DNA of 64,000 bases, from assembly GCA_015075515.1 (NCBI GenBank), contig JABTUE010000003.1, forward strand, positions 310,001-374,000. The letters run 5' to 3'. Origin of the DNA: Planctomycetota bacterium (lineage in GTDB: Bacteria > Planctomycetota > UBA8742 > UBA2392). Within the stretch, counting starts at the first letter, position 1; each line of letters opens with the position of its first letter. Below the pieces are notes generated by a model that saw nothing but the letters and a program-made list of their open reading frames with translations, did no database searches and was not told the DNA's origin. The position numbers were made by a program, and so were the translations under genes. Below, piece by piece: positions 1-64,000 of the stretch.

Positions 1-154
1 TGATGCGGATTTCCTTAATTTCGGCGGCCTTGGCCTGCATCGGCTGCGGGCCGCTGTGGCGCGCGCCTTCTTCGGCCACAGAAACCGTCGAGGCCGCAAA
101 CACGGCACCCATTGCCAGCAGGAACTTCAGTGATGCAAACGTTCTCTTGAGCAT
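1..154 (-). CDS. Exported protein, N-terminal fragment (cut by window edge)
   Basis: The gene runs off the left edge; only 51 codons are visible. It begins MLKRTFASLKFLLAMGAVF and has a typical Sec signal peptide: positively charged n-region, hydrophobic core, and a probable cleavage site after the Ala/Val-rich stretch near residue 27. An AAGGAG ribosome-binding site lies 5 bases before the ATG at 154. The visible mature part is short and charged (KAAEIKEIRI) and matches nothing I recognise. It lies downstream of the atpA terminator on the same strand, so it is probably a separate transcription unit. No function is proposed. Confidence 0.6.
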   Translation of the reverse strand, partial: MLKRTFASLKFLLAMGAVFAASTVSVAEEGARHSGPQPMQAKAAEIKEIRI

Positions 155-520
155 GTCCTCTCCTTGCGTCCATTGGGCCGAACCGGGAACAACCCGGAAC
201 CGGCCAACACAGAAAGCCCCAGACCTGTGGTTCAGGCCGGCGGACGGAAGGAGCGACACAAACGGAAAATGGTTATTCGCACCGACCGGCCGTCAGCCGG
301 TCCACTCAGCGAAAACCCATGACAAACCTTGGCGTGATACCCCGCACCTCAGACTCCGCAAAAGGGCCGGCCACGCCGGGAATTGACCCGACTCAATAGC
401 CGTGACACAGAAGCTGGCCCCTTTGCATGCTGCAATCCTAGGTTCAGCCCTCCGGCGCGCAACCGGAAAGGCCGTATGTACGTGGCGGCAGCCGGCCCTG
501 GCTTACGCCGGCCGGCCAAA
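155..520. other. Intergenic stretch without a recognisable gene
   Basis: Between the partial exported protein and the atpA terminator. I see no coding frame with a ribosome-binding site. The only structure noticed is a 7-bp hairpin at 284-302 (GACCGGC / GCCGGTC) with no T-run. The promoter of the partial gene should lie here, but no convincing -35/-10 pair was found. Confidence 0.5.
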
Positions 521-552
521 ACAAACCCCGCCCGGTGCCGGACGGGGTTTGT
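521..552 (-). terminator. Rho-independent terminator of the atp operon
   Basis: A 10-bp stem ACAAACCCCG / CGGGGTTTGT with a 12-base loop. On the minus strand it is followed by TTTT. It starts 17 bases after the atpA stop codon, so the ATP synthase transcript most likely ends here, before any atpG, atpD or atpC. Confidence 0.75.
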
Positions 553-568
553 GGTCGTTGTGTCACGA

Positions 569-2254
<1,686 letters not shown>

Positions 2255-2302
2255 GTTCGCGTACCTTCGTGTTGGTGCTGCCTGAAAACCTGCCCGTTGC
2301 CG

Positions 2303-2731
2303 CTACCCGCCGGCGCTTTCGCTCCACTTCTTCATCGCGGCCTTGACCCGCGGGTCGTCACTGGGCCCCAGTGCGTTCTTGAAATAGCCGGCCTTCATTT
2401 CCTTGATTTCCTGAAGCCGCGGAAGCTGGCTGGCCGGATGCCCGTTGGCGGTGTGCATGTTGGCATAGGCCAGCGCGGCGTACATGTGCTCGGCCCACTT
2501 CACGTAGGGCTCCTTGCGCTTTTCGGCGTCGCCGCGGACAGCTTCGTATTCCTTCTGGGCGGAAAAGGCGGCGTCGGCCTCGGTCTTGTACTCCGAGGCG
2601 TAGTTCTTGCCCTTGGCCGGGGCGTTGTTGGCCTTGGGGGCGTTGTTGGCCTTGGGCGGCGGGCCCGAAGACCCGCAACCGGCGGCCAGAACCGCCAGAA
2701 CCACCACGGTAACAGCAAGGGCTTTGCTCAT
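2303..2731 (-). CDS. Small lipoprotein inserted in the atp operon
   Basis: 142 residues. The signal peptide ends in a lipobox VLAAGC with the lipidated Cys at residue 19. A Pro/Asn/Lys linker follows with the direct repeat KANNAP (twice), then a charged, mostly helical region of about 100 residues (NYASEYKTEADAAFSAQKEY...). I do not recognise the family. It lies between atpH and atpA, 21 bases after the atpH stop and about 50 before the atpA start, on the same strand, so it is almost certainly cotranscribed with ATP synthase. Whether it contacts the enzyme is unknown; an outer-face lipoprotein could not touch F1, but could sit near the F0 periplasmic side. Confidence 0.8.
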   Translation of the reverse strand: MSKALAVTVVVLAVLAAGCGSSGPPPKANNAPKANNAPAKGKNYASEYKTEADAAFSAQKEYEAVRGDAEKRKEPYVKWAEHMYAALAYANMHTANGHPASQLPRLQEIKEMKAGYFKNALGPSDDPRVKAAMKKWSESAGG

Positions 2732-2752
2732 GAAAGCTTTGCTCCTGCAAAC

Positions 2753-3304
2753 CTACACCGATTCCGCAATCGCCCGCGCCAGATGGTTCAGGCGCGTGCG
2801 CAATGTGGTGTCCACCAGCAGGTCACCCAGTCGCACGCGCGCCCCGCCCAGCAGGTCCGGCTTGTGCTCAAAGTGCAGCACGATTTCCTTGCCGCCGCTG
2901 GCGGCCGAAAGCGTGCGCACCAGTTCGTCCTTTTCGGCCTGGCTGAAATCCGTGCCGGATTCGACCCAGGCATGGGCGCGGTTTTCGGCCTGGTCGCGGT
3001 ACACGGCAAAGGCGTTGAAAATGTTGTCCAGCAGCGGCTCGCGGCTTTTGTCCACCAGCACCAGCAGGAAGTTCAGGACCTCGGGTTTGACCTTGCCCGA
3101 CAGGGCCGACGAAAGACCGCGCTGCTTGACCTCGCGCGGCACGCGCGGGCTGGTGAAGAAATCGCGAAAGTCCTTGTCCTGGTAGGCGCCCATCACGGCC
3201 TTCAGGCCGGCGTACACGTCGCCCACAATGCCCCGGTCGCGCGCGACTTCGTACAGCGCGGCGGCATAGACACGGGCGACAGGATCGGACGGGTTGGTGG
3301 CCAT
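2753..3304 (-). CDS. atpH: F-type ATP synthase subunit delta
   Basis: 183 residues, normal for the delta (OSCP) subunit that joins the top of F1 to the b-subunit stator. The N-terminal helical domain contains VARVYAAALYEVARD, and the C-terminal part has the typical end LLGGARVRLGDLLVDTTLRTRLNHL (the conserved GG.R...GD...D.S...L..L pattern). It sits between atpF and the operon lipoprotein, the usual place after atpF. Confidence 0.93.
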   Translation of the reverse strand: MATNPSDPVARVYAAALYEVARDRGIVGDVYAGLKAVMGAYQDKDFRDFFTSPRVPREVKQRGLSSALSGKVKPEVLNFLLVLVDKSREPLLDNIFNAFAVYRDQAENRAHAWVESGTDFSQAEKDELVRTLSAASGGKEIVLHFEHKPDLLGGARVRLGDLLVDTTLRTRLNHLARAIAESV

Positions 3305-3354
3305 AACTCAAGTTCCAGGTGCGAAGCGCGGGGTGCGAAGCCCGCCACACATCG

Positions 3355-3939
3355 CTAGTTCTTCATCGCGCCGGCGGCGGCAATCGCTTCCTTGGCCAGA
3401 CGGCGGTGGTCGTCGCCGGTCAGCGAACGTTCCAGCACGCGCGAACCGGCCAGCAGCGACAGCTCGACGGCGTAATCGCGCAGTTCGGCCTCGGCCTTCT
3501 TGCGCATCAGTTCAATTTCGCGCGCGGCGCGCTCTTTCATTTCGCGGGCCTGGGCCTCGGCCGCCTGCTGGATGCGGGCGGCGGCTTCCTTGCCGGCGTT
3601 GCGGGCCTCGTCTGTGATCTTCTGGGCCTCGATGTTGGCGTTGCGCATCAGTTCTTCGTGCTTTTTGAGCAGCACTTCGGCCTGGGCGCGCACGGCGTCG
3701 GCTTTGTCCTGGGCGTCCTTGATGCCGGCCTGGCGGGCGGCCAGTTGCTTGAGCATCATGGGAATCACCTTCACGCCCAGGATCAGAAAGATGATCCCGA
3801 ACGTGACGTATTCCCAGAACATCAGGTTGGCCGAAAAGTGCAGCACGCCGGGCTGGGCCGGCTTGGCGTCGCCGGCGGCCATCAGGGCCGGGGCAAACGC
3901 CACCAGTGCGGACAGAATCGCAAGCGTCTTTGCGCGCAT
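3355..3939 (-). CDS. atpF: F-type ATP synthase subunit b, with signal peptide-like N-terminus
   Basis: 194 residues from the ATG at 3939, which has AAGGAA upstream; a longer frame to 3975 lacks such support. Residues 1-22 look like a cleavable signal peptide (MRAKTLAILSALVAFAPALMA). The real membrane helix follows at about 37-55 (EYVTFGIIFLILGVKVIPMM), then a long charged coiled coil rich in Ala, Lys, Glu and Arg to the C-terminus. This is the peripheral stator stalk. The extra N-terminal segment would be either a second membrane helix or a cleaved signal that fixes an N-out orientation; ordinary b subunits such as the E. coli one lack it. Confidence 0.92.
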   Translation of the reverse strand: MRAKTLAILSALVAFAPALMAAGDAKPAQPGVLHFSANLMFWEYVTFGIIFLILGVKVIPMMLKQLAARQAGIKDAQDKADAVRAQAEVLLKKHEELMRNANIEAQKITDEARNAGKEAAARIQQAAEAQAREMKERAAREIELMRKKAEAELRDYAVELSLLAGSRVLERSLTGDDHRRLAKEAIAAAGAMKN

Positions 3940-3996
3940 GGCTTTCCTTGTACGGTCCGGCAGGGAGGCGGGCACAGCCCGCCTCCCCCGGTGTCA

Positions 3997-4305
3997 CTAC
4001 TTGTTGATGCCGGTCAGCTTTTCCACGTCGGCCTTTTCGCCGAGCGCGCCAAAGGCCGGAATCTTGCCGCCCGCGAAAATCATCGCAAGCATGCACACCA
4101 CGATCGCAAACAGCGCCGCGCCTTCGACAAACGCCGCCGTCACGATCGTCAGGCCGCGGATGTCACCGGTGCTGGCCGGCTGACGCGCGATGCCCTCCAT
4201 GGCCTGGCCGGCCAGACGGCCGATGCCCAGACCGGCGCCGATCGCGGCAAGACCGGCACCGATGCCGGCCGCGCCGTAGGCCCATCCGAATCCACCGAAA
4301 TCCAT
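3997..4305 (-). CDS. atpE: F-type ATP synthase subunit c
   Basis: 102 residues from the ATG at 4305 (AGGAGA upstream). Two membrane helices form the rotor ring unit, joined by the polar loop ARQP (residues 40-43). The ion-binding carboxylate is E61 in TAAFVEGAALFAIVV. Compared with Na+-type c subunits, the Gln and Pro of helix 1 and the Ser after the carboxylate are replaced (Ile, Ala and Gly here), so a proton-driven ring is predicted. About 20 charged residues extend past helix 2 (GGKIPAFGALGEKADVEKL), longer than usual. It lies in standard order between atpB and atpF. Confidence 0.95.
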   Translation of the reverse strand: MDFGGFGWAYGAAGIGAGLAAIGAGLGIGRLAGQAMEGIARQPASTGDIRGLTIVTAAFVEGAALFAIVVCMLAMIFAGGKIPAFGALGEKADVEKLTGINK

Positions 4306-4410
4306 GTTCTTCTCCTGTGTCCTGCGGTTGTGTTCGGTCTTCCCTGTGCTCTGCCGTGGGCACCCTCCCGGCCGGCGCCCCCCATGCGGCATGCCGCATG
4401 GGCACGCAGA

Positions 4411-5352
4411 TCAATGCTCCGGCACCAGGTACAGCCCGAGGAAAATCGCCGAGAGATACGTGAAAATGTAGGCCTGCAGAATGGACACGAATATTTCCAG
4501 CGCGTACAGGCCTACGCCCATCGCGACCGTGGGAATACCCGTGGCGATGCGCCAGACTTCGCTGGGCACCAGCAGGTTGATGAACAGGAACGAAAGCAGC
4601 GAACAGTGGCCCGCCGTCATGTTGGCAAACAGGCGCACCATCAGGGCAAAGGGTTTGATGAAAATGAAGCCCGCGAACTCAATCAGAAACAGCAGCAGCC
4701 AGACCATCAGATCCATCGGCTTCCACGAAAAGTGGTACGGCACCAGGTTTTTGAAGAAGCCGAAGACGCCCGCCGCGACCCCGCCCTCCTGGCGGATGCT
4801 CATGACAAACGCGCCCACGCCGTACACCAGCAGCGTGATCAGCGCCATGCTGCCGGTAAAGGTGATGGCGCTGCTGGCGGTGGTGCTGCCCGGAATCAGA
4901 CCCATCAGGTTGACCAGCGCGATAAAGAAGAACATGCACACAAACAGCGGCACGAACTTGTCCGCCAGCCAGTGCGGCGGCAGATCGTCATGATGGTGGT
5001 CATGCGCGTGGCCGTGGTCGTGATCATGGTGTTTGGCGTGCGGGTTCTTGATGTTCGGGCGCACGACTTCGTCACGAATGTACGTGACAATCGGTTCCAG
5101 AAAATTGCGGATGCCTTTGGGCACGCGGGTGTTGCGCACAAACGTGGCGTAACAGAACAACACGATCATCACCGCCGCCGCCAGCCACATCATGATCACG
5201 TGCTGGCTGATCCACATCCACTTTGGGAACGTGCCGTTCCACCATTCAATGAATGCCTCGCCGTGCACGCCCCAGTACGTGACCCAGGCCGAGTACCTGT
5301 CGTACAGGTGCTCCACCGGATTGAATGCCCCGCCACCAGCACCTAGAAACAC
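4411..5352 (-). CDS. atpB: F-type ATP synthase subunit a, with histidine-rich loop
   Basis: 313 residues, longer than the usual 230-290. The essential Arg of the proton channel is R240 in FALMVRLFANMTAGH, followed by the conserved terminal helices (ALEIFVSILQAYIFTYLSAI). Residues 105-123 form a loop with ten histidines and several aspartates, before the block that starts WLADKFVPLFVCMF. The start is GTG at 5352 with AGGAGA upstream, and overlaps the end of the atpI-like gene by 10 bases, suggesting translational coupling. The His/Asp loop could bind Zn, Ni or Cu; that is inference. Confidence 0.94.
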   Translation of the reverse strand: MFLGAGGGAFNPVEHLYDRYSAWVTYWGVHGEAFIEWWNGTFPKWMWISQHVIMMWLAAAVMIVLFCYATFVRNTRVPKGIRNFLEPIVTYIRDEVVRPNIKNPHAKHHDHDHGHAHDHHHDDLPPHWLADKFVPLFVCMFFFIALVNLMGLIPGSTTASSAITFTGSMALITLLVYGVGAFVMSIRQEGGVAAGVFGFFKNLVPYHFSWKPMDLMVWLLLFLIEFAGFIFIKPFALMVRLFANMTAGHCSLLSFLFINLLVPSEVWRIATGIPTVAMGVGLYALEIFVSILQAYIFTYLSAIFLGLYLVPEH

Positions 5353-5747
5353 GTTGTCTCCTGTACCGCGCGGGCCGGCGCGGCCCCGCGCGCAAACCGC
5401 AGCACATTCAGGCCCAGCGAAACCATCACACCCGCCAGAAACGCCAGCGCAAACCCCGCCGGGTTACCCCAGCCGGTGAGGGCCAGCGCCAGAAAGCCTG
5501 TTACCAGAACCACCACGCGCAGGCCAAAGCCGCCGTAAACATGGCCCAGCATCGCGGCCTTGCCTGTTTCGCGCATCGCGCGCCGCGTTGTGAAGGCGGC
5601 AAATACCATCATGCCCAGCCCCAGTGCCGCGCCGGCCGCCAGCCCGCGCAGCATGAAAGCGTCCAGCCCCAGCAATGCCACGGCGCCGCCGGTAACCGCC
5701 AGCACGGCAATCACAAGCGCAGCAACCGCGTAAAGCTGCCAGGTCAA
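5343..5747 (-). CDS. AtpI-like small membrane protein of the ATP synthase operon
   Basis: 134 residues with four hydrophobic segments (for example LYAVAALVIAVLAVTGGAVALL and VVVLVTGFLALAL). Size, topology and position just before atpB fit the AtpI / ATP synthase I family, which helps c-ring assembly or Mg2+ supply, but sequence resemblance is weak. The start is a TTG at 5747 that overlaps the upstream stop (TTGA), with a purine-rich AGGGGGCAAG before it, so it is probably translated by coupling. A longer open frame continues upstream through the atpZ-like gene but is a shadow. Confidence 0.7.
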   Translation of the reverse strand: MTWQLYAVAALVIAVLAVTGGAVALLGLDAFMLRGLAAGAALGLGMMVFAAFTTRRAMRETGKAAMLGHVYGGFGLRVVVLVTGFLALALTGWGNPAGFALAFLAGVMVSLGLNVLRFARGAAPARAVQETTCF

Positions 5748-6127
5748 GACTTGCCCCCTGTCTCCCGCGCGGATTGGCGCGCCTTGTCTTTGGCTTCCAT
5801 GCGGAACACCGTCCGCACGACAAACACCATGCCCATCACCGCGCCCAGCGCCGCGCCGGTCACCAGAAGCCACGGCGATACGCCAAGCCAGCCGTCCAGC
5901 AGCCACCCCGCGCCCATCGGCAGCAGCATGGTCAGGACAAACTGCATGCCGATGCCGGTGTACCGCACATAGGCATGCATGCCGCCCTGAACCTGCCGCC
6001 GGTGTCTGGCCTCGTCGCTGTCGCCCGAAGCCGCCATCTGGCGCAGTTCTTCCGCGTCCTTCTGAAGCCTTGCGTACTCTTCCGGCGACGGCGGCACAGG
6101 CCGCTTGGAATCGCCGTTGTTCGCCAC
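5744..6127 (-). CDS. AtpZ/AtpI-family protein, first gene of the atp operon
   Basis: 127 residues. The N-terminal half is soluble and charged (PPSPEEYARLQKDAEELRQM). Two membrane helices follow (GIGMQFVLTMLLPMGAGWLL and WLLVTGAALGAVMGMVFVV) with the Gly-rich G(x)GWLLD motif of the AtpZ / putative F0F1 subunit family. I chose the GTG at 6127 because it has GGGAG at the right spacing; an upstream ATG at 6163 lies inside the operon's -10 box and the one at 6187 lies in the -35 box, so neither can be translated from this promoter. Confidence 0.78.
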   Translation of the reverse strand: MANNGDSKRPVPPSPEEYARLQKDAEELRQMAASGDSDEARHRRQVQGGMHAYVRYTGIGMQFVLTMLLPMGAGWLLDGWLGVSPWLLVTGAALGAVMGMVFVVRTVFRMEAKDKARQSARETGGKS

Positions 6128-6158
6128 GAAAGGCTCCCGTCTGGGGCGCGGGGCCGGG

Positions 6159-6187
6159 AACATAGCAGGGGGGTATAGGTGGGTCAA
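6159..6187 (-). promoter_or_regulatory. Sigma70-type promoter of the atp operon
   Basis: On the minus strand TTGACC (6187-6182), a 17-base spacer, then TATGTT (6164-6159). Both boxes match the sigma70 consensus at five of six and four or five of six. Transcription should start near 6152, leaving a leader of about 25 bases before the GTG at 6127. Confidence 0.75.
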
Positions 6188-6229
6188 CGCCGGAAAAGCC
6201 GGCGCAACGGGGCCGTCGTGACACGGGTT

Positions 6230-7774
6230 TCAGCGCCCATCCGAACCGCCAGTGCCGGCGGCAAAACCCTCCGCCCGGCCCTCGTCCAGAGGCTGCCGGG
6301 TGCCTGCCAGCAGGGCATCCAGATGCTGCACATCCGCCGCCAGATGCACCGCGCGGGCGACATCACGCGCGGCCAGCAGGGTCGGACGGGCCGCCGAAAG
6401 ACCCTGCTCGAAGGCATCCAGCTCTGCCAGACGCGCGGTAACCCGCGCCTGGTAGCGATGATCCCGCAGGCGCCCGAACTCAGCGGCCACATGTTCCAGT
6501 TCCTGGCGCACTCCCTCCAGCCGCCGGCACTGCATATCCAGCCGCGCCAGGGAAAAGCGCGCCGCCAGCAACAGGAACGGACGGCGAACGCGCATGGCCA
6601 GTTGCCGCGCCTCGACAAGCGCCGCGCGCGCCTGGGACACCTGGTCTGCAGCCGCCAGCGCCTGGCCAAGCCCCAGCAGCATGTCGGCCTGCTCCTCGAT
6701 GTAATCGGTCTCGCGATGAATCTCCAGCGCCTGCCGGTACAGTCGCACGGCCTCATGGGCAGAGACGCTGTCCAGCGCCAGGCGCGCCTGGTTGCCCAGA
6801 CACTGGCCTTCGTTGCGGCGCATGCCGTACTGACGCGACAGTGCCAGGCCTTGGGCAAACATGCCGCCGGCCGATTCAAACCGCCCCAGCCGGCGATACA
6901 CCTCGCCCAGGTTGAGCAACGTCAGCACCTCGCTGCGCGCGTTGCCGGTACGGCGGTGCAGATCCAGGGCCTGTTGCAGAGTCGCGGCTGCCCCCTCAAG
7001 GTCCGCGCTTTGCATGTTCATCACGCCCAGATTGTTCAGTACTGACCCCTCGTGCCTTTCGTTGCCCGTCTGCCGTGCCAGCGCCAGCGCCGCGTCATAC
7101 AGGCGACGGGCTTCGTCCAGCCGCCCCGTTTCGCGGTACAGCAGGCCCAGGTTGTGCTGCGTCACATTGAGCGTGCGCATGTGCCCCCCGGCCTCGGCCT
7201 GCGCCAGCACGCGCGTCAGCAATTCTTCGGCGCGGTCCATGTCCTGCTCGGCCATGTGGATCACGCCCAGACCGCCCAGGGCACGCAGTTCCAGGTCGCC
7301 CTGCGGTTGTTGTGCCAGCGCGCGTTGCAGGCACTGGCGCGCCAGATCGTAACGGCCGGCCAGGCGGGCCTGTTCGCCCGCGCGCACCAGCGCCTCGGTG
7401 CGCGTTCCGGCATCAGCCCAGGGGCTGTCGGCCAGGCGCAGCAGATGTTCAAGCCCGGCGGTGGTATCCAGCGCGCGCTCGGCGGCCAGGGCCGCCCGGT
7501 TCAGCCAGTGGGCCTCGGCCGTTCCAAGCCGCCGGCGCGCGGCCTGGTCCGTCGCGTGGTTGTACCCAAGGCGCGCGTGCACGGCCAGTTCGGCGGCCTG
7601 AGCGTCCAAAAGCCCGGGGCGGGCCGGGTCGTTGCAAAGTTCCGTAATCGCGTCCAGCGCCAGCGCGTGCAGCGCGCCACGGTCGGCCGGAAGCTGCAAC
7701 TCATAGGCCGCCTCGCGCAGCAGCGCGTGGCGGAACACATGGACGGTTTCGGCGGATGCCCCGGCCCCTTGCAT
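6230..7774 (-). CDS. TPR-repeat protein, orphan C-terminal half of a STAND/kinase-TPR type regulator
   Basis: 514 residues. Most of it (about 90-480) is tetratricopeptide repeats; clear units include HNLGLLYRETGRLDEARRLY and LNNLGVMNMQSADLEGAAATL. The first 35 residues (VFRHALLREAAYELQ) match the segment that normally closes the NTPase module of large STAND or adenylate-cyclase/kinase-TPR proteins. Here nothing of the NTPase or kinase precedes it: the frame is closed by a TGA at 7799-7801 that ends the neighbouring gene. A -10-like TACACT six bases before the ATG suggests it is expressed alone. A protein-interaction scaffold or a truncated remnant are the two readings. Confidence 0.8.
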   Translation of the reverse strand: MQGAGASAETVHVFRHALLREAAYELQLPADRGALHALALDAITELCNDPARPGLLDAQAAELAVHARLGYNHATDQAARRRLGTAEAHWLNRAALAAERALDTTAGLEHLLRLADSPWADAGTRTEALVRAGEQARLAGRYDLARQCLQRALAQQPQGDLELRALGGLGVIHMAEQDMDRAEELLTRVLAQAEAGGHMRTLNVTQHNLGLLYRETGRLDEARRLYDAALALARQTGNERHEGSVLNNLGVMNMQSADLEGAAATLQQALDLHRRTGNARSEVLTLLNLGEVYRRLGRFESAGGMFAQGLALSRQYGMRRNEGQCLGNQARLALDSVSAHEAVRLYRQALEIHRETDYIEEQADMLLGLGQALAAADQVSQARAALVEARQLAMRVRRPFLLLAARFSLARLDMQCRRLEGVRQELEHVAAEFGRLRDHRYQARVTARLAELDAFEQGLSAARPTLLAARDVARAVHLAADVQHLDALLAGTRQPLDEGRAEGFAAGTGGSDGR

Positions 7775-7780
7775 CGCGCC

Positions 7781-7786
7781 AGTGTA
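7781..7786 (-). promoter_or_regulatory. -10-like hexamer six bases before the TPR gene start
   Basis: TACACT on the minus strand, then GGCGCG, then the ATG at 7774. No Shine-Dalgarno sequence and no clear -35. The same spacing occurs at seven other genes here and suggests a leaderless transcript. Confidence 0.4.
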
Positions 7787-7798
7787 ACGACCGGGCGG

Positions 7799-8119
7799 TC
7801 ACGGCGCCCGGTTCTCGGCGGCGCTGGTCGTGCCGCGGCGAACTTCAGACTCGCGGTACAGCACCCAGAACTGCCCGTATCCGTACATGGCCGTGTAGAT
7901 CATGGCCAGCGCCAGCGTGCCCACGATGTACCAGCCCCAGCGCACCAGCGGCTGGTTGGTGTGGGCCTCCAGCAGCCTTGCCGGCCACCAGATGCCGGCC
8001 GCGACGGCAACGGCGGTGAACACCAGCGTGACAATGACTCGCCACCAGATCACGTTGCCCAGAAACTCGATGACGGCATCCATGTCCGGGTCCGGGGCGC
8101 GTGGCGGGGCAATGCGCAT
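7799..8119 (-). CDS. Small membrane protein of unknown function
   Basis: 106 residues from the ATG at 8119; other possible starts are the TTG at 8146 and the ATG at 8083. Two hydrophobic segments are present (VIVTLVFTAVAVAAGIWW and YIVGTLALAMIYTAMYGYG), with a charged C-terminus. It follows the LpxL-type genes on the same strand, about 55 bases after the stop of the nearer one, so it may be the last gene of the lipid A operon. I do not recognise a family. Confidence 0.55.
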   Translation of the reverse strand: MRIAPPRAPDPDMDAVIEFLGNVIWWRVIVTLVFTAVAVAAGIWWPARLLEAHTNQPLVRWGWYIVGTLALAMIYTAMYGYGQFWVLYRESEVRRGTTSAAENRAP

Positions 8120-8173
8120 GATCGGCGATCTCGGCACGCCGATCAATGGCCCGGTGTCACGCCCTGCCCGTGC

Positions 8174-9226
8174 TCATGCGCCGCCCGTTCGGCCCGCCAC
8201 CAGCGCGTCGCGTTCGGCAACACCCCAGCGCGTGCCAAGGTCCGCATAGGCGTCCGGCCAGCCCGGCTTGCGTGCCTTGAAGCGCCGGTGCGCCCACAGG
8301 TACTGTTCCGGATACTGCCGGATGAAGCTCTCCAGGCTGTCGCGGTAATCGGCCACAATCTTCATCGGCGGCGTTGTTGCTTCATAGGCCAGCGTGCGCG
8401 TGGGCAGATACCGGAAGAACGCCCGTTCCCCGTCACGCACCATCGCGGCGTGGCCAATGCGGCCGCCGCCACGCACGGCCAGACGCGCGAAGTCGGCCTG
8501 CCAGGTGCACGGAATGCCGAAGAACGCCTCGACGGGCGCAAAATCACCGCCGTTCTGGTCCACCAGCACGCCCACCACGCGGTTTTCGCGCAGGGCGCGG
8601 GCATAGGCCCTGGCCCCGCCCCTGTGCTCGTGAACTTCGTTGCCGTAAATTTTGCGCGCGCGGGTCATCAACCGGCCCAGCGCCGGCGGCGCAACCGGCT
8701 TGGCAATCACCATCAGCGGCGCAAACCCGAAGCGGTTGACGTTGTACGTGCCGACTTCCCAGTTGCCGAAGTGCGCGGCCAGAATGAACGCGGCCTGGCC
8801 CTGACCGACCCACTGGATGTACGGGTCTTCCCGTGTGCAACCGTCCATGAAGTTCACGCCCCGCCCGCCGGCAAAGCAGCGAGGCGCCAGCATGTAGTCC
8901 GCAAACAGGTAACAGAAATGCCGCAGGCTGGCACGCGCAATGCGCGTGCGCTCGGCCTGCGGCCTTTCGGGAAAGCACAGGTCCACGTTGCGCAGCGCCG
9001 TAAACCGCAGCCGCCGCAGAAACACCCACGCCAGCCACGCCACCACCCGCGCCCAGAAATACGCCCAGCGCGGGCCGAACACCGTGGCGCCAAACGCCGC
9101 CAGCCGCAGCCAGACTTCCACAAACACCCGCACCGGCCACCAGGCCAGCAGGCGCGAACCGAAACGCTTCCTTTTGGGAGACTTTGGCAAGGCCAGAACG
9201 GTGCGCCGACGGCGCGCAAACGTCAA
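8174..9226 (-). CDS. Lipid A biosynthesis (LpxL/HtrB-type) acyltransferase, copy 1
   Basis: 350 residues. It should transfer a fatty acid to a lipid A precursor at the inner membrane. The family's catalytic HX4(D/E) motif is AAHFGNWE (H152, E157). Other typical blocks are LRNVDLCFPE (about 78-87), VLVDQNGG and FFGIPCTWQADFARLA, and the end RRFKARKPGW. One N-terminal membrane anchor covers about 25-70. The ATG at 9226 overlaps the stop of copy 2 (ATGA), so the two are translationally coupled. It is closely similar to the next gene, a tandem duplication downstream of lpxK, perhaps one enzyme per secondary acyl chain. Confidence 0.9.
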   Translation of the reverse strand: MTFARRRRTVLALPKSPKRKRFGSRLLAWWPVRVFVEVWLRLAAFGATVFGPRWAYFWARVVAWLAWVFLRRLRFTALRNVDLCFPERPQAERTRIARASLRHFCYLFADYMLAPRCFAGGRGVNFMDGCTREDPYIQWVGQGQAAFILAAHFGNWEVGTYNVNRFGFAPLMVIAKPVAPPALGRLMTRARKIYGNEVHEHRGGARAYARALRENRVVGVLVDQNGGDFAPVEAFFGIPCTWQADFARLAVRGGGRIGHAAMVRDGERAFFRYLPTRTLAYEATTPPMKIVADYRDSLESFIRQYPEQYLWAHRRFKARKPGWPDAYADLGTRWGVAERDALVAGRTGGA

Positions 9227-10248
9227 GACCGGGCCGCGCGGCTGGTGATCAAAGCCTCGCGCTCGGCGACACCCCAGCGCGTGCCAAGGTCGGCATAGGC
9301 GTCACCCCAGCCGGGCTTGGTGGCCTTGAAGCGCCGGTGCATCCAGAAGTACTGCTCGGGGTTTTCGCGGACCAGTTGTTCCAGGTGGTCGCGGTAGTCG
9401 CGCATAAGTTGCATCGGGTCGGTTTCGGGCGGATAGGCGAACATGCGGGGTTGTAGAAACTCGAACCGGAACTGCTCCCCCACCCGGCGCGCAAAGGTAT
9501 GGGCCAGCCGCCCGCCGCCGCGCAGGCACAGCCGCGTGAAGTCGGCCTGCCAGGTGCAGGGAATGCCGAAAAACGTTTCGGCGGGCCCGTCGCGGCCGCC
9601 GTTCTGATCCACCAGCACGGCAATGCGGCGGCGTTCCTTGATCGCGCGCATGTAGGCTTTGGCGCCGCCGTCGGCCTCGATCACTTCGTTGCCCAGCGCG
9701 CGGCGGCAGTGAACAACCCAGCGGTTGACCAGCGGCGGACGCAGTTGCTTGGCCAGCACCAGCAGCTTGTCGCGGTGCAGCCGGCCGACGTTCCAGCTTG
9801 CGATTTCCCAGTTGCCGAAATGCGCCGAAAGGTTGAACGCCGGCTTGTCCTCAAAGAACCATTGCAGGTACGGGTGGTCGTCGGGCGTGGCCGCAAAATA
9901 TTCCCGCCAGCGCGCGTCGGTGATGTACCGCGGCGCCAGCAGGCAGTCCAGAAACGTGTACCCGAAGTGCCGCGCGCTGGCCCTGGCAATCCGCGTGCGT
10001 TCCGCCAGCGGCTTTTCCGGAAAGCACAGATCCACGTTGCGCAGCGTCACGCCACGCAGCCGCGGCATCAGCAGCCACGCCCACCACACCGCCACCCGCA
10101 CCCAGAAATAGGCCCAGCGCGGGCCCGGCAGCGTAAGCCACAGCGCCGCCAGCCGCAGCCACAGCTCGATCAACAGCCGCGTCGGGCCCCACAGCACGAT
10201 GCGGGAACCGAGCGATCGTTTGCGCGGTTTCTTTCCGGCCCTGGCCAC
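9223..10248 (-). CDS. Lipid A biosynthesis (LpxL/HtrB-type) acyltransferase, copy 2
   Basis: 341 residues from a GTG at 10248; the frame is open to 10347, overlapping lpxK, and the true start is uncertain because no good ribosome-binding site is visible. The catalytic motif is SAHFGNWE. It shares with copy 1 the blocks PGPRWAYFW, LRNVDLCFPE, VLVDQNGG, FFGIPCTWQADF and the last 40 residues (RRFKATKPGWGDAYADLGTR). Function as for copy 1. It lies between lpxK and copy 1 in one operon. Confidence 0.88.
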   Translation of the reverse strand: MARAGKKPRKRSLGSRIVLWGPTRLLIELWLRLAALWLTLPGPRWAYFWVRVAVWWAWLLMPRLRGVTLRNVDLCFPEKPLAERTRIARASARHFGYTFLDCLLAPRYITDARWREYFAATPDDHPYLQWFFEDKPAFNLSAHFGNWEIASWNVGRLHRDKLLVLAKQLRPPLVNRWVVHCRRALGNEVIEADGGAKAYMRAIKERRRIAVLVDQNGGRDGPAETFFGIPCTWQADFTRLCLRGGGRLAHTFARRVGEQFRFEFLQPRMFAYPPETDPMQLMRDYRDHLEQLVRENPEQYFWMHRRFKATKPGWGDAYADLGTRWGVAEREALITSRAARS

Positions 10249-10303
10249 GGGCCAAGAGTGAATCGCGCGCCCGGCGGAGTCAATTGCGTGTCCGGCCCGG
10301 ACC

Positions 10304-11368
10304 TCAGGACACCGCCGCGGCCAGCGCGGCCAGAAGTTCGGCCTCACCCCTGATCACCGCAAAGCGTACCCGCAGTTCGTGCAGCGGCAGGGGCGTCTGG
10401 GGCAGCCCGGCGCGCAGCTTGACGGCGTCTTTCTGGGTGCATACGGCGACAGTCGCGCCCTGTTCCCGCGACGCGGCCAGAAACGGCACGATCTGCCGTT
10501 CAAACTCGCGCCCGGCCACGGCGGCATGGTCGTCCAGCCGCAGCACGCCCAGCGGCGAAACGCGCGCGCCCAGTTTTTCCAGTGTGCGCACGAACCCCGT
10601 GGGGTTGCCGATGCCGCAGAACGGCGCCACGGTCTGGCCGGCCAGCCACGCCGGTTCCAGGGCGCGGCCTGTGGCCAGTTCAACCAGCTCGCGCGGCACA
10701 TGCGCCGCGTGGGCAACGCCGCCGACAAAACCCTTGCAGCGGATTGTGTCCTCCAGATCGCGCAACCGTTCGGGCGTGGCCACGTCGGCGCGCGTGAACA
10801 CCGCGAACTTCGCGCGCCGCACGCTGCGGATCGGTTCGCGCAGCAGCCCGCGCGGCAGCATCCGCCCGTACCCGAAAGGGTTCAGCGCGTCAAACAGCAG
10901 AATGTCCAGGTCACGTTGCAGCCGCAGATGGCTGAACCCGTCGTCCAGAACCACCACGTCGGCGCCGCCGGACGCGGCCTGGCGCGCGCCCGCCACACGG
11001 TCGGGGTTCTGCACATGCGGCACGCCGGGGCAGAGCTCCTCCAGCACGCGCTGTTCGTCGTTGCCGCTGTCGCCGGCACGGTAGCCGCGGCTGACAATCG
11101 CCGGCTTGCGACCGGCCGCCGCCAGTTGCGCCACCACCCAGGCCACCGCCGGCGTCTTGCCCGTGCCCCCGGTGGTCAGGTTGCCCACACACACCACCGG
11201 CACACCCGCGCCATGCCGGCGCAGGACCCCGGCCCGGTACAGACCAAGCCGTGCCACCGCCGCGGCGGCAAAATGCCACGAGGCCACGCGCAGCACGCCG
11301 CGTTTCAATGTCGCCCAGGGGCCCCGGGTCTGGCCCGAGATCAGGTCAAGGAAGTCGCGCTGGCTCAC
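10304..11368 (-). CDS. lpxK: Tetraacyldisaccharide 4'-kinase
   Basis: 354 residues. It phosphorylates the 4' position of the lipid A disaccharide at the inner membrane. The P-loop is GNLTTGGTGKTP, and the Walker B region is VVVLDDGFSHLRLQRDLDI (the usual form is DDGFQHRRL). An N-terminal amphipathic/membrane helix (about 15-40) precedes the P-loop as in the family. I chose the GTG at 11368 (VSQRDFLDLISG), since that gives the expected N-terminus and has CACAAT six bases upstream; the frame is open to an ATG at 11443. It is followed by two lipid A acyltransferases, so the cluster makes hexa- or penta-acylated lipid A. Confidence 0.92.
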   Translation of the reverse strand: MSQRDFLDLISGQTRGPWATLKRGVLRVASWHFAAAAVARLGLYRAGVLRRHGAGVPVVCVGNLTTGGTGKTPAVAWVVAQLAAAGRKPAIVSRGYRAGDSGNDEQRVLEELCPGVPHVQNPDRVAGARQAASGGADVVVLDDGFSHLRLQRDLDILLFDALNPFGYGRMLPRGLLREPIRSVRRAKFAVFTRADVATPERLRDLEDTIRCKGFVGGVAHAAHVPRELVELATGRALEPAWLAGQTVAPFCGIGNPTGFVRTLEKLGARVSPLGVLRLDDHAAVAGREFERQIVPFLAASREQGATVAVCTQKDAVKLRAGLPQTPLPLHELRVRFAVIRGEAELLAALAAAVS

Positions 11369-11374
11369 GCCGGC

Positions 11375-11380
11375 ATTGTG
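11375..11380 (-). promoter_or_regulatory. -10-like hexamer six bases before lpxK GTG
   Basis: CACAAT (minus strand), GCCGGC, then GTG at 11368. No Shine-Dalgarno is present. It is one of eight genes with this arrangement and supports the short lpxK start. Confidence 0.35.
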
Positions 11381-11547
11381 CCCGGACGCGGGCGCCCTGT
11401 CCTGTGGGCAGGCGCCCGGCAAGTGGCCCCAGCCATTTGTCATGCGGGTGTCATGGCGCCAGGCCGGGGCGCGGGCCCTGTTGCGACAGGGAGCGACTGG
11501 GGCGCGACTGGGGGCGGCGCCGCGTCCGCGCGGGTCTTGGCGGCGCG

Positions 11548-11581
11548 AAAAAACAAAAACGCGAACAGGGGCCTGTTCGCG
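11548..11581 (-). terminator. Strong rho-independent terminator
   Basis: A 9-10 bp perfect stem CGCGAACAG / CTGTTCGCG with a GGGC loop (11560-11581), followed on the minus strand by TTTTTGTTTTTT (11559-11548). It ends whatever is transcribed leftwards from the broken genes at 12029-12613 and insulates lpxK. Confidence 0.85.
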
Positions 11582-12028
11582 AGGGGATCAGAGGATCATA
11601 AGGAATAAAGAAACACAGCAACCGGACAACTCAGCAGCCGGGAAACTGAGCAACCAGGAACGGTGGAAACGGGGAAACAGATTGGCGCCGCGTCTCTACC
11701 TCCGTTACTCCGTGCTCATCCACGGTTCAGGTTTTACAGCCCCAGCCAGTCACCGCGCGGGCAGATGCCACCGGTCACCGGGCGGTCCCCCGTGACGCGC
11801 GCGCGGCGTTCAGAGCCTTCATGACTGGAAACCCGCTCGTCCTGCGCCCGGAATCTGCTCAGCGCTGGGTTCCCAAACAGTTCAGGCACGTTGCGGCCCG
11901 AATGTCTCAAGGTCCGGCCTTTCCGGCCAGCCGGGCTGGCGACTTTCGGATCGGATCTGGGCCGCGCGCAGCTGGACACAGAACCTAAAGTCCGCGCCGC
12001 CACGGCGGTACCGGCATGTCGGGATCGG
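11582..12028. other. Non-coding stretch with short imperfect tandem repeats
   Basis: No gene is supported here. At 11616-11663 three 16-base units follow each other with substitutions (CAGCAACCGGACAACT, CAGCAGCCGGGAAACT, GAGCAACCAGGAACGG). The rest has short open frames with unremarkable codon use and no ribosome-binding sites. Confidence 0.45.
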
Positions 12029-12290
12029 TCAGCGCAGGCTTCGCGTTCCATGCTCGCGCTGGATTCTGTCCAGGTCTGCCGGCCCGATCCGCCCGTCGGC
12101 CAACGCCCCGGCCAGCGCGCTCGATCTGGTGCAGCGTTTCGGCCTGCACCACGTGGCGCGGCATGCGCAACTGCGGCGGAACGCCGCTTCCACGCCGTGA
12201 CCGGGTCGCCCAGCCCCGCCGGCGCCGTGGGCCTGACTTTAAAGGCCGGGTCTTTCGCCACAGGCCAGGGCCGTAGCGTTGCCGGTTTCG
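12029..12290 (-). pseudogene. Frame-broken remnant of a small protein gene
   Basis: Three adjoining segments in three different minus-strand frames each show strong GC at third codon positions and protein-like composition: DPAFKVRPTAPAGLGDPVTAW, then VPPQLRMPRHVVQAETLHQ, then ALADGRIGPADLDRIQREHG ending in a TGA at 12029-12031. Read together they could form one protein of about 85-90 residues with two frameshifts. No family is recognised. It may be true decay or local sequence error. Confidence 0.35.
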
Positions 12291-12315
12291 GCAAAAATCT
12301 GCGCGCCGCGCCCAG

Positions 12316-12613
12316 TCAATGGGAGCGGTCGCGCAGCCGGCGGCGGTCCTCCAGCGCGCGGTACAGGCCGCGCGGGCGGCGCCTGGCCTCGCAGTGGCCA
12401 TTTTCAAGCTTGGCCTGGGGTTGTGGCGCTTCGGTCTGGACTCGTCGTACATCCTGACGCTGTCGCGGTGGATTCAATCAGACGTTCCAGCTCGGCCCCG
12501 CCCTGGGCAATGAACATGCGCTGGGCGCGGTCCAGCACGGCCTGGCGTCCGGCCAGGTCAGGCTCGAGCAGGATGGCTTCAAAGGGTGTGGGACGGTCGG
12601 GATCGTTGCGCAT
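12316..12613 (-). pseudogene. Small protein gene with a probable frameshift
   Basis: The ATG at 12613 has an excellent GGAGG site six bases upstream. The first 45-50 codons (MRNDPDRPTPFEAILLEPDL, then QAVLDRAQRMFIAQGGAELE) look genuine, but the frame then drifts into atypical codons and stops at 12404. The next frame takes over with high third-position GC (LENGHCEARRRPRGLYRALE) and stops at 12316-12318. One frameshift between about 12410 and 12470 would restore a protein of about 98 residues. No family is recognised. Confidence 0.5.
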
Positions 12614-12792
12614 GGGCGCCTCCGTATACAGGCACGGGGGACGACAGGCGCGGCGGGACGGGCGGGGCGTGTCGGCGCAACCGGCCTTGCGGCCGTGGTT
12701 TGCGCCGGAAGAAATTATTCTGTTTTTCGGCGCGAATCAGGGGCCCAGCGTCACGATGGGGTTCCGTCCTCCAGTTGCGCGCGGGGTTGCCG

Positions 12793-12824
12793 AAAAGAAC
12801 GGGAACCCGCAAGGCGGGTTCCCG
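12793..12824 (-). terminator. Terminator of the HEAT-vWA gene
   Basis: An 11-bp stem CGGGAACCCGC / GCGGGTTCCCG with a 3-base loop (12800-12824), followed on the minus strand by TTCTTTTC. It lies 25 bases after the stop at 12849. The remaining bases up to the broken gene at 12613 show no gene. Confidence 0.75.
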
Positions 12825-12848
12825 GATGATCACGGCTTGCGCGGGGCG

Positions 12849-14471
12849 TCAGTCGCCGCGGTTGGAAACGCCGCTGCGGTCCACGTATTCGCCGCCGGTC
12901 ATTTCGGCCAGGGCCTGCATCAGGCGGTTGTCGTGGGGGCCGATACCCACGGTGTTGATCACCATCTTGCGGAAGGTGTTCATGCGCTTGATGTCCAGAA
13001 TGATGTTCTGGGGCTGGCACATGCGGCCGTTGCCCACGGGCACGGTGCGGCCGACATCGGGGATGTTGGTGGTGTCGTCGCTGATGGTGGGCGCGCCGTC
13101 GGTCAGAAAGAACATGGTGGTGGCGCCGCTGAGCATGCATTCAGGGTCCCAGGCGCCGTTTTCCTTGACCTTCATGTCAAGGATCCCCTTTTCATTGATA
13201 CAGAACGCGCGCATCAGGCCGCCGTGGATGTTGGTCAGCGCCGCCCAGTTCAAGGCTTCTACCTTCTTGATGAACTTGTCCTTGTTGGCCTGGTTGGCGG
13301 GAACCAGGTTCTTTACCGACTGATCCAGCAGGCTGTGGTCGGTGTGGTAGACCACAATGTTGAACAGGTAATCAGCGGGCAGATAGCGCAGGGTGTGGAT
13401 CAGCTCAACCTTGGCCAGGTCCAGCTTGCTGACAACCTTGCTGTAGTCTGGCGGCGGGATTTCGGGCTTCTTTTCTTCCTTCTTGCCGTCTTCGCCGGGC
13501 TTGCCGCCGGTGCTGCCCTTGCCGGTCACGGGGTTGTCCTTCTTCTTTTCGGGCGGCGGGGGCGGGCGCTTCATTTCAGGCGGCAGGTTCACGGGGTGCT
13601 GCATGCTGCCGGAAATGTCAATCACGAAGATCACGCGCTTGCCCACGGCCGAAGCCTTGAAGAACTTGGGCACGTCGCGTCCGGCCACGGTGGGCCCTTC
13701 GTGCTGCTTGTCCACCTTTTTGCCGCCCATCTGGACCCACCAGCGCCAGAAGGTGGGGTCAATGTAGGAATCCTCGCCGGTGATTTCGGCCAGAGCCTTG
13801 GCCACGAAGTACTGGATGCGGTCGTCTTTTTTGGCGTCAGTCTTTTCCAGAATGTCGGCCAGGGCCAGCACCAGCCTGTTGCGCAGGTCGGTGTCGCCGC
13901 CCTTGCACAGTTTGGGCGCGTTGTAGACGCAGGTCAGGGTCAGAATCTGGTTCTTTTTGTCCCAGTCCGGTTCCCACTGCTTGATCGTATCCACCAGCAG
14001 CACGCACAGGTCGGAACGGCCGGCATAGCCCAAGGCCTCAATCGCGGCGGCCTTGATGTAAAGTTCCTTGGGTTTGGATTCGCGCACGGCCTTGGCCAGA
14101 ATGGCGTCGGCGGCCGGCACGTTCATTTTGGCCAGACCGCAGAACGTCCAGTAGGCGGCAAACAGTTTTTCGGGCGCGGTCCAGGCCAGGGCGGTCTTTT
14201 CAATTTCGGCCAGGGCTTCGGGGCTGTTCAACTGCGAGATCGCCTCGGCCATGCGGAAGCCCGCCGGGCCGTCCGATTCGGTAGAAACAGCGGCCATGAT
14301 GGCGGCGGCAGCGGCCTTGTTGTTGGCGGCAGCAGCCTGTTCGACGCCCTCGGCGCGGACGTCGGGGTTTTTGTCGGCCATCTTGCCCTGGGCGGCGCCG
14401 GTGCTGACGGCAAAGGCCAGCGGCACGGCCGCCACGGCAAGCATGGTCGCGCGTCGGAATGTGGAAAGCAT
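12849..14471 (-). CDS. Exported HEAT-like / von Willebrand A domain protein
   Basis: 540 residues from the ATG at 14471 (GGAGGATC upstream). Signal peptide about 1-28. Residues 35-235 are Ala/Leu-rich helical repeats of HEAT type. A conserved-looking Trp motif DPTFWRWWVQMGGKK (238-252) precedes the vWA domain, which starts at about 278. The metal site is complete by eye: DISGS (D285, S287, S289), a Thr in TNIHGGLMRAF and Asp in FLTDGAP. A Pro/Lys-rich loop (297-342) is inserted just after the DxSxS motif. The likely role is metal-dependent adhesion or complex scaffolding outside the cytoplasm. A second protein of the same plan is at 40012-42120. Confidence 0.85.
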   Translation of the reverse strand: MLSTFRRATMLAVAAVPLAFAVSTGAAQGKMADKNPDVRAEGVEQAAAANNKAAAAAIMAAVSTESDGPAGFRMAEAISQLNSPEALAEIEKTALAWTAPEKLFAAYWTFCGLAKMNVPAADAILAKAVRESKPKELYIKAAAIEALGYAGRSDLCVLLVDTIKQWEPDWDKKNQILTLTCVYNAPKLCKGGDTDLRNRLVLALADILEKTDAKKDDRIQYFVAKALAEITGEDSYIDPTFWRWWVQMGGKKVDKQHEGPTVAGRDVPKFFKASAVGKRVIFVIDISGSMQHPVNLPPEMKRPPPPPEKKKDNPVTGKGSTGGKPGEDGKKEEKKPEIPPPDYSKVVSKLDLAKVELIHTLRYLPADYLFNIVVYHTDHSLLDQSVKNLVPANQANKDKFIKKVEALNWAALTNIHGGLMRAFCINEKGILDMKVKENGAWDPECMLSGATTMFFLTDGAPTISDDTTNIPDVGRTVPVGNGRMCQPQNIILDIKRMNTFRKMVINTVGIGPHDNRLMQALAEMTGGEYVDRSGVSNRGD

Positions 14472-14594
14472 CAGCCTGATCCTCCGTTCCGGGCTCCACC
14501 GCACGGGAACCGGTCCTCACTGTCAGCCCAGCGATTTGCGGGTTACCCCGCCTCCCTTGTCTGCGTCTTTACTGCCTGTGTCCGCTGCAACAGC

Positions 14595-15812
14595 CTAACG
14601 GCGCGGGGGCGCCCCGCCGCCCTGTCCGCCGCCGCTGAAATTCTGGGTCCAGTACACGCCGCTGTGCCCGACACCAATGATGGTGTGCGGCGCGATCATG
14701 TTGCGGTGGTGTTCGGCGGCGTTGTACCACTGCCACACCGCAGCGTCGCCGTCCTTGGCGCCCATCAGGCAGTTTTCGGCCACGCTGCCACCAAAGCCGG
14801 CGCGTCGGGCGCGGTCCTGGGGCGTGCGGCCGTCGGGGTGCCCGTCAATCACGTGGGCGATGCGGCCGATCTTTTCCTGGTACTGGCTGTGGCGGGTGCA
14901 GGCCTCGACCAGTTGCAGGTTGATGCCCAGCGCGCCGCGGCCCAGCATCAGCCGGTAGTCGTTCAGCACGCGCACGTGGCGCTTGTCCTCGTCGGTCAGC
15001 ATGCCGCCCTGGAGTTTTTCGTTGGCCTCCAGCACGCCGCGGGCGGCGTCGTATTCTTTCTTCTTCACGTCAAGCTGGGTCGCGCCGCTGGCGCGCATGT
15101 ACGCCAGCGCGTTTTCGTGCGGCGCGGGCCATTTGCCCAGATCGGGCGAAAGCTCGCCCAGCCGTCGCGCCAGTTCGTTCAGCTTTTCCGCCGGCTGGGC
15201 CAGGTTCAGACCCATGTTTTCCACGGCGTAGCCCACCGGGTCGCGCCACACCCCGAACAGCGGCTTGCAGGCCTTGTCAACCTCGGGCTGAAGTTTGCAG
15301 CCGTCGGCTTCGGTGTAGGCGGGGTTCATGATCGCCTTGAGCGCCAGAGGCCGGTTGGCCTCAAGCACGCCGCGCAGTTTTTCGACCGTGACACCCGAGC
15401 GCGCCAGGGCCGAAGACAGCGCCCGTTCGGCCTCGGCTTCTTTGAACAGGTCAAAGCTTTTGGCCACCTTGGCGCGCAGGTCGGCGTCGGTGCCGATGCT
15501 TTCCTGCAACTTGGCAAAGGCCTCGTTGACCAGCGTCTTGTCGTTTTCCTTGTCGCTGCTCCACAGGCGCTTGATCGTGCCGATCCAGCCGCTGGCGCTT
15601 TCGGGCAGCTTGGGCTTGGGCGGCTCGGCGCTGGCGGGTTCAATCGCGTCGGGGTCTTTGCCCTCGCGGATGGCCTTTTCACGGGCCTTTTTCTTGCGCA
15701 GTTCCTCGACAAAGCCGTCGTCGTCCTGGGCACGAACCAGGGGCGAGGCCAGCAACGCAAGGCTGACAGCGGCGCAAAGGGTCATGACAAGCACGCGAAA
15801 CGTACGCGGCAT
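14595..15812 (-). CDS. Exported CAP (SCP/PR1-like) domain protein
   Basis: 405 residues from the ATG at 15812, with a signal peptide ending near ALLASPLVRA. The middle is charged and helical (residues 30-270). The C-terminal ~125 residues fit the CAP fold: LNDYRLMLGRGALGINLQL (first helix), CTRHSQY, GGSVAENCLMG, WYNAAEHHRNMIAPH and GVGHSGVYWTQNF, which carry the His and Glu pocket residues of the family. Bacterial CAP proteins are extracellular, with lipid- or peptide-binding roles proposed. It is cotranscribed, or at least co-oriented, with the vWA gene 120 bases downstream. Confidence 0.82.
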   Translation of the reverse strand: MPRTFRVLVMTLCAAVSLALLASPLVRAQDDDGFVEELRKKKAREKAIREGKDPDAIEPASAEPPKPKLPESASGWIGTIKRLWSSDKENDKTLVNEAFAKLQESIGTDADLRAKVAKSFDLFKEAEAERALSSALARSGVTVEKLRGVLEANRPLALKAIMNPAYTEADGCKLQPEVDKACKPLFGVWRDPVGYAVENMGLNLAQPAEKLNELARRLGELSPDLGKWPAPHENALAYMRASGATQLDVKKKEYDAARGVLEANEKLQGGMLTDEDKRHVRVLNDYRLMLGRGALGINLQLVEACTRHSQYQEKIGRIAHVIDGHPDGRTPQDRARRAGFGGSVAENCLMGAKDGDAAVWQWYNAAEHHRNMIAPHTIIGVGHSGVYWTQNFSGGGQGGGAPPRR

Positions 15813-15971
15813 CCTTAAACTCCCGGGGAGCGCGGGCAACACCAACCCCGTCTTGCGCGTCTCCAGTCGCGCCAAACGGGCCGAACAGCAATGTCCGCAC
15901 GGTACTTAAGTTAACCAAATCGGCTTGGGCTTACGAACGAAACCCCGATTGTCTGGTTCGTCACGTCTTTG

Positions 15972-17324
15972 TCATATCGTGCGACGTAACCCCAGCGGTT
16001 GACGGATTTTACGCGACCGGGCGCGGGCCGCGACCAGCACCAGCAGCACCGCCAGCAGTGGCGAGGCGCCCATGCCGGACACGCAACCGGAGACCGCGTT
16101 GCGCGGCGTTGCCTGGTAAGGCCCGACCGGCGGGATCTGCACGTTAAGCGCCAGAGAAGCCGAGTCGCTTGCCCCCACTGTGTCTGTGACCACAACGTTC
16201 AGTGTGTACTGGCCGGGCTGGGCAGGCACGCCGCCCAGTTCGCCCTGCGGAGACAGGCTCATGCCCTGGGGCAGTCCGGTAGCCGCAAAGGCCAGCGCGC
16301 CCGTGCCGCCACCGGCCGTCAGCGTCACAACGGCATAGCTCTGCCCGGCCAGGCCGTCGGGCAATGTCGTCACCACAAGCTGCGGCGGGTTGCTGCTTAC
16401 GCCGTCACCGGTAACCGCAAACACAAACGGCGACGGAAGTGCCGGATCGTTGTGCGTGATCTCGACCGTGGCGGCCTTTGCACCGACCATGGCTGGCGCA
16501 AAGTACACGCCGAACGAGGTTGCCGCGCCGGGCGCCACAACCGACGCCAGCGTGCCGGTGTCAAGGCCGAAGTCCGCGGCGTTGGCGCCGGAAATCGAAA
16601 CGCCGTGCACGTGCAGATAGCCGGGCCCGCCGTTGCGTATTTCAAGCACACAGGCCGGCGGCGGGGGCTGCAGCACGTCGGCCTGGCCGAAAGCGCGGCC
16701 GCCGGCCGCAGCGGCGCCGTGGGCGACATTCAGCGCGCCGTCGTACAGCGAAAATGCCGGCGCCAGGGCCGGCCCGACGGTGAAGATGGCGCTTTCCGCG
16801 CCGTAAGGAAGCAGTTGTGTGACACCCGGCTGCACCGCAAGCACCAGTTCCGGTTGCACCGCGCGACAGGTGACCAGCCCGAAGATCGCTCCCACCGGCG
16901 CGTTGGGCGCCAGATCGGCCGTCAACAGCACGTGCGCGGTGGCACCGGGCGCGATCACCGGCGCGCCGACAGAAACGAACTTGTGCGGGAACTGCGGCGA
17001 GGAAACTTCGGCCAGCAGCGTGTCGCCGGCGTCGAGCATGCCGTCGCCGTTCACGTCGTGCCACAGCCGCACACGGTTCCAGTGGGCGGCGGCCATGTTG
17101 CCAAGGCGGTCAAACGCGAGATCCGTCAGCGTGCCGGGCTGGGTTGAGACGGCATCGCGTTTAAGGGAAACCTGAAGGATCGGCACATCCAGGGCGCCCT
17201 GCTGCACGGTGGCGGCCACGGGCGTGCTGGCGCCGAGCGAAACGCTGGTGCCGCCGATGCCGACGGGGGCGGCGTGCGCCGCGCCGGCGGCCAGCAGGGT
17301 CAGAAGCATGGCGAGTCTGGTCAT
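15972..17324 (-). CDS. Surface protein with Ig-like domains and C-terminal sorting tail
   Basis: 450 residues from the ATG at 17324 (CGGAGA upstream), with a clear signal peptide (MTRLAMLLTLLAAGAAHA). An EF-hand-like DVNGDGMLDAGD occurs near residue 90. The middle has a choice-of-anchor-type Ig module (ISGANAADFGLDTGTLASV ... NDPALPSPFVFAVTG), then a putative Ig repeat (LAGQSYAVVTLTAGGGTGAL ... VPAQPGQYTLNVVVTD). The tail is Cys, Gly/Ser, a hydrophobic stretch and an Arg cluster (GCVSGMGASPLLAVLLVLVA then RARSR), like four other proteins in this window. It is transcribed divergently from an HTH-TPR regulator. Confidence 0.78.
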   Translation of the reverse strand: MTRLAMLLTLLAAGAAHAAPVGIGGTSVSLGASTPVAATVQQGALDVPILQVSLKRDAVSTQPGTLTDLAFDRLGNMAAAHWNRVRLWHDVNGDGMLDAGDTLLAEVSSPQFPHKFVSVGAPVIAPGATAHVLLTADLAPNAPVGAIFGLVTCRAVQPELVLAVQPGVTQLLPYGAESAIFTVGPALAPAFSLYDGALNVAHGAAAAGGRAFGQADVLQPPPPACVLEIRNGGPGYLHVHGVSISGANAADFGLDTGTLASVVAPGAATSFGVYFAPAMVGAKAATVEITHNDPALPSPFVFAVTGDGVSSNPPQLVVTTLPDGLAGQSYAVVTLTAGGGTGALAFAATGLPQGMSLSPQGELGGVPAQPGQYTLNVVVTDTVGASDSASLALNVQIPPVGPYQATPRNAVSGCVSGMGASPLLAVLLVLVAARARSRKIRQPLGLRRTI

Positions 17325-17374
17325 TTTTTGTTTCTCCGGTATGGGATTGTTGTTTTCTGCTGCCGCCGGACAGT

Positions 17375-17436
17375 TTATCCTTTTGGATAAGATCAAGAAG
17401 ATTGGTGTACAAACAAGTTTTACCATTTGGAAAAGA
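17375..17436. promoter_or_regulatory. Candidate operator region between divergent genes
   Basis: The 124 bases between the Ig-protein and the regulator are AT-richer than the surroundings. They hold a perfect inverted repeat TTATCC-TTTT-GGATAA (17375-17390) and a direct repeat TTTGGATAAGA (17382-17392) / TTTGGAAAAGA (17426-17436), 10 of 11 identical, 44 bases apart, about four helical turns. An HTH regulator starts 13 bases further on, so autoregulation is plausible. No firm -35/-10 pair was found. Confidence 0.4.
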
Positions 17437-17448
17437 CCGGAATCCGCC

Positions 17449-18888
17449 ATGCCGAAAGAACAAGCCACGATTGCCCAGCGTCTGCACCTGCTGCTGCACG
17501 ACCGTTCCCAGAGCGACCTGGCCCGGTCGGCCGGCACCAGCGTCGCCAACGTCAACCGTTATCTGCGCGGGCGCCGCGTGCCCGCCGACTTCTGCGCCGC
17601 GCTGGCGCGCAATGCCGGCGTCAATCCGGCCTGGCTGCTTACCGGCGAAGGCGCGGCTTCACTGGCCGATGCCGGCAACGACACCCGGCGCATGGCCGGT
17701 GATGTGCTGGAGCTTGTCCAGGCGCTGAATGCCGTCAGCCGCATGCGTCTGGGCGCCCTGGCCGGCAAGCACCACCTGCGCGTCATGCGCGAACTGAACG
17801 AGGCCCTTCAGACATGCGAAGCGCTGCGCGAGCGCCTCAACAGCCGCAGTGCCCCGGTGTTTTCCGATCTTCTGAACCGGCTTGAGGCCGCGCTGCAGCG
17901 CCGCGATTTTGACCGCGCCGACGAACTCGGGCGCGCCTGCGAACAGGTCCAGCGCCTGTGCGACGCCCCGGAACTTTCGCGCCGCTTTTTTGAACTGCGC
18001 GCGCATTACGAATTTCTGCGGGGCAGGCCCGAACTCGCCCTGCCCCGCATGCGCGAACTGGTGCGTCTGCGCGTGGCCGACGGACGCGAACTGGATGCCG
18101 GAGAAATCGTGCTGTTCCGCCGCCTGGCCCAGACCGCCATGAACGTCGGCCGCTGCGAGGATGCCCTGCGCACACTGGAGGCCTTTCGCGCCCTGGCCGG
18201 CCCCGCGCTCATGGCCACTTACGAGGGCATTGAACTCGACGGCATGCGCGGCCTGCTGATGACCGACCGCCTGCGCCTGCAGGACGGCCTTGATCTGGCC
18301 CGCCGCGTGCTGCAACAGTTGCGCCCCGGGCGACGCGAGGCCTACCGTGCCGCCATGCTGCGCGCCGAAATCTGTGCCGGCCTGCTTTCCCTTGACGAGG
18401 CCGCGCACATCGGCGCCCACGTGCATGACAAGATCATGGGCATGCTCGAGGCCGCGTGCTGGACGGAAGACGCCGCGGTCATCGAGCGCGTGCTTGCCTA
18501 TGCCCGCAAACACATGGGGGCAACCGAGACCTTTGGCGGCATCTCACACTGGGCCGAGGGCATTCTTGTTTCGCGCCGCAAGCGCGACGGGTTGCAGCAT
18601 TATCTCAAGAACGTCGGCGAAGACGACGACAACCCGCGCCTGTATGTGCAACTGGCGGCGACCGCCCTGGCGCTGCATGACGACAACAAGCCCGCCGCCC
18701 GGCGCCACCACGCGCTGGCCCTGTCCCTGATGGACCGCGACAAGCTGCACGGCCAGACGCGCGTCATGGTCGGCGCCATTCTGCACCGCAATACGCTGCG
18801 ACTGGGCACCCAGGGCCCACAGCACCAGGCCGCGCTGGACTTTTTTGCCCAGGCCGGCCAGGCCGGTTACACGTTGCTTCAACCCTGA
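17449..18888 (+). CDS. HTH (CI/XRE-type) transcriptional regulator with TPR-like C-terminal half
   Basis: 479 residues. Residues 5-65 are a helix-turn-helix of phage-repressor type: SQSDLARSAGTSVANVNRYL then RGRRVPADFCAALARNAGVN and PAWLLTGEG, the last typical of CI-like repressors. The remainder is all-helical with repeat character (for example AQTAMNVGRCEDALRTLEAF, RHHALALSLMDRDKLHG), resembling TPR sensor domains. It probably binds the repeats in the divergent intergenic region and a peptide or protein partner. It starts at the ATG at 17449; the open frame further upstream lies inside the divergent gene. Confidence 0.82.
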   Translation: MPKEQATIAQRLHLLLHDRSQSDLARSAGTSVANVNRYLRGRRVPADFCAALARNAGVNPAWLLTGEGAASLADAGNDTRRMAGDVLELVQALNAVSRMRLGALAGKHHLRVMRELNEALQTCEALRERLNSRSAPVFSDLLNRLEAALQRRDFDRADELGRACEQVQRLCDAPELSRRFFELRAHYEFLRGRPELALPRMRELVRLRVADGRELDAGEIVLFRRLAQTAMNVGRCEDALRTLEAFRALAGPALMATYEGIELDGMRGLLMTDRLRLQDGLDLARRVLQQLRPGRREAYRAAMLRAEICAGLLSLDEAAHIGAHVHDKIMGMLEAACWTEDAAVIERVLAYARKHMGATETFGGISHWAEGILVSRRKRDGLQHYLKNVGEDDDNPRLYVQLAATALALHDDNKPAARRHHALALSLMDRDKLHGQTRVMVGAILHRNTLRLGTQGPQHQAALDFFAQAGQAGYTLLQP

Positions 18889-18961
18889 TTTCGGCGCGGC
18901 GGCGGGGTTGCGGCGCGCACCCGGCGCCGGCCCCCGCGTTTCAATCACGCGCGCCAGGCCG

Positions 18962-19651
18962 TCAGCGCACGATCTGCGGGCCGCCCGGCATCAGCGCGGC
19001 AAAGAACGCGCTGCTGTTGCTGCCGCCGTCTTCTTCCTTGAACAGCAGCGCGCGGCCGTCCTTGCGCCGCACCTCCCACACCTTGCCGCCGCACAGGCTC
19101 AGGGCTTCCAGATCGGCCGCTTCGACATCCACGCCGCCTTCGCGGAAAAACCCCAGCATCTCCATCAGGTTTTCCGCCAGCGCCTCGGGCGGCATGCCGA
19201 ACTGCCGCGCCGCGTCGCGCACGCGCGTTTCATTGAACCGCGCCAGCGCCGCGCCGTCGCCCGCCCGGATCGCGTCGCGGTACTGCAGCGCAAACGCGAT
19301 CATCGCCGCGGCGTCGGCGGGCCGGGCCTGGTCCAGCACCGCCCGAAAGTCGTCGGCCGCGCTGTCAAAACGGTGGGTCAGTTCGTCGCCCGCAGGCAGG
19401 CCCAGCGCGCCGTCTTCCAGCGTGCTGACCATCTCGCCGGGCTCGGCCTCGCGCACGCCGGCGGAAAACGCGGCACCGGGCCCCCTGCGCGTGAACACAA
19501 AGCGCAACTCGTTGCCCTTGCCGATCAGATACGGGTTGAGCTGGGCCATGCCGCTGCCGCCGTCCTGGACGTCAAACACCGGAAAGCCGTTGCAGGTCGC
19601 GACAAAGGCGCAGTCATCGGCCTTGTAGGTACACACCACGATCGGGTTCAT
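18962..19651 (-). CDS. Uncharacterised protein
   Basis: 229 residues from the ATG at 19651 with GGAGG six bases upstream; a longer frame to 19762 lacks this. No signal peptide or membrane segment. Composition is acidic with an N-terminal beta-rich part (NPIVVCTYKADDCAFVATCN, NELRFVFTRRG) and a helical middle (AAAMIAFALQYRDAIRAGDG). The C-terminal end (LCGGKVWEVRRKDGRALLFK) resembles a small beta sheet. I do not recognise the family. It is convergent with the HTH-TPR gene and divergent from a methyltransferase. Confidence 0.65.
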   Translation of the reverse strand: MNPIVVCTYKADDCAFVATCNGFPVFDVQDGGSGMAQLNPYLIGKGNELRFVFTRRGPGAAFSAGVREAEPGEMVSTLEDGALGLPAGDELTHRFDSAADDFRAVLDQARPADAAAMIAFALQYRDAIRAGDGAALARFNETRVRDAARQFGMPPEALAENLMEMLGFFREGGVDVEAADLEALSLCGGKVWEVRRKDGRALLFKEEDGGSNSSAFFAALMPGGPQIVR

Positions 19652-19742
19652 GGGGCCTCCGGTGCCAGTATGGTGCCGGGCGCGGACGGGTAAACCGAAA
19701 TGGCCGGTTCCGGCACGGATTTCGGCGCGGCGGCACCGGCTG

Positions 19743-19748
19743 TATGCT
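19743..19748 (+). promoter_or_regulatory. -10-like hexamer six bases before the methyltransferase
   Basis: TATGCT, GCGGCC, then the ATG at 19755. No Shine-Dalgarno. Part of the recurrent leaderless arrangement in this window. Confidence 0.4.
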
Positions 19749-19754
19749 GCGGCC

Positions 19755-20477
19755 ATGGACACCGCCCAGTACGCATTGATGGCGCAGGTGGAAAGCCGCC
19801 ACTGGTGGTTCCGGGCGCGGCTGGCGATCGTGCGCTCGGTGCTGGCGCGTTATGTGCCGCCGGGCCGCGGTCTGGACTGCTCGTGCGGCACGGGCATGAC
19901 GCTGCAAAGCCTGCCCCGGTGGGTGCAGTTCGGGGCCGACCTGCACCCACTGGCCCTGCGCGCCAGCGCCGGCCGCGGCCTGAAACGGCTGTTTCAGGCC
20001 GACCTGCGGCGGCTGCCGGTGCCCGACGCAAGCCTGGATGTCGTGACCTGCCTGGACACGCTGGAACATATTGAAGAAGACACCGCCGCGCTGGCCGAGG
20101 TGTTCCGCGTGCTGCGCCCCGGCGGATTTGCGCTGTTCACCGTGCCCGCCCACCCGTTTCTGTTTTCCGCCCACGACCGCGCCCTGCACCATGTGCGGCG
20201 TTACCGCAAGGCCGGTTTGCGCGACCGGGTCACCGGCGCCGGGTTTGCCATCCGGCGCCTGAGCTACATCAACTGCGCGCTGTTCGCGCCGGTGGCACTG
20301 GTGCGGCTGTTGCGGCCTGACCGCGGCGAAACCCGCAGCGACACCGAGACGGTGCCGTTTGGGCCGCTGAACGCCGTACTGTACGCGAGTTTTGCGCTCG
20401 AGCGTCTGCCGCTGCGGCTGATCAACCTGCCCTGGGGCGTCAGCCTGCTGTGTCTGGCGCGCAAACCCGGCCCCTGA
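19755..20477 (+). CDS. SAM-dependent methyltransferase (class I)
   Basis: 240 residues. It opens with ESRHWWFRARLAIVRSVL, a motif common before methyltransferase-11/-23 type domains. SAM motif I is GLDCSCGTGMTLQSL (first Gly of the usual GxGxG replaced), the acidic motif II is QFGADLHPLAL, and post-motif I is LDVVTCLDTLEHIEEDTAAL with the LRPGG block in VFRVLRPGGFALF. The substrate is unknown; such proteins often act on sugars, quinones or lipids. The stop codon lies inside a terminator hairpin. Confidence 0.85.
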   Translation: MDTAQYALMAQVESRHWWFRARLAIVRSVLARYVPPGRGLDCSCGTGMTLQSLPRWVQFGADLHPLALRASAGRGLKRLFQADLRRLPVPDASLDVVTCLDTLEHIEEDTAALAEVFRVLRPGGFALFTVPAHPFLFSAHDRALHHVRRYRKAGLRDRVTGAGFAIRRLSYINCALFAPVALVRLLRPDRGETRSDTETVPFGPLNAVLYASFALERLPLRLINLPWGVSLLCLARKPGP

Positions 20478-20490
20478 GGGCCGGGCTGTT
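20466..20490 (+). terminator. Terminator hairpin overlapping the methyltransferase stop codon
   Basis: CCCGGCCC-CTGA-GGGCCGGG (20466-20485) followed by CTGTTTGCTT. The stop codon TGA sits in the loop. It separates the methyltransferase from the convergent surface protein. Confidence 0.6.
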
Positions 20491-20510
20491 TGCTTCGCGG
20501 CAGCATTGAC

Positions 20511-22208
20511 TCAGGCGTACGCTGTGCGGCGCCGGCGCAGGACCAGCAGCGCAAACAGGCCCGGCAGCGCCAACCCGTGCCAGGACGCGCGCGCGTTGAC
20601 ACTGCACGTCTTGTCGTCGTCCCGACTCTTCTTCTCGCCGCCACCGCCGCCGGCTACTGCGGGGGCCTGGGCGTAGCCTGCCACTACAAACGTAAAGGTC
20701 GAGGTGTCGGGGTCGTCGCTGAGAATCGTCACCGTGTACTGAAAGAAGCCCCCCGCGACGGGCGTGGCCTCAACCACGAGATCACTGCTTGCGCCCGGTG
20801 CCAACGTTGCGCCCGGCTGGGTCATGATGATCGCGGTGCAGTTCACTTCACTTGAGATGGTGACGGGCAGGGTGATGGCAAGGTCTTGCTCGGCTGTGAC
20901 GGCGTTGCTGATCGTGATTGTGCGCAACTGCGCGGTGCCGGGCTGGACAACCGTCAGGCCCAGCAGTATGCCACCGTTGGCGACTGCTTGCGCACCCTCG
21001 GCCACGCCGATGTCCGACCCCTGCAGTTCAAATGCGCCGATGTCGGCGATCAGTCCGCGCCGCAGACCGCGCTGGTCTGTTGACATGCCCGATACACGGC
21101 GACCGGCGTTGCGGGCCGGGCTGTTTGCAGCTATCGCGTGGGTCAAGGTCAAGCCGCCATTGTCGGCAAGGGGCAGCAGCAGTGGGTCGGTGTTGACTTG
21201 ATCCCCATGCCTGTTCATCCATGCGGGCGCGTCGCTGCACAGATTGTAGCCCAAGGAATAGAAACCGCTCACTTGGAGACTACCGGTGTCTGAAACCCGG
21301 AACATCGCGCCACTGGCAGTACCATGAACAATGCAGTCCTGCAATGTCGCCTTGGTGAAACCATAAGAGGTGTTGATAAGGCACATACAGTGGGCGGGGC
21401 TGCCCGCTTGCGACGTGTTGTCCGTAAAGGTGCAACGACAGAATGTTGCGACCAGAGCACGCCTGACTTCCTGGGCTGAGGAGGGGAACCCCGTCGCTGT
21501 TTGCAAATAAGCCGCGCCGCCACTCATGGTCGTATCGCGAGCCGTGTTTCCGGAGAACGTCGAATCTTCAACAGTTATCTCAAATGACTTCCCCAAACTT
21601 GAGACATAGGCCATGATGACGCCGCTCGAGTCGCTTGTGTTGCGCGCAAATGTACAGTGCCGCGCCACCAGGTGCGCATTCCTGAGATAAAGGCATCCCG
21701 CGACGGTGAACATCGCGGTTGCGGTTGGTGCATTATCAAGAAACATACAGTTCGTGAGGTGGGCAAAGCCATCATTCACAAACACTGTCGCACCGTTCGA
21801 CCCGAAAGCGTTAGACTGAAACACACAGTTGCTTGCGACAAATTCAGCCGCTCCGACAGTTATCGGAAACTGTCCCAAGCCTTTTGTCAGGCGCAGATTG
21901 ATCAGAGTCAGGTTCTGGACGACTTCAAGCAGTGCCACCGCGTTGTTGCCATCAAGCGTGATGCCCGGTTTGCCGCTTGCGTCTGTCAGCCCCGTAATGG
22001 TCAGCGCCACTGTCGGCTGGATCATGCTGCCGAGTGTGATGGTGCCACCCGCCAGCGAAGCGTCAAACACGATCTCGTCGCCCGCCGCAGCGGCGGCCAC
22101 GGTGTCGCGCAGGCTGCCCGCGCCGGTGTCATTGAGGTTGGTCACTGTCCAAGTAACCGCACACAGCGGCGCCGCGAACACCAAAGCCAGCAGGATAAGG
22201 GTGCGCAT
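20511..22208 (-). CDS. Beta-helix surface protein (choice-of-anchor Q type) with sorting tail
   Basis: 565 residues from the ATG at 22208 (AAGGAGA upstream), with a signal peptide. The mature N-terminus VTNLNDTGAGSLRDTV is the hallmark opening of right-handed parallel beta-helix surface proteins. Rungs such as NLTLINLRLTKGLG and SFEITVEDSTFSGNTARD follow, and the end-cap SPARNAGRRVSGMSTDQRG then GLIADIGAFELQG. A choice-of-anchor/ASH-like domain comes next (VVQPGTAQLRTITISN ... FTFVVAGYA), then a Gly/Lys linker and the tail TCSVNARASWHGLALPGLFA ... RRRR. The middle third (about 21250-21850) is clearly AT-richer than its neighbours, a sign of foreign origin or recombination. Confidence 0.85.
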   Translation of the reverse strand: MRTLILLALVFAAPLCAVTWTVTNLNDTGAGSLRDTVAAAAAGDEIVFDASLAGGTITLGSMIQPTVALTITGLTDASGKPGITLDGNNAVALLEVVQNLTLINLRLTKGLGQFPITVGAAEFVASNCVFQSNAFGSNGATVFVNDGFAHLTNCMFLDNAPTATAMFTVAGCLYLRNAHLVARHCTFARNTSDSSGVIMAYVSSLGKSFEITVEDSTFSGNTARDTTMSGGAAYLQTATGFPSSAQEVRRALVATFCRCTFTDNTSQAGSPAHCMCLINTSYGFTKATLQDCIVHGTASGAMFRVSDTGSLQVSGFYSLGYNLCSDAPAWMNRHGDQVNTDPLLLPLADNGGLTLTHAIAANSPARNAGRRVSGMSTDQRGLRRGLIADIGAFELQGSDIGVAEGAQAVANGGILLGLTVVQPGTAQLRTITISNAVTAEQDLAITLPVTISSEVNCTAIIMTQPGATLAPGASSDLVVEATPVAGGFFQYTVTILSDDPDTSTFTFVVAGYAQAPAVAGGGGGEKKSRDDDKTCSVNARASWHGLALPGLFALLVLRRRRTAYA

Positions 22209-22429
22209 GAGTCTCCTTGGGTGAATACCGGCAGGATACAGGCAGAGGGCAGGCGCATTCAACCAGAACATGCCGAAGTCCAATGGCCTGCGTGCAAACG
22301 AGCAGGCCGGGGGAAAAGACACTGAACTTTTATGGCATCAAAGCTCCTGGGGGCCTTTTCCAAAAGGTTCCTGTGCGCGGACGGAAAGATCGCCAGGACA
22401 CTGGTCTGCCCAATACACGCAACAGGCTG

Positions 22430-23311
22430 CTAACGTTCCAGCAGCCACCAGCGCGGCTTGCGGGCCTTGCCGAGTTTCAGGCCGTACTGGTCCACCACGG
22501 CGGCGCGGATGGTTTCGACGGCCTCCCGGGGCGAATCCGTGACGAGAATGCGGTTCACGTCGGCCTGGTCAATCGTGCCCTCGCGCACCATGGTGTCCTG
22601 AAGCAGCGCCAGCAGGGGCTTCCAGTATTCGGCACCCATGAGCACCAGCGGAAACTCGTTGATCTTGCGGGTCTGGATCAGCGTCGCGGTTTCAAAGATT
22701 TCGTCCAGCGTGCCAAAGCCGCCGGGCAGGGCAATGAACGCGTAGCTGTACTTCACCAGCATCAGCTTGCGGACAAAGAAGTAGCGAAACTCCACCCAGC
22801 GGTCGAGGTACGGGTTGGGCTTCTGTTCTTTGGGCAGCGTGATGTTGCAGCCCACGCTGCGGGCGCCGACGTCGCGGGCGCCGCGGTTGGCGGCCTCCAT
22901 GATGCCGGGGCCGCCGCCGGTCATGACGGCAAAGCCGGCGCGCCCGAGTTCGGCGCCGACTTCGCGCCCAAGCTGGTAATAGCGGTGCTGTTCGCCAAAC
23001 CGCGCGCTGCCGAACACCGTCACGCACGGCCCCACAAAATGCAGGGCGCGAAAACCCTTGATCAGTTCCAGAAAAATCCGCACCGCCCGCGCCAGGTCGC
23101 TGCTGCGCGTTTGCGGACCCTGCAACAGCAGGCGTTCGCCGGTGTCACGCGTGGCCTTGCCCCACGCCGGCGGCTTTTCCAGTTCAGGGTTTTCGGGATC
23201 GTTGGCGGCGGGCACAGCCAGAGTTTGGAACAGGCAGCCAGGCACGCAAGGCCGGGGTTTGGGGGGCACGAAAAGCGAATACCCAGGATACGGGTTGCCA
23301 GCAGCGACCAA
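22430..23311 (-). CDS. LOG-family protein (Rossmann-fold, TIGR00730-like nucleotidase/phosphoribohydrolase)
   Basis: About 293 residues. The two family signatures are present: GGGPGIMEAANRGARD and PGGFGTLDE, the latter the PGGxGTxxE motif of the LOG / lysine-decarboxylase-like family, whose known members release free cytokinin-type bases from nucleoside monophosphates. The C-terminal half follows the family (FPLVLMGAEYWKPLLALL). The start is uncertain. The frame opens at an ATG at 23347, but a promoter with its -10 at 23339-23334 lies inside that extension, so I give the TTG at 23311; the conserved part begins only near residue 60. Confidence 0.82.
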   Translation of the reverse strand: MVAAGNPYPGYSLFVPPKPRPCVPGCLFQTLAVPAANDPENPELEKPPAWGKATRDTGERLLLQGPQTRSSDLARAVRIFLELIKGFRALHFVGPCVTVFGSARFGEQHRYYQLGREVGAELGRAGFAVMTGGGPGIMEAANRGARDVGARSVGCNITLPKEQKPNPYLDRWVEFRYFFVRKLMLVKYSYAFIALPGGFGTLDEIFETATLIQTRKINEFPLVLMGAEYWKPLLALLQDTMVREGTIDQADVNRILVTDSPREAVETIRAAVVDQYGLKLGKARKPRWWLLER

Positions 23312-23333
23312 TTGTCGGTCACGCTGTGCCGAT

Positions 23334-23363
23334 TTTATACACTCCATAAATCATTATTATGAA
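23334..23363 (-). promoter_or_regulatory. Promoter candidate for the LOG-family gene
   Basis: Minus strand TTCATA (23363-23358), an 18-base spacer, TATAAA (23339-23334). Start of transcription near 23327. It rules out translation from the upstream ATG at 23347. Confidence 0.5.
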
Positions 23364-23496
23364 GCAACTTATGTCGAAAAAAACGCCCCTTCCGGTCTGA
23401 TAGTGGCGCGCAAGTAACAATTCCGGATTGGCACGCGGCGCGCTTATTTGGGTCGTCGCGCCGAGCACGGCCCGACAGAGAAACCAGGAGACAGCC

Positions 23497-24465
23497 ATGC
23501 GGACGATCCTCACTGTTCTCTCAAGCCTGGCCCTGACGGCCGGCCTTGGGATTTTCTCGGCACCTCTGAAGGCCGGCTGATGCCCCGCCCCGGCGCCGTC
23601 GGCGCCGAAAGGGCCCAGCAGCGGGCCGGTTTCCAGCCCCTCGGCCTCGCCCACCCAGGGTGGCGGCGGGCCAAGCGGGGCGGGAATCCAACCGCCCAAG
23701 AAGATGGGGCGGGTTGACAACCCAACGCCAGGCGGCGGACCGGTGGTTTCCAACCCGGCTCCGCGCCCGGCGCCGAAGTCGGAAGACCTGCCGGCGTTTG
23801 AAATGCCCAGCACGGCCGCGCTGGAGCGCGCCGCGGCGGACAAAAAGCCGCTGGTGGTGTACTTCCCGGGCGAAAAGGACGACGGCTCGGCCCTGGCGCA
23901 CCCGGACATCGTGTTCCTGAGCAAGAACGGCGCGGTGTTTATCCGCATCCCGTACAACGCCGACCGCGAAAAGGCGCCCTGGGATGTCGAATCGGTGGTG
24001 CCGGTCAGCAAGCTGCTGAGCGACAACCCCTCGCGCGAGTACGGCATCAAGGTAGGGCGCGAGACAGTGCTGGTGACCGACAGTTGGGGCAACGACTTCT
24101 TCCGGTTTGAGAAGGCCCCCACGGCCGACGAACTGCGCAGCTCGATCAAGAAGGTGGCCGAAAAATCCGAAGCCGCCAACAAGAAGCTGCAAAAGAACTA
24201 CGAGGCCGCCAGGGCGGCATGGGACAAGAAGGACCGCGTGAATGCTCTCAAGGCTGTGCTGAAGAACTTCAAGGAAGGTGTTGTGGGTGTCGAAGCCCAG
24301 CAGAACTCGATCAGCCTGTACCACGAAATCATGGATTCCGCCCGTGCCAGCATCAGTGAACTGGCCGGCAAGGGCGACAAGGAAGGACTGAAGGGTCTGG
24401 CCAAGGAACTCAAGGGCACCGACGCGGCCAAGGACGCCGAATCTGCCCTGGCCAAAATGAAGTGA
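23497..24465 (+). CDS. Candidate exported selenoprotein 1 (in-frame TGA after the signal peptide; thioredoxin-like domain)
   Basis: The ATG at 23497 has AGGAG seven bases upstream and starts a signal peptide (MRTILTVLSSLALTAGLGIF ... APLKAG). Codon 28 is TGA (23578-23580), followed by TGC. The same frame then stays open for 294 codons to TGA-TAA at 24463-24468. After the TGA come a Pro/Ser/Gly linker (about 30-85), then a thioredoxin-like region (LERAAADKKPLVVYFPG ... YGIKVGRETVLVTDSWGNDF) in which the CxxC position reads GEKDD, and a Lys/Ala-rich helical C-terminus. Reading TGA as selenocysteine gives Sec-Cys at the mature N-terminus, in the place of a lipobox Cys. A hairpin with a G-first loop starts 11 bases after the TGA. 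Without recoding the gene would be broken, and an ATG at 23704 would give a cytoplasmic 253-residue protein. The same oddity in the next gene argues for recoding. Confidence 0.65.
23587..23614 (+). promoter_or_regulatory. Candidate bacterial SECIS hairpin 1
   Basis: CGGCGCC-GTC-GGCGCCG (23591-23607): a 7-bp stem with a three-base loop beginning with G. The stem is extended below by GCCC (23587-23590) pairing with GGGC (23611-23614) across an AAA bulge. Seventeen bases separate the TGA from the loop. Known bacterial SECIS elements sit directly after the UGA with a small apical loop carrying a G among its first bases. Confidence 0.5.
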
Positions 24466-24479
24466 TAACCAGCGTGTAG

Positions 24480-24544
24480 GTTCACCGGCATAGCCCAGCC
24501 CGGTGAACGGACAGGAGGGGTCCCTACCGCACCGGGCCCCTCCT
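24480..24544 (+). other. Two intergenic hairpins between the TGA-containing genes
   Basis: GTTCACCGG / CCGGTGAAC (24480-24508, 9 bp) and AGGAGGGG / CCCCTCCT (24513-24544, 8 bp plus three inner pairs including a wobble). Neither is followed by a T-run. Together with the terminator just after, they fill the whole gap, so transcript processing or attenuation between the genes is possible. Confidence 0.5.
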
Positions 24545-24553
24545 CACAATTCC

Positions 24554-24577
24554 GGCCGCCCCCCAGCGGCCTTTTCT
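24554..24577 (+). terminator. Terminator or attenuator between the TGA-containing genes
   Basis: GGCCGC / GCGGCC with a 6-base loop, followed by TTTTCT. The ribosome-binding site of the second gene (GGAG) starts two bases later. No separate promoter is visible, so partial read-through may set the ratio of the two products. Confidence 0.6.
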
Positions 24578-24587
24578 GGAGACTCCC

Positions 24588-25478
24588 ATGCGGAACCTGG
24601 TACTGATGAACGTGGCACTGATCGCGCTGATCGGCACGCTGGCCCAGCCCCTGCCCGCGTGAGGTGGCTGAGCCGGTGGCGGCGGGGGCGGTGCCTCCGC
24701 AAAACCGATTCAGCGCGCTCCTGCCCAGCCTGTTCCGGCGCGTCCGGTGACAAGCACCCCTGCCAAGGTAATTGCCCCGGCCTGGGAAAAGCCGTCCAGC
24801 CAGGCGCTGGATCGCGCGGCGTCAACCAAAATGCCGCTGGTGATCTGCTTTCCTGACGAAAAAGACGACCCGGCGGCCTTTGCCGACCCCGAACTGGTCG
24901 AGATGGCGGCCAAAGACGCGGTGTTTATCAAGATGCCCTACACCTCGATCCGCGATAAAGCGCCGGGGGCCGAAGAAAGCGTGATTCCGACCAGCAAGCT
25001 GCTTTCCGACAACCCGGCGCGGGACTATCGCGTTCCGGTCGGCAAGCTGACACTGATTCTGGCCGATTGCCACGGCAATGAATATTTCCGCCTGACCAGC
25101 GTGCCCAAGGCCAAGGAACTCAAGGCTTCGCTGGAGAAAATCCCGGCCCAGATGGAGAAAGCCGAATCACGCCTGCGCAAGAATTATGACAGCGCCAGGG
25201 CGGCATGGGACAAGCAGGACCAGGCCAACGCGCTGAAGCCGATTCTCAAGAACTTCAAGGAAGGTCTGGTCGGTCTGGAGGCCCAGCAGGAAACGATCAC
25301 GTTGTACAACCAGATCCTCGAGGCGGGCCTGGAGAAGGTAAAGAAGGCTCATGAACGTGGCGACATGGAAGCGCTCAAGGGCCTGAGCAAGGACTTCAAG
25401 GGCACATCGGTGGGCAAGGCCGCCGACGACGCCCTGAAGAACCCGATCGCCAGAGTCACGCAGGAAAAGAAAAACTGA
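24588..25478 (+). CDS. Candidate exported selenoprotein 2 (two in-frame TGAs, U-x-x-U; thioredoxin-like domain)
   Basis: 296 codons before the stop. The ATG at 24588 (GGAG upstream) opens a signal peptide (MRNLVLMNVALIALIGTLAQ then PLPA). Codons 25 and 28 are TGA (24660-24662, 24669-24671), giving U-G-G-U followed by A and six glycines if read as selenocysteine. That string looks like the N-terminus of a Gly-rich lipoprotein with Cys replaced by Sec. The frame then runs open to a TGA at 25476-25478. The rest is a clear paralogue of the upstream gene: ALDRAASTKMPLVICFPDEK, KLLSDNPARDYRVPVGKL, NYDSARAAWDKQDQANALKP. The thioredoxin-type CxxC position again reads PDEKDD. An internal ATG/GTG start near 24747 would remove the export signal. 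Confidence 0.65.
24674..24707 (+). promoter_or_regulatory. Candidate bacterial SECIS hairpin 2
   Basis: GCGGGGGC-GGT-GCCTCCGC (24682-24700): an 8-bp stem with one G-T wobble and a GGT loop. Below it CGGT (24674-24677) can pair with ACCG (24704-24707). The loop lies 18 bases after the second TGA and 27 after the first, so one element could serve both. Confidence 0.5.
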
Positions 25479-25498
25479 CCCGGGCAGAAGAAAGGGCA

Positions 25499-25524
25499 CG
25501 GCCCCGGCACGCCGGGGCCGTTTC
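25499..25524 (+). terminator. Terminator after the second TGA-containing gene
   Basis: A 10-bp stem CGGCCCCGGC / GCCGGGGCCG with a 2-base loop, followed by TTTCCGTT. It ends the two-gene unit. The 220 bases up to the next gene show no further feature beyond the GGAG site at 25735. Confidence 0.75.
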
Positions 25525-25744
25525 CGTTGGGTGCCTTTGCAACGGCGCCGCGAGACGCACCCCGTGAGCTGCCTGCACCGTGCGGCCGCGGGCGACAACG
25601 GAGTGATTGACAGCGCGCGGGGCCAAGCGAAACTGCACGCGCGTAGAACGAGCGTCCGTCGGCCGGCGGATGCTCGTGTCGTTTGCGGGCCGGCGCGCCG
25701 GAAACGGGACCAGACTGGGCAAGACAGCAACGAAGGAGACAGTG

Positions 25745-27569
25745 GTGAACACGGACATTCGAACCCTGCTGTTGGCGGCCTGTGTGTGTCTTGGCGGCGG
25801 GCTTGCGGCTGCCACATTCAACGTGACGAACCTGAACGACGCGGGCGCGGGGTCATTGCGCCAGGCGATGCTTGACGCCGAAGCCGCGCCGGGCGCGGAC
25901 AACATCATCTTCAACGCGACGCTGAACGGCACGATCAACCTGCAAACGGAACTGCCGACGATCACGCAGGACCTGGTGATTGAGGGCCCGACGGCAACCG
26001 GCAGCGCGGTGACGGTGGCGCGTGCGGCCACGGCGGCGACAAACTTTCGCATTTTCACGATCACAGCGGGCACAGTAAGCATCAGCGACCTGACCATTGC
26101 CGACGGCAATGTGACCGGCGCGCCGGCCGAGGGTGGCGGCGTTCACAACGCGGACACGCTGGCTCTGGCGCGCTGCGTGATCCGGGGCTGTGTGGCCACC
26201 GGCGACAACAACGGCGCCGGCACGGGGTTTTCGGCGCAGGGCGGGGGAATCTTCAGCAGCGGGGCGCTTACCCTGACCGACTGCTCGATCATGGATTGCG
26301 AAGTCCACGGCGGCGCCTCCACAAGCGGCAGTACGGGCGGCGCGGCCCGGGGCGCGGGCGTGCACACGGGTGCGGGACTGCTCACGATGATTCGCTGCCG
26401 CGTCGAGCACTGCCACAGTGACGGCGGCCAGGGCACCGGAAACGGCGTCGGCGAAGGTGCCGCGCTGTACATCGGTGCCGGCGGCGCCAACGTGCGCGAC
26501 AGCGACATCCACGGCAACGAAAACCGTGACTTTCACGCGCCGTCACAGATCGGTGCCACGGTTGTGGTCAACGGGCCTTCGCTGTTTCTGCGCACTTCCA
26601 TCTGCGAATCGGTCGGCGGGGCATGTTTCCAACGCCAACCTCACGCTGCGCAACGCAACATTCAGCGGCAATGCCGGCGGCACTGCCGGCGGCCTGTATG
26701 CCGTCACGGGCACCTGCAACATCGAGTACTGCACGCTGACGGGCAACACATGCGTTTCCGGCGTCGTGGGCGGCGTGTACGCAACCACAACCACGAACGT
26801 AACGGGCTGCATCATTGCCGGCAATTTCGGGCCTGGTGCCGATGTTTTCGGCCCGTTCAATGACGGCGGTTTCAACCTGATCGGCGACGAAACCGGGTCT
26901 TCGGGATTCACCGTCAGCACGCTGGTGGGCACCCTGTTCAGCCCGGTCAGTGCCGGGCTGGGGGCGCTCAAGTCCTTCGGCCTGACGCGCGGCCACGAGC
27001 CCCAGACCGGCAGCTTTGCGATCAACGCCGGCGGTTCGGGCGCGCCCTTTGACGACCAGCGCGGCGCCAACCGCGCGCTGGGCGGCGGGCCGGACATCGG
27101 CGCGATCGAGTTCATACCCAACATCGCGCCGGATTTTCTGGCCGGGCCGGCCGTCACTGTCAGCGGCGATTCGCCGCGCACGATTGCCGCCTGGGCCACG
27201 GCGATTTCCCCCGGCGCGAGCTGGGAGGCCGGCCAGAGCCTGAACTTTGTGGTGATCCCGCGCCAGAGCTGGGGCTTCAGCCAGACACCGGCGATCAACG
27301 CGACCACCGGCGATCTGACCTTCCGGCCGTCCAAAGGTTCCAACGGCACCTGGGTGTTTGACGTGTACCTGGTGGACGACGGCGGCACAGCCGGCGGCGG
27401 CAGCAACACCTCGCCGGCGGCGCTTTTGACCATCACCGTCGAAAACAACGACCCCGACAAGAATGACGAACTGTGCAGCACCGGCGCCGGCGGCGCGCCG
27501 TGGCTGATGCTGGCGGGGCTGGCGGCGCTGCTGGTCCTTGGCCTGCGGCGTGTCAGGGCGGCTTTCTAG
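25745..27569 (+). pseudogene. Beta-helix surface protein gene with a single frameshift
   Basis: The first half, from a GTG at 25745 (GGAG six bases upstream), has a signal peptide, the opening [19 protein letters not shown] and beta-helix rungs ([35 protein letters not shown]) up to about 26617. The protein continues in another frame from [19 protein letters not shown] through the end-cap GAPFDDQRGANRALGGGPDI, an Ig-like module and the tail ELCSTGAGGAPWLMLAGLAA ... LRRVR. The break is at the run GGCGGGG (26617-26621): dropping one G joins the halves into one protein of about 607 residues (SVGGHVSNAN). It could be a sequencing error, phase variation in a short G-run, or a recent mutation; the flanking codon use is intact, so it is not old decay. 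Confidence 0.75.
27474..27556 (+). repeat. 83-bp near-identical repeat, copy 1 (sorting-tail coding)
   Basis: Encodes CSTGAGGAPWLMLAGLAALL and the following LVLGLRRVR. It differs at only two bases from 29413-29495 in the next gene, far less than the rest of the two proteins differ. See findings for interpretation. Confidence 0.9.
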
Positions 27570-27648
27570 TTGCAATCCGCAGCCGGGTTTTCTGTATCAT
27601 GGGTCACTTTCCTGAAGGCTCGCTCGCTCACGGGCCCCGGAGAATCCC

Positions 27649-29505
27649 ATGCGTACCCTGTGCCTTGCGGCGGTGCTGGCCTTTACGGGCAGTCTGGCCG
27701 CCCAGAATGTCTTTACCGTCACCAATGTGAATGATTCCGGCGCGGGCTCATTGCGCCAGGCAATTATGGACGCCAACGCCACGCCCAACCAGACGGTCAG
27801 CATGGTGCCGGTTGCCGACGAAATCCGGTTTGGGTCGGGTGTCACGGGCACCATCAATCTGGCCTCGCAACTGCCGGTGATCACCGAAGGGGTAAATGTG
27901 ATCGGGCCGGGGCGTTCGCTGCTGACGATTCACGGCGGCGGCAATTTTCGGGCCTTTGAGTCCAGTCTCGGGCATTACCTGGGCGTGTCGCGCCTGACGC
28001 TGCATTCGTGCCTGGTTGTCGGCGATGGCGGGGCGATCCTGAGCCGCGGCTTCACCGTAATCAGTGACGTGGCGTTTCGCAACTGCCACGCGGTCGGGGC
28101 AAGTTCGGGCTCCGGGCCCGGCACCAACGGCCGCGGCGGCGCGATCTGTCACTCGCCGCTGATTGCGGAACTGTGGGTGACCAACAGTCTGTTTCAGGAT
28201 TGCACGGCCGGGGGCGGTTCGGGAACGGGCGGCAACGGCGGCAACGGTTTCGGGGGCGGCATTTATCTGGGGGCGGGCGTCGGACGGATTTCGTTGAGCA
28301 CGTTCGACACCTGCGCGGCCTACGGTGGCCACACCAGCAGCGGCGGACTGGGCGGCAAAGGTGCAGGCGGCGCGATCTATGCCGTGTCGGCACTGGATCT
28401 GGACGACCTGGTGATCTTTGACGGCTTTGCCAGCGGCGGCGACACCACCACGGCGACACAGGGCGGCGGCACTGGAACCGGTGCGGGCATCTTTGCGGAT
28501 ACGGATCTTGACGCCCTGCGCGTAACGATCACGAACTGTCAAAGCGCCGGCGGTCTGCCCGGTGCAGGCGGCGCCGGCGGAGACGCCATCGGCGGCGGGG
28601 TCACCAACGAAAGCGGCACCAGCGTTCTGCGGCTGTGCGTAATTGAGGGCTGCGGCGCCGCCACCACTTCGGGCGGGGCGGCTTATGGCGGCGGCATTTA
28701 CGCCGAAAGCAGCCTGACCGTGCGTGAAAGCCACATCAATGCCTGTCTGGGCACGGACCTTGGCGCCGGCATCTACTACGAAGGTTCCGGCACGGTGATG
28801 ATTGACCGTTCCACCATCAGCAACTGCAACGGCGTGGGCATCCGCGCCAACGGCGGAACCAGCTTCACGATCATCAACAGCACGATCAGCGGCAACGGCC
28901 CCGGCAGCACGACGGGCGGCATCTGGAACAGCGGCGCGGTGATGCAGATCAGCTTCAGCACAATCACCGACAACCAGGGCTCCACCTGGGGCGGTGTGTA
29001 CCGCACGGGCGGAACGCTGGGCATTCTGGGCAGCATTATTGCCGGCAACATCGGCAGCGGCAGCTCCACCGACCTGGCCGCCGGCGGCAGCATGACGATC
29101 CAGAACAGTGTGGTCGGCATCCAGGATCCCGACGCAATTGCTGTCAACGGTTCCAACGGCAACCAGGTGGGCAGTGCGGGCACGCCGCTTGGCGCGATGC
29201 TCGGGCCGCTTGTGAACAACGGCGGGCCTACCCCCACCCACGCGCTGTTGACCGGCAGCCCGGCCATCAACATGGGTGGCAGCACGGGCGTGCCGTCCAC
29301 CGACCAGCGCAACGCGCTCCGCAACCAGGGCGTGGCCGACGCCGGCAGTTACGAGTTCGGCGCCACCCCGCCCAACACCGGCGGCACCGCCGGCGGCAAG
29401 GGCGACGACCGTTGCAGCACCGGCACCGGCGGCGCGCCGTGGCTGATGCTGGCGGGGCTGGCGGCGCTGCTGGCCCTTGGCCTGCGGCGTGTCAGAGTTC
29501 AATGA
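27649..29505 (+). CDS. Beta-helix surface protein with sorting tail
   Basis: 618 residues. Signal peptide MRTLCLAAVLAFTGSLAA, GGAG upstream. The mature start is [20 protein letters not shown]. About 450 residues of Gly-rich parallel beta-helix rungs follow (GGAICHSPLIAELWVTNSLF, TSFTIINSTISGNGPGSTTG, MQISFSTITDNQGSTWGG), then the end-cap GPLVNNGGPTPTHALLTGSP and GVPSTDQRNALRNQGVADAG. The tail is CSTGTGGAPWLMLAGLAALL ... LRRVR. Proteins of this kind are surface adhesins or carbohydrate-binding or -cleaving; no catalytic residues can be assigned. Its 3' end overlaps the convergent phosphoesterase by 14 bases. Confidence 0.88.
   Translation: MRTLCLAAVLAFTGSLAAQNVFTVTNVNDSGAGSLRQAIMDANATPNQTVSMVPVADEIRFGSGVTGTINLASQLPVITEGVNVIGPGRSLLTIHGGGNFRAFESSLGHYLGVSRLTLHSCLVVGDGGAILSRGFTVISDVAFRNCHAVGASSGSGPGTNGRGGAICHSPLIAELWVTNSLFQDCTAGGGSGTGGNGGNGFGGGIYLGAGVGRISLSTFDTCAAYGGHTSSGGLGGKGAGGAIYAVSALDLDDLVIFDGFASGGDTTTATQGGGTGTGAGIFADTDLDALRVTITNCQSAGGLPGAGGAGGDAIGGGVTNESGTSVLRLCVIEGCGAATTSGGAAYGGGIYAESSLTVRESHINACLGTDLGAGIYYEGSGTVMIDRSTISNCNGVGIRANGGTSFTIINSTISGNGPGSTTGGIWNSGAVMQISFSTITDNQGSTWGGVYRTGGTLGILGSIIAGNIGSGSSTDLAAGGSMTIQNSVVGIQDPDAIAVNGSNGNQVGSAGTPLGAMLGPLVNNGGPTPTHALLTGSPAINMGGSTGVPSTDQRNALRNQGVADAGSYEFGATPPNTGGTAGGKGDDRCSTGTGGAPWLMLAGLAALLALGLRRVRVQ
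29413..29495 (+). repeat. 83-bp near-identical repeat, copy 2 (sorting-tail coding)
   Basis: Second copy of 27474-27556, two mismatches. The last four bases also lie within the convergent phosphoesterase gene. Confidence 0.9.
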
Positions 29506-30124
29506 CCCGCGGCGGGTTGGTCGGCTGGTACAGGGCATCCAGAATGCAGGCGTTCACAAAGTGGACGCCTGCCTGTTTTTGTTCGCCCGAGCCCTCGTGA
29601 ATGTGCCCGAAGATGTGCACCTTCGGCGCGATCCGCACCAGTGCCGCCGCCAGTTCCTCGCAGCCCACATTCAGCCCGTGGCGCGTGCGGTCCAGAACGC
29701 CCTGCGGCGGGCCGTGGGTCACCAGCACGTCCACGCCGTCGGGCACACGCGCCCACACCCGCGCCAGTTCCGGCCCGCGTTCCAGGTTGAAGGCCCAGTC
29801 CATGAACCGCGGCTGCCAGGGCGACCCCCAGAACGTCAGGCCGCCCACCACCGCCCCGTCGTCCTGCAGGTACACCACGCCGGGGCAGTGTTCGCGCAAC
29901 AGGCTTTGTGCCAGGCCGGGGTCGGATTCAAACAGCCGGTCGTGGTTGCCCGCCACCACCACGCGGTGGGCAAAGGGCCGGGCGTGCAGCCAGCGGGCGA
30001 ATTCGATGATTTCCCAGGGCGTGCCGCGGCCCGTAAAATCCCCGGCGTGCACCAGCACGTCGCCCGGCGGCAGATTCAGCACGTCGTGCCGGCCGTGGGT
30101 GTCACTGATGGCGACAATGCGCAT
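29492..30124 (-). CDS. Calcineurin-like metallophosphoesterase
   Basis: 210 residues, ATG at 30124. All metal-binding motifs of the family are present in order: SDTHGRHD (D8, H10), HAGDFTG (D29), VAGNHDRL (N60, H61), LVTHGPP and FGHIHEG. Small stand-alone members such as this are cytoplasmic phosphodiesterases or phosphatases with varied substrates. An open frame continues upstream across the divergent radical SAM gene but has no conserved content. It is divergent from the radical SAM gene with 69 bases between starts, and its stop overlaps the surface protein end. Confidence 0.88.
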   Translation of the reverse strand: MRIVAISDTHGRHDVLNLPPGDVLVHAGDFTGRGTPWEIIEFARWLHARPFAHRVVVAGNHDRLFESDPGLAQSLLREHCPGVVYLQDDGAVVGGLTFWGSPWQPRFMDWAFNLERGPELARVWARVPDGVDVLVTHGPPQGVLDRTRHGLNVGCEELAAALVRIAPKVHIFGHIHEGSGEQKQAGVHFVNACILDALYQPTNPPRVIEL

Positions 30125-30148
30125 GGTTTGTCCACAAGCTTCACAACC

Positions 30149-30177
30149 GTGACCGGGGCGCGCAACGGCGTTATATT
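30149..30177 (+). promoter_or_regulatory. Promoter candidate for the radical SAM/SPASM gene
   Basis: GTGACC (30149-30154), a 17-base spacer, TATATT (30172-30177). The -10 is five of six consensus. The predicted transcript start near 30184 falls at the GGAGG ribosome-binding site, so the leader would be only about ten bases. Confidence 0.5.
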
Positions 30178-30193
30178 GACGCCGGAGGCCTTC

Positions 30194-31504
30194 ATGTCGC
30201 AAGCCGCGGAACGTCGCAGCAAGCCCAACTTTTTCGACATTGATTTCGAGAAAGCCCCGTTCATTGCCATCTGGGAAATCACCCGCGCCTGCGACCTGCG
30301 CTGTGTGCACTGCCGCGCCGAGGCCATCCCCCGGCGCGACCCCGAAGAACTCACCCGCGAACAGGGTTTTGCGCTGATCGAGGAACTGCGGCGCTTCAGC
30401 GACACCGCGCCGCCGCTGTTTGTCATCACCGGCGGCGACCCCCTGAAGTCTCCTTACGTCTACGACTACATCCGGCACGCCGATTCTGTCGGCCTGCGCG
30501 TGGCCGTCACCCCCAGCGCCACCGGCCTGTTGACCCGCGAGGCCATCCACAAGATGAAGCAGGCCGGCCTGACGCGCATGGCAATCAGCCTGGACGGCAG
30601 CACGCCCGAGATTCACGACAACTTCCGGCGCCAGGCCGGCAGCTACGCGCACACAATCCGCGCGATCGGCGACGCGCTGGCCGAGGGCATCACGGTGCAG
30701 ATCAACACCACGATCAGCCGCTGGAACGTCAACGACATAGACAGCCTGTGCGCCCTGATGAAGAAGTTCGGGCTTACGCTGTGGGCCGCGTTCTTTCTGG
30801 TACCCACGGGCCGCGGCGAAGAGAAAGACGAAATCTCGCCCGAGCAGTACGAAGAGGTGCTGAAGAAACTCTACGAAACCGCCAAGGCCGCCGATTTTGA
30901 CCTCAAGACCACCGCCGCGCCGCACTACCGCCGCGTGGTGCTTCAGGCCCAGCGCGCCGCCGGTTCCAGCAGCGACAGCGGCGCGTACCTCAAGCCGCGC
31001 AAGGGCGGCGGCACCGCCGATGATCGCAACACCGAAGGCCCCCCGGCCTGGGTGCTGCGCGACATGAAGCCCGGCGGCTGGGCGCGCGGCGACGCGATCG
31101 GCCGCGCCGGCCGCGGCGTGAACGACGGCAACGGTTTCATTTTCATTGACCACCAGGGCTTTGTGTACCCCAGCGGCTTTCTGCCCCTGCGCTGCGGCAA
31201 CGTGAAGACGCAGTCGGTGGTTGACATCTACCGCAACCACCCCGACCTGCGCCGCATGCGCGACTTCAGCCAGCTCAAGGGCAAGTGCTGGGCCTGTGAT
31301 TACCGCGACGTGTGTGGTGGCGCGCGCTCGCGTGCCTTTGCCGTCACCGGCGACTACATGGCCAGCGAGGCCTGGTGCACGTACATCCCGCCGGCGCTGG
31401 AACACGTCAAGGGCGTGAACTGGCTTGCGCCGGAGATGCTGATTGCCGACGTGCGCCCGTACCTGAAGCCCGAAGACGCCGCGCGCCTGGCCCCGCCGGC
31501 GTAA
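30194..31504 (+). CDS. Radical SAM/SPASM protein (TIGR04053-like)
   Basis: 436 residues, ATG at 30194 with GGAGG upstream. The radical SAM 4Fe-4S motif is RACDLRCVHC (C33, C37, C40). The family-type blocks FVITGGDPLKSP, VAVTPSATGLLT and MAISLDGSTPEIHDNFR follow, and FFLVPTGRGEEKDE. The C-terminal SPASM-like cluster has Cys in LPLRCGNVKT, GKCWACDYRDVCGGARSR and EAWC. The pattern fits the heme-biosynthesis-like / peptide-modifying radical SAM group around TIGR04053 and NirJ/AhbD relatives; the substrate is unknown. No candidate precursor peptide is seen next to it. Confidence 0.88.
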   Translation: MSQAAERRSKPNFFDIDFEKAPFIAIWEITRACDLRCVHCRAEAIPRRDPEELTREQGFALIEELRRFSDTAPPLFVITGGDPLKSPYVYDYIRHADSVGLRVAVTPSATGLLTREAIHKMKQAGLTRMAISLDGSTPEIHDNFRRQAGSYAHTIRAIGDALAEGITVQINTTISRWNVNDIDSLCALMKKFGLTLWAAFFLVPTGRGEEKDEISPEQYEEVLKKLYETAKAADFDLKTTAAPHYRRVVLQAQRAAGSSSDSGAYLKPRKGGGTADDRNTEGPPAWVLRDMKPGGWARGDAIGRAGRGVNDGNGFIFIDHQGFVYPSGFLPLRCGNVKTQSVVDIYRNHPDLRRMRDFSQLKGKCWACDYRDVCGGARSRAFAVTGDYMASEAWCTYIPPALEHVKGVNWLAPEMLIADVRPYLKPEDAARLAPPA

Positions 31505-31541
31505 CCACGCGGGCAATGGCGCCCGCGGCCCACACCGGAAC

Positions 31542-32882
31542 CTACACCAGTGTGCCGTACAGCGCGGCGTTGGTGGCGCGGTCAATCCGCACGTTGTACA
31601 GCTCGCCGCGCAGGTCGCGGCCGGATTCCACAATCACCACCTGGTTCTGCGGGTTGCGGCCTTCCTGTTTGTTCGGGTCGCGTTTGCTTTCGCCTTCGCC
31701 CAGCACCTGCACGACCTGACCCACGCGCTGCCGGTTCACCTCGCGCGACCATTGGCGCTGCAGCTCCATCAGTTCGTTGCAGCGGCGGTTCTTGACCCCG
31801 GGCGGCACGTCATCGGCAAGGCCCAGCTTCACCGCCGGGGTGAACTCGCGCTCGCTGTACATGAAGATGAAGCTGGTCTGGTACTGCGTCTTGCGGTGCA
31901 GCTCGACGGTCTGCTGAAAGTCCTCTTCGGTCTCGCCGCAGAAGCCCACGATCGTGTCGCCGGCAAGACCGATGTCGGGCACGGCCTGGCGCGCCGCGGC
32001 CACAAGCTCCATGTAGCGCGCGTGGGTGTATCCGCGGCGCATGCGCGCCAGCACGGCGTCGCTGCCGCTTTGGGCCGGAAAGTGCAGATACGGCATCAGG
32101 TTGGGCAGGTCGCGAAAGGCCGCGAACAGTTCGGGCTTCAGGTCGCTGGGGTGGCTGGTGATGAAACGCAGGCGCCAAAGCCCGGCAATGTCGGCCACGG
32201 CGTACAGCAGCTCGGCCAGAGACCGCCGGCGCGGCTGAAGGCGCTTGCCGTAGCTGTCAATGTTCTGGCCCAGCAGGGTGATCTCGCGCGCGCCTTCGCC
32301 CACCAGAATGCGACATTCCTGCACGATTTCTTCCAGCGGGCGGCTGTCTTCGCGCCCGCGGGTGTTGGGCACCACGCAATAGGTGCAATGGTGGTCGCAA
32401 CCGCGCATGACGCTGACAAAGGCGCTGACGCGCGTGTCGCGTGCCTTCAGACGCTGTTCGGTGCGCACTTCGTCGTCGCGACCAAGCGCCAGCACGCGCC
32501 TGCCTGCGCGCACCTGTTTGACAAAGTCATTGACCTGCGTGAACTGGCGCGTGCCGGCGACAATGTCCACGTAGGGCGCGCGGCGGAAAATCAGCTCGCC
32601 TTCCTTCTGGGCCATGCAGCCCAGCACCCCGATCACCAGGTTCGGGTTTTGGCGCTTGAGCATCTTCATGCGGCCCAGAAACGAAAAGGCCTTGTCTTCG
32701 GCCTTTTCGCGCACGCTGCAGGTGTTGACGAAAACAACGTCGGCCAGGGCCGGGTCGTGGGTGATGTCAAAGCCGTCGCCTTGCAGGGTGGCCAGCGAAA
32801 GTTCGCTGTCGAGCTCGTTCATCTGGCACCCGATGGTGTAGACGAACGCGCTGCCCGAAGACGCGGCGGGGGTGGCAGGCAT
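31542..32882 (-). CDS. miaB: tRNA-2-methylthio-N6-dimethylallyladenosine synthase
   Basis: 446 residues from the ATG at 32882 (GAGGACC upstream). It adds a methylthio group to i6A37 of tRNAs reading U-starting codons. The UPF0004 domain carries the auxiliary cluster cysteines C19 (YTIGCQMNELDSE), C55 (VNTCSVREKAEDKA) and C89 (LGCMAQKEG). The radical SAM motif is RGCDHHCTYCVVPNTRG (C162, C166, C169), and a TRAM-like domain ends the protein. MiaB is favoured over MtaB and RimO by the CSVREKAE and GCMAQ signatures. Confidence 0.93.
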   Translation of the reverse strand: MPATPAASSGSAFVYTIGCQMNELDSELSLATLQGDGFDITHDPALADVVFVNTCSVREKAEDKAFSFLGRMKMLKRQNPNLVIGVLGCMAQKEGELIFRRAPYVDIVAGTRQFTQVNDFVKQVRAGRRVLALGRDDEVRTEQRLKARDTRVSAFVSVMRGCDHHCTYCVVPNTRGREDSRPLEEIVQECRILVGEGAREITLLGQNIDSYGKRLQPRRRSLAELLYAVADIAGLWRLRFITSHPSDLKPELFAAFRDLPNLMPYLHFPAQSGSDAVLARMRRGYTHARYMELVAAARQAVPDIGLAGDTIVGFCGETEEDFQQTVELHRKTQYQTSFIFMYSEREFTPAVKLGLADDVPPGVKNRRCNELMELQRQWSREVNRQRVGQVVQVLGEGESKRDPNKQEGRNPQNQVVIVESGRDLRGELYNVRIDRATNAALYGTLV

Positions 32883-32911
32883 GTCCTGGTCCTCGCGGCG
32901 GTTGTGACGCA

Positions 32912-32939
32912 AGTGTAACCGGGCCCGGCGTGGCGGCAA
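32912..32939 (-). promoter_or_regulatory. Promoter candidate for miaB
   Basis: Minus strand TTGCCG (32939-32934), a 16-base spacer, TACACT (32917-32912). It lies 30 bases before the ATG at 32882. Confidence 0.5.
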
Positions 32940-33010
32940 TCGGCAGGCCGGCATTGGCAATCATTCCAAACAGGGCTCAAGGCTGTAGCGGCAGGATTCC
33001 CAATGCGCGC

Positions 33011-33039
33011 TTAGAATCCGGGGTATGACCCGCTAGAAT
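33011..33039 (+). promoter_or_regulatory. Promoter candidate for the DUF4190-like trio
   Basis: TTAGAA (33011-33016), a 17-base spacer, TAGAAT (33034-33039), then the AGGAG site and the ATG at 33063. Confidence 0.5.
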
Positions 33040-33062
33040 GGCGGGGGCAACCAGGAGCCACC

Positions 33063-33917
33063 ATGGCGGGCAGAAATCCATCCAGCGAACCGGCACCCTG
33101 GGAGGCACCGGGCAAACGCCACACCCAGCAGTACGGCGCCGGGGGCGTGCCGCAGCCGCCTCAACCCCCGCGGCCCATGCCCCAGACTGCGCCAGCGTAC
33201 CCGCAGCCGCCGGCGGCCGCCTATCCGCCGCCACCGGGCGCGCCGGCCTACCCGCAACCGCCGGCGGGGGCTTACGCGCCGCCCGGCGCCCCGGCCCTGG
33301 CCGGGGGTTATGCAATGCCGATGGCGCAGCACTTTGAAAAGCCCACCAGCATGCTGGCGGTGATTTCGCTGGTGTGCGCGGGGCTGGCACTGTTCACGGG
33401 GATCACGGTGCTGCCGGGCCTGATTCTGGGCCTGATGGCACTGCGCGAAACCGGGCCGACGGGCGCCAAATCGGGGCGCGGGCTGGCCGTGGCGGGCGCG
33501 GTGATCAACGGCGCGATGCTGGCAATCGGCCTGGTGCTGGTGATGGTGATCTTTGTGTTTGCCGCGGCGGCAACGTCACAGTTCGAGGGCATGGTCAACG
33601 TGTCGGTGGACGGTTCCCTGATTGTGCAGCGGGCCGAGATGTACTACCGCGACAAGGGCGACTTCGCCGGCGGCGGCCACCGTTTCATCGGGGGCTACAA
33701 GAACGCCGACAAGGGCAAGGGGCCGCTGATGGTCACCGACCTTGTGGGCGCGCACGAACTGAAGATGCCGATTGATCGCTATTTCCTGGAGGTCAAGGGC
33801 GACACCGCCACGGTGTGGTACACCGACCCCAAGACCGGCAAACAGATGGCCGGGTCGTTCTCGGCCACACGCGGCCAGGCCGGGCCCGGCGGCCGGGACG
33901 ACTGGCTGTGGGATTAG
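33063..33917 (+). CDS. DUF4190-like membrane protein, copy 1
   Basis: 284 residues. A long Pro/Tyr/Ala-rich cytoplasmic-type N-terminus (about 1-90, with APAYPQPPAA-type repeats) precedes two membrane helices (SMLAVISLVCAGLALFTGIT and AGAVINGAMLAIGLVLVMVI). Between them lies ILGLMALRETGPTGAKSGRG, the hallmark of DUF4190. A C-terminal domain of about 110 residues (SLIVQRAEMYYRDKGDFAGG ... YFLEVKGDTATVWYTDPKTG) is beta-rich. Function is unknown. First of three tandem paralogues. Confidence 0.8.
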   Translation: MAGRNPSSEPAPWEAPGKRHTQQYGAGGVPQPPQPPRPMPQTAPAYPQPPAAAYPPPPGAPAYPQPPAGAYAPPGAPALAGGYAMPMAQHFEKPTSMLAVISLVCAGLALFTGITVLPGLILGLMALRETGPTGAKSGRGLAVAGAVINGAMLAIGLVLVMVIFVFAAAATSQFEGMVNVSVDGSLIVQRAEMYYRDKGDFAGGGHRFIGGYKNADKGKGPLMVTDLVGAHELKMPIDRYFLEVKGDTATVWYTDPKTGKQMAGSFSATRGQAGPGGRDDWLWD

Positions 33918-33953
33918 CCGCAGGGCAAGACAACTCAAAATTAAGGAAACACC

Positions 33954-34748
33954 ATGAACGACCCGATCCACCAGCCGCCGCAAGGCCAGGGCTACCCGCC
34001 CCCGCCCAAGGCCCCGCCGCACCCGATGGACGCGCCGGCCCAGGGCTACCCCGGCTACGGCCCCAAGCCCGCGGCCTATCCGTCCCCGCCGCCGCCCTAT
34101 GGGGCTCAGCCCTTTGTGCCGCCACGGCCCAAACCCAACAGCGGCAAGGCGATTGCGTCGCTGGTGTGCGGCCTGATTTCGGTGTTTTTCTGGCCTCTGG
34201 CGGTGCTGACCGGGCCGGCGGCGATCGTACTGGGCTGGATGGCGTTGAAGGAAACGCGTCCCGACGGGCCCAACGCCGGCCGCGGTTTTGCGATCGCGGG
34301 CATGGTGATGGGTCCGCTGATGCTGGTGGTGGCACTGGGCATTGGCGCGCTGATGGGCTTTGCGTTCTATATGGCCGACAAGCAAAGCAAGCGCCACAGC
34401 GCGGAGACGGAAGCCTGGAACGAAGTTGAGACCGACCAGGACCTGACACTGATCCAGCAGCGGCTGCGGCTGTATTACATCGAAAACAAACACTCGCTTG
34501 GCCCCGGCGGGCCCGTAGTGAACGACGGCGGCAAGGGCGGATTGTACGACGAAAATTCGCCGCGCGTGACGGGACAGCTTGGCCTGCGCCATCTGGTGAA
34601 GGCCACGGAACTCAACCGTCCGATGAGCGAATACACCCTGTACCTGGACAGCGACACAAGCGTGCGCGTGGTCAACCACATGCGGGGTCAGGAGCTTGTC
34701 ATCGAAGACATCGGCAAGGACCAGTTCCTCGTCAAGGCCAAGAAGTAA
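33954..34748 (+). CDS. DUF4190-like membrane protein, copy 2
   Basis: 264 residues, same plan: Pro/Tyr-rich N-terminus (1-60), SGKAIASLVCGLISVFFWPL as helix 1, the loop VLGWMALKETRPDGPNAGRG, helix 2 (AGMVMGPLMLVVALGIGALM) and a C-terminal domain (TLIQQRLRLYYIENKHSLGP ... YLDSDTSVRVVNHMRGQ). AAGGAAAC precedes the ATG. It shares a 31-base identical segment with copy 3. Confidence 0.8.
   Translation: MNDPIHQPPQGQGYPPPPKAPPHPMDAPAQGYPGYGPKPAAYPSPPPPYGAQPFVPPRPKPNSGKAIASLVCGLISVFFWPLAVLTGPAAIVLGWMALKETRPDGPNAGRGFAIAGMVMGPLMLVVALGIGALMGFAFYMADKQSKRHSAETEAWNEVETDQDLTLIQQRLRLYYIENKHSLGPGGPVVNDGGKGGLYDENSPRVTGQLGLRHLVKATELNRPMSEYTLYLDSDTSVRVVNHMRGQELVIEDIGKDQFLVKAKK
34139..34169 (+). repeat. 31-bp exact repeat in copies 2 and 3 of the DUF4190-like genes
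   Basis: The segment coding for SGKAIASLVC is identical at 34139-34169 and 34864-34894, although most of the two genes have diverged. It marks recent conversion or strong local constraint. Confidence 0.85.
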
Positions 34749-34750
34749 AT

Positions 34751-35482
34751 ATGGCCGTCCCCCCAAACCAGATGCCGCCGGACTGGCAGGCCGCGGCCGG
34801 CCTTGTGCCTTCCGGCGTGCCCCCGCCACCGCCGCCGGAGACGTGGACAGCCCCGCGACCCACCAGCGGCAAGGCGATTGCGTCGCTGGTGTGCTCGGTT
34901 GGCGGGCTGGCGCTGGGGATGCTGTGTTTTGTGGGCTACCCGGCAATTCTGGCGGGTCTTGTGCTGGGGGTTCTGGCGATTGCGGAAACCGGCCGCAACG
35001 GCACGCGCTCGGGCCGCGGACTGGCAATCGCGGGCACGCTGGTCAGTGTGCTGGCAATTGCGGCAGCGGTGACAGTAGGAGCGTTTTTCTTTTCACGCAT
35101 GAGGATGGGCGAGCACGAACACAACGCGCAGTTTCAGGCGCGGCTGGACGCCGACGTGCAGTTGATTGTGGACCGGCTGCAACAGTACCACCGCGCCAAC
35201 GGCTCGCTTGGGCCGGGCGGGCCGGTGCTGGCCAAAGCGCCTGTGTCCAACGGGGTTGAGCCCACGGATACCAGAGACGGCAGGGTGCGGGGCGTGCTGC
35301 AGGTCAGGCACCTGCTGGACCGCCACGAAATCACCTGCGGGTACGATTCCAGCGCCTTTGAGCTGACCGTGATGGGTGATTCCACGGCGCGGCTGGTAAT
35401 GCATGACTGGCAGCGCCGCAAGATCCTCGACATTGAGATCACCGACGCGGGGGCCGGCCAGTGGCGCGCCCGCGCGCCGTAG
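34751..35482 (+). CDS. DUF4190-like membrane protein, copy 3
   Basis: 243 residues, starting two bases after the stop of copy 2. Short Pro-rich N-terminus (1-35), SGKAIASLVCSVGGLALGML, loop VLAIAETGRNGTRSGRG, second helix, then a C-terminal domain (QLIVDRLQQYHRANGSLGPG ... SSAFELTVMGDSTARLVMHD) that parallels copy 2. Convergent with the next gene; the two stops abut. Confidence 0.8.
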   Translation: MAVPPNQMPPDWQAAAGLVPSGVPPPPPPETWTAPRPTSGKAIASLVCSVGGLALGMLCFVGYPAILAGLVLGVLAIAETGRNGTRSGRGLAIAGTLVSVLAIAAAVTVGAFFFSRMRMGEHEHNAQFQARLDADVQLIVDRLQQYHRANGSLGPGGPVLAKAPVSNGVEPTDTRDGRVRGVLQVRHLLDRHEITCGYDSSAFELTVMGDSTARLVMHDWQRRKILDIEITDAGAGQWRARAP

Positions 35483-36556
35483 TCATGGCTCCAGCCCGGC
35501 CTGGCGGCGCAGGCGGCGGCGGTTCTGGCGGCTTTTGAGCAGCAGCAGCGCAAACAACACCGGGCCGCCGGTAAAGAAAATCGCCAGCGCGTGCTCGCGG
35601 AACATGCGTTCGGGCCACGAGATTTCCAGATCGCCGTAGTACCAGAAACCCGGCAGTTCATCGGCCACGCCGCCGGCGGCAAAGGTCAGGCCGAAACCAT
35701 CCGGTTTCGCGGCGTCAAAGCCGTCGCTTTCCAGCCGGTTGACGTACCACTTGCCCGGCGGGTCGTCGCCGGCCAGCGGCGCCAGCGGATTCTCCAGCGC
35801 GCGCATGGACCACAGGTTGAACAGCGGCACTTTATCCATGCCGCGCGCCCTGACCTGCTGGGCCGCGCGCATCAGGCCGGTGAGTTCCAGCGGCTGTTCG
35901 CTGATCAGTGTCAGCGACAGGGTCTGTTCGCCGGCGCCCGTCGGCATCGGCGCCCACGCGGGCCCGGAACCCAGCCGCACGCAAACGCCGGCGGGCAGGT
36001 CATGACCGCCCGAAAACTCCACGCACACCAGCGCGCAACCCAGGGCCGCCCAGCGATCCAGTTCGGCCCTCGGCGGCGGAGCATAGCCCCGCCCGTCCAG
36101 CCAGCGGGCCAGCGCGTCTATGGCCTGCGGCCCGGTGCCGGCCAGCGTTGTCATGGTCGCCCCGGCGGCGCGGGCCTGCGCGGGTTTGTCCGGCGCGGGT
36201 TCCTCGGCGGGGGTCGCGGCAAAGCCCAGATTGGTTCGCGCCGCCCACTGGCGGCGCGCCAGCGTGAACAACCTGTCATGCAGACCCGGCCCGGCGTCAA
36301 ACAGCGCCGGGTCGGCTTCGGTCACCGACACCGGCGCCGCCGGCAACGGCAGAACCCAGACAGTTTCCCCCAGGCGCGCGTTGTGCAGTCTCAGGCGCGG
36401 GCGCACGGCCAGGGTCTGTCCGCCGGCACGGTGAACAACCACCACATCGTGCCCGGTAACCTCGGCGCGGCCCACGTGTCCCGTCGGCAAAAGCAACTGG
36501 GCACCCAGCGCGGGGGCAAACAGCAGCAGGACAAGCCAGCATGCGCGCGCAATCAT
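35483..36556 (-). CDS. Exported protein with C-terminal membrane anchor
   Basis: 357 residues. Signal peptide MIARACWLVLLLFAPALGA. The large extracytoplasmic part has no motif I can name; it includes VWVLPLPAAPVSVTEADPAL, LARWLDGRGYAPPP and a conserved-looking FSGGHDLPAGVCVRLG. One C-terminal helix (HALAIFFTGGPVLFALLLL) is followed by basic residues (KSRQNRRRLRRQ), so the protein is anchored with its C-terminus inside. The ATG at 36556 overlaps the stop of the small membrane protein upstream (ATGA), so the two are coupled. Segments resemble DUF2330-type proteins only loosely. Confidence 0.65.
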   Translation of the reverse strand: MIARACWLVLLLFAPALGAQLLLPTGHVGRAEVTGHDVVVVHRAGGQTLAVRPRLRLHNARLGETVWVLPLPAAPVSVTEADPALFDAGPGLHDRLFTLARRQWAARTNLGFAATPAEEPAPDKPAQARAAGATMTTLAGTGPQAIDALARWLDGRGYAPPPRAELDRWAALGCALVCVEFSGGHDLPAGVCVRLGSGPAWAPMPTGAGEQTLSLTLISEQPLELTGLMRAAQQVRARGMDKVPLFNLWSMRALENPLAPLAGDDPPGKWYVNRLESDGFDAAKPDGFGLTFAAGGVADELPGFWYYGDLEISWPERMFREHALAIFFTGGPVLFALLLLKSRQNRRRLRRQAGLEP

Positions 36557-36720
36557 GGCCCGGCCTCGGGGGTCTTTTCATCGGCCCGCTTCACGCGAAA
36601 GTACAGCCACAGCAGCATCACCACCACGGCCGCGGCCGCCATCAGGCCAAAGAACAGCTCAAGACCCGATTCGTCCCTGCCCGGCGTGTTGGCGGCGGCG
36701 TTGGCGGCGGCAATCCACAT
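36553..36720 (-). CDS. Small single-pass membrane protein
   Basis: 55 residues from the ATG at 36720. One membrane helix (LELFFGLMAAAAVVVMLLWL) with a basic end (YFRVKRADEK). It overlaps the start of the anchored exported protein by four bases. TATGGT lies exactly six bases before the ATG and there is no Shine-Dalgarno, so a leaderless start is likely. No family. Confidence 0.55.
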   Translation of the reverse strand: MWIAAANAAANTPGRDESGLELFFGLMAAAAVVVMLLWLYFRVKRADEKTPEAGP

Positions 36721-36726
36721 GCGCGT

Positions 36727-36732
36727 ACCATA
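36727..36732 (-). promoter_or_regulatory. -10-like hexamer six bases before the small membrane protein
   Basis: TATGGT on the minus strand, ACGCGC, then the ATG at 36720. One of the eight leaderless-type starts. Confidence 0.35.
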
Positions 36733-36770
36733 GCGACCACCCGGGCGGCGCAAAGCCCGCGCCGGGCAAC

Positions 36771-36797
36771 AGAAAGGCCCCGGCCGAAGCCGGGGCC
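36771..36797 (-). terminator. Terminator of the DUF1501 gene
   Basis: GGCCCCGGC-TTCG-GCCGGGGCC on the minus strand (36776-36797), a 9-bp stem with the very stable TTCG tetraloop, followed by TTTCT. Confidence 0.8.
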
Positions 36798-36814
36798 CGT
36801 TCAGGTCATGGCGT

Positions 36815-38092
36815 CTACTTGTAAATCTTTTCGACCGGCTTGCTGGCCTTGTCCACCAGCCACACCGGGCGGGCGCCGGCCTCGAACTCTTTCTTGGTGT
36901 CCCAGTTCATCATGGCGGCAAAGGTGGCGTACAGGTCCATGGGGCTGACCGGGTCCTTGATGGTGCTCTTGCCGCCGGTGTCGCGGCCCAGGCCGGCCTC
37001 GTCGGTTTCGCCGATCACCTGGGCGGTCTTGACACCACCGCCGCCCAGCACGGCGCAGAAGTTGTTGGGCCAGTGGCCGCGGCCTTCGGTGGGCGTGACC
37101 TGGGGGGTGCGGCCGAACTCGCCCATCCAGATCACCAGCGTGCTGTCGTACAGCCCGCGACGCTTGAGGTCGCGCACCAAGGCAGCCCAGGGCTGGTCAA
37201 TCTGCTTGCACAGGTCGGCACAGCGCTTGAAGCCGTCATCGTGGGTATCCCAGCCCCCCACCACGATTTCAATCGCCGGCACGCCGACTTCGACCAGACG
37301 CCGGGCAATGATGCAGGCGTCGGCAAACTGGCCCTCGCCGTATTCCTTGCGCGTTTCGGGCTTTTCATCGTCCAGGTAAAACTTGTTGCGCAGCGGGCTG
37401 TCCATCAGACGGCGGGCCTTCTCGTACATGGCCTTGTGGGCTTCGACGGCCTCGTCGCCGTGGTCTTTGGCGAAGTCCTTTTCCATTTCCTTGACCAGCT
37501 TCATGCGGCGGTCCATGCGTTCCTTGTCCACGCCGCGGGCGTAATCAAGGTTTTCAATCTTGGCGCCGGGGCGGTTGATCACAAACGGGTTGTGATCCAC
37601 GCCCAGATAGCCCGCCGAAAACGGCGCGCCGCGCAGCTTGACAAAGTTGGGCAGGTCGGTGTCGGCCTTGCCCATCTGGTGGGCCACGATGCTGCCCAGG
37701 CTGGGGTGTTTCAGCGTCGGGTTGGGGATGTACCCGGTGCGCAGCAGATAGCTGGCACGGCTGTGGTTACCCTCGCGCGAGGACATGCTCTTGATCAGCA
37801 GCAGGTCTTTGGCGGTTTTGGCAATGTTGGGCAGGTGCTCGCAGGGGGCAAAGCCGGGAACTTCGGTTTCAATGACCTTGTACGGGGCGGCGGTCTTTTT
37901 GCCCGGTTTGCAGTCAAAGGTCTCCAGTTGGCTGGGCCCGCCCTCCATGAACAGCAGGATCACGGACTTGATCTTTGACTTGGCCGCCGTTTCCTGGCCC
38001 AGCAGCGGCGCGACAAAGCTTGAGGTCATCATCAGACCGCCGGCGGCGGCGCCGGTACGCAGAAAGTCACGACGGGAAACGCTGATTTCCAT
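36815..38092 (-). CDS. DUF1501 family protein (Tat-exported sulfatase-like fold)
   Basis: 425 residues from the ATG at 38092 (GGAGC upstream). Twin-arginine signal SRRDFLRTGAAAGGLMM. Family blocks: VILLFMEGGPSQLETFDCKP, SMSSREGNHSRASYLLRTGY, HPSLGSIVAHQMG, GGWDTHDDGFKRCADLCKQI, LVIWMGEFGRTPQVTPTEGR and GHWPNNFCAVLGGGGV. DUF1501 proteins resemble alkaline phosphatase/sulfatase folds and are abundant in planctomycetes beside DUF1549/DUF1553 proteins. The in vivo substrate is unknown. Confidence 0.92.
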   Translation of the reverse strand: MEISVSRRDFLRTGAAAGGLMMTSSFVAPLLGQETAAKSKIKSVILLFMEGGPSQLETFDCKPGKKTAAPYKVIETEVPGFAPCEHLPNIAKTAKDLLLIKSMSSREGNHSRASYLLRTGYIPNPTLKHPSLGSIVAHQMGKADTDLPNFVKLRGAPFSAGYLGVDHNPFVINRPGAKIENLDYARGVDKERMDRRMKLVKEMEKDFAKDHGDEAVEAHKAMYEKARRLMDSPLRNKFYLDDEKPETRKEYGEGQFADACIIARRLVEVGVPAIEIVVGGWDTHDDGFKRCADLCKQIDQPWAALVRDLKRRGLYDSTLVIWMGEFGRTPQVTPTEGRGHWPNNFCAVLGGGGVKTAQVIGETDEAGLGRDTGGKSTIKDPVSPMDLYATFAAMMNWDTKKEFEAGARPVWLVDKASKPVEKIYK

Positions 38093-38177
38093 GTTGGGCT
38101 CCAGTGTATGCCGTGATTGCAACAAATCCGGGTTCGCTTTCAGGTAACCCCGCCCCCTGGCCACGGTTGCGGAAAAA

Positions 38178-39872
38178 TCACCCCACCGTGGCGAATTCCG
38201 TGGTGTTCATCAACGCCAGAAACAGGTCCTCATAGGCCGTGTCATTGTCGGGCCAGCTTGCCATCACCCCGCGCAGAATCGCCCATTCGCGCTGGGTCGG
38301 GTTGCGGCCCAGCACGGTCTGGTAGATCAGTTCTACGCGGGTTTTGCCGTCGCGGGTTCGGGCCAGAATTTCGCTCAAACTGGTCTTGAGGTTGCCGTCA
38401 CCCAGCAGCGGAAAGTTCATCAGCAGCAGCGCCTGCATGATGCTGCCCGAATAGTCATCAAAAGCCTTTTCCGGTTCGTCACTGCCGTAGGCGCCGCGGA
38501 AGTACATGGCCAGGCTGTTCTTGTAACCCATCACCCGGTCGCGGATCAGCTTGTTGGCCTTTTCGTGTTCCGACAGCTTGTCGTCGGGCACGTCACGCAC
38601 CGGCTGGTACGGATTGAGTTCCTCAATGCCGCTGACCTTCAGCACGCTGCGGTAAAGCTGTTCCGGCGACTGCTTGCGCACGAAAAAGCGGCTGTAATAG
38701 ACGCGATCCTTGCGGTTATAGCGCGTGGGCTGGGCCGTGCGCTGGTACAGTTTGCTGGTGGTAATGGCCTTGACCAGGTAATGCAGGTCAAAGCCCGCAG
38801 CGGCAAAATCCTTGCCCATGACCTCGAGTACAACGGGCACGGAAGGCTCGTTGACGCTGTTGAAGTCGTCCACGGGGTTCACAAACCCCAGCCCCAGAAA
38901 ATAGGCCATCATGCGGTTGACCGTCATCTCGCGGAACCAGCGGTTTTCGGCGTCGGTCATCCAGTGCGCCAGCGACTGGCGCAGGGTTTTGTCGCGGTCA
39001 AACTTGTACAGATCGCCGCCCAGATACTTGGGTAGCTTGTGGCGCCCCGGCAGACGCAGGCGCGCTGAAAGCTCGTGGCCGTTGGCAGGCATCGGGTTGT
39101 CATTGACAAACCAGTAGCGGTCGGCGCCGTCGCCCTTTGCGCCGCTGGCACTGAGGGCAAAAAAGCCCTGCAGGCCGACAAAATCGTCGGTCTTCCACTC
39201 CTCATAGGGATGATCATGGCACTGGGCGCACTGGATCTGTTTGCCCAGAAACACCCGCATTGTGGTGCCGGCAATGTCGGCGCGCTCGTTTTCAAAACTC
39301 ACCAGATAGGCGACCTCGGGGTTTTCGGGCGTTTTGCCGGCCGCGGTGACCAACTCGCGCACCACACGGTCCCAGGGCCGGTTTTCGGCAAAGGCGCGCT
39401 GAAAATACTGTTCCAGATGGTCGTTGATCTCGCGCCCCTTGTCGCGGCCGATGGTCTGCACGCGCCAGTATTCGGCAAAATTCCGGGCGTATTCGGGGCG
39501 GCGCAGCAGATCTTCCACCAGCGCCTCGCGCTTTTCCTGGCCGCGGCGGCCTTTGGCGTCCTTGCGACCGGGCGCGAACGCGGCAACTTCGGCCGGTGAC
39601 GGCGGCACGCCCAGCAGGTCCAGGTACACCCGGCGCAGAAACGTTTCGTCGTCGCAGGTAGGGCTGGGCTTCAGGCCGTTCAGCGCCTGGAGTTCCTCAA
39701 ACACCGAATCAAGGCCGTCGCGCAAGGCGCGCCAGTCTTTGCCCGGTTCGGGCGTGGCGGCAGTCTGGTCTTTTTTGGCCGGGCGCGACTGCGCCTGCGC
39801 GGACCAGGCAAAGGCAAGGCCAAGGCACAGCGCGCAGGCCAGACCCGATCCGGCAAGAAAAAATCGTCCCAT
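38178..39872 (-). CDS. DUF1549/DUF1553 cytochrome-like exported protein
   Basis: 564 residues with a signal peptide. DUF1549 starts near 60 (DDETFLRRVYLDLLGVPPSP), with FLGKQIQCAQCHDHPYEEWK in the middle; CAQCH is the heme c-like motif of the family. DUF1553 follows (WMTDAENRWFREMTVNRMMA YFLGLGFVNPVDDF split across the domain border) and ends ELIYQTVLGRNPTQREWAIL. The gene lies 85 bases upstream of DUF1501 on the same strand, the usual planctomycete pair. This copy lacks the N-terminal planctomycete cytochrome C domain. Confidence 0.92.
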   Translation of the reverse strand: MGRFFLAGSGLACALCLGLAFAWSAQAQSRPAKKDQTAATPEPGKDWRALRDGLDSVFEELQALNGLKPSPTCDDETFLRRVYLDLLGVPPSPAEVAAFAPGRKDAKGRRGQEKREALVEDLLRRPEYARNFAEYWRVQTIGRDKGREINDHLEQYFQRAFAENRPWDRVVRELVTAAGKTPENPEVAYLVSFENERADIAGTTMRVFLGKQIQCAQCHDHPYEEWKTDDFVGLQGFFALSASGAKGDGADRYWFVNDNPMPANGHELSARLRLPGRHKLPKYLGGDLYKFDRDKTLRQSLAHWMTDAENRWFREMTVNRMMAYFLGLGFVNPVDDFNSVNEPSVPVVLEVMGKDFAAAGFDLHYLVKAITTSKLYQRTAQPTRYNRKDRVYYSRFFVRKQSPEQLYRSVLKVSGIEELNPYQPVRDVPDDKLSEHEKANKLIRDRVMGYKNSLAMYFRGAYGSDEPEKAFDDYSGSIMQALLLMNFPLLGDGNLKTSLSEILARTRDGKTRVELIYQTVLGRNPTQREWAILRGVMASWPDNDTAYEDLFLALMNTTEFATVG

Positions 39873-40011
39873 CAGTCCGCACCACCAGGGGCAACAGGGG
39901 TCAGCGGCATTTTAGGCGCCCTCCCGGCAGACAGGAAAGCGCAATCCTTTCATCTTCAAGCAATTCGCTGGTAACCTTGCGCCCGCTGATGACACCATAA
40001 AGGTGGGCTGA

Positions 40012-42120
40012 TTGCAGAAACTACCGGGGAAAACCTTGCATCGCCTGATTCCGGCATTGTTTGTGGCGCTGGTTCTGCCCGGCGTGTTGCTGCACGCCGA
40101 CAAACTCGAAGGCGACGCCGCCAAAGAAGCCAAGGCGCGCGTGCGCGAGATCAAGAAGGACTGGAAAAAGCTTTCCAAGGCCGAAAAACTCCCCCTGCTG
40201 GCGGAAATGGCCCGGCTGCCGGAACCCAGCGTCGCCGATTTTCTCCAGGAAGTGATTTCCACCGAAACCGACGACGACACCGCCGGCGAGGCCGCCCGCG
40301 CCCTGACCCGCCACAACGAACCCGGCCACGCCAAGGACCTGCTCAAACTTCTGGGGCGCGCCCAGACGCCCGGCCGCAAGGCCGAAATTGTGCGCTGGCT
40401 GGGGCGTTACAGCGACAAGGCCACACTGGCCGAACTGCGCAAACTGGCCCAGGGCGACGACGTTGTCGCCGAAAGCGCGGTTCTGGCCCTGTGCGACGTG
40501 AATACGCCCGAATGCTGGTCCACCGTGGACGCCGTGGCCCAGACCGGCAAGAACCCGGCCGCGCGGCGAGTGGCGGCGTGGCGCCTGATCAGCGCCGGCG
40601 ACAAGCGCGGGCTCGACGCGCTGGAAAAACTGGCCGGTCTTGAGGACGCGGCCTTTGCCGCCCACGCGGCAATCGGCACCGAGCACGAAACCGAAGCCCT
40701 GCGGCGTGTGCTGGTGCACGCGCGCAAGGCCCCGGCGCTCAAGCCCGGTGAGCGCCCGCACCTGTTCGGCAGTCTGCTGGCGCGCCTGCGCGCCCAGGCG
40801 TCGCACGACGCGGCAGCGGAAGCGTTGCCGGGCTTGGCCAAGGCACTGGAGATTGAAACCGGCTGGTGGCTGGTCGGGCACAGCCGCGCCCAGCCCCGGT
40901 TTGCGGCGGCCGAGCGCTGGCTGGGGGCCGATGAGCCGGAAACGATACTCAATGGCCTGCGCCTGCTGCAGCGCGCGCCGCGCAAGCTGGAGGGCGCCGA
41001 ACTCAAGGCCGCCGACGCCGCGCTTGAGCCACTGCTGGCCCACGCCAACGAAGATGTGACCGTGCACGCGCTGCTGACCTGCGCCGCCACCGGCGCGGCC
41101 AAATCAAAGTTCGAAGACACGCTGGGCAGGTGGCTGAAATCCGACAAGTCGTTGCTGCGCGCCACGGCGATTCTGGCCGCGGGCCGCGCCGGTCTGGACC
41201 GGCACGCCCTGGCCGCCGTGGATCTGCTGCGCGACGAAACCTGGTTTGTCGTGTCCGCGGCCCTGGATTGCCTGTTGCGCCTGCGCCCGGCCGAGGCCGC
41301 ACCCGCGGCGCTTGAACTGGCCCGTACCGCCGCCGAGGGCCGCCTGTTCGCCGAGGCCATCGCCCTGTTGTGCGACCTGACCGGCCAGGATTTCGGCGAC
41401 GCCCTGGACAAATGGGAAAAATGGCTGGCCGACAACCCCGGCTTCAAGATCGCCGACCGCAAACGCGACACCCTGCGCGGCGTGGCCTACCAGCGCCTGA
41501 AACAGAAAACCGCCGCCACGTTCTTCGGTCTTGAAATCGAATCCACCAACGTGCAGTTCTGCCTGGATCGCAGCATCAGCATGATCAGCCCGGTGGCGCG
41601 CGAACCGCAGCGGCCGGACTTTCCGGCGCGCAAGAAAGACGTGCTGACCCGCAGGCCCGAGGTCACCCGCAGCGTGCGCGACGGCTTTCTGCCCCGCATG
41701 TATGTCGCGGCCTGCGAAGTTGCCGCGGCACTGGACGGCATGAGCCCCAGCGCGAAGTTCGGCATTCTGCTGTTCAACACCGAACTACTCGAATACGCGA
41801 CCTCACGCACCGCCAACAACCCCGACGACCGCCGCAAGGCCGTCAACTGGCTGCTTTCCACCCAGCCCCAGGGCGGCACCGACATCCAGAACGCGCTGCT
41901 GGACGCAGTCCGCAAGGCCCAGGCCGACACAATCGTGCTGTTGTCCGACGGCGAGCCCACCAGTCTTGGCATCATCGAGCAGATCTGCCGCGCCAACGAA
42001 GTACGGCGCCTGAACATCCTGGTCGTCAGCATCCACGAAAAGCTGCACTACCGGCATTACCAGGACGCGCTGGCCTGGCGCGAGGGCGGGCGCACGATAG
42101 ACGGCGAACCGCAGGACTAG
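40012..42120 (+). CDS. Exported HEAT-repeat / von Willebrand A protein, second copy
   Basis: 702 residues from a TTG at 40012 (AAGGTGG upstream). Signal peptide-like start LHRLIPALFVALVLPGVLLH. HEAT-like repeats run to about 480 (GEAARALTRHNEPGHAKDLL, VVSAALDCLLRLRPAEAAPA). A Trp-containing linker (DALDKWEKWLADNPGFK) precedes the vWA domain, with the metal site CLDRSISM (D519, S521, S523), Thr in QGGTDIQNALLDA and Asp in VLLSDGEPTS. Architecture matches 12849-14471, minus its Pro/Lys insert. Divergent from the DUF1549 gene. Confidence 0.83.
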   Translation: MQKLPGKTLHRLIPALFVALVLPGVLLHADKLEGDAAKEAKARVREIKKDWKKLSKAEKLPLLAEMARLPEPSVADFLQEVISTETDDDTAGEAARALTRHNEPGHAKDLLKLLGRAQTPGRKAEIVRWLGRYSDKATLAELRKLAQGDDVVAESAVLALCDVNTPECWSTVDAVAQTGKNPAARRVAAWRLISAGDKRGLDALEKLAGLEDAAFAAHAAIGTEHETEALRRVLVHARKAPALKPGERPHLFGSLLARLRAQASHDAAAEALPGLAKALEIETGWWLVGHSRAQPRFAAAERWLGADEPETILNGLRLLQRAPRKLEGAELKAADAALEPLLAHANEDVTVHALLTCAATGAAKSKFEDTLGRWLKSDKSLLRATAILAAGRAGLDRHALAAVDLLRDETWFVVSAALDCLLRLRPAEAAPAALELARTAAEGRLFAEAIALLCDLTGQDFGDALDKWEKWLADNPGFKIADRKRDTLRGVAYQRLKQKTAATFFGLEIESTNVQFCLDRSISMISPVAREPQRPDFPARKKDVLTRRPEVTRSVRDGFLPRMYVAACEVAAALDGMSPSAKFGILLFNTELLEYATSRTANNPDDRRKAVNWLLSTQPQGGTDIQNALLDAVRKAQADTIVLLSDGEPTSLGIIEQICRANEVRRLNILVVSIHEKLHYRHYQDALAWREGGRTIDGEPQD

Positions 42121-42257
42121 CAGGGCGTTGAGAAAGTGCTTCTCAACGTCCTGCCCGGCCCGCGCGACTGCACGGGCCGGCCGGCGAGCGGCTTCATGCC
42201 GCGAGCCGGGCTGTTGCTTTCCGTGGAAGAAGTCGCCTGAGGCGACTTCTTCCACGG
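42121..42257 (+). other. Array of four consecutive hairpins
   Basis: Starting at the base after the stop codon: (1) 42121-42153, 14-bp stem with one wobble, loop AGTGC; (2) 42155-42180, CCGGCCCG / CGGGCCGG, 10-base loop; (3) 42181-42209, CCGGC and GCGGC stems separated by a tandem GA/GA mismatch, loop TTCAT; (4) 42221-42257, a perfect 17-bp stem with a TGA loop. None has a T-run. It may stop, protect or process the transcript, or be an RNA element of its own. Confidence 0.7.
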
Positions 42258-42323
42258 CCTGCGAGGCGACTTTGCGCACGCCACGGCTGATGCGCGCCAC
42301 TTATCCTTGGCATTTCGCTGTAA

Positions 42324-42336
42324 ATACTGTCAGTAT
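42324..42336. promoter_or_regulatory. Palindrome upstream of the B12-type radical SAM gene
   Basis: ATACTG-T-CAGTAT, 55 bases before the ATG at 42391, in a locally AT-rich stretch. TACTGTC occurs twice (42325-42331 and 42338-42344). Candidate operator; no matching regulator is known here. Confidence 0.35.
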
Positions 42337-42390
42337 CTACTGTCGCTTCCCGCCATATCTGGCGTTTCTCAACTCTTGCCCGGGCATTCT

Positions 42391-43965
42391 ATGCGCGTCG
42401 CGCTGATTCACATTCGTGATCCGCAGTTCTACGCCATTCAGGAAGGCCGTCGCAGCAAATGGGGCAACCCTGAGGTCATGGGCTTTCCGCCCATCGGCAT
42501 CATGTGCCTTTCGGCGGTACTCAAGCAGGCCGGCCACGAATGCGTGATGTACGACCAGGCCAACCCCGAAACACCAATGGAGGCCATCACCAAGGCCGTG
42601 GTGGAATCCAAACCCGACTTGGTGGGCATGAGCTTTCTGAGCACCACCAGTTACCCCTATGCCAAGATTCAGGCTCGCGCCATTCGTGCGGCCTGGCCCG
42701 AGGCCAAATTGGCCTTTGGCGGCGTGTTTGCGTCACTGAACGCCCTGCAGGTCAAGGAACAGTGCCCGTACGTTGATTTTGTGTGCCGGGGCGACGGCGA
42801 ACAGTTGATTCTGGACCTGCTGAACAACCTGCACGATCCGTCCGGCGTTCTGGGTGTAACCTGGGCCAAGGACGGCAAGATTGTCCACAACACCGACCGC
42901 AAGCTGGAACGCGCGCTGGACCAGTGGCCTCTGCCCGACCGTGCTTCGCTGAAGCTGGACTTTGTGGAGTCCATGCCGCTGGACGTGCCGGTGGTGCTTT
43001 CGCGCGAACGGTTCACGACCATGCAGACCAGCCGCGGCTGCCCGTGGCCGTGCATTTTCTGCGATATCCCGATCTTCAACGAGGGCAAGTGGCGTTCACG
43101 CAGCCCGGAAAGCGTGGTCCGCGAGATGAAGCAGTTGCAGGAACAGGGCTACGGCGCCGTCTATTTTGTGGACGACCACTTTCTGCTTCAGCCCAAACGC
43201 ATTGAGGCCATCTGCAACGGCATCATCAAGGAAGGCATCAAGATCAAGTGGGGCGTGGAAGGCCGCGTGGACAGCGTGGTGCAGAGCCTGTTTCCGCTGA
43301 TGGCCAGGGCCAACTGCCGCACCATCATGTTCGGCATTGAAAGCGGCAGCCAGAAGATCCTGGACCGCCTGAAGAAACAGCAGACGCTGGAACAGATTGA
43401 AACGGCGGTCAAAAACGCCAAGAAAGCGGGCATTGAAATCGTGCACGGTTTCTTTGTCGTGGGCAGCCCCGACGAAACCCGCGAGGACATGCGCAAAACC
43501 TTCAGCTTTGCGGCGCGCCTGCCGCTGGACACGTTCGGATTCAACCGCCTGTGCGTATACCGCGGCACGCCGCTGTGGCATGAGTACATGAACCGCGGTT
43601 TGGTCAACGACACCGAGGACTGGTACAAGTATTTCAAGTGCAGCGAAATTGACCCCACCTGCATGAAGGGGCCGGACATCAACGAAGAACGCGCGCGCGG
43701 GCTGCGCAAGCTGTTCTTCATCAAGCTGTTCCGGCACCCGATCCAGACGTTCACGCTGCTGCGGCGCTTTTTACGCTATATGCCGGTCAAGGACATCTAC
43801 ACGCTGCTCAGCAAGCCGTTCAGGGGCAAGAAGTCGGGCGCAACCCGCGCCGAAGTTCTGTCGCGCGCCGTCGAACACCAGGACATGAAGACCAACGCAG
43901 CCGACCTGACGCGCGTAAGCGACGAACAACTGGAGCAGGTGCTGCAAAAGCAGTCCAAGAACTGA
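42391..43965 (+). CDS. B12-binding-domain radical SAM protein
   Basis: 524 residues from the ATG at 42391, which starts the conserved Rossmann part MRVALIHIRD; no Shine-Dalgarno is seen. The N-terminal ~180 residues are a cobalamin-binding-like domain (FPPIGIMCLSAVLKQAGHEC, LVGMSFLSTTSYPYA) without the DxHxxG motif, as is common in this group. The radical SAM motif is RGCPWPCIFCDIP (C217, C221, C224), followed by VYFVDDHFLLQPKRIEAIC and FGIESGSQKILDRLKK. Relatives include BchE-like cyclases and hopanoid/lipid modifying methylases; the substrate here is unknown. Confidence 0.9.
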   Translation: MRVALIHIRDPQFYAIQEGRRSKWGNPEVMGFPPIGIMCLSAVLKQAGHECVMYDQANPETPMEAITKAVVESKPDLVGMSFLSTTSYPYAKIQARAIRAAWPEAKLAFGGVFASLNALQVKEQCPYVDFVCRGDGEQLILDLLNNLHDPSGVLGVTWAKDGKIVHNTDRKLERALDQWPLPDRASLKLDFVESMPLDVPVVLSRERFTTMQTSRGCPWPCIFCDIPIFNEGKWRSRSPESVVREMKQLQEQGYGAVYFVDDHFLLQPKRIEAICNGIIKEGIKIKWGVEGRVDSVVQSLFPLMARANCRTIMFGIESGSQKILDRLKKQQTLEQIETAVKNAKKAGIEIVHGFFVVGSPDETREDMRKTFSFAARLPLDTFGFNRLCVYRGTPLWHEYMNRGLVNDTEDWYKYFKCSEIDPTCMKGPDINEERARGLRKLFFIKLFRHPIQTFTLLRRFLRYMPVKDIYTLLSKPFRGKKSGATRAEVLSRAVEHQDMKTNAADLTRVSDEQLEQVLQKQSKN

Positions 43966-44001
43966 CCCGCGCGCCTTTCGGCCCATGCCGGAACAACACA
44001 A

Positions 44002-44032
44002 CCGCCCCGGAATCGGCTTCCGGGGCGGGTTT
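44002..44032 (+). terminator. Terminator after the B12-type radical SAM gene
   Basis: An 11-bp stem CCGCCCCGGAA / TTCCGGGGCGG with a 5-base loop, followed by GTTT. It sits 36 bases after the stop, and also just downstream of the tRNA on the other strand, so it may work both ways. Confidence 0.7.
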
Positions 44033-44041
44033 GCAGTCTGG

Positions 44042-44115
<74 letters not shown>

Positions 44116-44238
44116 GGGTGAGTACCAGCCTGGAGTCTATCACAACGTGCCGGTGCTCAAAGCCCCCGGCTATCTTGACACGTCAACGGCATGGCCGCGG
44201 CAGCCGTGCCCGCGGCCGCCGGGCGGCCCTTGACGGAT

Positions 44239-44772
44239 TCAGCCCTGCTTCCACCACGCCAGCGCGGTATAGCCGCGCAGCCGCCGCCACATGTGCAGCA
44301 GGTCGCGCCGCGCGGCCTCTATCTCGTCAGGATCGTGGGTCTTGCGTCCGTCGGGGCGCGTGCGCAGTTCAAACCCGAGCTGGTAGTCAAACGTGAACTC
44401 AATCATCCATTCGCGCGAAAGCTCTTCGCGCATCAGGCGCAGCGCCTGGCCCAGGTTTTCAAGCTGCCAGGTGCGGTGATCACTCAGCTCAAATGCCACA
44501 AACGGCATGGTGCCCAGCTTGCGGTTGCCGCCGGAATCACCCAGCAGCTTCACGCCCGGAAGTTCGTCAATAAAGCGCGCCAGCGGGTAACTGTATTCGC
44601 TGCAGCCCAGTTCTTCGGCTTCGCGCTGAAGCTCCAGCAGTTCCACCAGCTCGCTGGGCCCCTCAATGTGGCCGCAGAACTCACACTCGCGCACCACGGC
44701 GTCGGTCACGCGCCGCGGCACCAGCGCGTGGTTACCGCAGACCTGGCATTGTTCGGGCGCGCCTTCGGGCAT
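44239..44772 (-). CDS. Zinc-ribbon protein of unknown function
   Basis: 177 residues. Two CxxC pairs at the N-terminus (CQVCGNHALVPRRV ... RECEFCGHIEG) form a zinc ribbon. The remainder is mixed alpha/beta (SREWMIEFTFDYQLGFELRT) with a Trp-rich end (LHMWRRLRGYTALAWWKQG). TATACT lies ten bases before the ATG, so the leader is very short. I do not recognise the family. It lies between the tRNA and the RND transporter on the same strand. Confidence 0.7.
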   Translation of the reverse strand: MPEGAPEQCQVCGNHALVPRRVTDAVVRECEFCGHIEGPSELVELLELQREAEELGCSEYSYPLARFIDELPGVKLLGDSGGNRKLGTMPFVAFELSDHRTWQLENLGQALRLMREELSREWMIEFTFDYQLGFELRTRPDGRKTHDPDEIEAARRDLLHMWRRLRGYTALAWWKQG

Positions 44773-44816
44773 AGGGGGCGCGAGTATAGAGTCAAAACCG
44801 CCGCTGCAAAGGCGGC

Positions 44817-47800
44817 CTATTGCCCCGCCGGAGCGTCCGCGCCCTGACCGCCGCGCGTGCGGGCCGCAAACACCGTGGCCGACCAGGTTTTCAGCGCCAG
44901 ACCCAGATCGTCCATGATCGTGTACAGCAGCGGCACCAGCAGCAGCGTGTACAGCATGCTGACCACCAGCCCGCCCAGCACCAGCCGGCCCATCGGGTAA
45001 TAGGGCGTGCCCACGAATTGCGCGTCCCCCACCGCCATCGGAATCAGCCCGAATACGGTCGTCAGCGTGGTCAGCAGAATCGGTCGCAAACGCTGGCGGC
45101 AGGCCGCCAGCACGGCCTCGTCCCGGCCCATGCCCTCAAGCCGCAGGCGGTTGACCAGGTCAATCAGCACAATGCCGTTGTTTACCACCACACCCACCAG
45201 CACCATCAGCCCCAGGCCGGTGATCACGTCAAAGGGCGTATTGAACAACCACAGCGCGCCATAGCCGCCAAACAGCGCGCCGGGCACGCTGACGGCCAGA
45301 ATACAGACAGGCTTGAGCAGGCTTTCGAACAGGAAACACATCACCAGAAACACCAGCACGCCCGACCAGATCAGCGTCTTGAACAGGTCGTCAAAGCGCG
45401 CGCCGAAGTCGGAAAAACGTCCGGCCAGTTCGCGGTTGTAACCGGGCGGCATCTGCACGCCTTCCATGGCTGATTCCACCTGGCGCCGGATGCGGTCCAG
45501 GTCTTCGGTGCTGGTGGTGCCGACCACGCGCAAGCTGGTCTGGCGGTTGCGGCGGCGGATCTCGCCCAGCCCGGAACTGGCAAGCCCCGTGGTGCTGGTT
45601 ACGGCCTTGGCCGCCACGTTGGCGCCGGTACCTGTGGCAATGCGGGTTTCGGCCACGTCCTGAAGTTCCGGGTCACGCGGGTTGCCGCCACCGTCGGTGG
45701 GCGCGGCAAAGCGCACCCGCAGCGGCAGCAGGTTATCGCCCTGCTGAAAATCGCGCAGTGTCGTACCGGTAAGCTGAAACCCCAGCACCTGCGACAGCAT
45801 GCTGGGCTGCACGCCAAAGGCCGCGGCGCGCTGGCGCTCAATCGCCACCGTTACTTCATCCATGCCCTCGGTGGTGTCCACGCGCACGCCTTCAAGGCCT
45901 TCCACAGTGCCCAGACGCACCGCCACTTCGTCGGCAAGCTGCAAAAGCCGCAGTGTGTCGGGGCCGCTGACACGGATGCTGACTTCGCTGGTGCTGCTGC
46001 TGCCGCCCTGGAATTCGCCGGTCACGTCCATGCCCGCGCGCTGGGGCATGGCGGCCTGCACGCGCTTGAAAAACTCGCCGGCCTGGTCCACGCGCTGCTT
46101 GTCAATGTAAAGCCAGAACTGGGCGCGCCGTTCGCTGAAGCTGGCCGTCAGCATTTCCAGCCCGAAGTATTCGCGCGCCTCGGCGGGGCTGCGGCCATAG
46201 CGCGCCAGAGCTTCGGCCGGGCTCAACCCAAGCTGCTCAATCGCGGCCTGGCGGCGTGTGTCGGCGCCCTCGACACCCAGCAGGATTTCCTCTACCTCAA
46301 ACACATAGCGCGACCAGATCGCGTCACGCAGCGGCTGGGTATCTTCCATCACGCCGTCAATGCCCAGCGGCCCGGTGGAAACTTCCAGCGTGCCCGTGGC
46401 CGTGCCGCGCGCGACCTCAATCGGCACCTTGACGCCGCGCGGCAGGCGCGCCTCAAGCTCGCGCAGGTCGGCCAGGTCACGCACGCCGCGACCGTTGTAG
46501 TTCAGAATGAAATCGCCGACCTTCAGCCGCCCGGCCTCGGCGGCGCTGCCGGGCTCGATGCTTGTGACCATCAGCGCACGCTTGGTCACGGCAATGTCGC
46601 TGTTGCGCGGAAAGCGCACGCTCATCTGGATGCGGTCGCGGTTGCCCTGGTTCTGGTCCGTGCGTTCCAGCGCGCCGGGCAGAACCGTCACGCCCCACAG
46701 CGTCAGGCCCAGCGCCACCGGCACCACCACAAACCGCAGCGGCATCAACCGCGCTGTCAGCCACCCGTACAGGCGCCCGACCGCGTCCACCCAGGGCGTC
46801 TGGGGCACACCCACGGCGTTGCGGCCCATGAACAGCGCGCCGGCCTCCCACAGCGCAAGCCCGCCCAGTGCAGCCACGGCGCCAAAACCGCCCGCGGCAC
46901 GCCGCACGTTCAGCCTCTGGCGCAGCCCCACAAACCAGGCGCGAACGCGGCTGGTGTGGCCGGGCTTGAGCAGCCCGGCCGTGTTCATGGTCATGGGCAC
47001 CACGGCCAGAGCCAGCAGAATCGAAAAGCCCAGGCTGACGCACACCGGCAGGCCGATCTTGCCCATCACAAAGCTGACAAACGGCTCGTCGGCCATGAAG
47101 ATCGTGGTGACAAACACAATCACCGTGGTGCTGGTGGCCAGCACAAGCGCAAGACCGACTTCGCCCGCGCCGCGGATGGAAGCCGCCAGCGGTGTTTCTC
47201 CCATCGAGCCGCGCCGGTACACGTTTTCGGCCACCACAATCGCGTTGTCCAGCAGCATGCCCGCGGCCAGCGTGAAACCCATCAGCGCCAGCAGGTTCAC
47301 CGTCTGGTTGGCAAAAAACATCACCGCCAGTGTCAGCGTCATACACAGTGGAATCGCCAGCGCGATCACCAGGCTCAGGCGCCAGCCCTTGAGAAACACC
47401 AGCAGCACCAGAAACGCCAGCAACCCGCCCCAAAGCATGGTGTCCATCAGGTTGGCAATGCTTTCCTGGATCGCGTCGCCCTGGTTCCAGGCCGTGCGCA
47501 TGGAAAAGCCCGCCAGTTCGGGCCGTTTCTGCAATTCTTCCAGCGCCGCGTTCACGCGGTTGCCCACGGTCACGGTGTTGGCGTCGCCGTTCTTGAACAC
47601 CTGGGCCGTGGCGGCCCAGCGCCCGTTGGTGCGCACGTAACTGTTCACGCCGTAGGCTTCGTACACGCCCCGGTGCGGCGTGCCGTCGTTTTTGACGCCG
47701 TGGCGGGTGATCTGGGAAAGCTGAAGCCCGGGACGCACCGGCAGGGCCTCAATGTCGTCAATGCTGCGAAAGCGCGAATCGGCAACCAGGTACACATCCT

Positions 47801-48542
47801 TGCCGCCGTCGGGCGCGCCGGTGGTGATCTTGCCGGCGGGCTCGCGAAAGTTGTCGCCGCGCAGCCGGGACAGAAGTTCGGCCAGGTTCACGCCGTAGCT
47901 GCGGGTCTTTTCGGGGTCAAAGTCCACGGCGATGTACTTCTGGGTCGTTCCCAGAAACGTCACGCTGGCCACACCGTCAAGGTTTTCCAGATACGGCTGC
48001 ACCACGCGTTCCAGCTTCAGGTGCGGGTCCAGCGTGCCGTCTTCCCATGAAAAATTGATGAACGCCACCGGCCAGCTGCCGCTGCTGCCGCCGCCGCGCC
48101 GCCACACCCGTACCCGGCCCGTGTCCGGCGGCAGTTTCAGCCGCGCGCGCTCGACAGCCGCCATCACCTCGGCGTAGGCCTCGGCCATGTTGCGGTTGCC
48201 GTCGAACTCGATGTTGAAGTCCGCGCCGGTGCGGCTGCTGGTGGCCCACAGTTCCTTGATGCCCGGAATCGTGGACAGTTCGGCCTCGACCACCAGCGTC
48301 AGGTCGCGCTCGACGGTCATGGGCGAAACCGTGTTGCCGGCGCGGTTGTACGGAACCTCGACACTCAGGGATTTGCTTTCCAGACCGGCCGGAAAAAGCT
48401 CCAGCGGCAGAAGCTTCAGGGCAATCAGCCCCACCACAGCCGTAGCCGTAAGCATCACCGTAACGGTGATCGGCCGGCCGGCAAAAAACGCCAGCACCGG
48501 GTGCTGCGCGCGGGCCTGTTCGGTGGTCCAGGTTCCGGACAT
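44817..48542 (-). CDS. RND-family efflux transporter with embedded PDZ-like domain
   Basis: 1241 residues from the ATG at 48542; the open frame to 48644 is unsupported. The overall plan is AcrB/HAE-1 or related: N-terminal helix (22-45), first porter domain, helices 2-6 at about 360-525 with MLLDNAIVVAENVYRR (the proton-relay Asp is followed by Asn rather than Asp), helix 7 at about 602-622, second porter domain, and terminal helices (LMVLVGVVVNNGIVLIDLVN). Unusual: residues 655-730 read as a PDZ domain (MVTSIEPGSAAEAGRLKVGD then FILNYNGRGVRDLADL) inside the second periplasmic loop, followed by a helical insert (740-795). No membrane-fusion or outer-membrane partner is adjacent. Confidence 0.9.
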   Translation of the reverse strand: MSGTWTTEQARAQHPVLAFFAGRPITVTVMLTATAVVGLIALKLLPLELFPAGLESKSLSVEVPYNRAGNTVSPMTVERDLTLVVEAELSTIPGIKELWATSSRTGADFNIEFDGNRNMAEAYAEVMAAVERARLKLPPDTGRVRVWRRGGGSSGSWPVAFINFSWEDGTLDPHLKLERVVQPYLENLDGVASVTFLGTTQKYIAVDFDPEKTRSYGVNLAELLSRLRGDNFREPAGKITTGAPDGGKDVYLVADSRFRSIDDIEALPVRPGLQLSQITRHGVKNDGTPHRGVYEAYGVNSYVRTNGRWAATAQVFKNGDANTVTVGNRVNAALEELQKRPELAGFSMRTAWNQGDAIQESIANLMDTMLWGGLLAFLVLLVFLKGWRLSLVIALAIPLCMTLTLAVMFFANQTVNLLALMGFTLAAGMLLDNAIVVAENVYRRGSMGETPLAASIRGAGEVGLALVLATSTTVIVFVTTIFMADEPFVSFVMGKIGLPVCVSLGFSILLALAVVPMTMNTAGLLKPGHTSRVRAWFVGLRQRLNVRRAAGGFGAVAALGGLALWEAGALFMGRNAVGVPQTPWVDAVGRLYGWLTARLMPLRFVVVPVALGLTLWGVTVLPGALERTDQNQGNRDRIQMSVRFPRNSDIAVTKRALMVTSIEPGSAAEAGRLKVGDFILNYNGRGVRDLADLRELEARLPRGVKVPIEVARGTATGTLEVSTGPLGIDGVMEDTQPLRDAIWSRYVFEVEEILLGVEGADTRRQAAIEQLGLSPAEALARYGRSPAEAREYFGLEMLTASFSERRAQFWLYIDKQRVDQAGEFFKRVQAAMPQRAGMDVTGEFQGGSSSTSEVSIRVSGPDTLRLLQLADEVAVRLGTVEGLEGVRVDTTEGMDEVTVAIERQRAAAFGVQPSMLSQVLGFQLTGTTLRDFQQGDNLLPLRVRFAAPTDGGGNPRDPELQDVAETRIATGTGANVAAKAVTSTTGLASSGLGEIRRRNRQTSLRVVGTTSTEDLDRIRRQVESAMEGVQMPPGYNRELAGRFSDFGARFDDLFKTLIWSGVLVFLVMCFLFESLLKPVCILAVSVPGALFGGYGALWLFNTPFDVITGLGLMVLVGVVVNNGIVLIDLVNRLRLEGMGRDEAVLAACRQRLRPILLTTLTTVFGLIPMAVGDAQFVGTPYYPMGRLVLGGLVVSMLYTLLLVPLLYTIMDDLGLALKTWSATVFAARTRGGQGADAPAGQ

Positions 48543-48548
48543 GCACAG

Positions 48549-48554
48549 GTTATA
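48549..48554 (-). promoter_or_regulatory. -10-like hexamer six bases before the RND gene
   Basis: TATAAC, CTGTGC, then the ATG at 48542. No Shine-Dalgarno and no -35. The clearest of the leaderless-type starts. Confidence 0.45.
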
Positions 48555-48642
48555 CGTTTCAGACCGCGCCCGGCCCCCACCGGCCGGGGCGAATTTCTCA
48601 AGGCCCGGCCCTGCCCTGCCGATGAACCACAGGAGCCGCGCC

Positions 48643-49014
48643 ATGAAAAAGATCTATTTCCTTACCCAACCCACAGTACCCGTGACCAATAGCGGGCGCT
48701 GGCGTAACCGGCTCAAGAACACCTACAAGGGCACGGACGCGATCCGCGATATCATTGACTGGACTGACCAGGGCCGCGAGTTCTACGTGGCGATTGTGTT
48801 CCACCGCACGGGCGAACGCCGCGTGTTTCACATGAACCCGCCCGGCAGCCCCGAAATCTGCACCGACATGGCCACGCGCCGACCGGTTCTGAACGTGATT
48901 GACCAGGTGCTGCGCCTGTGCGCCAACAACGAAGACATAGACATCTGCCTGCTGGAACGCAAACGCGGCGGCAACCCCGACAGCGGCCGCTTTGACCCCC
49001 CCACCGCGGCCTGA
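48643..49014 (+). CDS. Uncharacterised small protein
   Basis: 123 residues, ATG at 48643 with AGGAG ten bases upstream. Basic N-terminus (RWRNRLKNTYKGTDAIRD), a beta-rich core (REFYVAIVFHRTGERRVFHM), then DQVLRLCANNEDIDICLLER. No signal peptide or membrane segment. No family recognised. Divergent from the RND gene with about 100 bases between. Confidence 0.6.
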   Translation: MKKIYFLTQPTVPVTNSGRWRNRLKNTYKGTDAIRDIIDWTDQGREFYVAIVFHRTGERRVFHMNPPGSPEICTDMATRRPVLNVIDQVLRLCANNEDIDICLLERKRGGNPDSGRFDPPTAA

Positions 49015-49089
49015 GCCATGCCGCCGCTTTCGCGGCCCACTCGGGCCGTGGGCGCCTTGCCTTGCAACGCGGTGCATCGGTTGGACCGA

Positions 49090-50118
49090 CTACCGGTACA
49101 GGGTTTCGTACAGACGTTCGAGTGTCTTGCGCTCGGTGCTGGTGACTTTCTGGCGCGGAACGGGCGATTCACCCCGCCCCTGCATTGGCGGCACATTGGG
49201 CTGGGCGCCGGGCATGGCCGTACCGTTGGGGTCGTACAGCCAGCGGCGGCGCAGTTCCTGGCGCGTTTCGCCCTTGCCGGCTTCGGGGGTAATCGGCGTG
49301 TGGCGCGCGTCTATTTCGGGTTCGGGTTCGGCCTCGGGCATGGGCGGCGGCGGGCCAACCTGGTCGCCGGGGCCGCCGGTCTGTTCCTGCGGCGGCTTGC
49401 CCTTGGGGTCGGGCTTGGGCGCGTCGCCGCCTTCGCCGCGAGGCTCAGGCATGGGTTGAGGCCGGCCCGGCGGGCCGCCGTCGGTGCCGCCACCCTGGGC
49501 GCCGTCGGGCGCGGGGGACGGCGGCGGAGGCAGCGGGGGCGGCAACTCGGGCAGTGCTTGCGGTGGCGGTATTGCAGGACGGTCGGATCGGGCCACTGGA
49601 GAGGGGTTGTCCGGGGGCGTGTCGGCGTGATCCCGCGGCGCCAGTGCCGCCAGCGGCAACAGGCACAGCATGCACGCCACCACCACCGGCGCCCAGTGGC
49701 GCGGCGGCACGGCGGCCTTTTCGCGCGCCGGGTCAAGCCCCGCGGCCACGCGGGCCAGCAGCGCCGGCGCAAACGGGCCCGGCCCTTCCAGCAGCACCAC
49801 CAGCGCGTCGTTGAGACCCAGCGCGCGATCCAGACCCAGCGCCCAGTCCGGCGCGCCGGGCCGACCCGGCAGCGCGTACACACGGCGCGTGATCACCAGC
49901 GCCGCGGCCACACCGCACAGGCCCGAAAGCGCCACGATCAGCAGCGGCAACCACCCGCGCACTCCGGCCATTGCCAGCACCGCGCCGGCCAGCGCAGCAG
50001 CCAGCGCCGGCAACGCGGCCCAGCGCCCGCCGGCATTGACGGTGGCTGACCACAACCAGCGCCGGCGTGCGCGTTCCAGCGCGGCGTGCAGATCGGCCTG
50101 TTGTCGGGACTGATCCAT
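49090..50118 (-). CDS. Membrane protein with Pro-rich C-terminal half (DUF4175-like N-terminus)
   Basis: 342 residues from the ATG at 50118. Two N-terminal helices (LPALAAALAGAVLAMAGV, LPLLIVALSGLCGVAAALVI), a short soluble part (WALGLDRALGLNDALVVLLE), and a third helix near 155-172, in the order seen in DUF4175-type proteins. Residues 185-300 are Pro/Gly/Asp-rich low complexity. The C-terminal 45 residues return to normal composition (TSTERKTLERLYETLYR). It ends 54 bases downstream of thrS on the same strand. Family assignment is weak. Confidence 0.6.
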   Translation of the reverse strand: MDQSRQQADLHAALERARRRWLWSATVNAGGRWAALPALAAALAGAVLAMAGVRGWLPLLIVALSGLCGVAAALVITRRVYALPGRPGAPDWALGLDRALGLNDALVVLLEGPGPFAPALLARVAAGLDPAREKAAVPPRHWAPVVVACMLCLLPLAALAPRDHADTPPDNPSPVARSDRPAIPPPQALPELPPPLPPPPSPAPDGAQGGGTDGGPPGRPQPMPEPRGEGGDAPKPDPKGKPPQEQTGGPGDQVGPPPPMPEAEPEPEIDARHTPITPEAGKGETRQELRRRWLYDPNGTAMPGAQPNVPPMQGRGESPVPRQKVTSTERKTLERLYETLYR

Positions 50119-50172
50119 ACGAACTTTGACTCCGGCCCGGCGTCGGCGGTTCCAGCATAGCACGGGGGCGTG

Positions 50173-52140
50173 CTATTTTTTCCAGTCCGGCAGGCTTTCC
50201 AGAAACGCCGGAACCGGCATCTCGCCCAGTTCACCCTTGTCACGCGAACGCACATTGACACTGCCGTTCTGCTGTTCCTTGTCGCCCACCACCAGAATGT
50301 ACGGAATCTTCTGCAGGCTGGCCTCGCGGATTTTGTAGTTCAGCCGGTCGTTCTTCAGGTTCACTTCCACGCGCAGGCCAAAGTCAATCAGCCTGTCTTT
50401 CACCTGCTGGGCGTAGGCCTCGAACTTTTCGCCCACGGGCAGAATCATGGCCTGCACCGGCGCCAGCCAAAGCGGAAACGCACCGGCGTAGTGCTCGATG
50501 ATCATGCCCATGAAGCGTTCCAGCGACCCCAGCCCGGCGCGGTGGATCATCACCGGGGTGTGGCGCTGGCCGTCGGCGCCGACGTATTCCAGGCCAAAGC
50601 GCGCGGGCATGCTGAAGTCAAGCTGGATCGTGCCGCACTGCCAGGTGCGCTTGAGACTGTCGCGGATGTGAAAGTCAATCTTGGGCCCGTAAAACGCGCC
50701 GTCGCCGGGGTTCAGCCTGTAGCTGTAGCCGCGCGACTCCAGGGCCTGTTTCAGGGCGTTTTCGGCGCGGTCCCACATTTCGTCGGTGCCCACGCGTTTG
50801 GGCGGGCGGGTGCTGAGTTCCATGTGGTAGTCGTTGATCTCAAAGTCGGTGTACACCTCTTTGAAGTAATCAATCAGCATCTGCACTTCGCTGACGATCT
50901 GGTCGGGGGTGACAAAGTGGTGGGCGTCGTCCTGGGTAAAGGCCTGAACGCGGAACAGGCCGTGGCGCACACCGGAAAGCTCGCGGCGGTGCACCAGCCC
51001 CAGCTCGCTGTAGCGCAGGGGCATTTCGTTGTGGCTGCGCAGCTTGTGCTTGAAGATCAGACAGTGACCGGGGCAGTTCATGGGCTTTACGGCCATCGGG
51101 CGTTCTTCTTCGACATCCAGCACGCGGCCGGGGTTTTTCTCGTCGCCGACCTTCATGCGGGTGAAGAACATGTTTTCCAGATAGTTCTCGTAGTGGCCGC
51201 TGGTGTGCCACAGGCTTTCCGACAGGATGATCGGCGCCTTGACCTCGTGATAGCCGCGCTTGCGCAGTTTGTTGCGGGCGTAAGCGGCCAGGGTGTTCCA
51301 CAGTTGCGCGCCCTTGGGCAGATAGAACGGAAAGCCCGGCGCGTCTTCGGTGAACATGAACAGCTCCTGCTGTTCGCCGATCAGCCGGTGGTCGCGTTTG
51401 CGCGCTTCCTCAAGCATGTGAAAGTACGCGTCGAGTTCTTCCTTGCTGAAGAACGCGGTGCCGTAGACGCGCTGAAGCTGTTCTCTGGTCTGGTCGGCGC
51501 GCCAGTAGGCGCCGCTGACCTTGGTCAGCTTGACGTGCTTGAGCCATCCGGTATCGGGCACGTGCGGGCCGCGGCACAGGTCAATGAAGTCGCCGTGCTT
51601 GTAAAAGGTCAGTTCCTCGCCGCGCTCCTTGATGCCGCCGACCAGTTCCTGCTTGAACTTGTTGTGGCCGCCGTCAATCGCCCTGTAGCGCGCGTAGTGT
51701 TCGTTGGCGTCGTCATAGCCGCTGACGCAGCGCACAAAGGGCCTGGCCTCTTTGGCGATGCGGGCCATTTCGGCCTCGATCTTGGGGAAGTCCTCGGGGG
51801 TAATTTTGCCCTCGGGGTAATAGATGTCGTAATAGAAACCGTCTTCGACCACCGGCCCGATGGTCAACTGGGCCTTGGGAAAGATGCGCAGAATCGCGTC
51901 GGCCATCAGATGCGCCGCGCTGTGGCGCAACACCTCAAGGCCTTCCTTGTCTTTTTTGGTGAGAATGGCGACTTCGGCGCCGTCAGGCAGCGGCCGCGAC
52001 AGATCCACAACAGTGCCGTTGACTTTGGCGGCGACGGCGGCCTTGGCGAGTCCGGGTCCGATTGCGGCGGCAAGATCTGCCGCGCTGGCGCCGTCCTTGA
52101 GCTGGCGCAGGCTCCCGTCCGGGAGCTTTACACTGGGCAT
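50173..52140 (-). CDS. thrS: Threonyl-tRNA synthetase
   Basis: 655 residues, normal length. N-terminal TGS domain (1-62), editing domain with HSAAHLMADA and the second site YKHGDFIDLCRGPHVPDTG, catalytic core with MAVKPMNCPGHCLIFKH (zinc-binding Cys), motif 2 LVHRRELSGVRHGLFRVQAF, motif 3 HRAGLGSLERFMGMIIE, and the anticodon-binding domain from about 550. AAGGAG precedes the ATG. The infC-rpmI-rplT genes that often follow thrS are absent. No T-box leader was seen; a sigma70 promoter lies about 75 bases upstream. Confidence 0.97.
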   Translation of the reverse strand: MPSVKLPDGSLRQLKDGASAADLAAAIGPGLAKAAVAAKVNGTVVDLSRPLPDGAEVAILTKKDKEGLEVLRHSAAHLMADAILRIFPKAQLTIGPVVEDGFYYDIYYPEGKITPEDFPKIEAEMARIAKEARPFVRCVSGYDDANEHYARYRAIDGGHNKFKQELVGGIKERGEELTFYKHGDFIDLCRGPHVPDTGWLKHVKLTKVSGAYWRADQTREQLQRVYGTAFFSKEELDAYFHMLEEARKRDHRLIGEQQELFMFTEDAPGFPFYLPKGAQLWNTLAAYARNKLRKRGYHEVKAPIILSESLWHTSGHYENYLENMFFTRMKVGDEKNPGRVLDVEEERPMAVKPMNCPGHCLIFKHKLRSHNEMPLRYSELGLVHRRELSGVRHGLFRVQAFTQDDAHHFVTPDQIVSEVQMLIDYFKEVYTDFEINDYHMELSTRPPKRVGTDEMWDRAENALKQALESRGYSYRLNPGDGAFYGPKIDFHIRDSLKRTWQCGTIQLDFSMPARFGLEYVGADGQRHTPVMIHRAGLGSLERFMGMIIEHYAGAFPLWLAPVQAMILPVGEKFEAYAQQVKDRLIDFGLRVEVNLKNDRLNYKIREASLQKIPYILVVGDKEQQNGSVNVRSRDKGELGEMPVPAFLESLPDWKK

Positions 52141-52216
52141 GGTTGTTCTCCTTGCGGGACGGAAACGCCCGTCACGCGGTCAACCCGGCGGCTACCGTCC
52201 GCCGTGGCATGGCCGC

Positions 52217-52244
52217 AGAGTAACGCCAAGTCTTGCCGCGTCAA
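52217..52244 (-). promoter_or_regulatory. Promoter of thrS
   Basis: Minus strand TTGACG (52244-52239), a 16-base spacer, TACTCT (52222-52217). Transcription should start near 52210, about 70 bases before the thrS ATG. Confidence 0.6.
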
Positions 52245-52301
52245 GAGCGTTGCAAGCGGCCCCCGGCCGTTTCGCGTTTTCGCTTTTTCGCGGCCTGACG
52301 G

Positions 52302-52307
52302 TAAAAC
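52302..52307 (+). promoter_or_regulatory. -10-like hexamer six bases before the ATP-grasp gene
   Basis: TAAAAC, CACTCC, then the ATG at 52314, with no Shine-Dalgarno. Weak match on its own; counted because the spacing recurs. Confidence 0.3.
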
Positions 52308-52313
52308 CACTCC

Positions 52314-53570
52314 ATGCGCCACATTCTCATCCCTTTTCCCACACTCTGGGATGACCTTCAGTTCGAGGCCTGCAAGGCCGACTGGTCGGCGCGCTTTCTG
52401 CCGCATTTCACCCAACCGCGCGACTTTGACGTGCGCTGGGATTTTGACGTCAGGGGGTTCATCGCCGCCCAGGTCGCGGCCTGGCGCGGCCGCGCCGCCG
52501 GCGTGTTCAGTTCCAGCGATTACCCCGGAGCCTTTGCCGCGGCGGCGATCGCAGACCAGCTTGGGCTTTGCGGCCCCGGCGCCGCAAACGTGCTGCGCGC
52601 CGCCCACAAGCTGCGCGCCCGCCAGGCCATGAACGCCGTTGCACCGGTCAAACACGCGCTGGTGGACCCGGCAGCGGTTGCCGACCCGCCGTTCGGCTTT
52701 CCGTGTTTCGTCAAGCCCGTCAAGGGTACGTATTCCATGTTCGCGCGCCGCGTGGCCGATGCCGCGCAGTTGCGGGCGTTTCTGGGATCGCGCGAGGTGC
52801 AGGACTACACGCGTTATTTTCTGCGCATCTTCAACGAACTGTGGGCCGAACACACCGGCGACCCGGTTGACGGCAGGTTCTTCATCGCCGAAGAACCGCT
52901 GGCGGGCGCGCAGGTCACCGTCGAGGGCATGGTCACGCGCGGGCACGTCACCATCTTTGGTGTCGTGGACACGGTGTTTCACCCCGGCACCCAAAGCTTC
53001 GCCCGCTTTGTGTACCCGTCGCGCCTGCCTCACGCCGCGCAGTCCGAAATGGCCCGCGTGGCCACCGCCGCCGTGGCCGCGCTGGGCATGGACAACACGC
53101 TGTTCAACTTCGAGATGTTCTGGGACGCCGGACGCGGCGCGCAGATCATTGAGTTCAACCCGCGCCTGTGCGGCCAGTTCGGTGACCTCTACCAGCGCGT
53201 GGACGGCAAGAACAGCTATGTGGCCGCCCTGGAACTCGCCTGCGGCCTGACACCCGAATGGCCGCGCCGGCAGGGGGCTTACAGAATTGCCGCCAGCGTG
53301 CCCCTGCGCGTGTTTCGCCCGGTGCACGTGCAGCGCGCGCCAAAACCTGTGGAAGTGCGCGAGATCAACGAAGGCTGTCCCGAGGCCCTGATCTGGTCCG
53401 AGGTCGCCACCGGCATGAACCTGGACGACTTTCACCAGGAAGACGGCGCCAGCGTGCGCTACGGCGTGATCAACCTGGCCGCCGACAGCGAGACCGCGAT
53501 ACTTGCCCGTTGCGAGGAAATCCGGCGGCGGCTGGGGTTTGAGTTTGTGGACCTTGAGCCCGGAGCGTAA
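52314..53570 (+). CDS. ATP-grasp domain enzyme
   Basis: 418 residues. The N-terminal preATP-grasp part has GVFSSSDYPGAFAAAAIADQ and LGLCGPGAANVLRAAHKLRA, the pattern before the domain in carboxylate-amine ligases. The ATP-binding Lys lies in PFGFPCFVKPVKGTYSMFAR. The Mg-binding C-terminal loop is FNFEMFWDAG ... IIEFNPRLCGQFGDLYQRVD (Glu and Asn as required). It should join a carboxylate to an amine or thiol via an acylphosphate; the substrate is unknown. It stands alone, divergent from thrS. Confidence 0.82.
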   Translation: MRHILIPFPTLWDDLQFEACKADWSARFLPHFTQPRDFDVRWDFDVRGFIAAQVAAWRGRAAGVFSSSDYPGAFAAAAIADQLGLCGPGAANVLRAAHKLRARQAMNAVAPVKHALVDPAAVADPPFGFPCFVKPVKGTYSMFARRVADAAQLRAFLGSREVQDYTRYFLRIFNELWAEHTGDPVDGRFFIAEEPLAGAQVTVEGMVTRGHVTIFGVVDTVFHPGTQSFARFVYPSRLPHAAQSEMARVATAAVAALGMDNTLFNFEMFWDAGRGAQIIEFNPRLCGQFGDLYQRVDGKNSYVAALELACGLTPEWPRRQGAYRIAASVPLRVFRPVHVQRAPKPVEVREINEGCPEALIWSEVATGMNLDDFHQEDGASVRYGVINLAADSETAILARCEEIRRRLGFEFVDLEPGA

Positions 53571-53599
53571 GCGACGGGGCGCCGCACACGCCCCCGCGC

Positions 53600-54598
53600 T
53601 TACTCTTGGGGTTCCGGTTTTCTCTTCTTGCAATAACCGTGCGCGGCAAACCACTCGGCCTGGCGCTTCAGCGCGTCTTTCACGGGCTTGAACTCCATGC
53701 CCAGATGCTCGCGCGAGCGGCTGGTGTCGTAGTGGAAGGTATGCAGCGGATAGCGCGCCACGGCCGCCAACCGGTTCAGAAACTGCGGCAGCAGATACGT
53801 GCCGTAGATCGCCAGCTTCAACGTAAAGGCCGGCAGCGTGGGCCGCCAGGGCGCGCCGGCAACTTCACTCAACAGCCGGCGCACATCACTCAGCTTCAGC
53901 GTCTGGCCTATGCTCAGGTAACGTTCGCCGGGTTTGCCCTTTTCCATTGCCAGCCGGTGATGCCGCCCGCAGTCGTCCACGTCCACAAAGGCCACGGGCA
54001 CAGGCACCAGCGCCGGGTACCGGCCGCGCAGCATGTCCAGGATCATGCCGCCGGTTGGCGTGGGGCGCACGTCGCCGGGGCCAACGGGCGCGCCGGGGTT
54101 GACAATCACCACCGGCAGGCCGCGCGCGCCAAAGCGCAGGGCTTCGTGCTCGGCGATGAACTTGCTGGTGATGTAGGGGTTGTTCAGCGGCCCGAAGTTC
54201 CACACGTGGTCTTCGTTGACCGGGCCCTCGCCCTTGCCGGCGCCCACGGCGGCGTTGGTGCTGGTGTAGACAACGCGATCCACCCCCGCGCGCAGACAGG
54301 CCGCCAGCATGTTGCGCGTGCCCACCACGTTGGATTGCAGATACTTTTCATAGCCGCCGCTGAGCGCATACAGCGCCGCGCAGTGATACACCCGGTCCAC
54401 GCCCGCAAGCGCCGCGTCAAGACCGGCGGGCTGGGTCAGATCCCCCACCACCTGTTCGACATCCAGCCCCTGCAGGTTGGTCAGGGGCGAATTGGCCCGG
54501 CGCAGCACGCGCACACGCTCGCCGTTGCGCAGCAGCTCGCGCACGATTGCTGCGCCCACAAAACCCGTGCCGCCCGTTACCAGTGCCGACTTGGCCAT
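53600..54598 (-). CDS. NAD-dependent epimerase/dehydratase (HpnA-like)
   Basis: 332 residues, extended SDR type. The NAD site is ALVTGGTGFVGAAIVRELLR, Asp in QVVGDLTQPAGL, and YHCAALYALSGGYEKYLQSN. The catalytic Tyr-Lys pair is YITSK with Ser in VYTSTNAAVG. The overall sequence resembles the hopanoid-associated sugar epimerase HpnA and dihydroflavonol reductase-like proteins; no hopanoid genes are next to it, so the symbol is withheld. Confidence 0.85.
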   Translation of the reverse strand: MAKSALVTGGTGFVGAAIVRELLRNGERVRVLRRANSPLTNLQGLDVEQVVGDLTQPAGLDAALAGVDRVYHCAALYALSGGYEKYLQSNVVGTRNMLAACLRAGVDRVVYTSTNAAVGAGKGEGPVNEDHVWNFGPLNNPYITSKFIAEHEALRFGARGLPVVIVNPGAPVGPGDVRPTPTGGMILDMLRGRYPALVPVPVAFVDVDDCGRHHRLAMEKGKPGERYLSIGQTLKLSDVRRLLSEVAGAPWRPTLPAFTLKLAIYGTYLLPQFLNRLAAVARYPLHTFHYDTSRSREHLGMEFKPVKDALKRQAEWFAAHGYCKKRKPEPQE

Positions 54599-54628
54599 GC
54601 AGCACTTGTAGCCTGCGGCAAATGCAGT

Positions 54629-54650
54629 GGGGAGGCCTTGCGGCCTCCCC
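54629..54650 (-). terminator. Hairpin terminator of the giant repeat protein gene
   Basis: GGGGAGGCC-GCAA-GGCCTCCCC on the minus strand, a 9-bp stem with a GCAA (GNRA) loop, 24 bases after the stop at 54675. No T-run. Confidence 0.6.
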
Positions 54651-54674
54651 GTATACCCGGTTGCGATTTCAAGC

Positions 54675-57600
54675 CTACAGGCTGCGGCGGAAACGCAGGC
54701 CCAGGGCCAGCGCCGCCAGCAACCCGATCAGAACAACCCACGTGCTGCTGCCGGCGTTCGCAGCACAACCGCCGCCACCACCGCCGCCACCGCCGCCACC
54801 GCCACCGACACCGCTGACGGTCACGATGAACACCTGTGTTGCGTCGGGGTTCACGCCGTTGGTGGCAACCACGGTGATGGTCTGGGGGCCGGCCAGAGCG
54901 TCTGAAGTGCCCGGCGTGCCCGAGAACGTGCCCGTGACGGGGTTGAAGCTCATCCACATCGGCAGCATGCCCTGGATGCTGAGTGTCGGGGCCGGCGTGC
55001 CGGTAGCGACCACGGTGTAGCTGTAAGGCGTACCCACCGTGGCCACGGTCACGGGCGTGCTGGTGATCTGGGGCGCGGCGCCACTGACCACAATCTGGAA
55101 GGTCTGGGCCGCGTCGGGGTTCACGCCGTTGACGGCCGTCACCGTGATGTTGCCGGTGGTGCCGATGTCGGCCGCACCGGGCGTGCCCGAAAGCACGCCG
55201 GTACCGGCATTGAAGCTCAGCCACGCCGGGGCGCCAGCCACGCTCAGCGTCGGCGCGGGCGTGCCGGTGGCCGTGATCGTGTAGCTGTACAGGCTGCCGG
55301 CATTCACGGTCGTGGGCGCGGTGCTGGTGATCTGGGGCGCAATGCCCGAAACCGTGATCTGGAACGACTGGGTGTCGTCAGGAGACTGGCCGTTGCTGGC
55401 GGTGATGGTGATCGTGCCGGTCACGCCGATGTCGGCCACCGAAGGCGTGCCCGACAGCACGTTGCCCGTCAACGTCAGCCACGCCGGGTTGCCCGCCACG
55501 TTGAAGTTCGGCGCGGGGTTGCCCGTGGCGGCAATGTTGTACGTGTACAGCACGCTGGCCGTGGCTGTCGTGCCCGGCGTGCTGGTGATAACCGGCGCCA
55601 CGCCGTTGACCTGGATCTGGAAACTTTCCACTGCCGGCGTGCCCCAGCCGTTGGCCGCGGTGATGTCAATCTGGGTCGAAAGGCCCATGTCCGAGGCCGC
55701 GGGCGTACCCGACAGCACGCCGGTCGTGGCGTTGAAGCTCAGCCAGCCCGGCAGGGTGTTGGTGGACAGGTTGGGGGCCGGAATGCCCGTGGCCGTCACG
55801 GTGTAGCTGTAAGGCATGCCCACCGTGGCGGTGGTCGGCGCAGTGCTGGTGATCTGCGGCGGCTGGCCGCTGACCACAATCTGGAACTGCTGGTTGTCGT
55901 CGGGGCTGGTGCCGTTGGCGGCCTCGATGGTGATGTTGCCGGTGGTGCCGATATCACCGGCGCCGGGGGTGCCCGACAATTCACCGGTACTGGTGTTGAA
56001 GTTCAGCCAGGCCGGCAGGTTCAGCGCCGACAGCGTAGGCGTCGGAATGCCCGTGGCGGTCACGGTGTAGCTGTAGGCCACACCGGCTGTGGCGGTGGTG
56101 ACAGGGCTGCTGGTGATCTGGGGCGCCACACCGCTGACGTTGATCTGGAACGACTGGGTAGCGTCGGGGCTGGCACCGTTGCTGGCGGTGATAGTGATGG
56201 TACCGGTGGTGCCGATGTCGGCCGCGCCGGGGGTACCCGACAGCACACGGGTCGTCGGGTTGAAGCTGAGCCAGCCCGGCAGGCCGGAAGCGCCGACTGT
56301 CGGCAAAGGCGAGCCCGTGGCCGTCACGGTATAGCTGTAGGCCGTGCCCGCCGTGGCGGTTGTGACGGGGCTGCTGGTGATCTGGGGCGGGATGGCGGGG
56401 CCGTTGATCTTGACCAGCATCTGGCTGGTCAGCTTGGCCGAATCAAACGAGTACTGCACAACTTCGGTGTTGTTCGCGCCCTTGATGCCCACAGTGGCCG
56501 ACAGGCCGTTGTCGTTGGCGTCACCAAAGGTGGTGTCTTCAAAGGCAAAGATCAGGTCCGTCGAGTTTTCCGTGAACACCACCTGGAACGTCACCGTGCT
56601 GGGCGACGTGCTGTAGTGCTGCATGTTCTTCCACTCGACGATGAACTGGCGGTTGGGGGCCGTGCCGGTGGTCAGGGTGTAGACACCGGTGACACCGCTG
56701 GCGGCATTGTTGCTGTCGTCCCACATCGGGGCAATCACCCAGGTCTGGGCGCCGGTGGTGAGGTTCTGGTTGATGTACGTGGGATTGACCGTCAGGGTGT
56801 TGAAGATGATCACGCCGTCGTGATCCACGGAAATCTGGTTGCTGGTCACGCCGAACATCGTGAACGTGAACGGCATGGTCACGCCCGTCGCCGCGTCACC
56901 GGTGACGTTCAGGTTCGTGCCGGTGGCGCTGGCGTCGGTGTAGCTGTAGGCCGGGCCGGTGGGCTCAAAGCTGTCGGTCACGCTGTAGCCGTTGCTGACC
57001 GTGGCCTGGGCCACCACGTTGCCCAGCGACGAAACGCTGGCGCTGGAGTTGCTGCTGGCGGGCAGGGCGCCGGCATCGGCAAAGGTGGCCGTCGTCTGCA
57101 CCGAGCCGCTGGCGCCGGTCAGGCGCAGGGCAAAGGTGACAACCACGTTGCTGCCCACGTTGACCGCACCGGGGCCCCATTCAATCTGGTTGCTGCCGGC
57201 GTTGTAGCTGGCCATCACCGCCGAGCCGCTGGTGGACACCGTACCGGTCACATAGGCAAGACCGGTCGGCACCGGAACCGTCAGTGTGGTGCCGGTTGAA
57301 GCCACCTGGCCCGAGTTGATGATCGTGGCGGTGTAGATGACGGGCCGGTACTGCCAGTTGCTGGGCACGTTGGTGGTCAGGGTGCTGGTGGCAAACGAGG
57401 GCGAGGGGTTGGCCACGGTGATCTGGAACTGCTGCTGGGCGTCCGGGTTCACGCCGTTGCTGGCGGTGATGGTGATCTGGCCCGTGGTGCCGATGTCGCC
57501 GGCCGCGGGCGTACCCGAAAGCACGCCGGTGGTCGGGTTGAGGCTCAGCCAGCCCGGCAGGCCGGCGGCGGCAAAGGTCGGGGCCGGGTAACCGCTGGCC

Positions 57601-60410
57601 ACGACCGTGTAGCTGTAGTTCACGCCGACAAAGGCCGACGTGACAGGCGTTGAGGTGATTGTGGGTGCCAGAGGCGCCAGTTCATCGGCGCCCGAGTCAC
57701 TGGCCGAGCCGTAGGGGCGGGCCTGGCCCTCAAAGTCAACCGCAACGGTCGAGCCGACAGCCAGATCCAGCGCGGGCGAACTGGCCAGAATGCGCAGATT
57801 GATTGTGGCGGTCGCCGTGCTGACAAGCTGCGGGTCGGCGTTCACGCCGTTGACGTCGCGCCCGGAAGCCACCCACTGGCCCCAGGTCGAATAGCTGGCG
57901 TTGTTGACCATCTGGGCGGTGCCGCCCAGATACACCACGTTGCGGTTGGCTGTGGTCGGCAGTGACGAAACCGTGGCCGTATCGCCCAGGAAGTAGAAGG
58001 GCACCGTGCCGCTGCTGGTCAGGTGCACAATGTTGAATGAAATGTCGGCAAACGGATCCACGGACCCGTTGGTGTAAAACACACCCGAGTTCGCGGCCGC
58101 ACCGTTGTGCACAATCGTGTTGTGGCGGGCAACCACGTTGGTGCCGATACGACGGGCGCCGATGATGCCGGTGGGCCCACCGTTGGTTCCGCCGCCGATC
58201 GTGCCGCCGCCCGCGGCGTTGACGTTCCAGATCATGTTGTTGGTGATCTGCACGTTGCTTGGTGCCGTGGTAGTCGCTGAACCGTACAGGTAGATCGCCG
58301 CGCCGGTGGTGATGCTGTGGATCTTGCAGCGCGTGATCACCAGGTTGTTGCTGGAACTCGCGACCGACGAGTACCACATGACGCCGAACAGGTTGCCGCC
58401 GGTGATGGTCAGGCCCTCCAGCGTGATGTTGCCGACGTTGCGGAAGCTCATGGTGCCGAACTCGGTGGCCGAGTAGCTGGACGGCGCCGCGCTGCCCTGG
58501 ATGACCGGCGATTCGCCGGACGCGGCACGGATCGTGATCGTGTTGGTGGCGCTCAGGCCGGGCACATCGTCCAGCGTGGTGCCGTCGGCACCCAGCAGAT
58601 ACGACGCGGTCGAAGTGAACGGCCCGCCGTCGTCATAGAGTTCAATGATCACGGGGCCGCTTACACCCACTGTTTCAAGGTCGTCAAACACGGCGCCAAG
58701 GTCGCCGTACATGAAGGCGCCGCCGGGGTTGCCGTTGGCCACGGTGACCACACCGGACAGCGGCGTGGGTTGCACCACCAGCGTAACGGTGAAGCTGGGG
58801 CTGTTCACACCGTCGCTTACCACAACCGTATAGGTGTACGTACCCAGCGACGTGGGCGTGCCCGTCCACGTCAGGTTGTGCGGCACCGAAACGCCGGATT
58901 GCGATGAGGGCGCGGTCACGCCCGGCGCCGGGTTACTGCTGGAAACCGTTACGTTGACCGTGGAGTCGTTGGCGTCACTGGCCGTCAGAATCGCGTTGGC
59001 CAGCGGCGTGTTCTGGTACACCGTGGCGCTGCGCGAAGCGTTGAACACCGACCCCGTGGCCGGCGTCAGTGTCGGCGCCGGGTTGGTCACGTTGATGGTC
59101 ACCGTGAAACTGGGGCTATTCACGCCATCGCTGACAACAACCGTGTAGGTGAAGGAGCCGGTAGATGTCGGCGTGCCCGTCCAGGTCAGGTTGAACGGCA
59201 CTGATACGCCGCTTTGCGATGAGGGGGCGGTCACGCCAGGCGCCGGGCTGACGGGAGTTACGGTGATGTCCACTGTCGCGTCGTTGGCATCGTTGGCCGC
59301 CAGCACCGCGTTGGCCAGCGCCACGCCCTGCAACCCCGAATACTGGCGGGATGCGTTGAACGCCGAACCGGTAGCCGGAACCAGCGTCGGCGCCGGGTTG
59401 GTTACGTTAATGGTCACAGTATAGCTGGGGGTGTTCGTGCCGTCGGACAACGTAACCGTGTACGTGTAGCTGCCCACTGTCGTCGGCGTGCCTGTCCAGG
59501 TCAGGTTGTGCGGAACTGCCGCGCCGGTCTGCGACGAAGGCGCAGTCACGCCGGGCGCGGCGCTGACAGGGGTCACGGTGATGTCAATGTTGGGATCGTT
59601 GCTGTCGTTGGCCACCAGCACCGCGTTGCTCAGGGCAACCCCGGTCATGGCGTTGTACACACGGCTGCCGTTGAAACCCGAACCCGAACCCGGCGACAGC
59701 GTGGGGTAACCCGGCTGGACTTCCTGGTTCATTGTGGCCTGAATTTCGGACTGCGTGCGGGCCACGCTCCATACACGGAACTCGTCAATGTCGCCGACCC
59801 AGATCGAACTGGTCGAAGTCCAGGTTGTGCCACCGATCGCAAACTGGCCGTTCAGGGCACAGGTACGGGTTGAGGCCTGGTCCAGGTTGCCGTTGAAATA
59901 AACACTGAGAGTTGTGGTGGCGGCATTGTACACCAGCGCAAAATGCGTCCAGACATTGGGTGTAATAACAAACGTTGTGGTTATGTTTGTTGAGGGAGTA
60001 CCGCCCGTTGAGGCAATCGTCCATGTGCCGTTGGCATTCTGGAACACACGGAACGCCGAGCCGCCGGTCGCAAACAGGTAGCCGAACGTTGTAGCCGGCA
60101 TGCGCGTCCAGCATTCAATCGTCCACGACTGGGTGGTGCCCCAGGCGGCCGTCCAGCCCGTATTAAACGTGCGGTTGCTGCCCGAACAATTCACGGCCGA
60201 CGCACCCAGATATCCTGGATTCAGCCAAGTCGGCGCGAGCGCAATCGTTGCAGTGGCCGAACCCTGGCCGGGCGAGGCTGTGTTCGCAGCGCTGGTGCCG
60301 GTGCCTTCGTTAAATTGGTAGTACAACGCTTCCGGCAGACTCTGCGCCGCCAGACCTGCCGCAAGAATCAGAACCGCCACAAGCCCCGCGCCCAAAAGTC
60401 CATTCCTCAT
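54675..60410 (-). CDS. Giant surface protein: laminin-G-like lectin, cadherin-like, beta-helix, Ig repeats, sorting tail
   Basis: 1911 residues from the ATG at 60410 (GGAGACAGAG upstream). Signal peptide about 1-28. Then: a laminin-G/concanavalin-like domain (about 30-215; AWGTTQSWTIECWTRM, VWTHFALVYNAATTTLSVYF); three ~100-residue repeats (PTLVPATGSAFNASRQYSGL type) to about 545; a beta-helix region (570-850); one putative-Ig repeat; a DUF11-like module (TTLTVPVPTGLAYVTGTVST); a NIDO/choice-of-anchor-like domain (DGVIIFNTLTVNPTYINQ ... DLIFAFEDTTFGDAN); then six tandem putative-Ig repeats (PQITSTAPTTATVGMPYSYT type). The end is a poly-Gly run of about 12, Cys, and AGSSTWVVLIGLLAALALGL with RFRRSL. 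It is an adhesin or matrix protein. Confidence 0.9.
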   Translation of the reverse strand: MRNGLLGAGLVAVLILAAGLAAQSLPEALYYQFNEGTGTSAANTASPGQGSATATIALAPTWLNPGYLGASAVNCSGSNRTFNTGWTAAWGTTQSWTIECWTRMPATTFGYLFATGGSAFRVFQNANGTWTIASTGGTPSTNITTTFVITPNVWTHFALVYNAATTTLSVYFNGNLDQASTRTCALNGQFAIGGTTWTSTSSIWVGDIDEFRVWSVARTQSEIQATMNQEVQPGYPTLSPGSGSGFNGSRVYNAMTGVALSNAVLVANDSNDPNIDITVTPVSAAPGVTAPSSQTGAAVPHNLTWTGTPTTVGSYTYTVTLSDGTNTPSYTVTINVTNPAPTLVPATGSAFNASRQYSGLQGVALANAVLAANDANDATVDITVTPVSPAPGVTAPSSQSGVSVPFNLTWTGTPTSTGSFTYTVVVSDGVNSPSFTVTINVTNPAPTLTPATGSVFNASRSATVYQNTPLANAILTASDANDSTVNVTVSSSNPAPGVTAPSSQSGVSVPHNLTWTGTPTSLGTYTYTVVVSDGVNSPSFTVTLVVQPTPLSGVVTVANGNPGGAFMYGDLGAVFDDLETVGVSGPVIIELYDDGGPFTSTASYLLGADGTTLDDVPGLSATNTITIRAASGESPVIQGSAAPSSYSATEFGTMSFRNVGNITLEGLTITGGNLFGVMWYSSVASSSNNLVITRCKIHSITTGAAIYLYGSATTTAPSNVQITNNMIWNVNAAGGGTIGGGTNGGPTGIIGARRIGTNVVARHNTIVHNGAAANSGVFYTNGSVDPFADISFNIVHLTSSGTVPFYFLGDTATVSSLPTTANRNVVYLGGTAQMVNNASYSTWGQWVASGRDVNGVNADPQLVSTATATINLRILASSPALDLAVGSTVAVDFEGQARPYGSASDSGADELAPLAPTITSTPVTSAFVGVNYSYTVVASGYPAPTFAAAGLPGWLSLNPTTGVLSGTPAAGDIGTTGQITITASNGVNPDAQQQFQITVANPSPSFATSTLTTNVPSNWQYRPVIYTATIINSGQVASTGTTLTVPVPTGLAYVTGTVSTSGSAVMASYNAGSNQIEWGPGAVNVGSNVVVTFALRLTGASGSVQTTATFADAGALPASSNSSASVSSLGNVVAQATVSNGYSVTDSFEPTGPAYSYTDASATGTNLNVTGDAATGVTMPFTFTMFGVTSNQISVDHDGVIIFNTLTVNPTYINQNLTTGAQTWVIAPMWDDSNNAASGVTGVYTLTTGTAPNRQFIVEWKNMQHYSTSPSTVTFQVVFTENSTDLIFAFEDTTFGDANDNGLSATVGIKGANNTEVVQYSFDSAKLTSQMLVKINGPAIPPQITSSPVTTATAGTAYSYTVTATGSPLPTVGASGLPGWLSFNPTTRVLSGTPGAADIGTTGTITITASNGASPDATQSFQINVSGVAPQITSSPVTTATAGVAYSYTVTATGIPTPTLSALNLPAWLNFNTSTGELSGTPGAGDIGTTGNITIEAANGTSPDDNQQFQIVVSGQPPQITSTAPTTATVGMPYSYTVTATGIPAPNLSTNTLPGWLSFNATTGVLSGTPAASDMGLSTQIDITAANGWGTPAVESFQIQVNGVAPVITSTPGTTATASVLYTYNIAATGNPAPNFNVAGNPAWLTLTGNVLSGTPSVADIGVTGTITITASNGQSPDDTQSFQITVSGIAPQITSTAPTTVNAGSLYSYTITATGTPAPTLSVAGAPAWLSFNAGTGVLSGTPGAADIGTTGNITVTAVNGVNPDAAQTFQIVVSGAAPQITSTPVTVATVGTPYSYTVVATGTPAPTLSIQGMLPMWMSFNPVTGTFSGTPGTSDALAGPQTITVVATNGVNPDATQVFIVTVSGVGGGGGGGGGGGGGCAANAGSSTWVVLIGLLAALALGLRFRRSL
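54810..56392 (-). repeat. Six tandem putative-Ig repeats (about 261 bp each)
   Basis: Each unit is about 87 codons with the core (P)QITS..., YSYTVTATG.P.P, LSGTP...DIGTTG, ITASNG..PD and F.I.VSG. A seventh, separated copy lies at about 57370-57670. Confidence 0.85.
58760..59710 (-). repeat. Three tandem cadherin-like repeats (about 300 bp each)
   Basis: Units share ANDANDATVDITVTPVSPAP, GVTAPSSQSGVSVP, NLTWTGTPTS and VSDGVNSPSFTVTINVTNPA. The DNA is similar enough to recombine. Confidence 0.85.
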
Positions 60411-60726
60411 CTCTGTCTCCGAGATCCCCAATGTTTCGTGTCGCCCCCACTGGGCGTGCACAGGCACACACCTGGCGACACTTTCGCAACGATTGGTGAC
60501 CCCATGCGCATTCCGTGCCAGTGCACGCGCCATCGCCGCTGGCAGGGCAACCGCCGCCAAACCCCTTTGCCACAGGCATTTGCGGGCATTGCCGCCACGC
60601 GCGCCGACACACCCGCCGGCGTGCGCTTTGGGCACATGATGCGTCTTGATTGATGTTGATTCGTTTGGCCGCGCCGAACGTTCCGATTGCACAACACCCC
60701 GGCGGCGACTTTTTCCCGCGATCCGC
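60411..60726. other. Intergenic leader region between the giant protein and the kinase
   Basis: About 316 bases with no supported gene. Frames crossing it are shadow extensions of both neighbours. The divergent promoters must lie here; only the kinase -10 is visible. Confidence 0.5.
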
Positions 60727-60732
60727 TACAAT
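60727..60732 (+). promoter_or_regulatory. -10-like hexamer six bases before the kinase gene
   Basis: TACAAT (five of six consensus), CCCTCC, then the ATG at 60739. No Shine-Dalgarno, no -35. Confidence 0.45.
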
Positions 60733-60738
60733 CCCTCC

Positions 60739-61968
60739 ATGACTGAACCCGTCGAACCCGACTTCAAGGCCGTCGAAGAAAAAACACTCCTCGAGATCGG
60801 TTCGGACAGCCAGGCACCCCGCAACCAGCCCTCGGTTCCGATTCCGCCCGGCGCCAAACGCCTGGGCCAGGTCGCGCTGCTGGCCGAGCTTGGCTCCGGC
60901 GGCATGGGCAAGGTCTACAAGGGGCACCACACCGGCCTGGACAAACCCGTGGCGGTCAAGGTCATGGGCGCCCAGCTTGCCGGCGACGCCATGTCCAAGG
61001 CGCGCTTTCTGCGCGAGGCCCGCACGGCGGCGCGCCTGGATCACGCCAACATCGTGCGCGTGCTGGACGTCAACGAAGAAGCCGGCGTTCCCTACATCGT
61101 CATGGAGTACATCGAGGGCACCGACCTGGCCGCGCTGCTGAAAAAACACGGCGCGCTGGACGGCATGGCCGCGCTGCGCGCCGTGGCCCAGGTGGCCGAC
61201 GGGCTGGCCCACGCCCACGCCGAGGGCATTGTCCACCGCGACATCAAGCCTCACAACATCTTCGCCGCGCGCGACGGCCGCGTGAAACTGGGTGATTTCG
61301 GCCTGGCACGTGCCGTGGAGCAGACCACCGAACTGACCATGCCCGGCGCCGCCATCGGCACGGCCTACTACATGAGTCCCGAGCAGGCCCAGGGCAAGGA
61401 AATTGACCAGCGCAGCGACATCTACAGTCTGGGCGTCACGGCCTGGCATCTGTTGACCGGCCAGACCCCCTACACCGGCACCACGCCCGTCAGCATCGCC
61501 GTGCAGCATGTGAACAACGATATTCCGTACGAGCGCGAAAAGTTCGGCCACCTGCCCGACGCCGCCGTGTACCTGCTGATTGCCATGACCGCGCGCGACC
61601 CCGCGCGCCGCCCCACCGCCCGCGCCGTGTGCGACCAGTTGCAGCAGATTCTGCTTCAGGCCACCGGCAACCCTGCCACGCGCCTGAGTTCACTGGATGA
61701 CCTGCTGCAACACGGCAAAGCCAGCCAGTTCGTGGCCCGACCCCAGACCTTGACCATGCCGCTGGTGACGCCGCCGGGCATGGGCACTCCGCAGCCGCCG
61801 GCCTTTGCCACGCCGGGGCCGCCGCCGCAGTTTCAACCTGCATCGTTTCCCGCCCAGTACGGTCAGCCACAAAAATCCGGCAACAACCTGCTGTGGGTCG
61901 CCGTGGCGATTCTGATCGTGTTCGTGCTGACCTTCGGCGGCTGCATGATGACGCTGCTGGCGACCTGA
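60739..61968 (+). CDS. Membrane-anchored Ser/Thr protein kinase (PknB-like)
   Basis: 409 residues. Kinase domain about 45-315: Gly loop LGSGGMGKVYKG (51-62), K74 in VAVKVM, Glu in FLREARTAARLDH, catalytic VHRDIKPHN (D168), KLGDFGLA (DFG 186-188), activation segment GTAYYMSPEQAQG, and DIYSLGVTAWHLLTGQTPY. A Pro-rich linker (about 350-380) leads to one C-terminal helix (NNLLWVAVAILIVFVLTFGG) with almost nothing outside, so it lacks PASTA or another sensor domain. Eukaryote-like kinases of this type are very numerous in planctomycetes. Confidence 0.93.
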   Translation: MTEPVEPDFKAVEEKTLLEIGSDSQAPRNQPSVPIPPGAKRLGQVALLAELGSGGMGKVYKGHHTGLDKPVAVKVMGAQLAGDAMSKARFLREARTAARLDHANIVRVLDVNEEAGVPYIVMEYIEGTDLAALLKKHGALDGMAALRAVAQVADGLAHAHAEGIVHRDIKPHNIFAARDGRVKLGDFGLARAVEQTTELTMPGAAIGTAYYMSPEQAQGKEIDQRSDIYSLGVTAWHLLTGQTPYTGTTPVSIAVQHVNNDIPYEREKFGHLPDAAVYLLIAMTARDPARRPTARAVCDQLQQILLQATGNPATRLSSLDDLLQHGKASQFVARPQTLTMPLVTPPGMGTPQPPAFATPGPPPQFQPASFPAQYGQPQKSGNNLLWVAVAILIVFVLTFGGCMMTLLAT

Positions 61969-62001
61969 GCCTGCGCCCTTACCAGAGGGGTCGCGGCGCG
62001 C

Positions 62002-62007
62002 TAGATT
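62002..62007 (+). promoter_or_regulatory. -10-like hexamer six bases before glmU
   Basis: TAGATT, GCGCCC, then the ATG at 62014. No Shine-Dalgarno. Confidence 0.35.
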
Positions 62008-62013
62008 GCGCCC

Positions 62014-63279
62014 ATGGCCCTAAAGGTTGTCATCCTTGCCGCGGGCAAAAGCACGCGCATGAAATCCGACACGCCCAAGGTCCTGCACCGTGTGGCGGGC
62101 GTGCCTTTGCTGCGCTGGGTGCTGGAACAGGCCGCGACACTGGAGCCCGAACAGATCATCGTGATTGTCGGCCACGAGGCCGACCGCGTGCGCAAGGCCT
62201 TTGCGGGCTATCCCGGCCTGACGTTTGTGACCCAGCAGCCGCAACAGGGCACCGGCCACGCGGTGATGCAGGCGCGGGCACAGCTTGCGGGTTTTGCCGG
62301 CGACGTGGCCGTGCTGTGCGGCGACGTGCCGCTGATTCAGCCCGCCACGCTGGCGGCCCTGCGCGCCGCCCACGCGGGCCATGCCGCCACCGTGCTGACC
62401 ACCGAACTTGAGCAGCCGGGCAGTTACGGCCGCGTGGTGCGCGACGCTTCCGGCCGCGTCACGGCGATTGTCGAGGCGCGCGACCTGGCCCGCGGCCAGG
62501 AACGCATCCACGAGATCAACTCCGGCACGTACCTGTTTGACGCGCCGGCGCTGCTGGCCTGTCTGGATCGCCTGACCACCGCCAACGCCCAGGGCGAATA
62601 TTACCTTACCGACGTGATCCGCCTGCTGGCCGCTGACGGCAGGCCCGTGGCCGCGCACCTGTGCGAAGACAGCCGCGAAGTGCTGGGTATCAACACGCGC
62701 CAGGATCTGGCGCTGTGCGACACGATTGCGCGCCGGCGCGTGGCCGACGCCCTGATGCTCAGCGGCGTGACGATTCTGGATCCGGCGAGCACCTACATCG
62801 AGGCCGGGGTGCAGATCGGCCCCGACACCGTGATCTACCCGTTTTCGGCCATCCACGCCGGGGTCACAATCGGCAGCCATTGCGAGATCGGGCCCTTTGC
62901 CCACCTGCGCGGCGGCACCAAACTGGGCAACAACTGCAAGGTCGGCGCGTTTGTCGAAACCAAAAACGCCGTCTACGGCGCTGGCAGCAAGAGCGGCCAC
63001 CTGGCCTATCTGGGCGATGTCACGCTGGGCAGAAACGTCAACATCGGCGCCGGCAGCATCGTGGCCAACTATGACGGTGAACGCAAACACCACACCGAAA
63101 TCGGCGATGATGCCTTTATCGGCTGCGGCACCGTGCTGGTCGCGCCGGTCAAGGTGGGCAAAAACGCCCAGACCGGCGCCAACACCGTGGTGCCCAGGGG
63201 CAAAGACGTGCCCGACAACACCGTGGTCGTGGGCGCCCCGGCACGGGTCTTGAAGACCCGGCAGGGCAAGGCAACGTAG
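62014..63279 (+). CDS. glmU: Bifunctional UDP-N-acetylglucosamine pyrophosphorylase / glucosamine-1-phosphate acetyltransferase
   Basis: 421 residues, slightly shorter than E. coli GlmU (456). It makes UDP-GlcNAc for peptidoglycan and lipid A. Uridyltransferase domain: LAAGKSTRMKSDTPKVLH (usual LAAGKGTRM), QPQQGTGHAV, LCGDVPLI, INSGTYLF and GEYYLTDVI. Left-handed beta-helix acetyltransferase domain from about 250 with the active-site blocks SGHLAYLGDVTLG, NIGAGSIVANYDGERKH and APVKVGKNAQTGANTVV. Both halves look intact. It is followed 23 bases later by prs, an order known from other bacteria. UDP-GlcNAc links it to lpxK and the acyltransferases. Confidence 0.95.
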   Translation: MALKVVILAAGKSTRMKSDTPKVLHRVAGVPLLRWVLEQAATLEPEQIIVIVGHEADRVRKAFAGYPGLTFVTQQPQQGTGHAVMQARAQLAGFAGDVAVLCGDVPLIQPATLAALRAAHAGHAATVLTTELEQPGSYGRVVRDASGRVTAIVEARDLARGQERIHEINSGTYLFDAPALLACLDRLTTANAQGEYYLTDVIRLLAADGRPVAAHLCEDSREVLGINTRQDLALCDTIARRRVADALMLSGVTILDPASTYIEAGVQIGPDTVIYPFSAIHAGVTIGSHCEIGPFAHLRGGTKLGNNCKVGAFVETKNAVYGAGSKSGHLAYLGDVTLGRNVNIGAGSIVANYDGERKHHTEIGDDAFIGCGTVLVAPVKVGKNAQTGANTVVPRGKDVPDNTVVVGAPARVLKTRQGKAT

Positions 63280-63302
63280 AAGCACCCAGCGGGGACCCGA
63301 TC

Positions 63303-64000
63303 ATGGCGCGCAGCAAGGGCATCAAGGTGTTTGCGGGCAACTCCAACCCCGCTCTGGCCAAGGCCATCTGCAGGATTCTGGAAATACCGCTGGGCCAGGC
63401 GCGGATTGAAAAGTTCCCCGACGGCGAAATTGACGTAAAGATCGAAGAAGACATCCGCGGCGTGGACTGCTTCTTCATCCAGAGCACCTGCCCGCCGGTC
63501 AACGACAACATCATGGAAATGCTGCTGTTCGCCGACGCCGCCCACCGCGCCAGCGCCGAACGCATCACCGCCGTTGTGCCCTACTACGGTTACGCGCGCA
63601 AGGACCGCAAAGACGAAGGCCGCGTGCCGATCAGCGCCAAACTGGTCGCCAACTGCATGGTCCAGGCCGGGTTTGACCGCGTGCTGACCATGGACCTGCA
63701 CGCCGCACAGATCCAGGGCTTCTTTGACATCCCCGTGGATCACCTGTACGCCGCGCCGGTGATTTACGGCTATTTCCGCGACATCCGCAAACGTTCGGGC
63801 GACAAGAACATCACCATCGTCGCCCCCGACGTCGGGCGCAGCAAGGTCGCCCGCGGCTACAGCAAACGCCTGAGCGCAGGCCTGGCCATTGTGGACAAAC
63901 GCCGTGTCAGCGGCGAGGAAACCGAAGTGCTGGACATGATCGGCAAGGTCGAAGGCCAGACCTGCGTGATCATTGACGACATGATCGCCACCGGCGGCAG
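63303..64000 (+). CDS. prs: Ribose-phosphate pyrophosphokinase (5' part, cut by window edge)
   Basis: 232 complete codons are visible. The enzyme makes PRPP from ribose 5-phosphate and ATP. Family blocks: KVFAGNSNPALAKAICRILE, KFPDGEIDVKIEEDIRG, VVPYYGYARKDRKDEGRVPI, VLTMDLHAAQIQGFFDIPVD, IVAPDVGRSKVARGYSKRL, and the start of the PRPP loop VIIDDMIATGG at the window end. ATG at 63303 with GGGGA upstream. Probably cotranscribed with glmU. Confidence 0.95.
   Translation, partial: MARSKGIKVFAGNSNPALAKAICRILEIPLGQARIEKFPDGEIDVKIEEDIRGVDCFFIQSTCPPVNDNIMEMLLFADAAHRASAERITAVVPYYGYARKDRKDEGRVPISAKLVANCMVQAGFDRVLTMDLHAAQIQGFFDIPVDHLYAAPVIYGYFRDIRKRSGDKNITIVAPDVGRSKVARGYSKRLSAGLAIVDKRRVSGEETEVLDMIGKVEGQTCVIIDDMIATGG

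Follow-up and report, generated by a model that had tools for sequence, protein, structure and literature searches.

Two tandem genes with in-frame UGA codons

Two tandem genes lie on the plus strand of the window, the 64,000-nt stretch of planctomycete DNA analysed here. In each, a predicted signal peptide leads directly into one or two in-frame UGA codons, which are almost certainly read as selenocysteine (Sec, U); this reading is inferred from sequence, with no selenium or mass-spectrometry data. The features of the locus are:

23497..24465, plus strand: putative selenoprotein gene 1, 322 aa including Sec28
23497..23577, plus strand: predicted Sec-type signal peptide of gene 1, 27 residues up to Sec
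23578..23580, plus strand: in-frame UGA, putative Sec28 of gene 1; next codon TGC (Cys29)
23591..23607, plus strand: SECIS-like hairpin of gene 1, 7 G-C pairs, loop GUC, 17 nt after UGA
23779..24123, plus strand: predicted thioredoxin-like domain of gene 1, about residues 95-209, no Cys (AlphaFold2 and Foldseek)
24588..25478, plus strand: putative selenoprotein gene 2, 296 aa including Sec25 and Sec28, UGGU motif
24588..24659, plus strand: predicted Sec-type signal peptide of gene 2, 24 residues, PLPA before Sec
24660..24662, plus strand: in-frame UGA, putative Sec25 of gene 2 (open frame, homologues)
24669..24671, plus strand: in-frame UGA, putative Sec28 of gene 2 (open frame, homologues)
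24682..24700, plus strand: SECIS-like hairpin of gene 2, 8 pairs, loop GGU, 18 nt after the second UGA

The ATG of gene 1 at 23497 is preceded by AGGAG and opens the signal peptide MRTILTVLSSLALTAGLGIFSAPLKAG, in which an Arg, a hydrophobic core and L-K-A-G before Sec can be read, a pattern conserved in the family. Past the UGA, the frame stays open for 294 codons up to a TGA at 24463-24465, followed by TAA. With the internal TGA translated as U, the product is MRTILTVLSSLALTAGLGIFSAPLKAG-U-C-PAPAPSAPKG... (322 aa), made up of the signal peptide, a Sec-Cys pair near the predicted mature N-terminus, a Gly/Pro/Ser-rich tail, the thioredoxin-like domain and C-terminal helices. Gene 2 has the same architecture. 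GGAG precedes its ATG at 24588, the signal peptide is MRNLVLMNVALIALIGTLAQPLPA, and the frame past the TGAs is open for 268 codons to the TGA at 25476-25478, giving MRNLVLMNVALIALIGTLAQPLPA-U-GG-U-AGGGGGG... (296 aa). Both signal peptides were read by eye from the sequence and from family conservation, without a signal-peptide program. The two proteins are 46-49% identical across their whole length. The preliminary description of the locus had given the coordinates, ribosome-binding sites, signal peptides and in-frame TGAs of both genes and had called them tandem paralogues with TGA after the signal peptide; all of this held.

In the sister genome G001, the orthologue of gene 1 (L055:4132-5085) is identical at 263 of 318 aligned residues and has the same TGA, and the orthologue of gene 2 (L055:5215-6096) has UU instead of UGGU.

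Directly 3' of gene 2, a strong terminator-like hairpin (25498-25521) is called on the minus strand; on the plus strand, too, a short T run follows it. Exported repeat proteins encoded at window positions 20511-22322 (minus strand) and 25607-29505 (plus strand) share a C-terminal tail, C(S)TG..GAPWLMLAGLAALLVLGLRRVR, that resembles a GlyGly/MYXO-type sorting signal.

Distribution of the family

Seven copies of the family are found in the source genome (G000; 3.87 Mb, 5 contigs), six of them with in-frame TGA and together holding about 12 putative Sec codons: the window pair, a tandem trio just upstream of selA (C4:65118-68374), and members at C2:913415 and C1:605067. Another 15 genomes carry 3-8 members each, for a total of 77 members in 16 genomes, all from one uncultured Planctomycetota family. 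Named records with members include the uncultured Planctomycetota MAGs ACE_PLA32, ACE_PLA33, SJ201, SJ873, FR_29 and HKST-UBA84/87/88, among others. Beyond the phylum, the search consisted of a single pattern scan of 84,980 species, whose only hits belonged to the same planctomycete group, and one scan of viral contigs, in which no relative was found. Most of the family genomes are metagenome assemblies, the start codons of members were chosen by rule, and two members in G014 (L084, L091) look frame-shifted.

A family cluster adjoins selA and selC (tRNA-Sec) in 15 of the 16 genomes; in the exception, G011, selA lies on another contig. In G001 some 2 kb separate the selA-linked trio from the orthologues of the window pair, which lie upstream of it, and the window pair has therefore probably been separated from that trio in G000. 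Between the two groups in G001 stand two genes, one Fe/Mn superoxide-dismutase-like and one exported and leucine-rich-repeat-like, identified by eye (L055:6050-8300, minus strand).

In-frame stops and Sec/Cys exchange

All 77 members were read from start to end. In-frame TGA occurs in 60 of them, 102 times in total, without a single TAA or TAG before the terminal stop. Because the same TGA architecture recurs in 60 of 77 homologues and every one of the 102 in-frame stops is TGA, chance is ruled out. The TGAs are concentrated at codons 24-32 (93 of 102), and nearly all lie no more than about 8 codons from the predicted signal-peptidase site. The motif after the signal peptide is UU in most members, with UC, CU, UGGU and UGGGGGU also present; in one subfamily, UASU or UGSU is followed by a third U some 12 residues on.

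Cysteine takes the place of the UGA codons in several ways. Seven genomes each hold one Cys-only paralogue with 4-7 Cys at the site (CSGGGGCGTGGCG...), arranged in the same tail as CxGGxC / GGCP repeats. Between the orthologues L057:6918 (306 aa) and L066:6882 (307 aa), identical at 285 of 306 residues, TGA is exchanged for TGT; L069:4020 and L071:617 show UC/CU, and L064:5821 and L067:4454 UC/UU. The distant planctomycete relatives L039 and L043, outside the family, have a signal peptide followed by TCGGGGGGGGGG and are among the homologues with Cys at the Sec position ('ATCGGGGGGGGGG'), so that the expectation of Cys homologues for a selenoprotein is met. Neither Sec nor Cys is present at the site in some paralogues and in one distant relative, L147, which has Ser. 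Third codon positions account for most of the differences between orthologues on either side of the TGA, across which signal peptide and tail evolve as a single frame.

Selenocysteine machinery and ordinary use of UGA

The source genome encodes the complete set of four components sought. tRNA-Sec with anticodon UCA (C4:62773-62861, 73 bits) lies beside selA (C4:63674-64762, E 7e-141), selB is at C1:465476-466588 (E 4e-94) and selD at C1:1077128-1078054 on the minus strand (L105, E 2e-117). Across the family genomes, selA is present in 16 of 16. The selD gene itself has one in-frame TGA (...LTQLSHGAG-U-GCKLS...), and its GAG-U-GCK motif stands where SelD usually has Sec. Selenophosphate synthetase is thus a selenoprotein in this genome, which indicates independently that the organism reads UGA as Sec. 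A glycosyltransferase-2-like gene, recognized by eye (L052:4923-5624, minus strand), stands between selA and tRNA-Sec.

TGA also serves as an ordinary stop. By rough gene calls, about 17 of 38 genes in the window end in TGA, and 25 of 68 (about 37%) when other regions of the source genome are added; the earlier claim that UGA is not generally reassigned held. Only 3 of the 60 Sec members end in TGA, against these 25 of 68 genes (p 1e-5), which indicates avoidance. Genes 1 and 2 are two of the three, unlike most of the family.

The preliminary description, which had proposed Sec, had also named in advance what would refute it: absence of selB or selC, sense codons other than Cys at the TGA positions of homologues, or translation only from the internal starts near 23704 and 24747. 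None of these was met as stated, and the Sec reading is strongly supported. The machinery is present; aligned homologues have TGA or Cys, apart from the paralogues and the Ser relative described above; and starting at 23704 or 24747 would discard a region that evolves as one frame across the TGA.

SECIS-like hairpins

In the published bSECIS model, G stands in the first two loop positions and the hairpin lies 16-37 nt after UGA (PMC13188914). Both window genes satisfy the loop, distance and free-energy (<= -7.5 kcal/mol) criteria, which are weakly met in a minority of members. The hairpin of gene 1 is CGGCGCC-GUC-GGCGCCG (p 0.0115 against synonymous shuffles of gene 1), and that of gene 2, GCGGGGGC-GGU-GCCUCCGC (p 0.018), belongs to the covarying set. 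In most members the loop is GGN, GTN or CGTG(TT) and the hairpin starts 16-25 nt after the UGA, or after the last UGA of a pair.

Hairpin scores were compared with 2000 synonymous-codon, protein-preserving shuffles per gene. At the 60 Sec sites the mean score is 17.9 versus 10.8 in shuffles (Fisher 8e-28, a value that counts related genes as independent and so overstates the strength). At the seven Cys paralogues it is 7.1 versus 8.1, and the hairpin is absent there. A score of at least 14 is reached by 83% of Sec sites versus 2.4% of control positions in the same genes. At a minority of Sec sites (e.g. L066:5779, L052:5507, L058:4178), no strong hairpin is present within the range tested.

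Covariation supports the stem. Among 24 sequences, 95.5% of cells are paired, with 25 cells changed on both sides versus 6.0 in shuffles, and sliding the partner strand drops pairing to 43-69%. With a fixed register in 34 sequences, picked by a protein rule only, 83% of cells are paired versus 65% in shuffles, and 45 versus 15 are changed on both sides. The single-sequence folding energy of the window hairpins is unexceptional (z -0.8 and -1.2) owing to the high G+C content of the region, and Rfam has no match at the window locus. The evidence for SECIS elements comes from position, loop and family-wide covariation, not from the folding energy of the window hairpins. The hairpin also shapes the protein: the codons of the Ala/Ser break that follows the Gly run form the 3' strand of the stem.

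Predicted N-terminal processing and fold

The residues before Sec (LAAQ, LSAG, LKAG, TAYG, PLPA) fit signal peptidase I and not a lipobox, so that in most members the mature protein probably starts no more than one or two residues from the first Sec, as inferred from sequence. A lipoprotein in which Sec replaces the lipobox Cys was considered and rejected, since position -1 is often Gln (..LAAQUU, the UU class), which a lipobox disallows. The pattern [LVI][ASTVI][GAS]C with Cys at +1 is not met: Sec replaces Cys, and position -3 of gene 1 is Lys. The 'lipoprotein-like' part of the earlier reading is accordingly not supported.

An AlphaFold2 model built from a 38-member alignment has pLDDT above 90 for 212 residues. 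It shows a thioredoxin-like domain (about residues 95-209) followed by long helices, with the Sec tail unstructured. Against the PDB, Foldseek ranks DsbH 2ju5 best (2e-4), followed by YbbN 3qou (2.5e-4) and after it many thioredoxins. Since the matches do not share the tail and the C-terminal helices, TM-scores normalised to the whole query are low. The criterion of a thioredoxin fold is met by the predicted model only. The assignment rests on the model because other comparisons gave no support: only 15 columns could be aligned when profiles were compared with E. coli thioredoxin, and searching the PDB by sequence returned nothing credible.

No CxxC, UxxC or CxxU is present at the start of the first helix, judging from Cys positions and the alignment. 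By eye, YFPGEKDDGS of gene 1 would stand at the thioredoxin FWAEWCGPC site, with PGEKDDGS in the place of CGPC. The domain seems to be without a CxxC or catalytic Cys of its own. No Pfam family matches gene 1 above its curated cut-off, Thioredoxin_7 being touched by 2 of 38 members at about 1e-3. No NCBIfam model (June 2026), including Sao, Tso, MbdU and UXX-star, scores above cut-off; TsoB is touched by one member (E 0.023).

Neighbouring genes and proposed mechanism

Conserved neighbours were sought for single-copy members. At 6 loci (L054:1132-1971 on the minus strand, L074, L088, L090, L091, L079), the UGSU/UASU...U subfamily is directly followed by a lipoprotein that carries two CxxCH motifs for haem (Cytochrom_C_2, E 4e-7); in the source genome, about 10 bases separate the stop of the UGSU...U member from the ATG of the cytochrome. 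Downstream of the AKAALNK-tail subfamily, a lipoprotein with PPC domains and, following the lipid Cys, an Asp/His-rich stretch (CDHHHDEDDHN) is found at about ten loci (L106:4477-5370 on the minus strand and about nine others). These lipoproteins point to work in the envelope, the dihaem one to electron transfer and the Asp/His-rich one perhaps to metals.

By sequence, the two window genes are members of an undescribed family of exported selenoproteins from one uncultured Planctomycetota lineage, in which SelB and tRNA-Sec decode the one or two UGA codons behind the signal peptide as Sec at the adjacent hairpin. The steps that follow are inferred, and the description as a whole, inferred steps included, is likely (probability roughly 0.85). 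The signal peptide would be cut 0-2 residues from the first Sec in most members. One to three Sec (UU, UC, UGGU, UASU...U) would then open the mature protein, on a flexible tail rich in glycine; holding this tail is a thioredoxin-like domain that seems to have lost its CxxC. Outside the cytoplasm, in the cell envelope, the tail may act as a tethered selenol arm that reduces, for example, peroxides or disulfides by cycling between selenol, selenyl-sulfide and diselenide; an envelope electron carrier would recharge the arm, with the thioredoxin fold as a docking platform. The function is inferred, not shown: we favour redox over soft-metal binding, with no more assurance than a balanced wager. 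The case for redox has only the fold and one neighbour behind it, the domain seems to lack a catalytic Cys, and a reductase partner was not noticed next to the main clusters.

A bolder reading can be put forward only tentatively, and we would not yet call it probable. Here, the family would be a new class of envelope selenoproteins with a vicinal, diselenide-forming Sec-Sec centre at a free processed N-terminus, on a glycine tether, the thioredoxin fold lacking its own active site and serving as platform only. Copies would have been amplified to several per genome beside selA/selC, and the family may be the main reason why the lineage keeps Sec.

Alternative explanations

The main rival accepts the same selenoproteins and takes the arm to bind soft metals (Hg, Cu, Ag, As, Cd): the thioredoxin-like body would be a scaffold, and vicinal selenols would chelate metal in the envelope. 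In its favour, the body apparently has no CxxC, the tail is flexible and glycine-rich, the Cys-only paralogues hold 4-7 Cys in CxGGxC / GGCP repeats, and the second subfamily is followed by the Asp/His-rich PPC lipoprotein at about 10 loci; several catalogued multi-Sec families are also thought to bind metals (PMC13188914). However, an unsystematic look beside the clusters turned up no metal transporter, MerR-type regulator or reductase, and one subfamily pairs with a dihaem cytochrome instead. Metal binding remains a real possibility, though less likely than not and ranked just behind redox. Storage or transfer of selenium in the envelope, as by animal selenoprotein P in plasma, would suit exported proteins with several Sec each, in many copies and linked to selA/selC, but there are only 1-3 Sec per protein and Cys-only paralogues persist. 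A bacterial cell is, to our knowledge, under no need to export selenium, and this explanation is unlikely.

The remaining alternatives deny Sec altogether. Decay of the genes, or translation only from internal starts at 23704 and 24747 with the upstream part non-coding, is all but excluded. An ATG and a GTG do exist there and would give proteins of 253 and 243 aa. Against this, a signal peptide with TGA, never TAA or TAG, is found in 60 genes of 16 genomes, the upstream region shows coding-type substitutions, Sec and Cys replace each other, the hairpins covary, and no clear ribosome-binding site is present in the CCGCCCAAGAAG preceding 23704. The homologues already refute decay and internal starts unless all 60 share one cause. 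General reassignment of UGA, or readthrough without Sec (e.g. as Trp or Cys by a suppressor tRNA), has nothing specific in its favour and is very unlikely: about 37% of called genes in the source genome end in TGA, tRNA-Sec(UCA) and selA/B/D are present, and local hairpins accompany these UGAs only.

Relation to known selenoproteins

With the catalogued bacterial selenoproteins the exported family shares in-frame UGA, a bSECIS-kind hairpin, selA/B/C/D and Cys homologues. A 2026 catalogue of prokaryotic selenoproteins lists 119 families/subfamilies, none with the present motif or position (PMC13188914). Its two-Sec motifs are UxxU, CU, UxxxxU and the like, and its families have neither UU nor Sec at an exported mature N-terminus outside a thioredoxin active site (PMC13188914). 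A report on planctomycete selenoproteins (PMC4807772) deals with fdhA, fmdB and others. The family is new to the 2026 catalogue, NCBIfam and Pfam, and no description of it was found in the open-access literature searched (without preprints), which does not exclude one elsewhere; the earlier statement that no exported family with Sec in this position had been described held within the catalogue, NCBIfam and this literature.

In predicted fold, the nearest proteins are DsbH (2ju5) and exported Thioredoxin_7/Thioredoxin_2 proteins. Compared with these, the window family apparently has no CxxC or Sec in the fold, bears its reactive residues on an N-terminal tail and has long C-terminal helices. 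YbbN (CnoX) of E. coli (3qou) likewise joins a thioredoxin-like domain to a helical C-terminal domain, but the low TM-score makes this match a lead only; YbbN is not known to be exported or to have a Sec tail. Vicinal Cys/Sec on a flexible chain end recalls the GCUG tail of thioredoxin reductase and SaoC (CU at the C-terminus), where the pair is C-terminal; in the window family it is N-terminal, without a flavin or reductase core. Animal selenoprotein P is also exported, with several Sec and a thioredoxin-like domain, but its Sec lie in UxxC and a Sec-rich C-terminus, and no sequence relation has been shown.

Bacterial Sec is usually one residue inside the known redox motif of an enzyme. Here one to three putative Sec, often two adjacent, stand at the tip of exported proteins encoded by up to six genes per genome, and the family would enlarge the known chemistry of Sec. 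The natural Sec/Cys swaps at one site offer a way to ask what selenium buys. Annotation that takes the UGAs as stops cuts the export signal and the putative active residues off the whole family.

A more distant member, L146 (G005:C264), has AQ-U-RPVG-U after its signal peptide, so that further Sec spacings exist.
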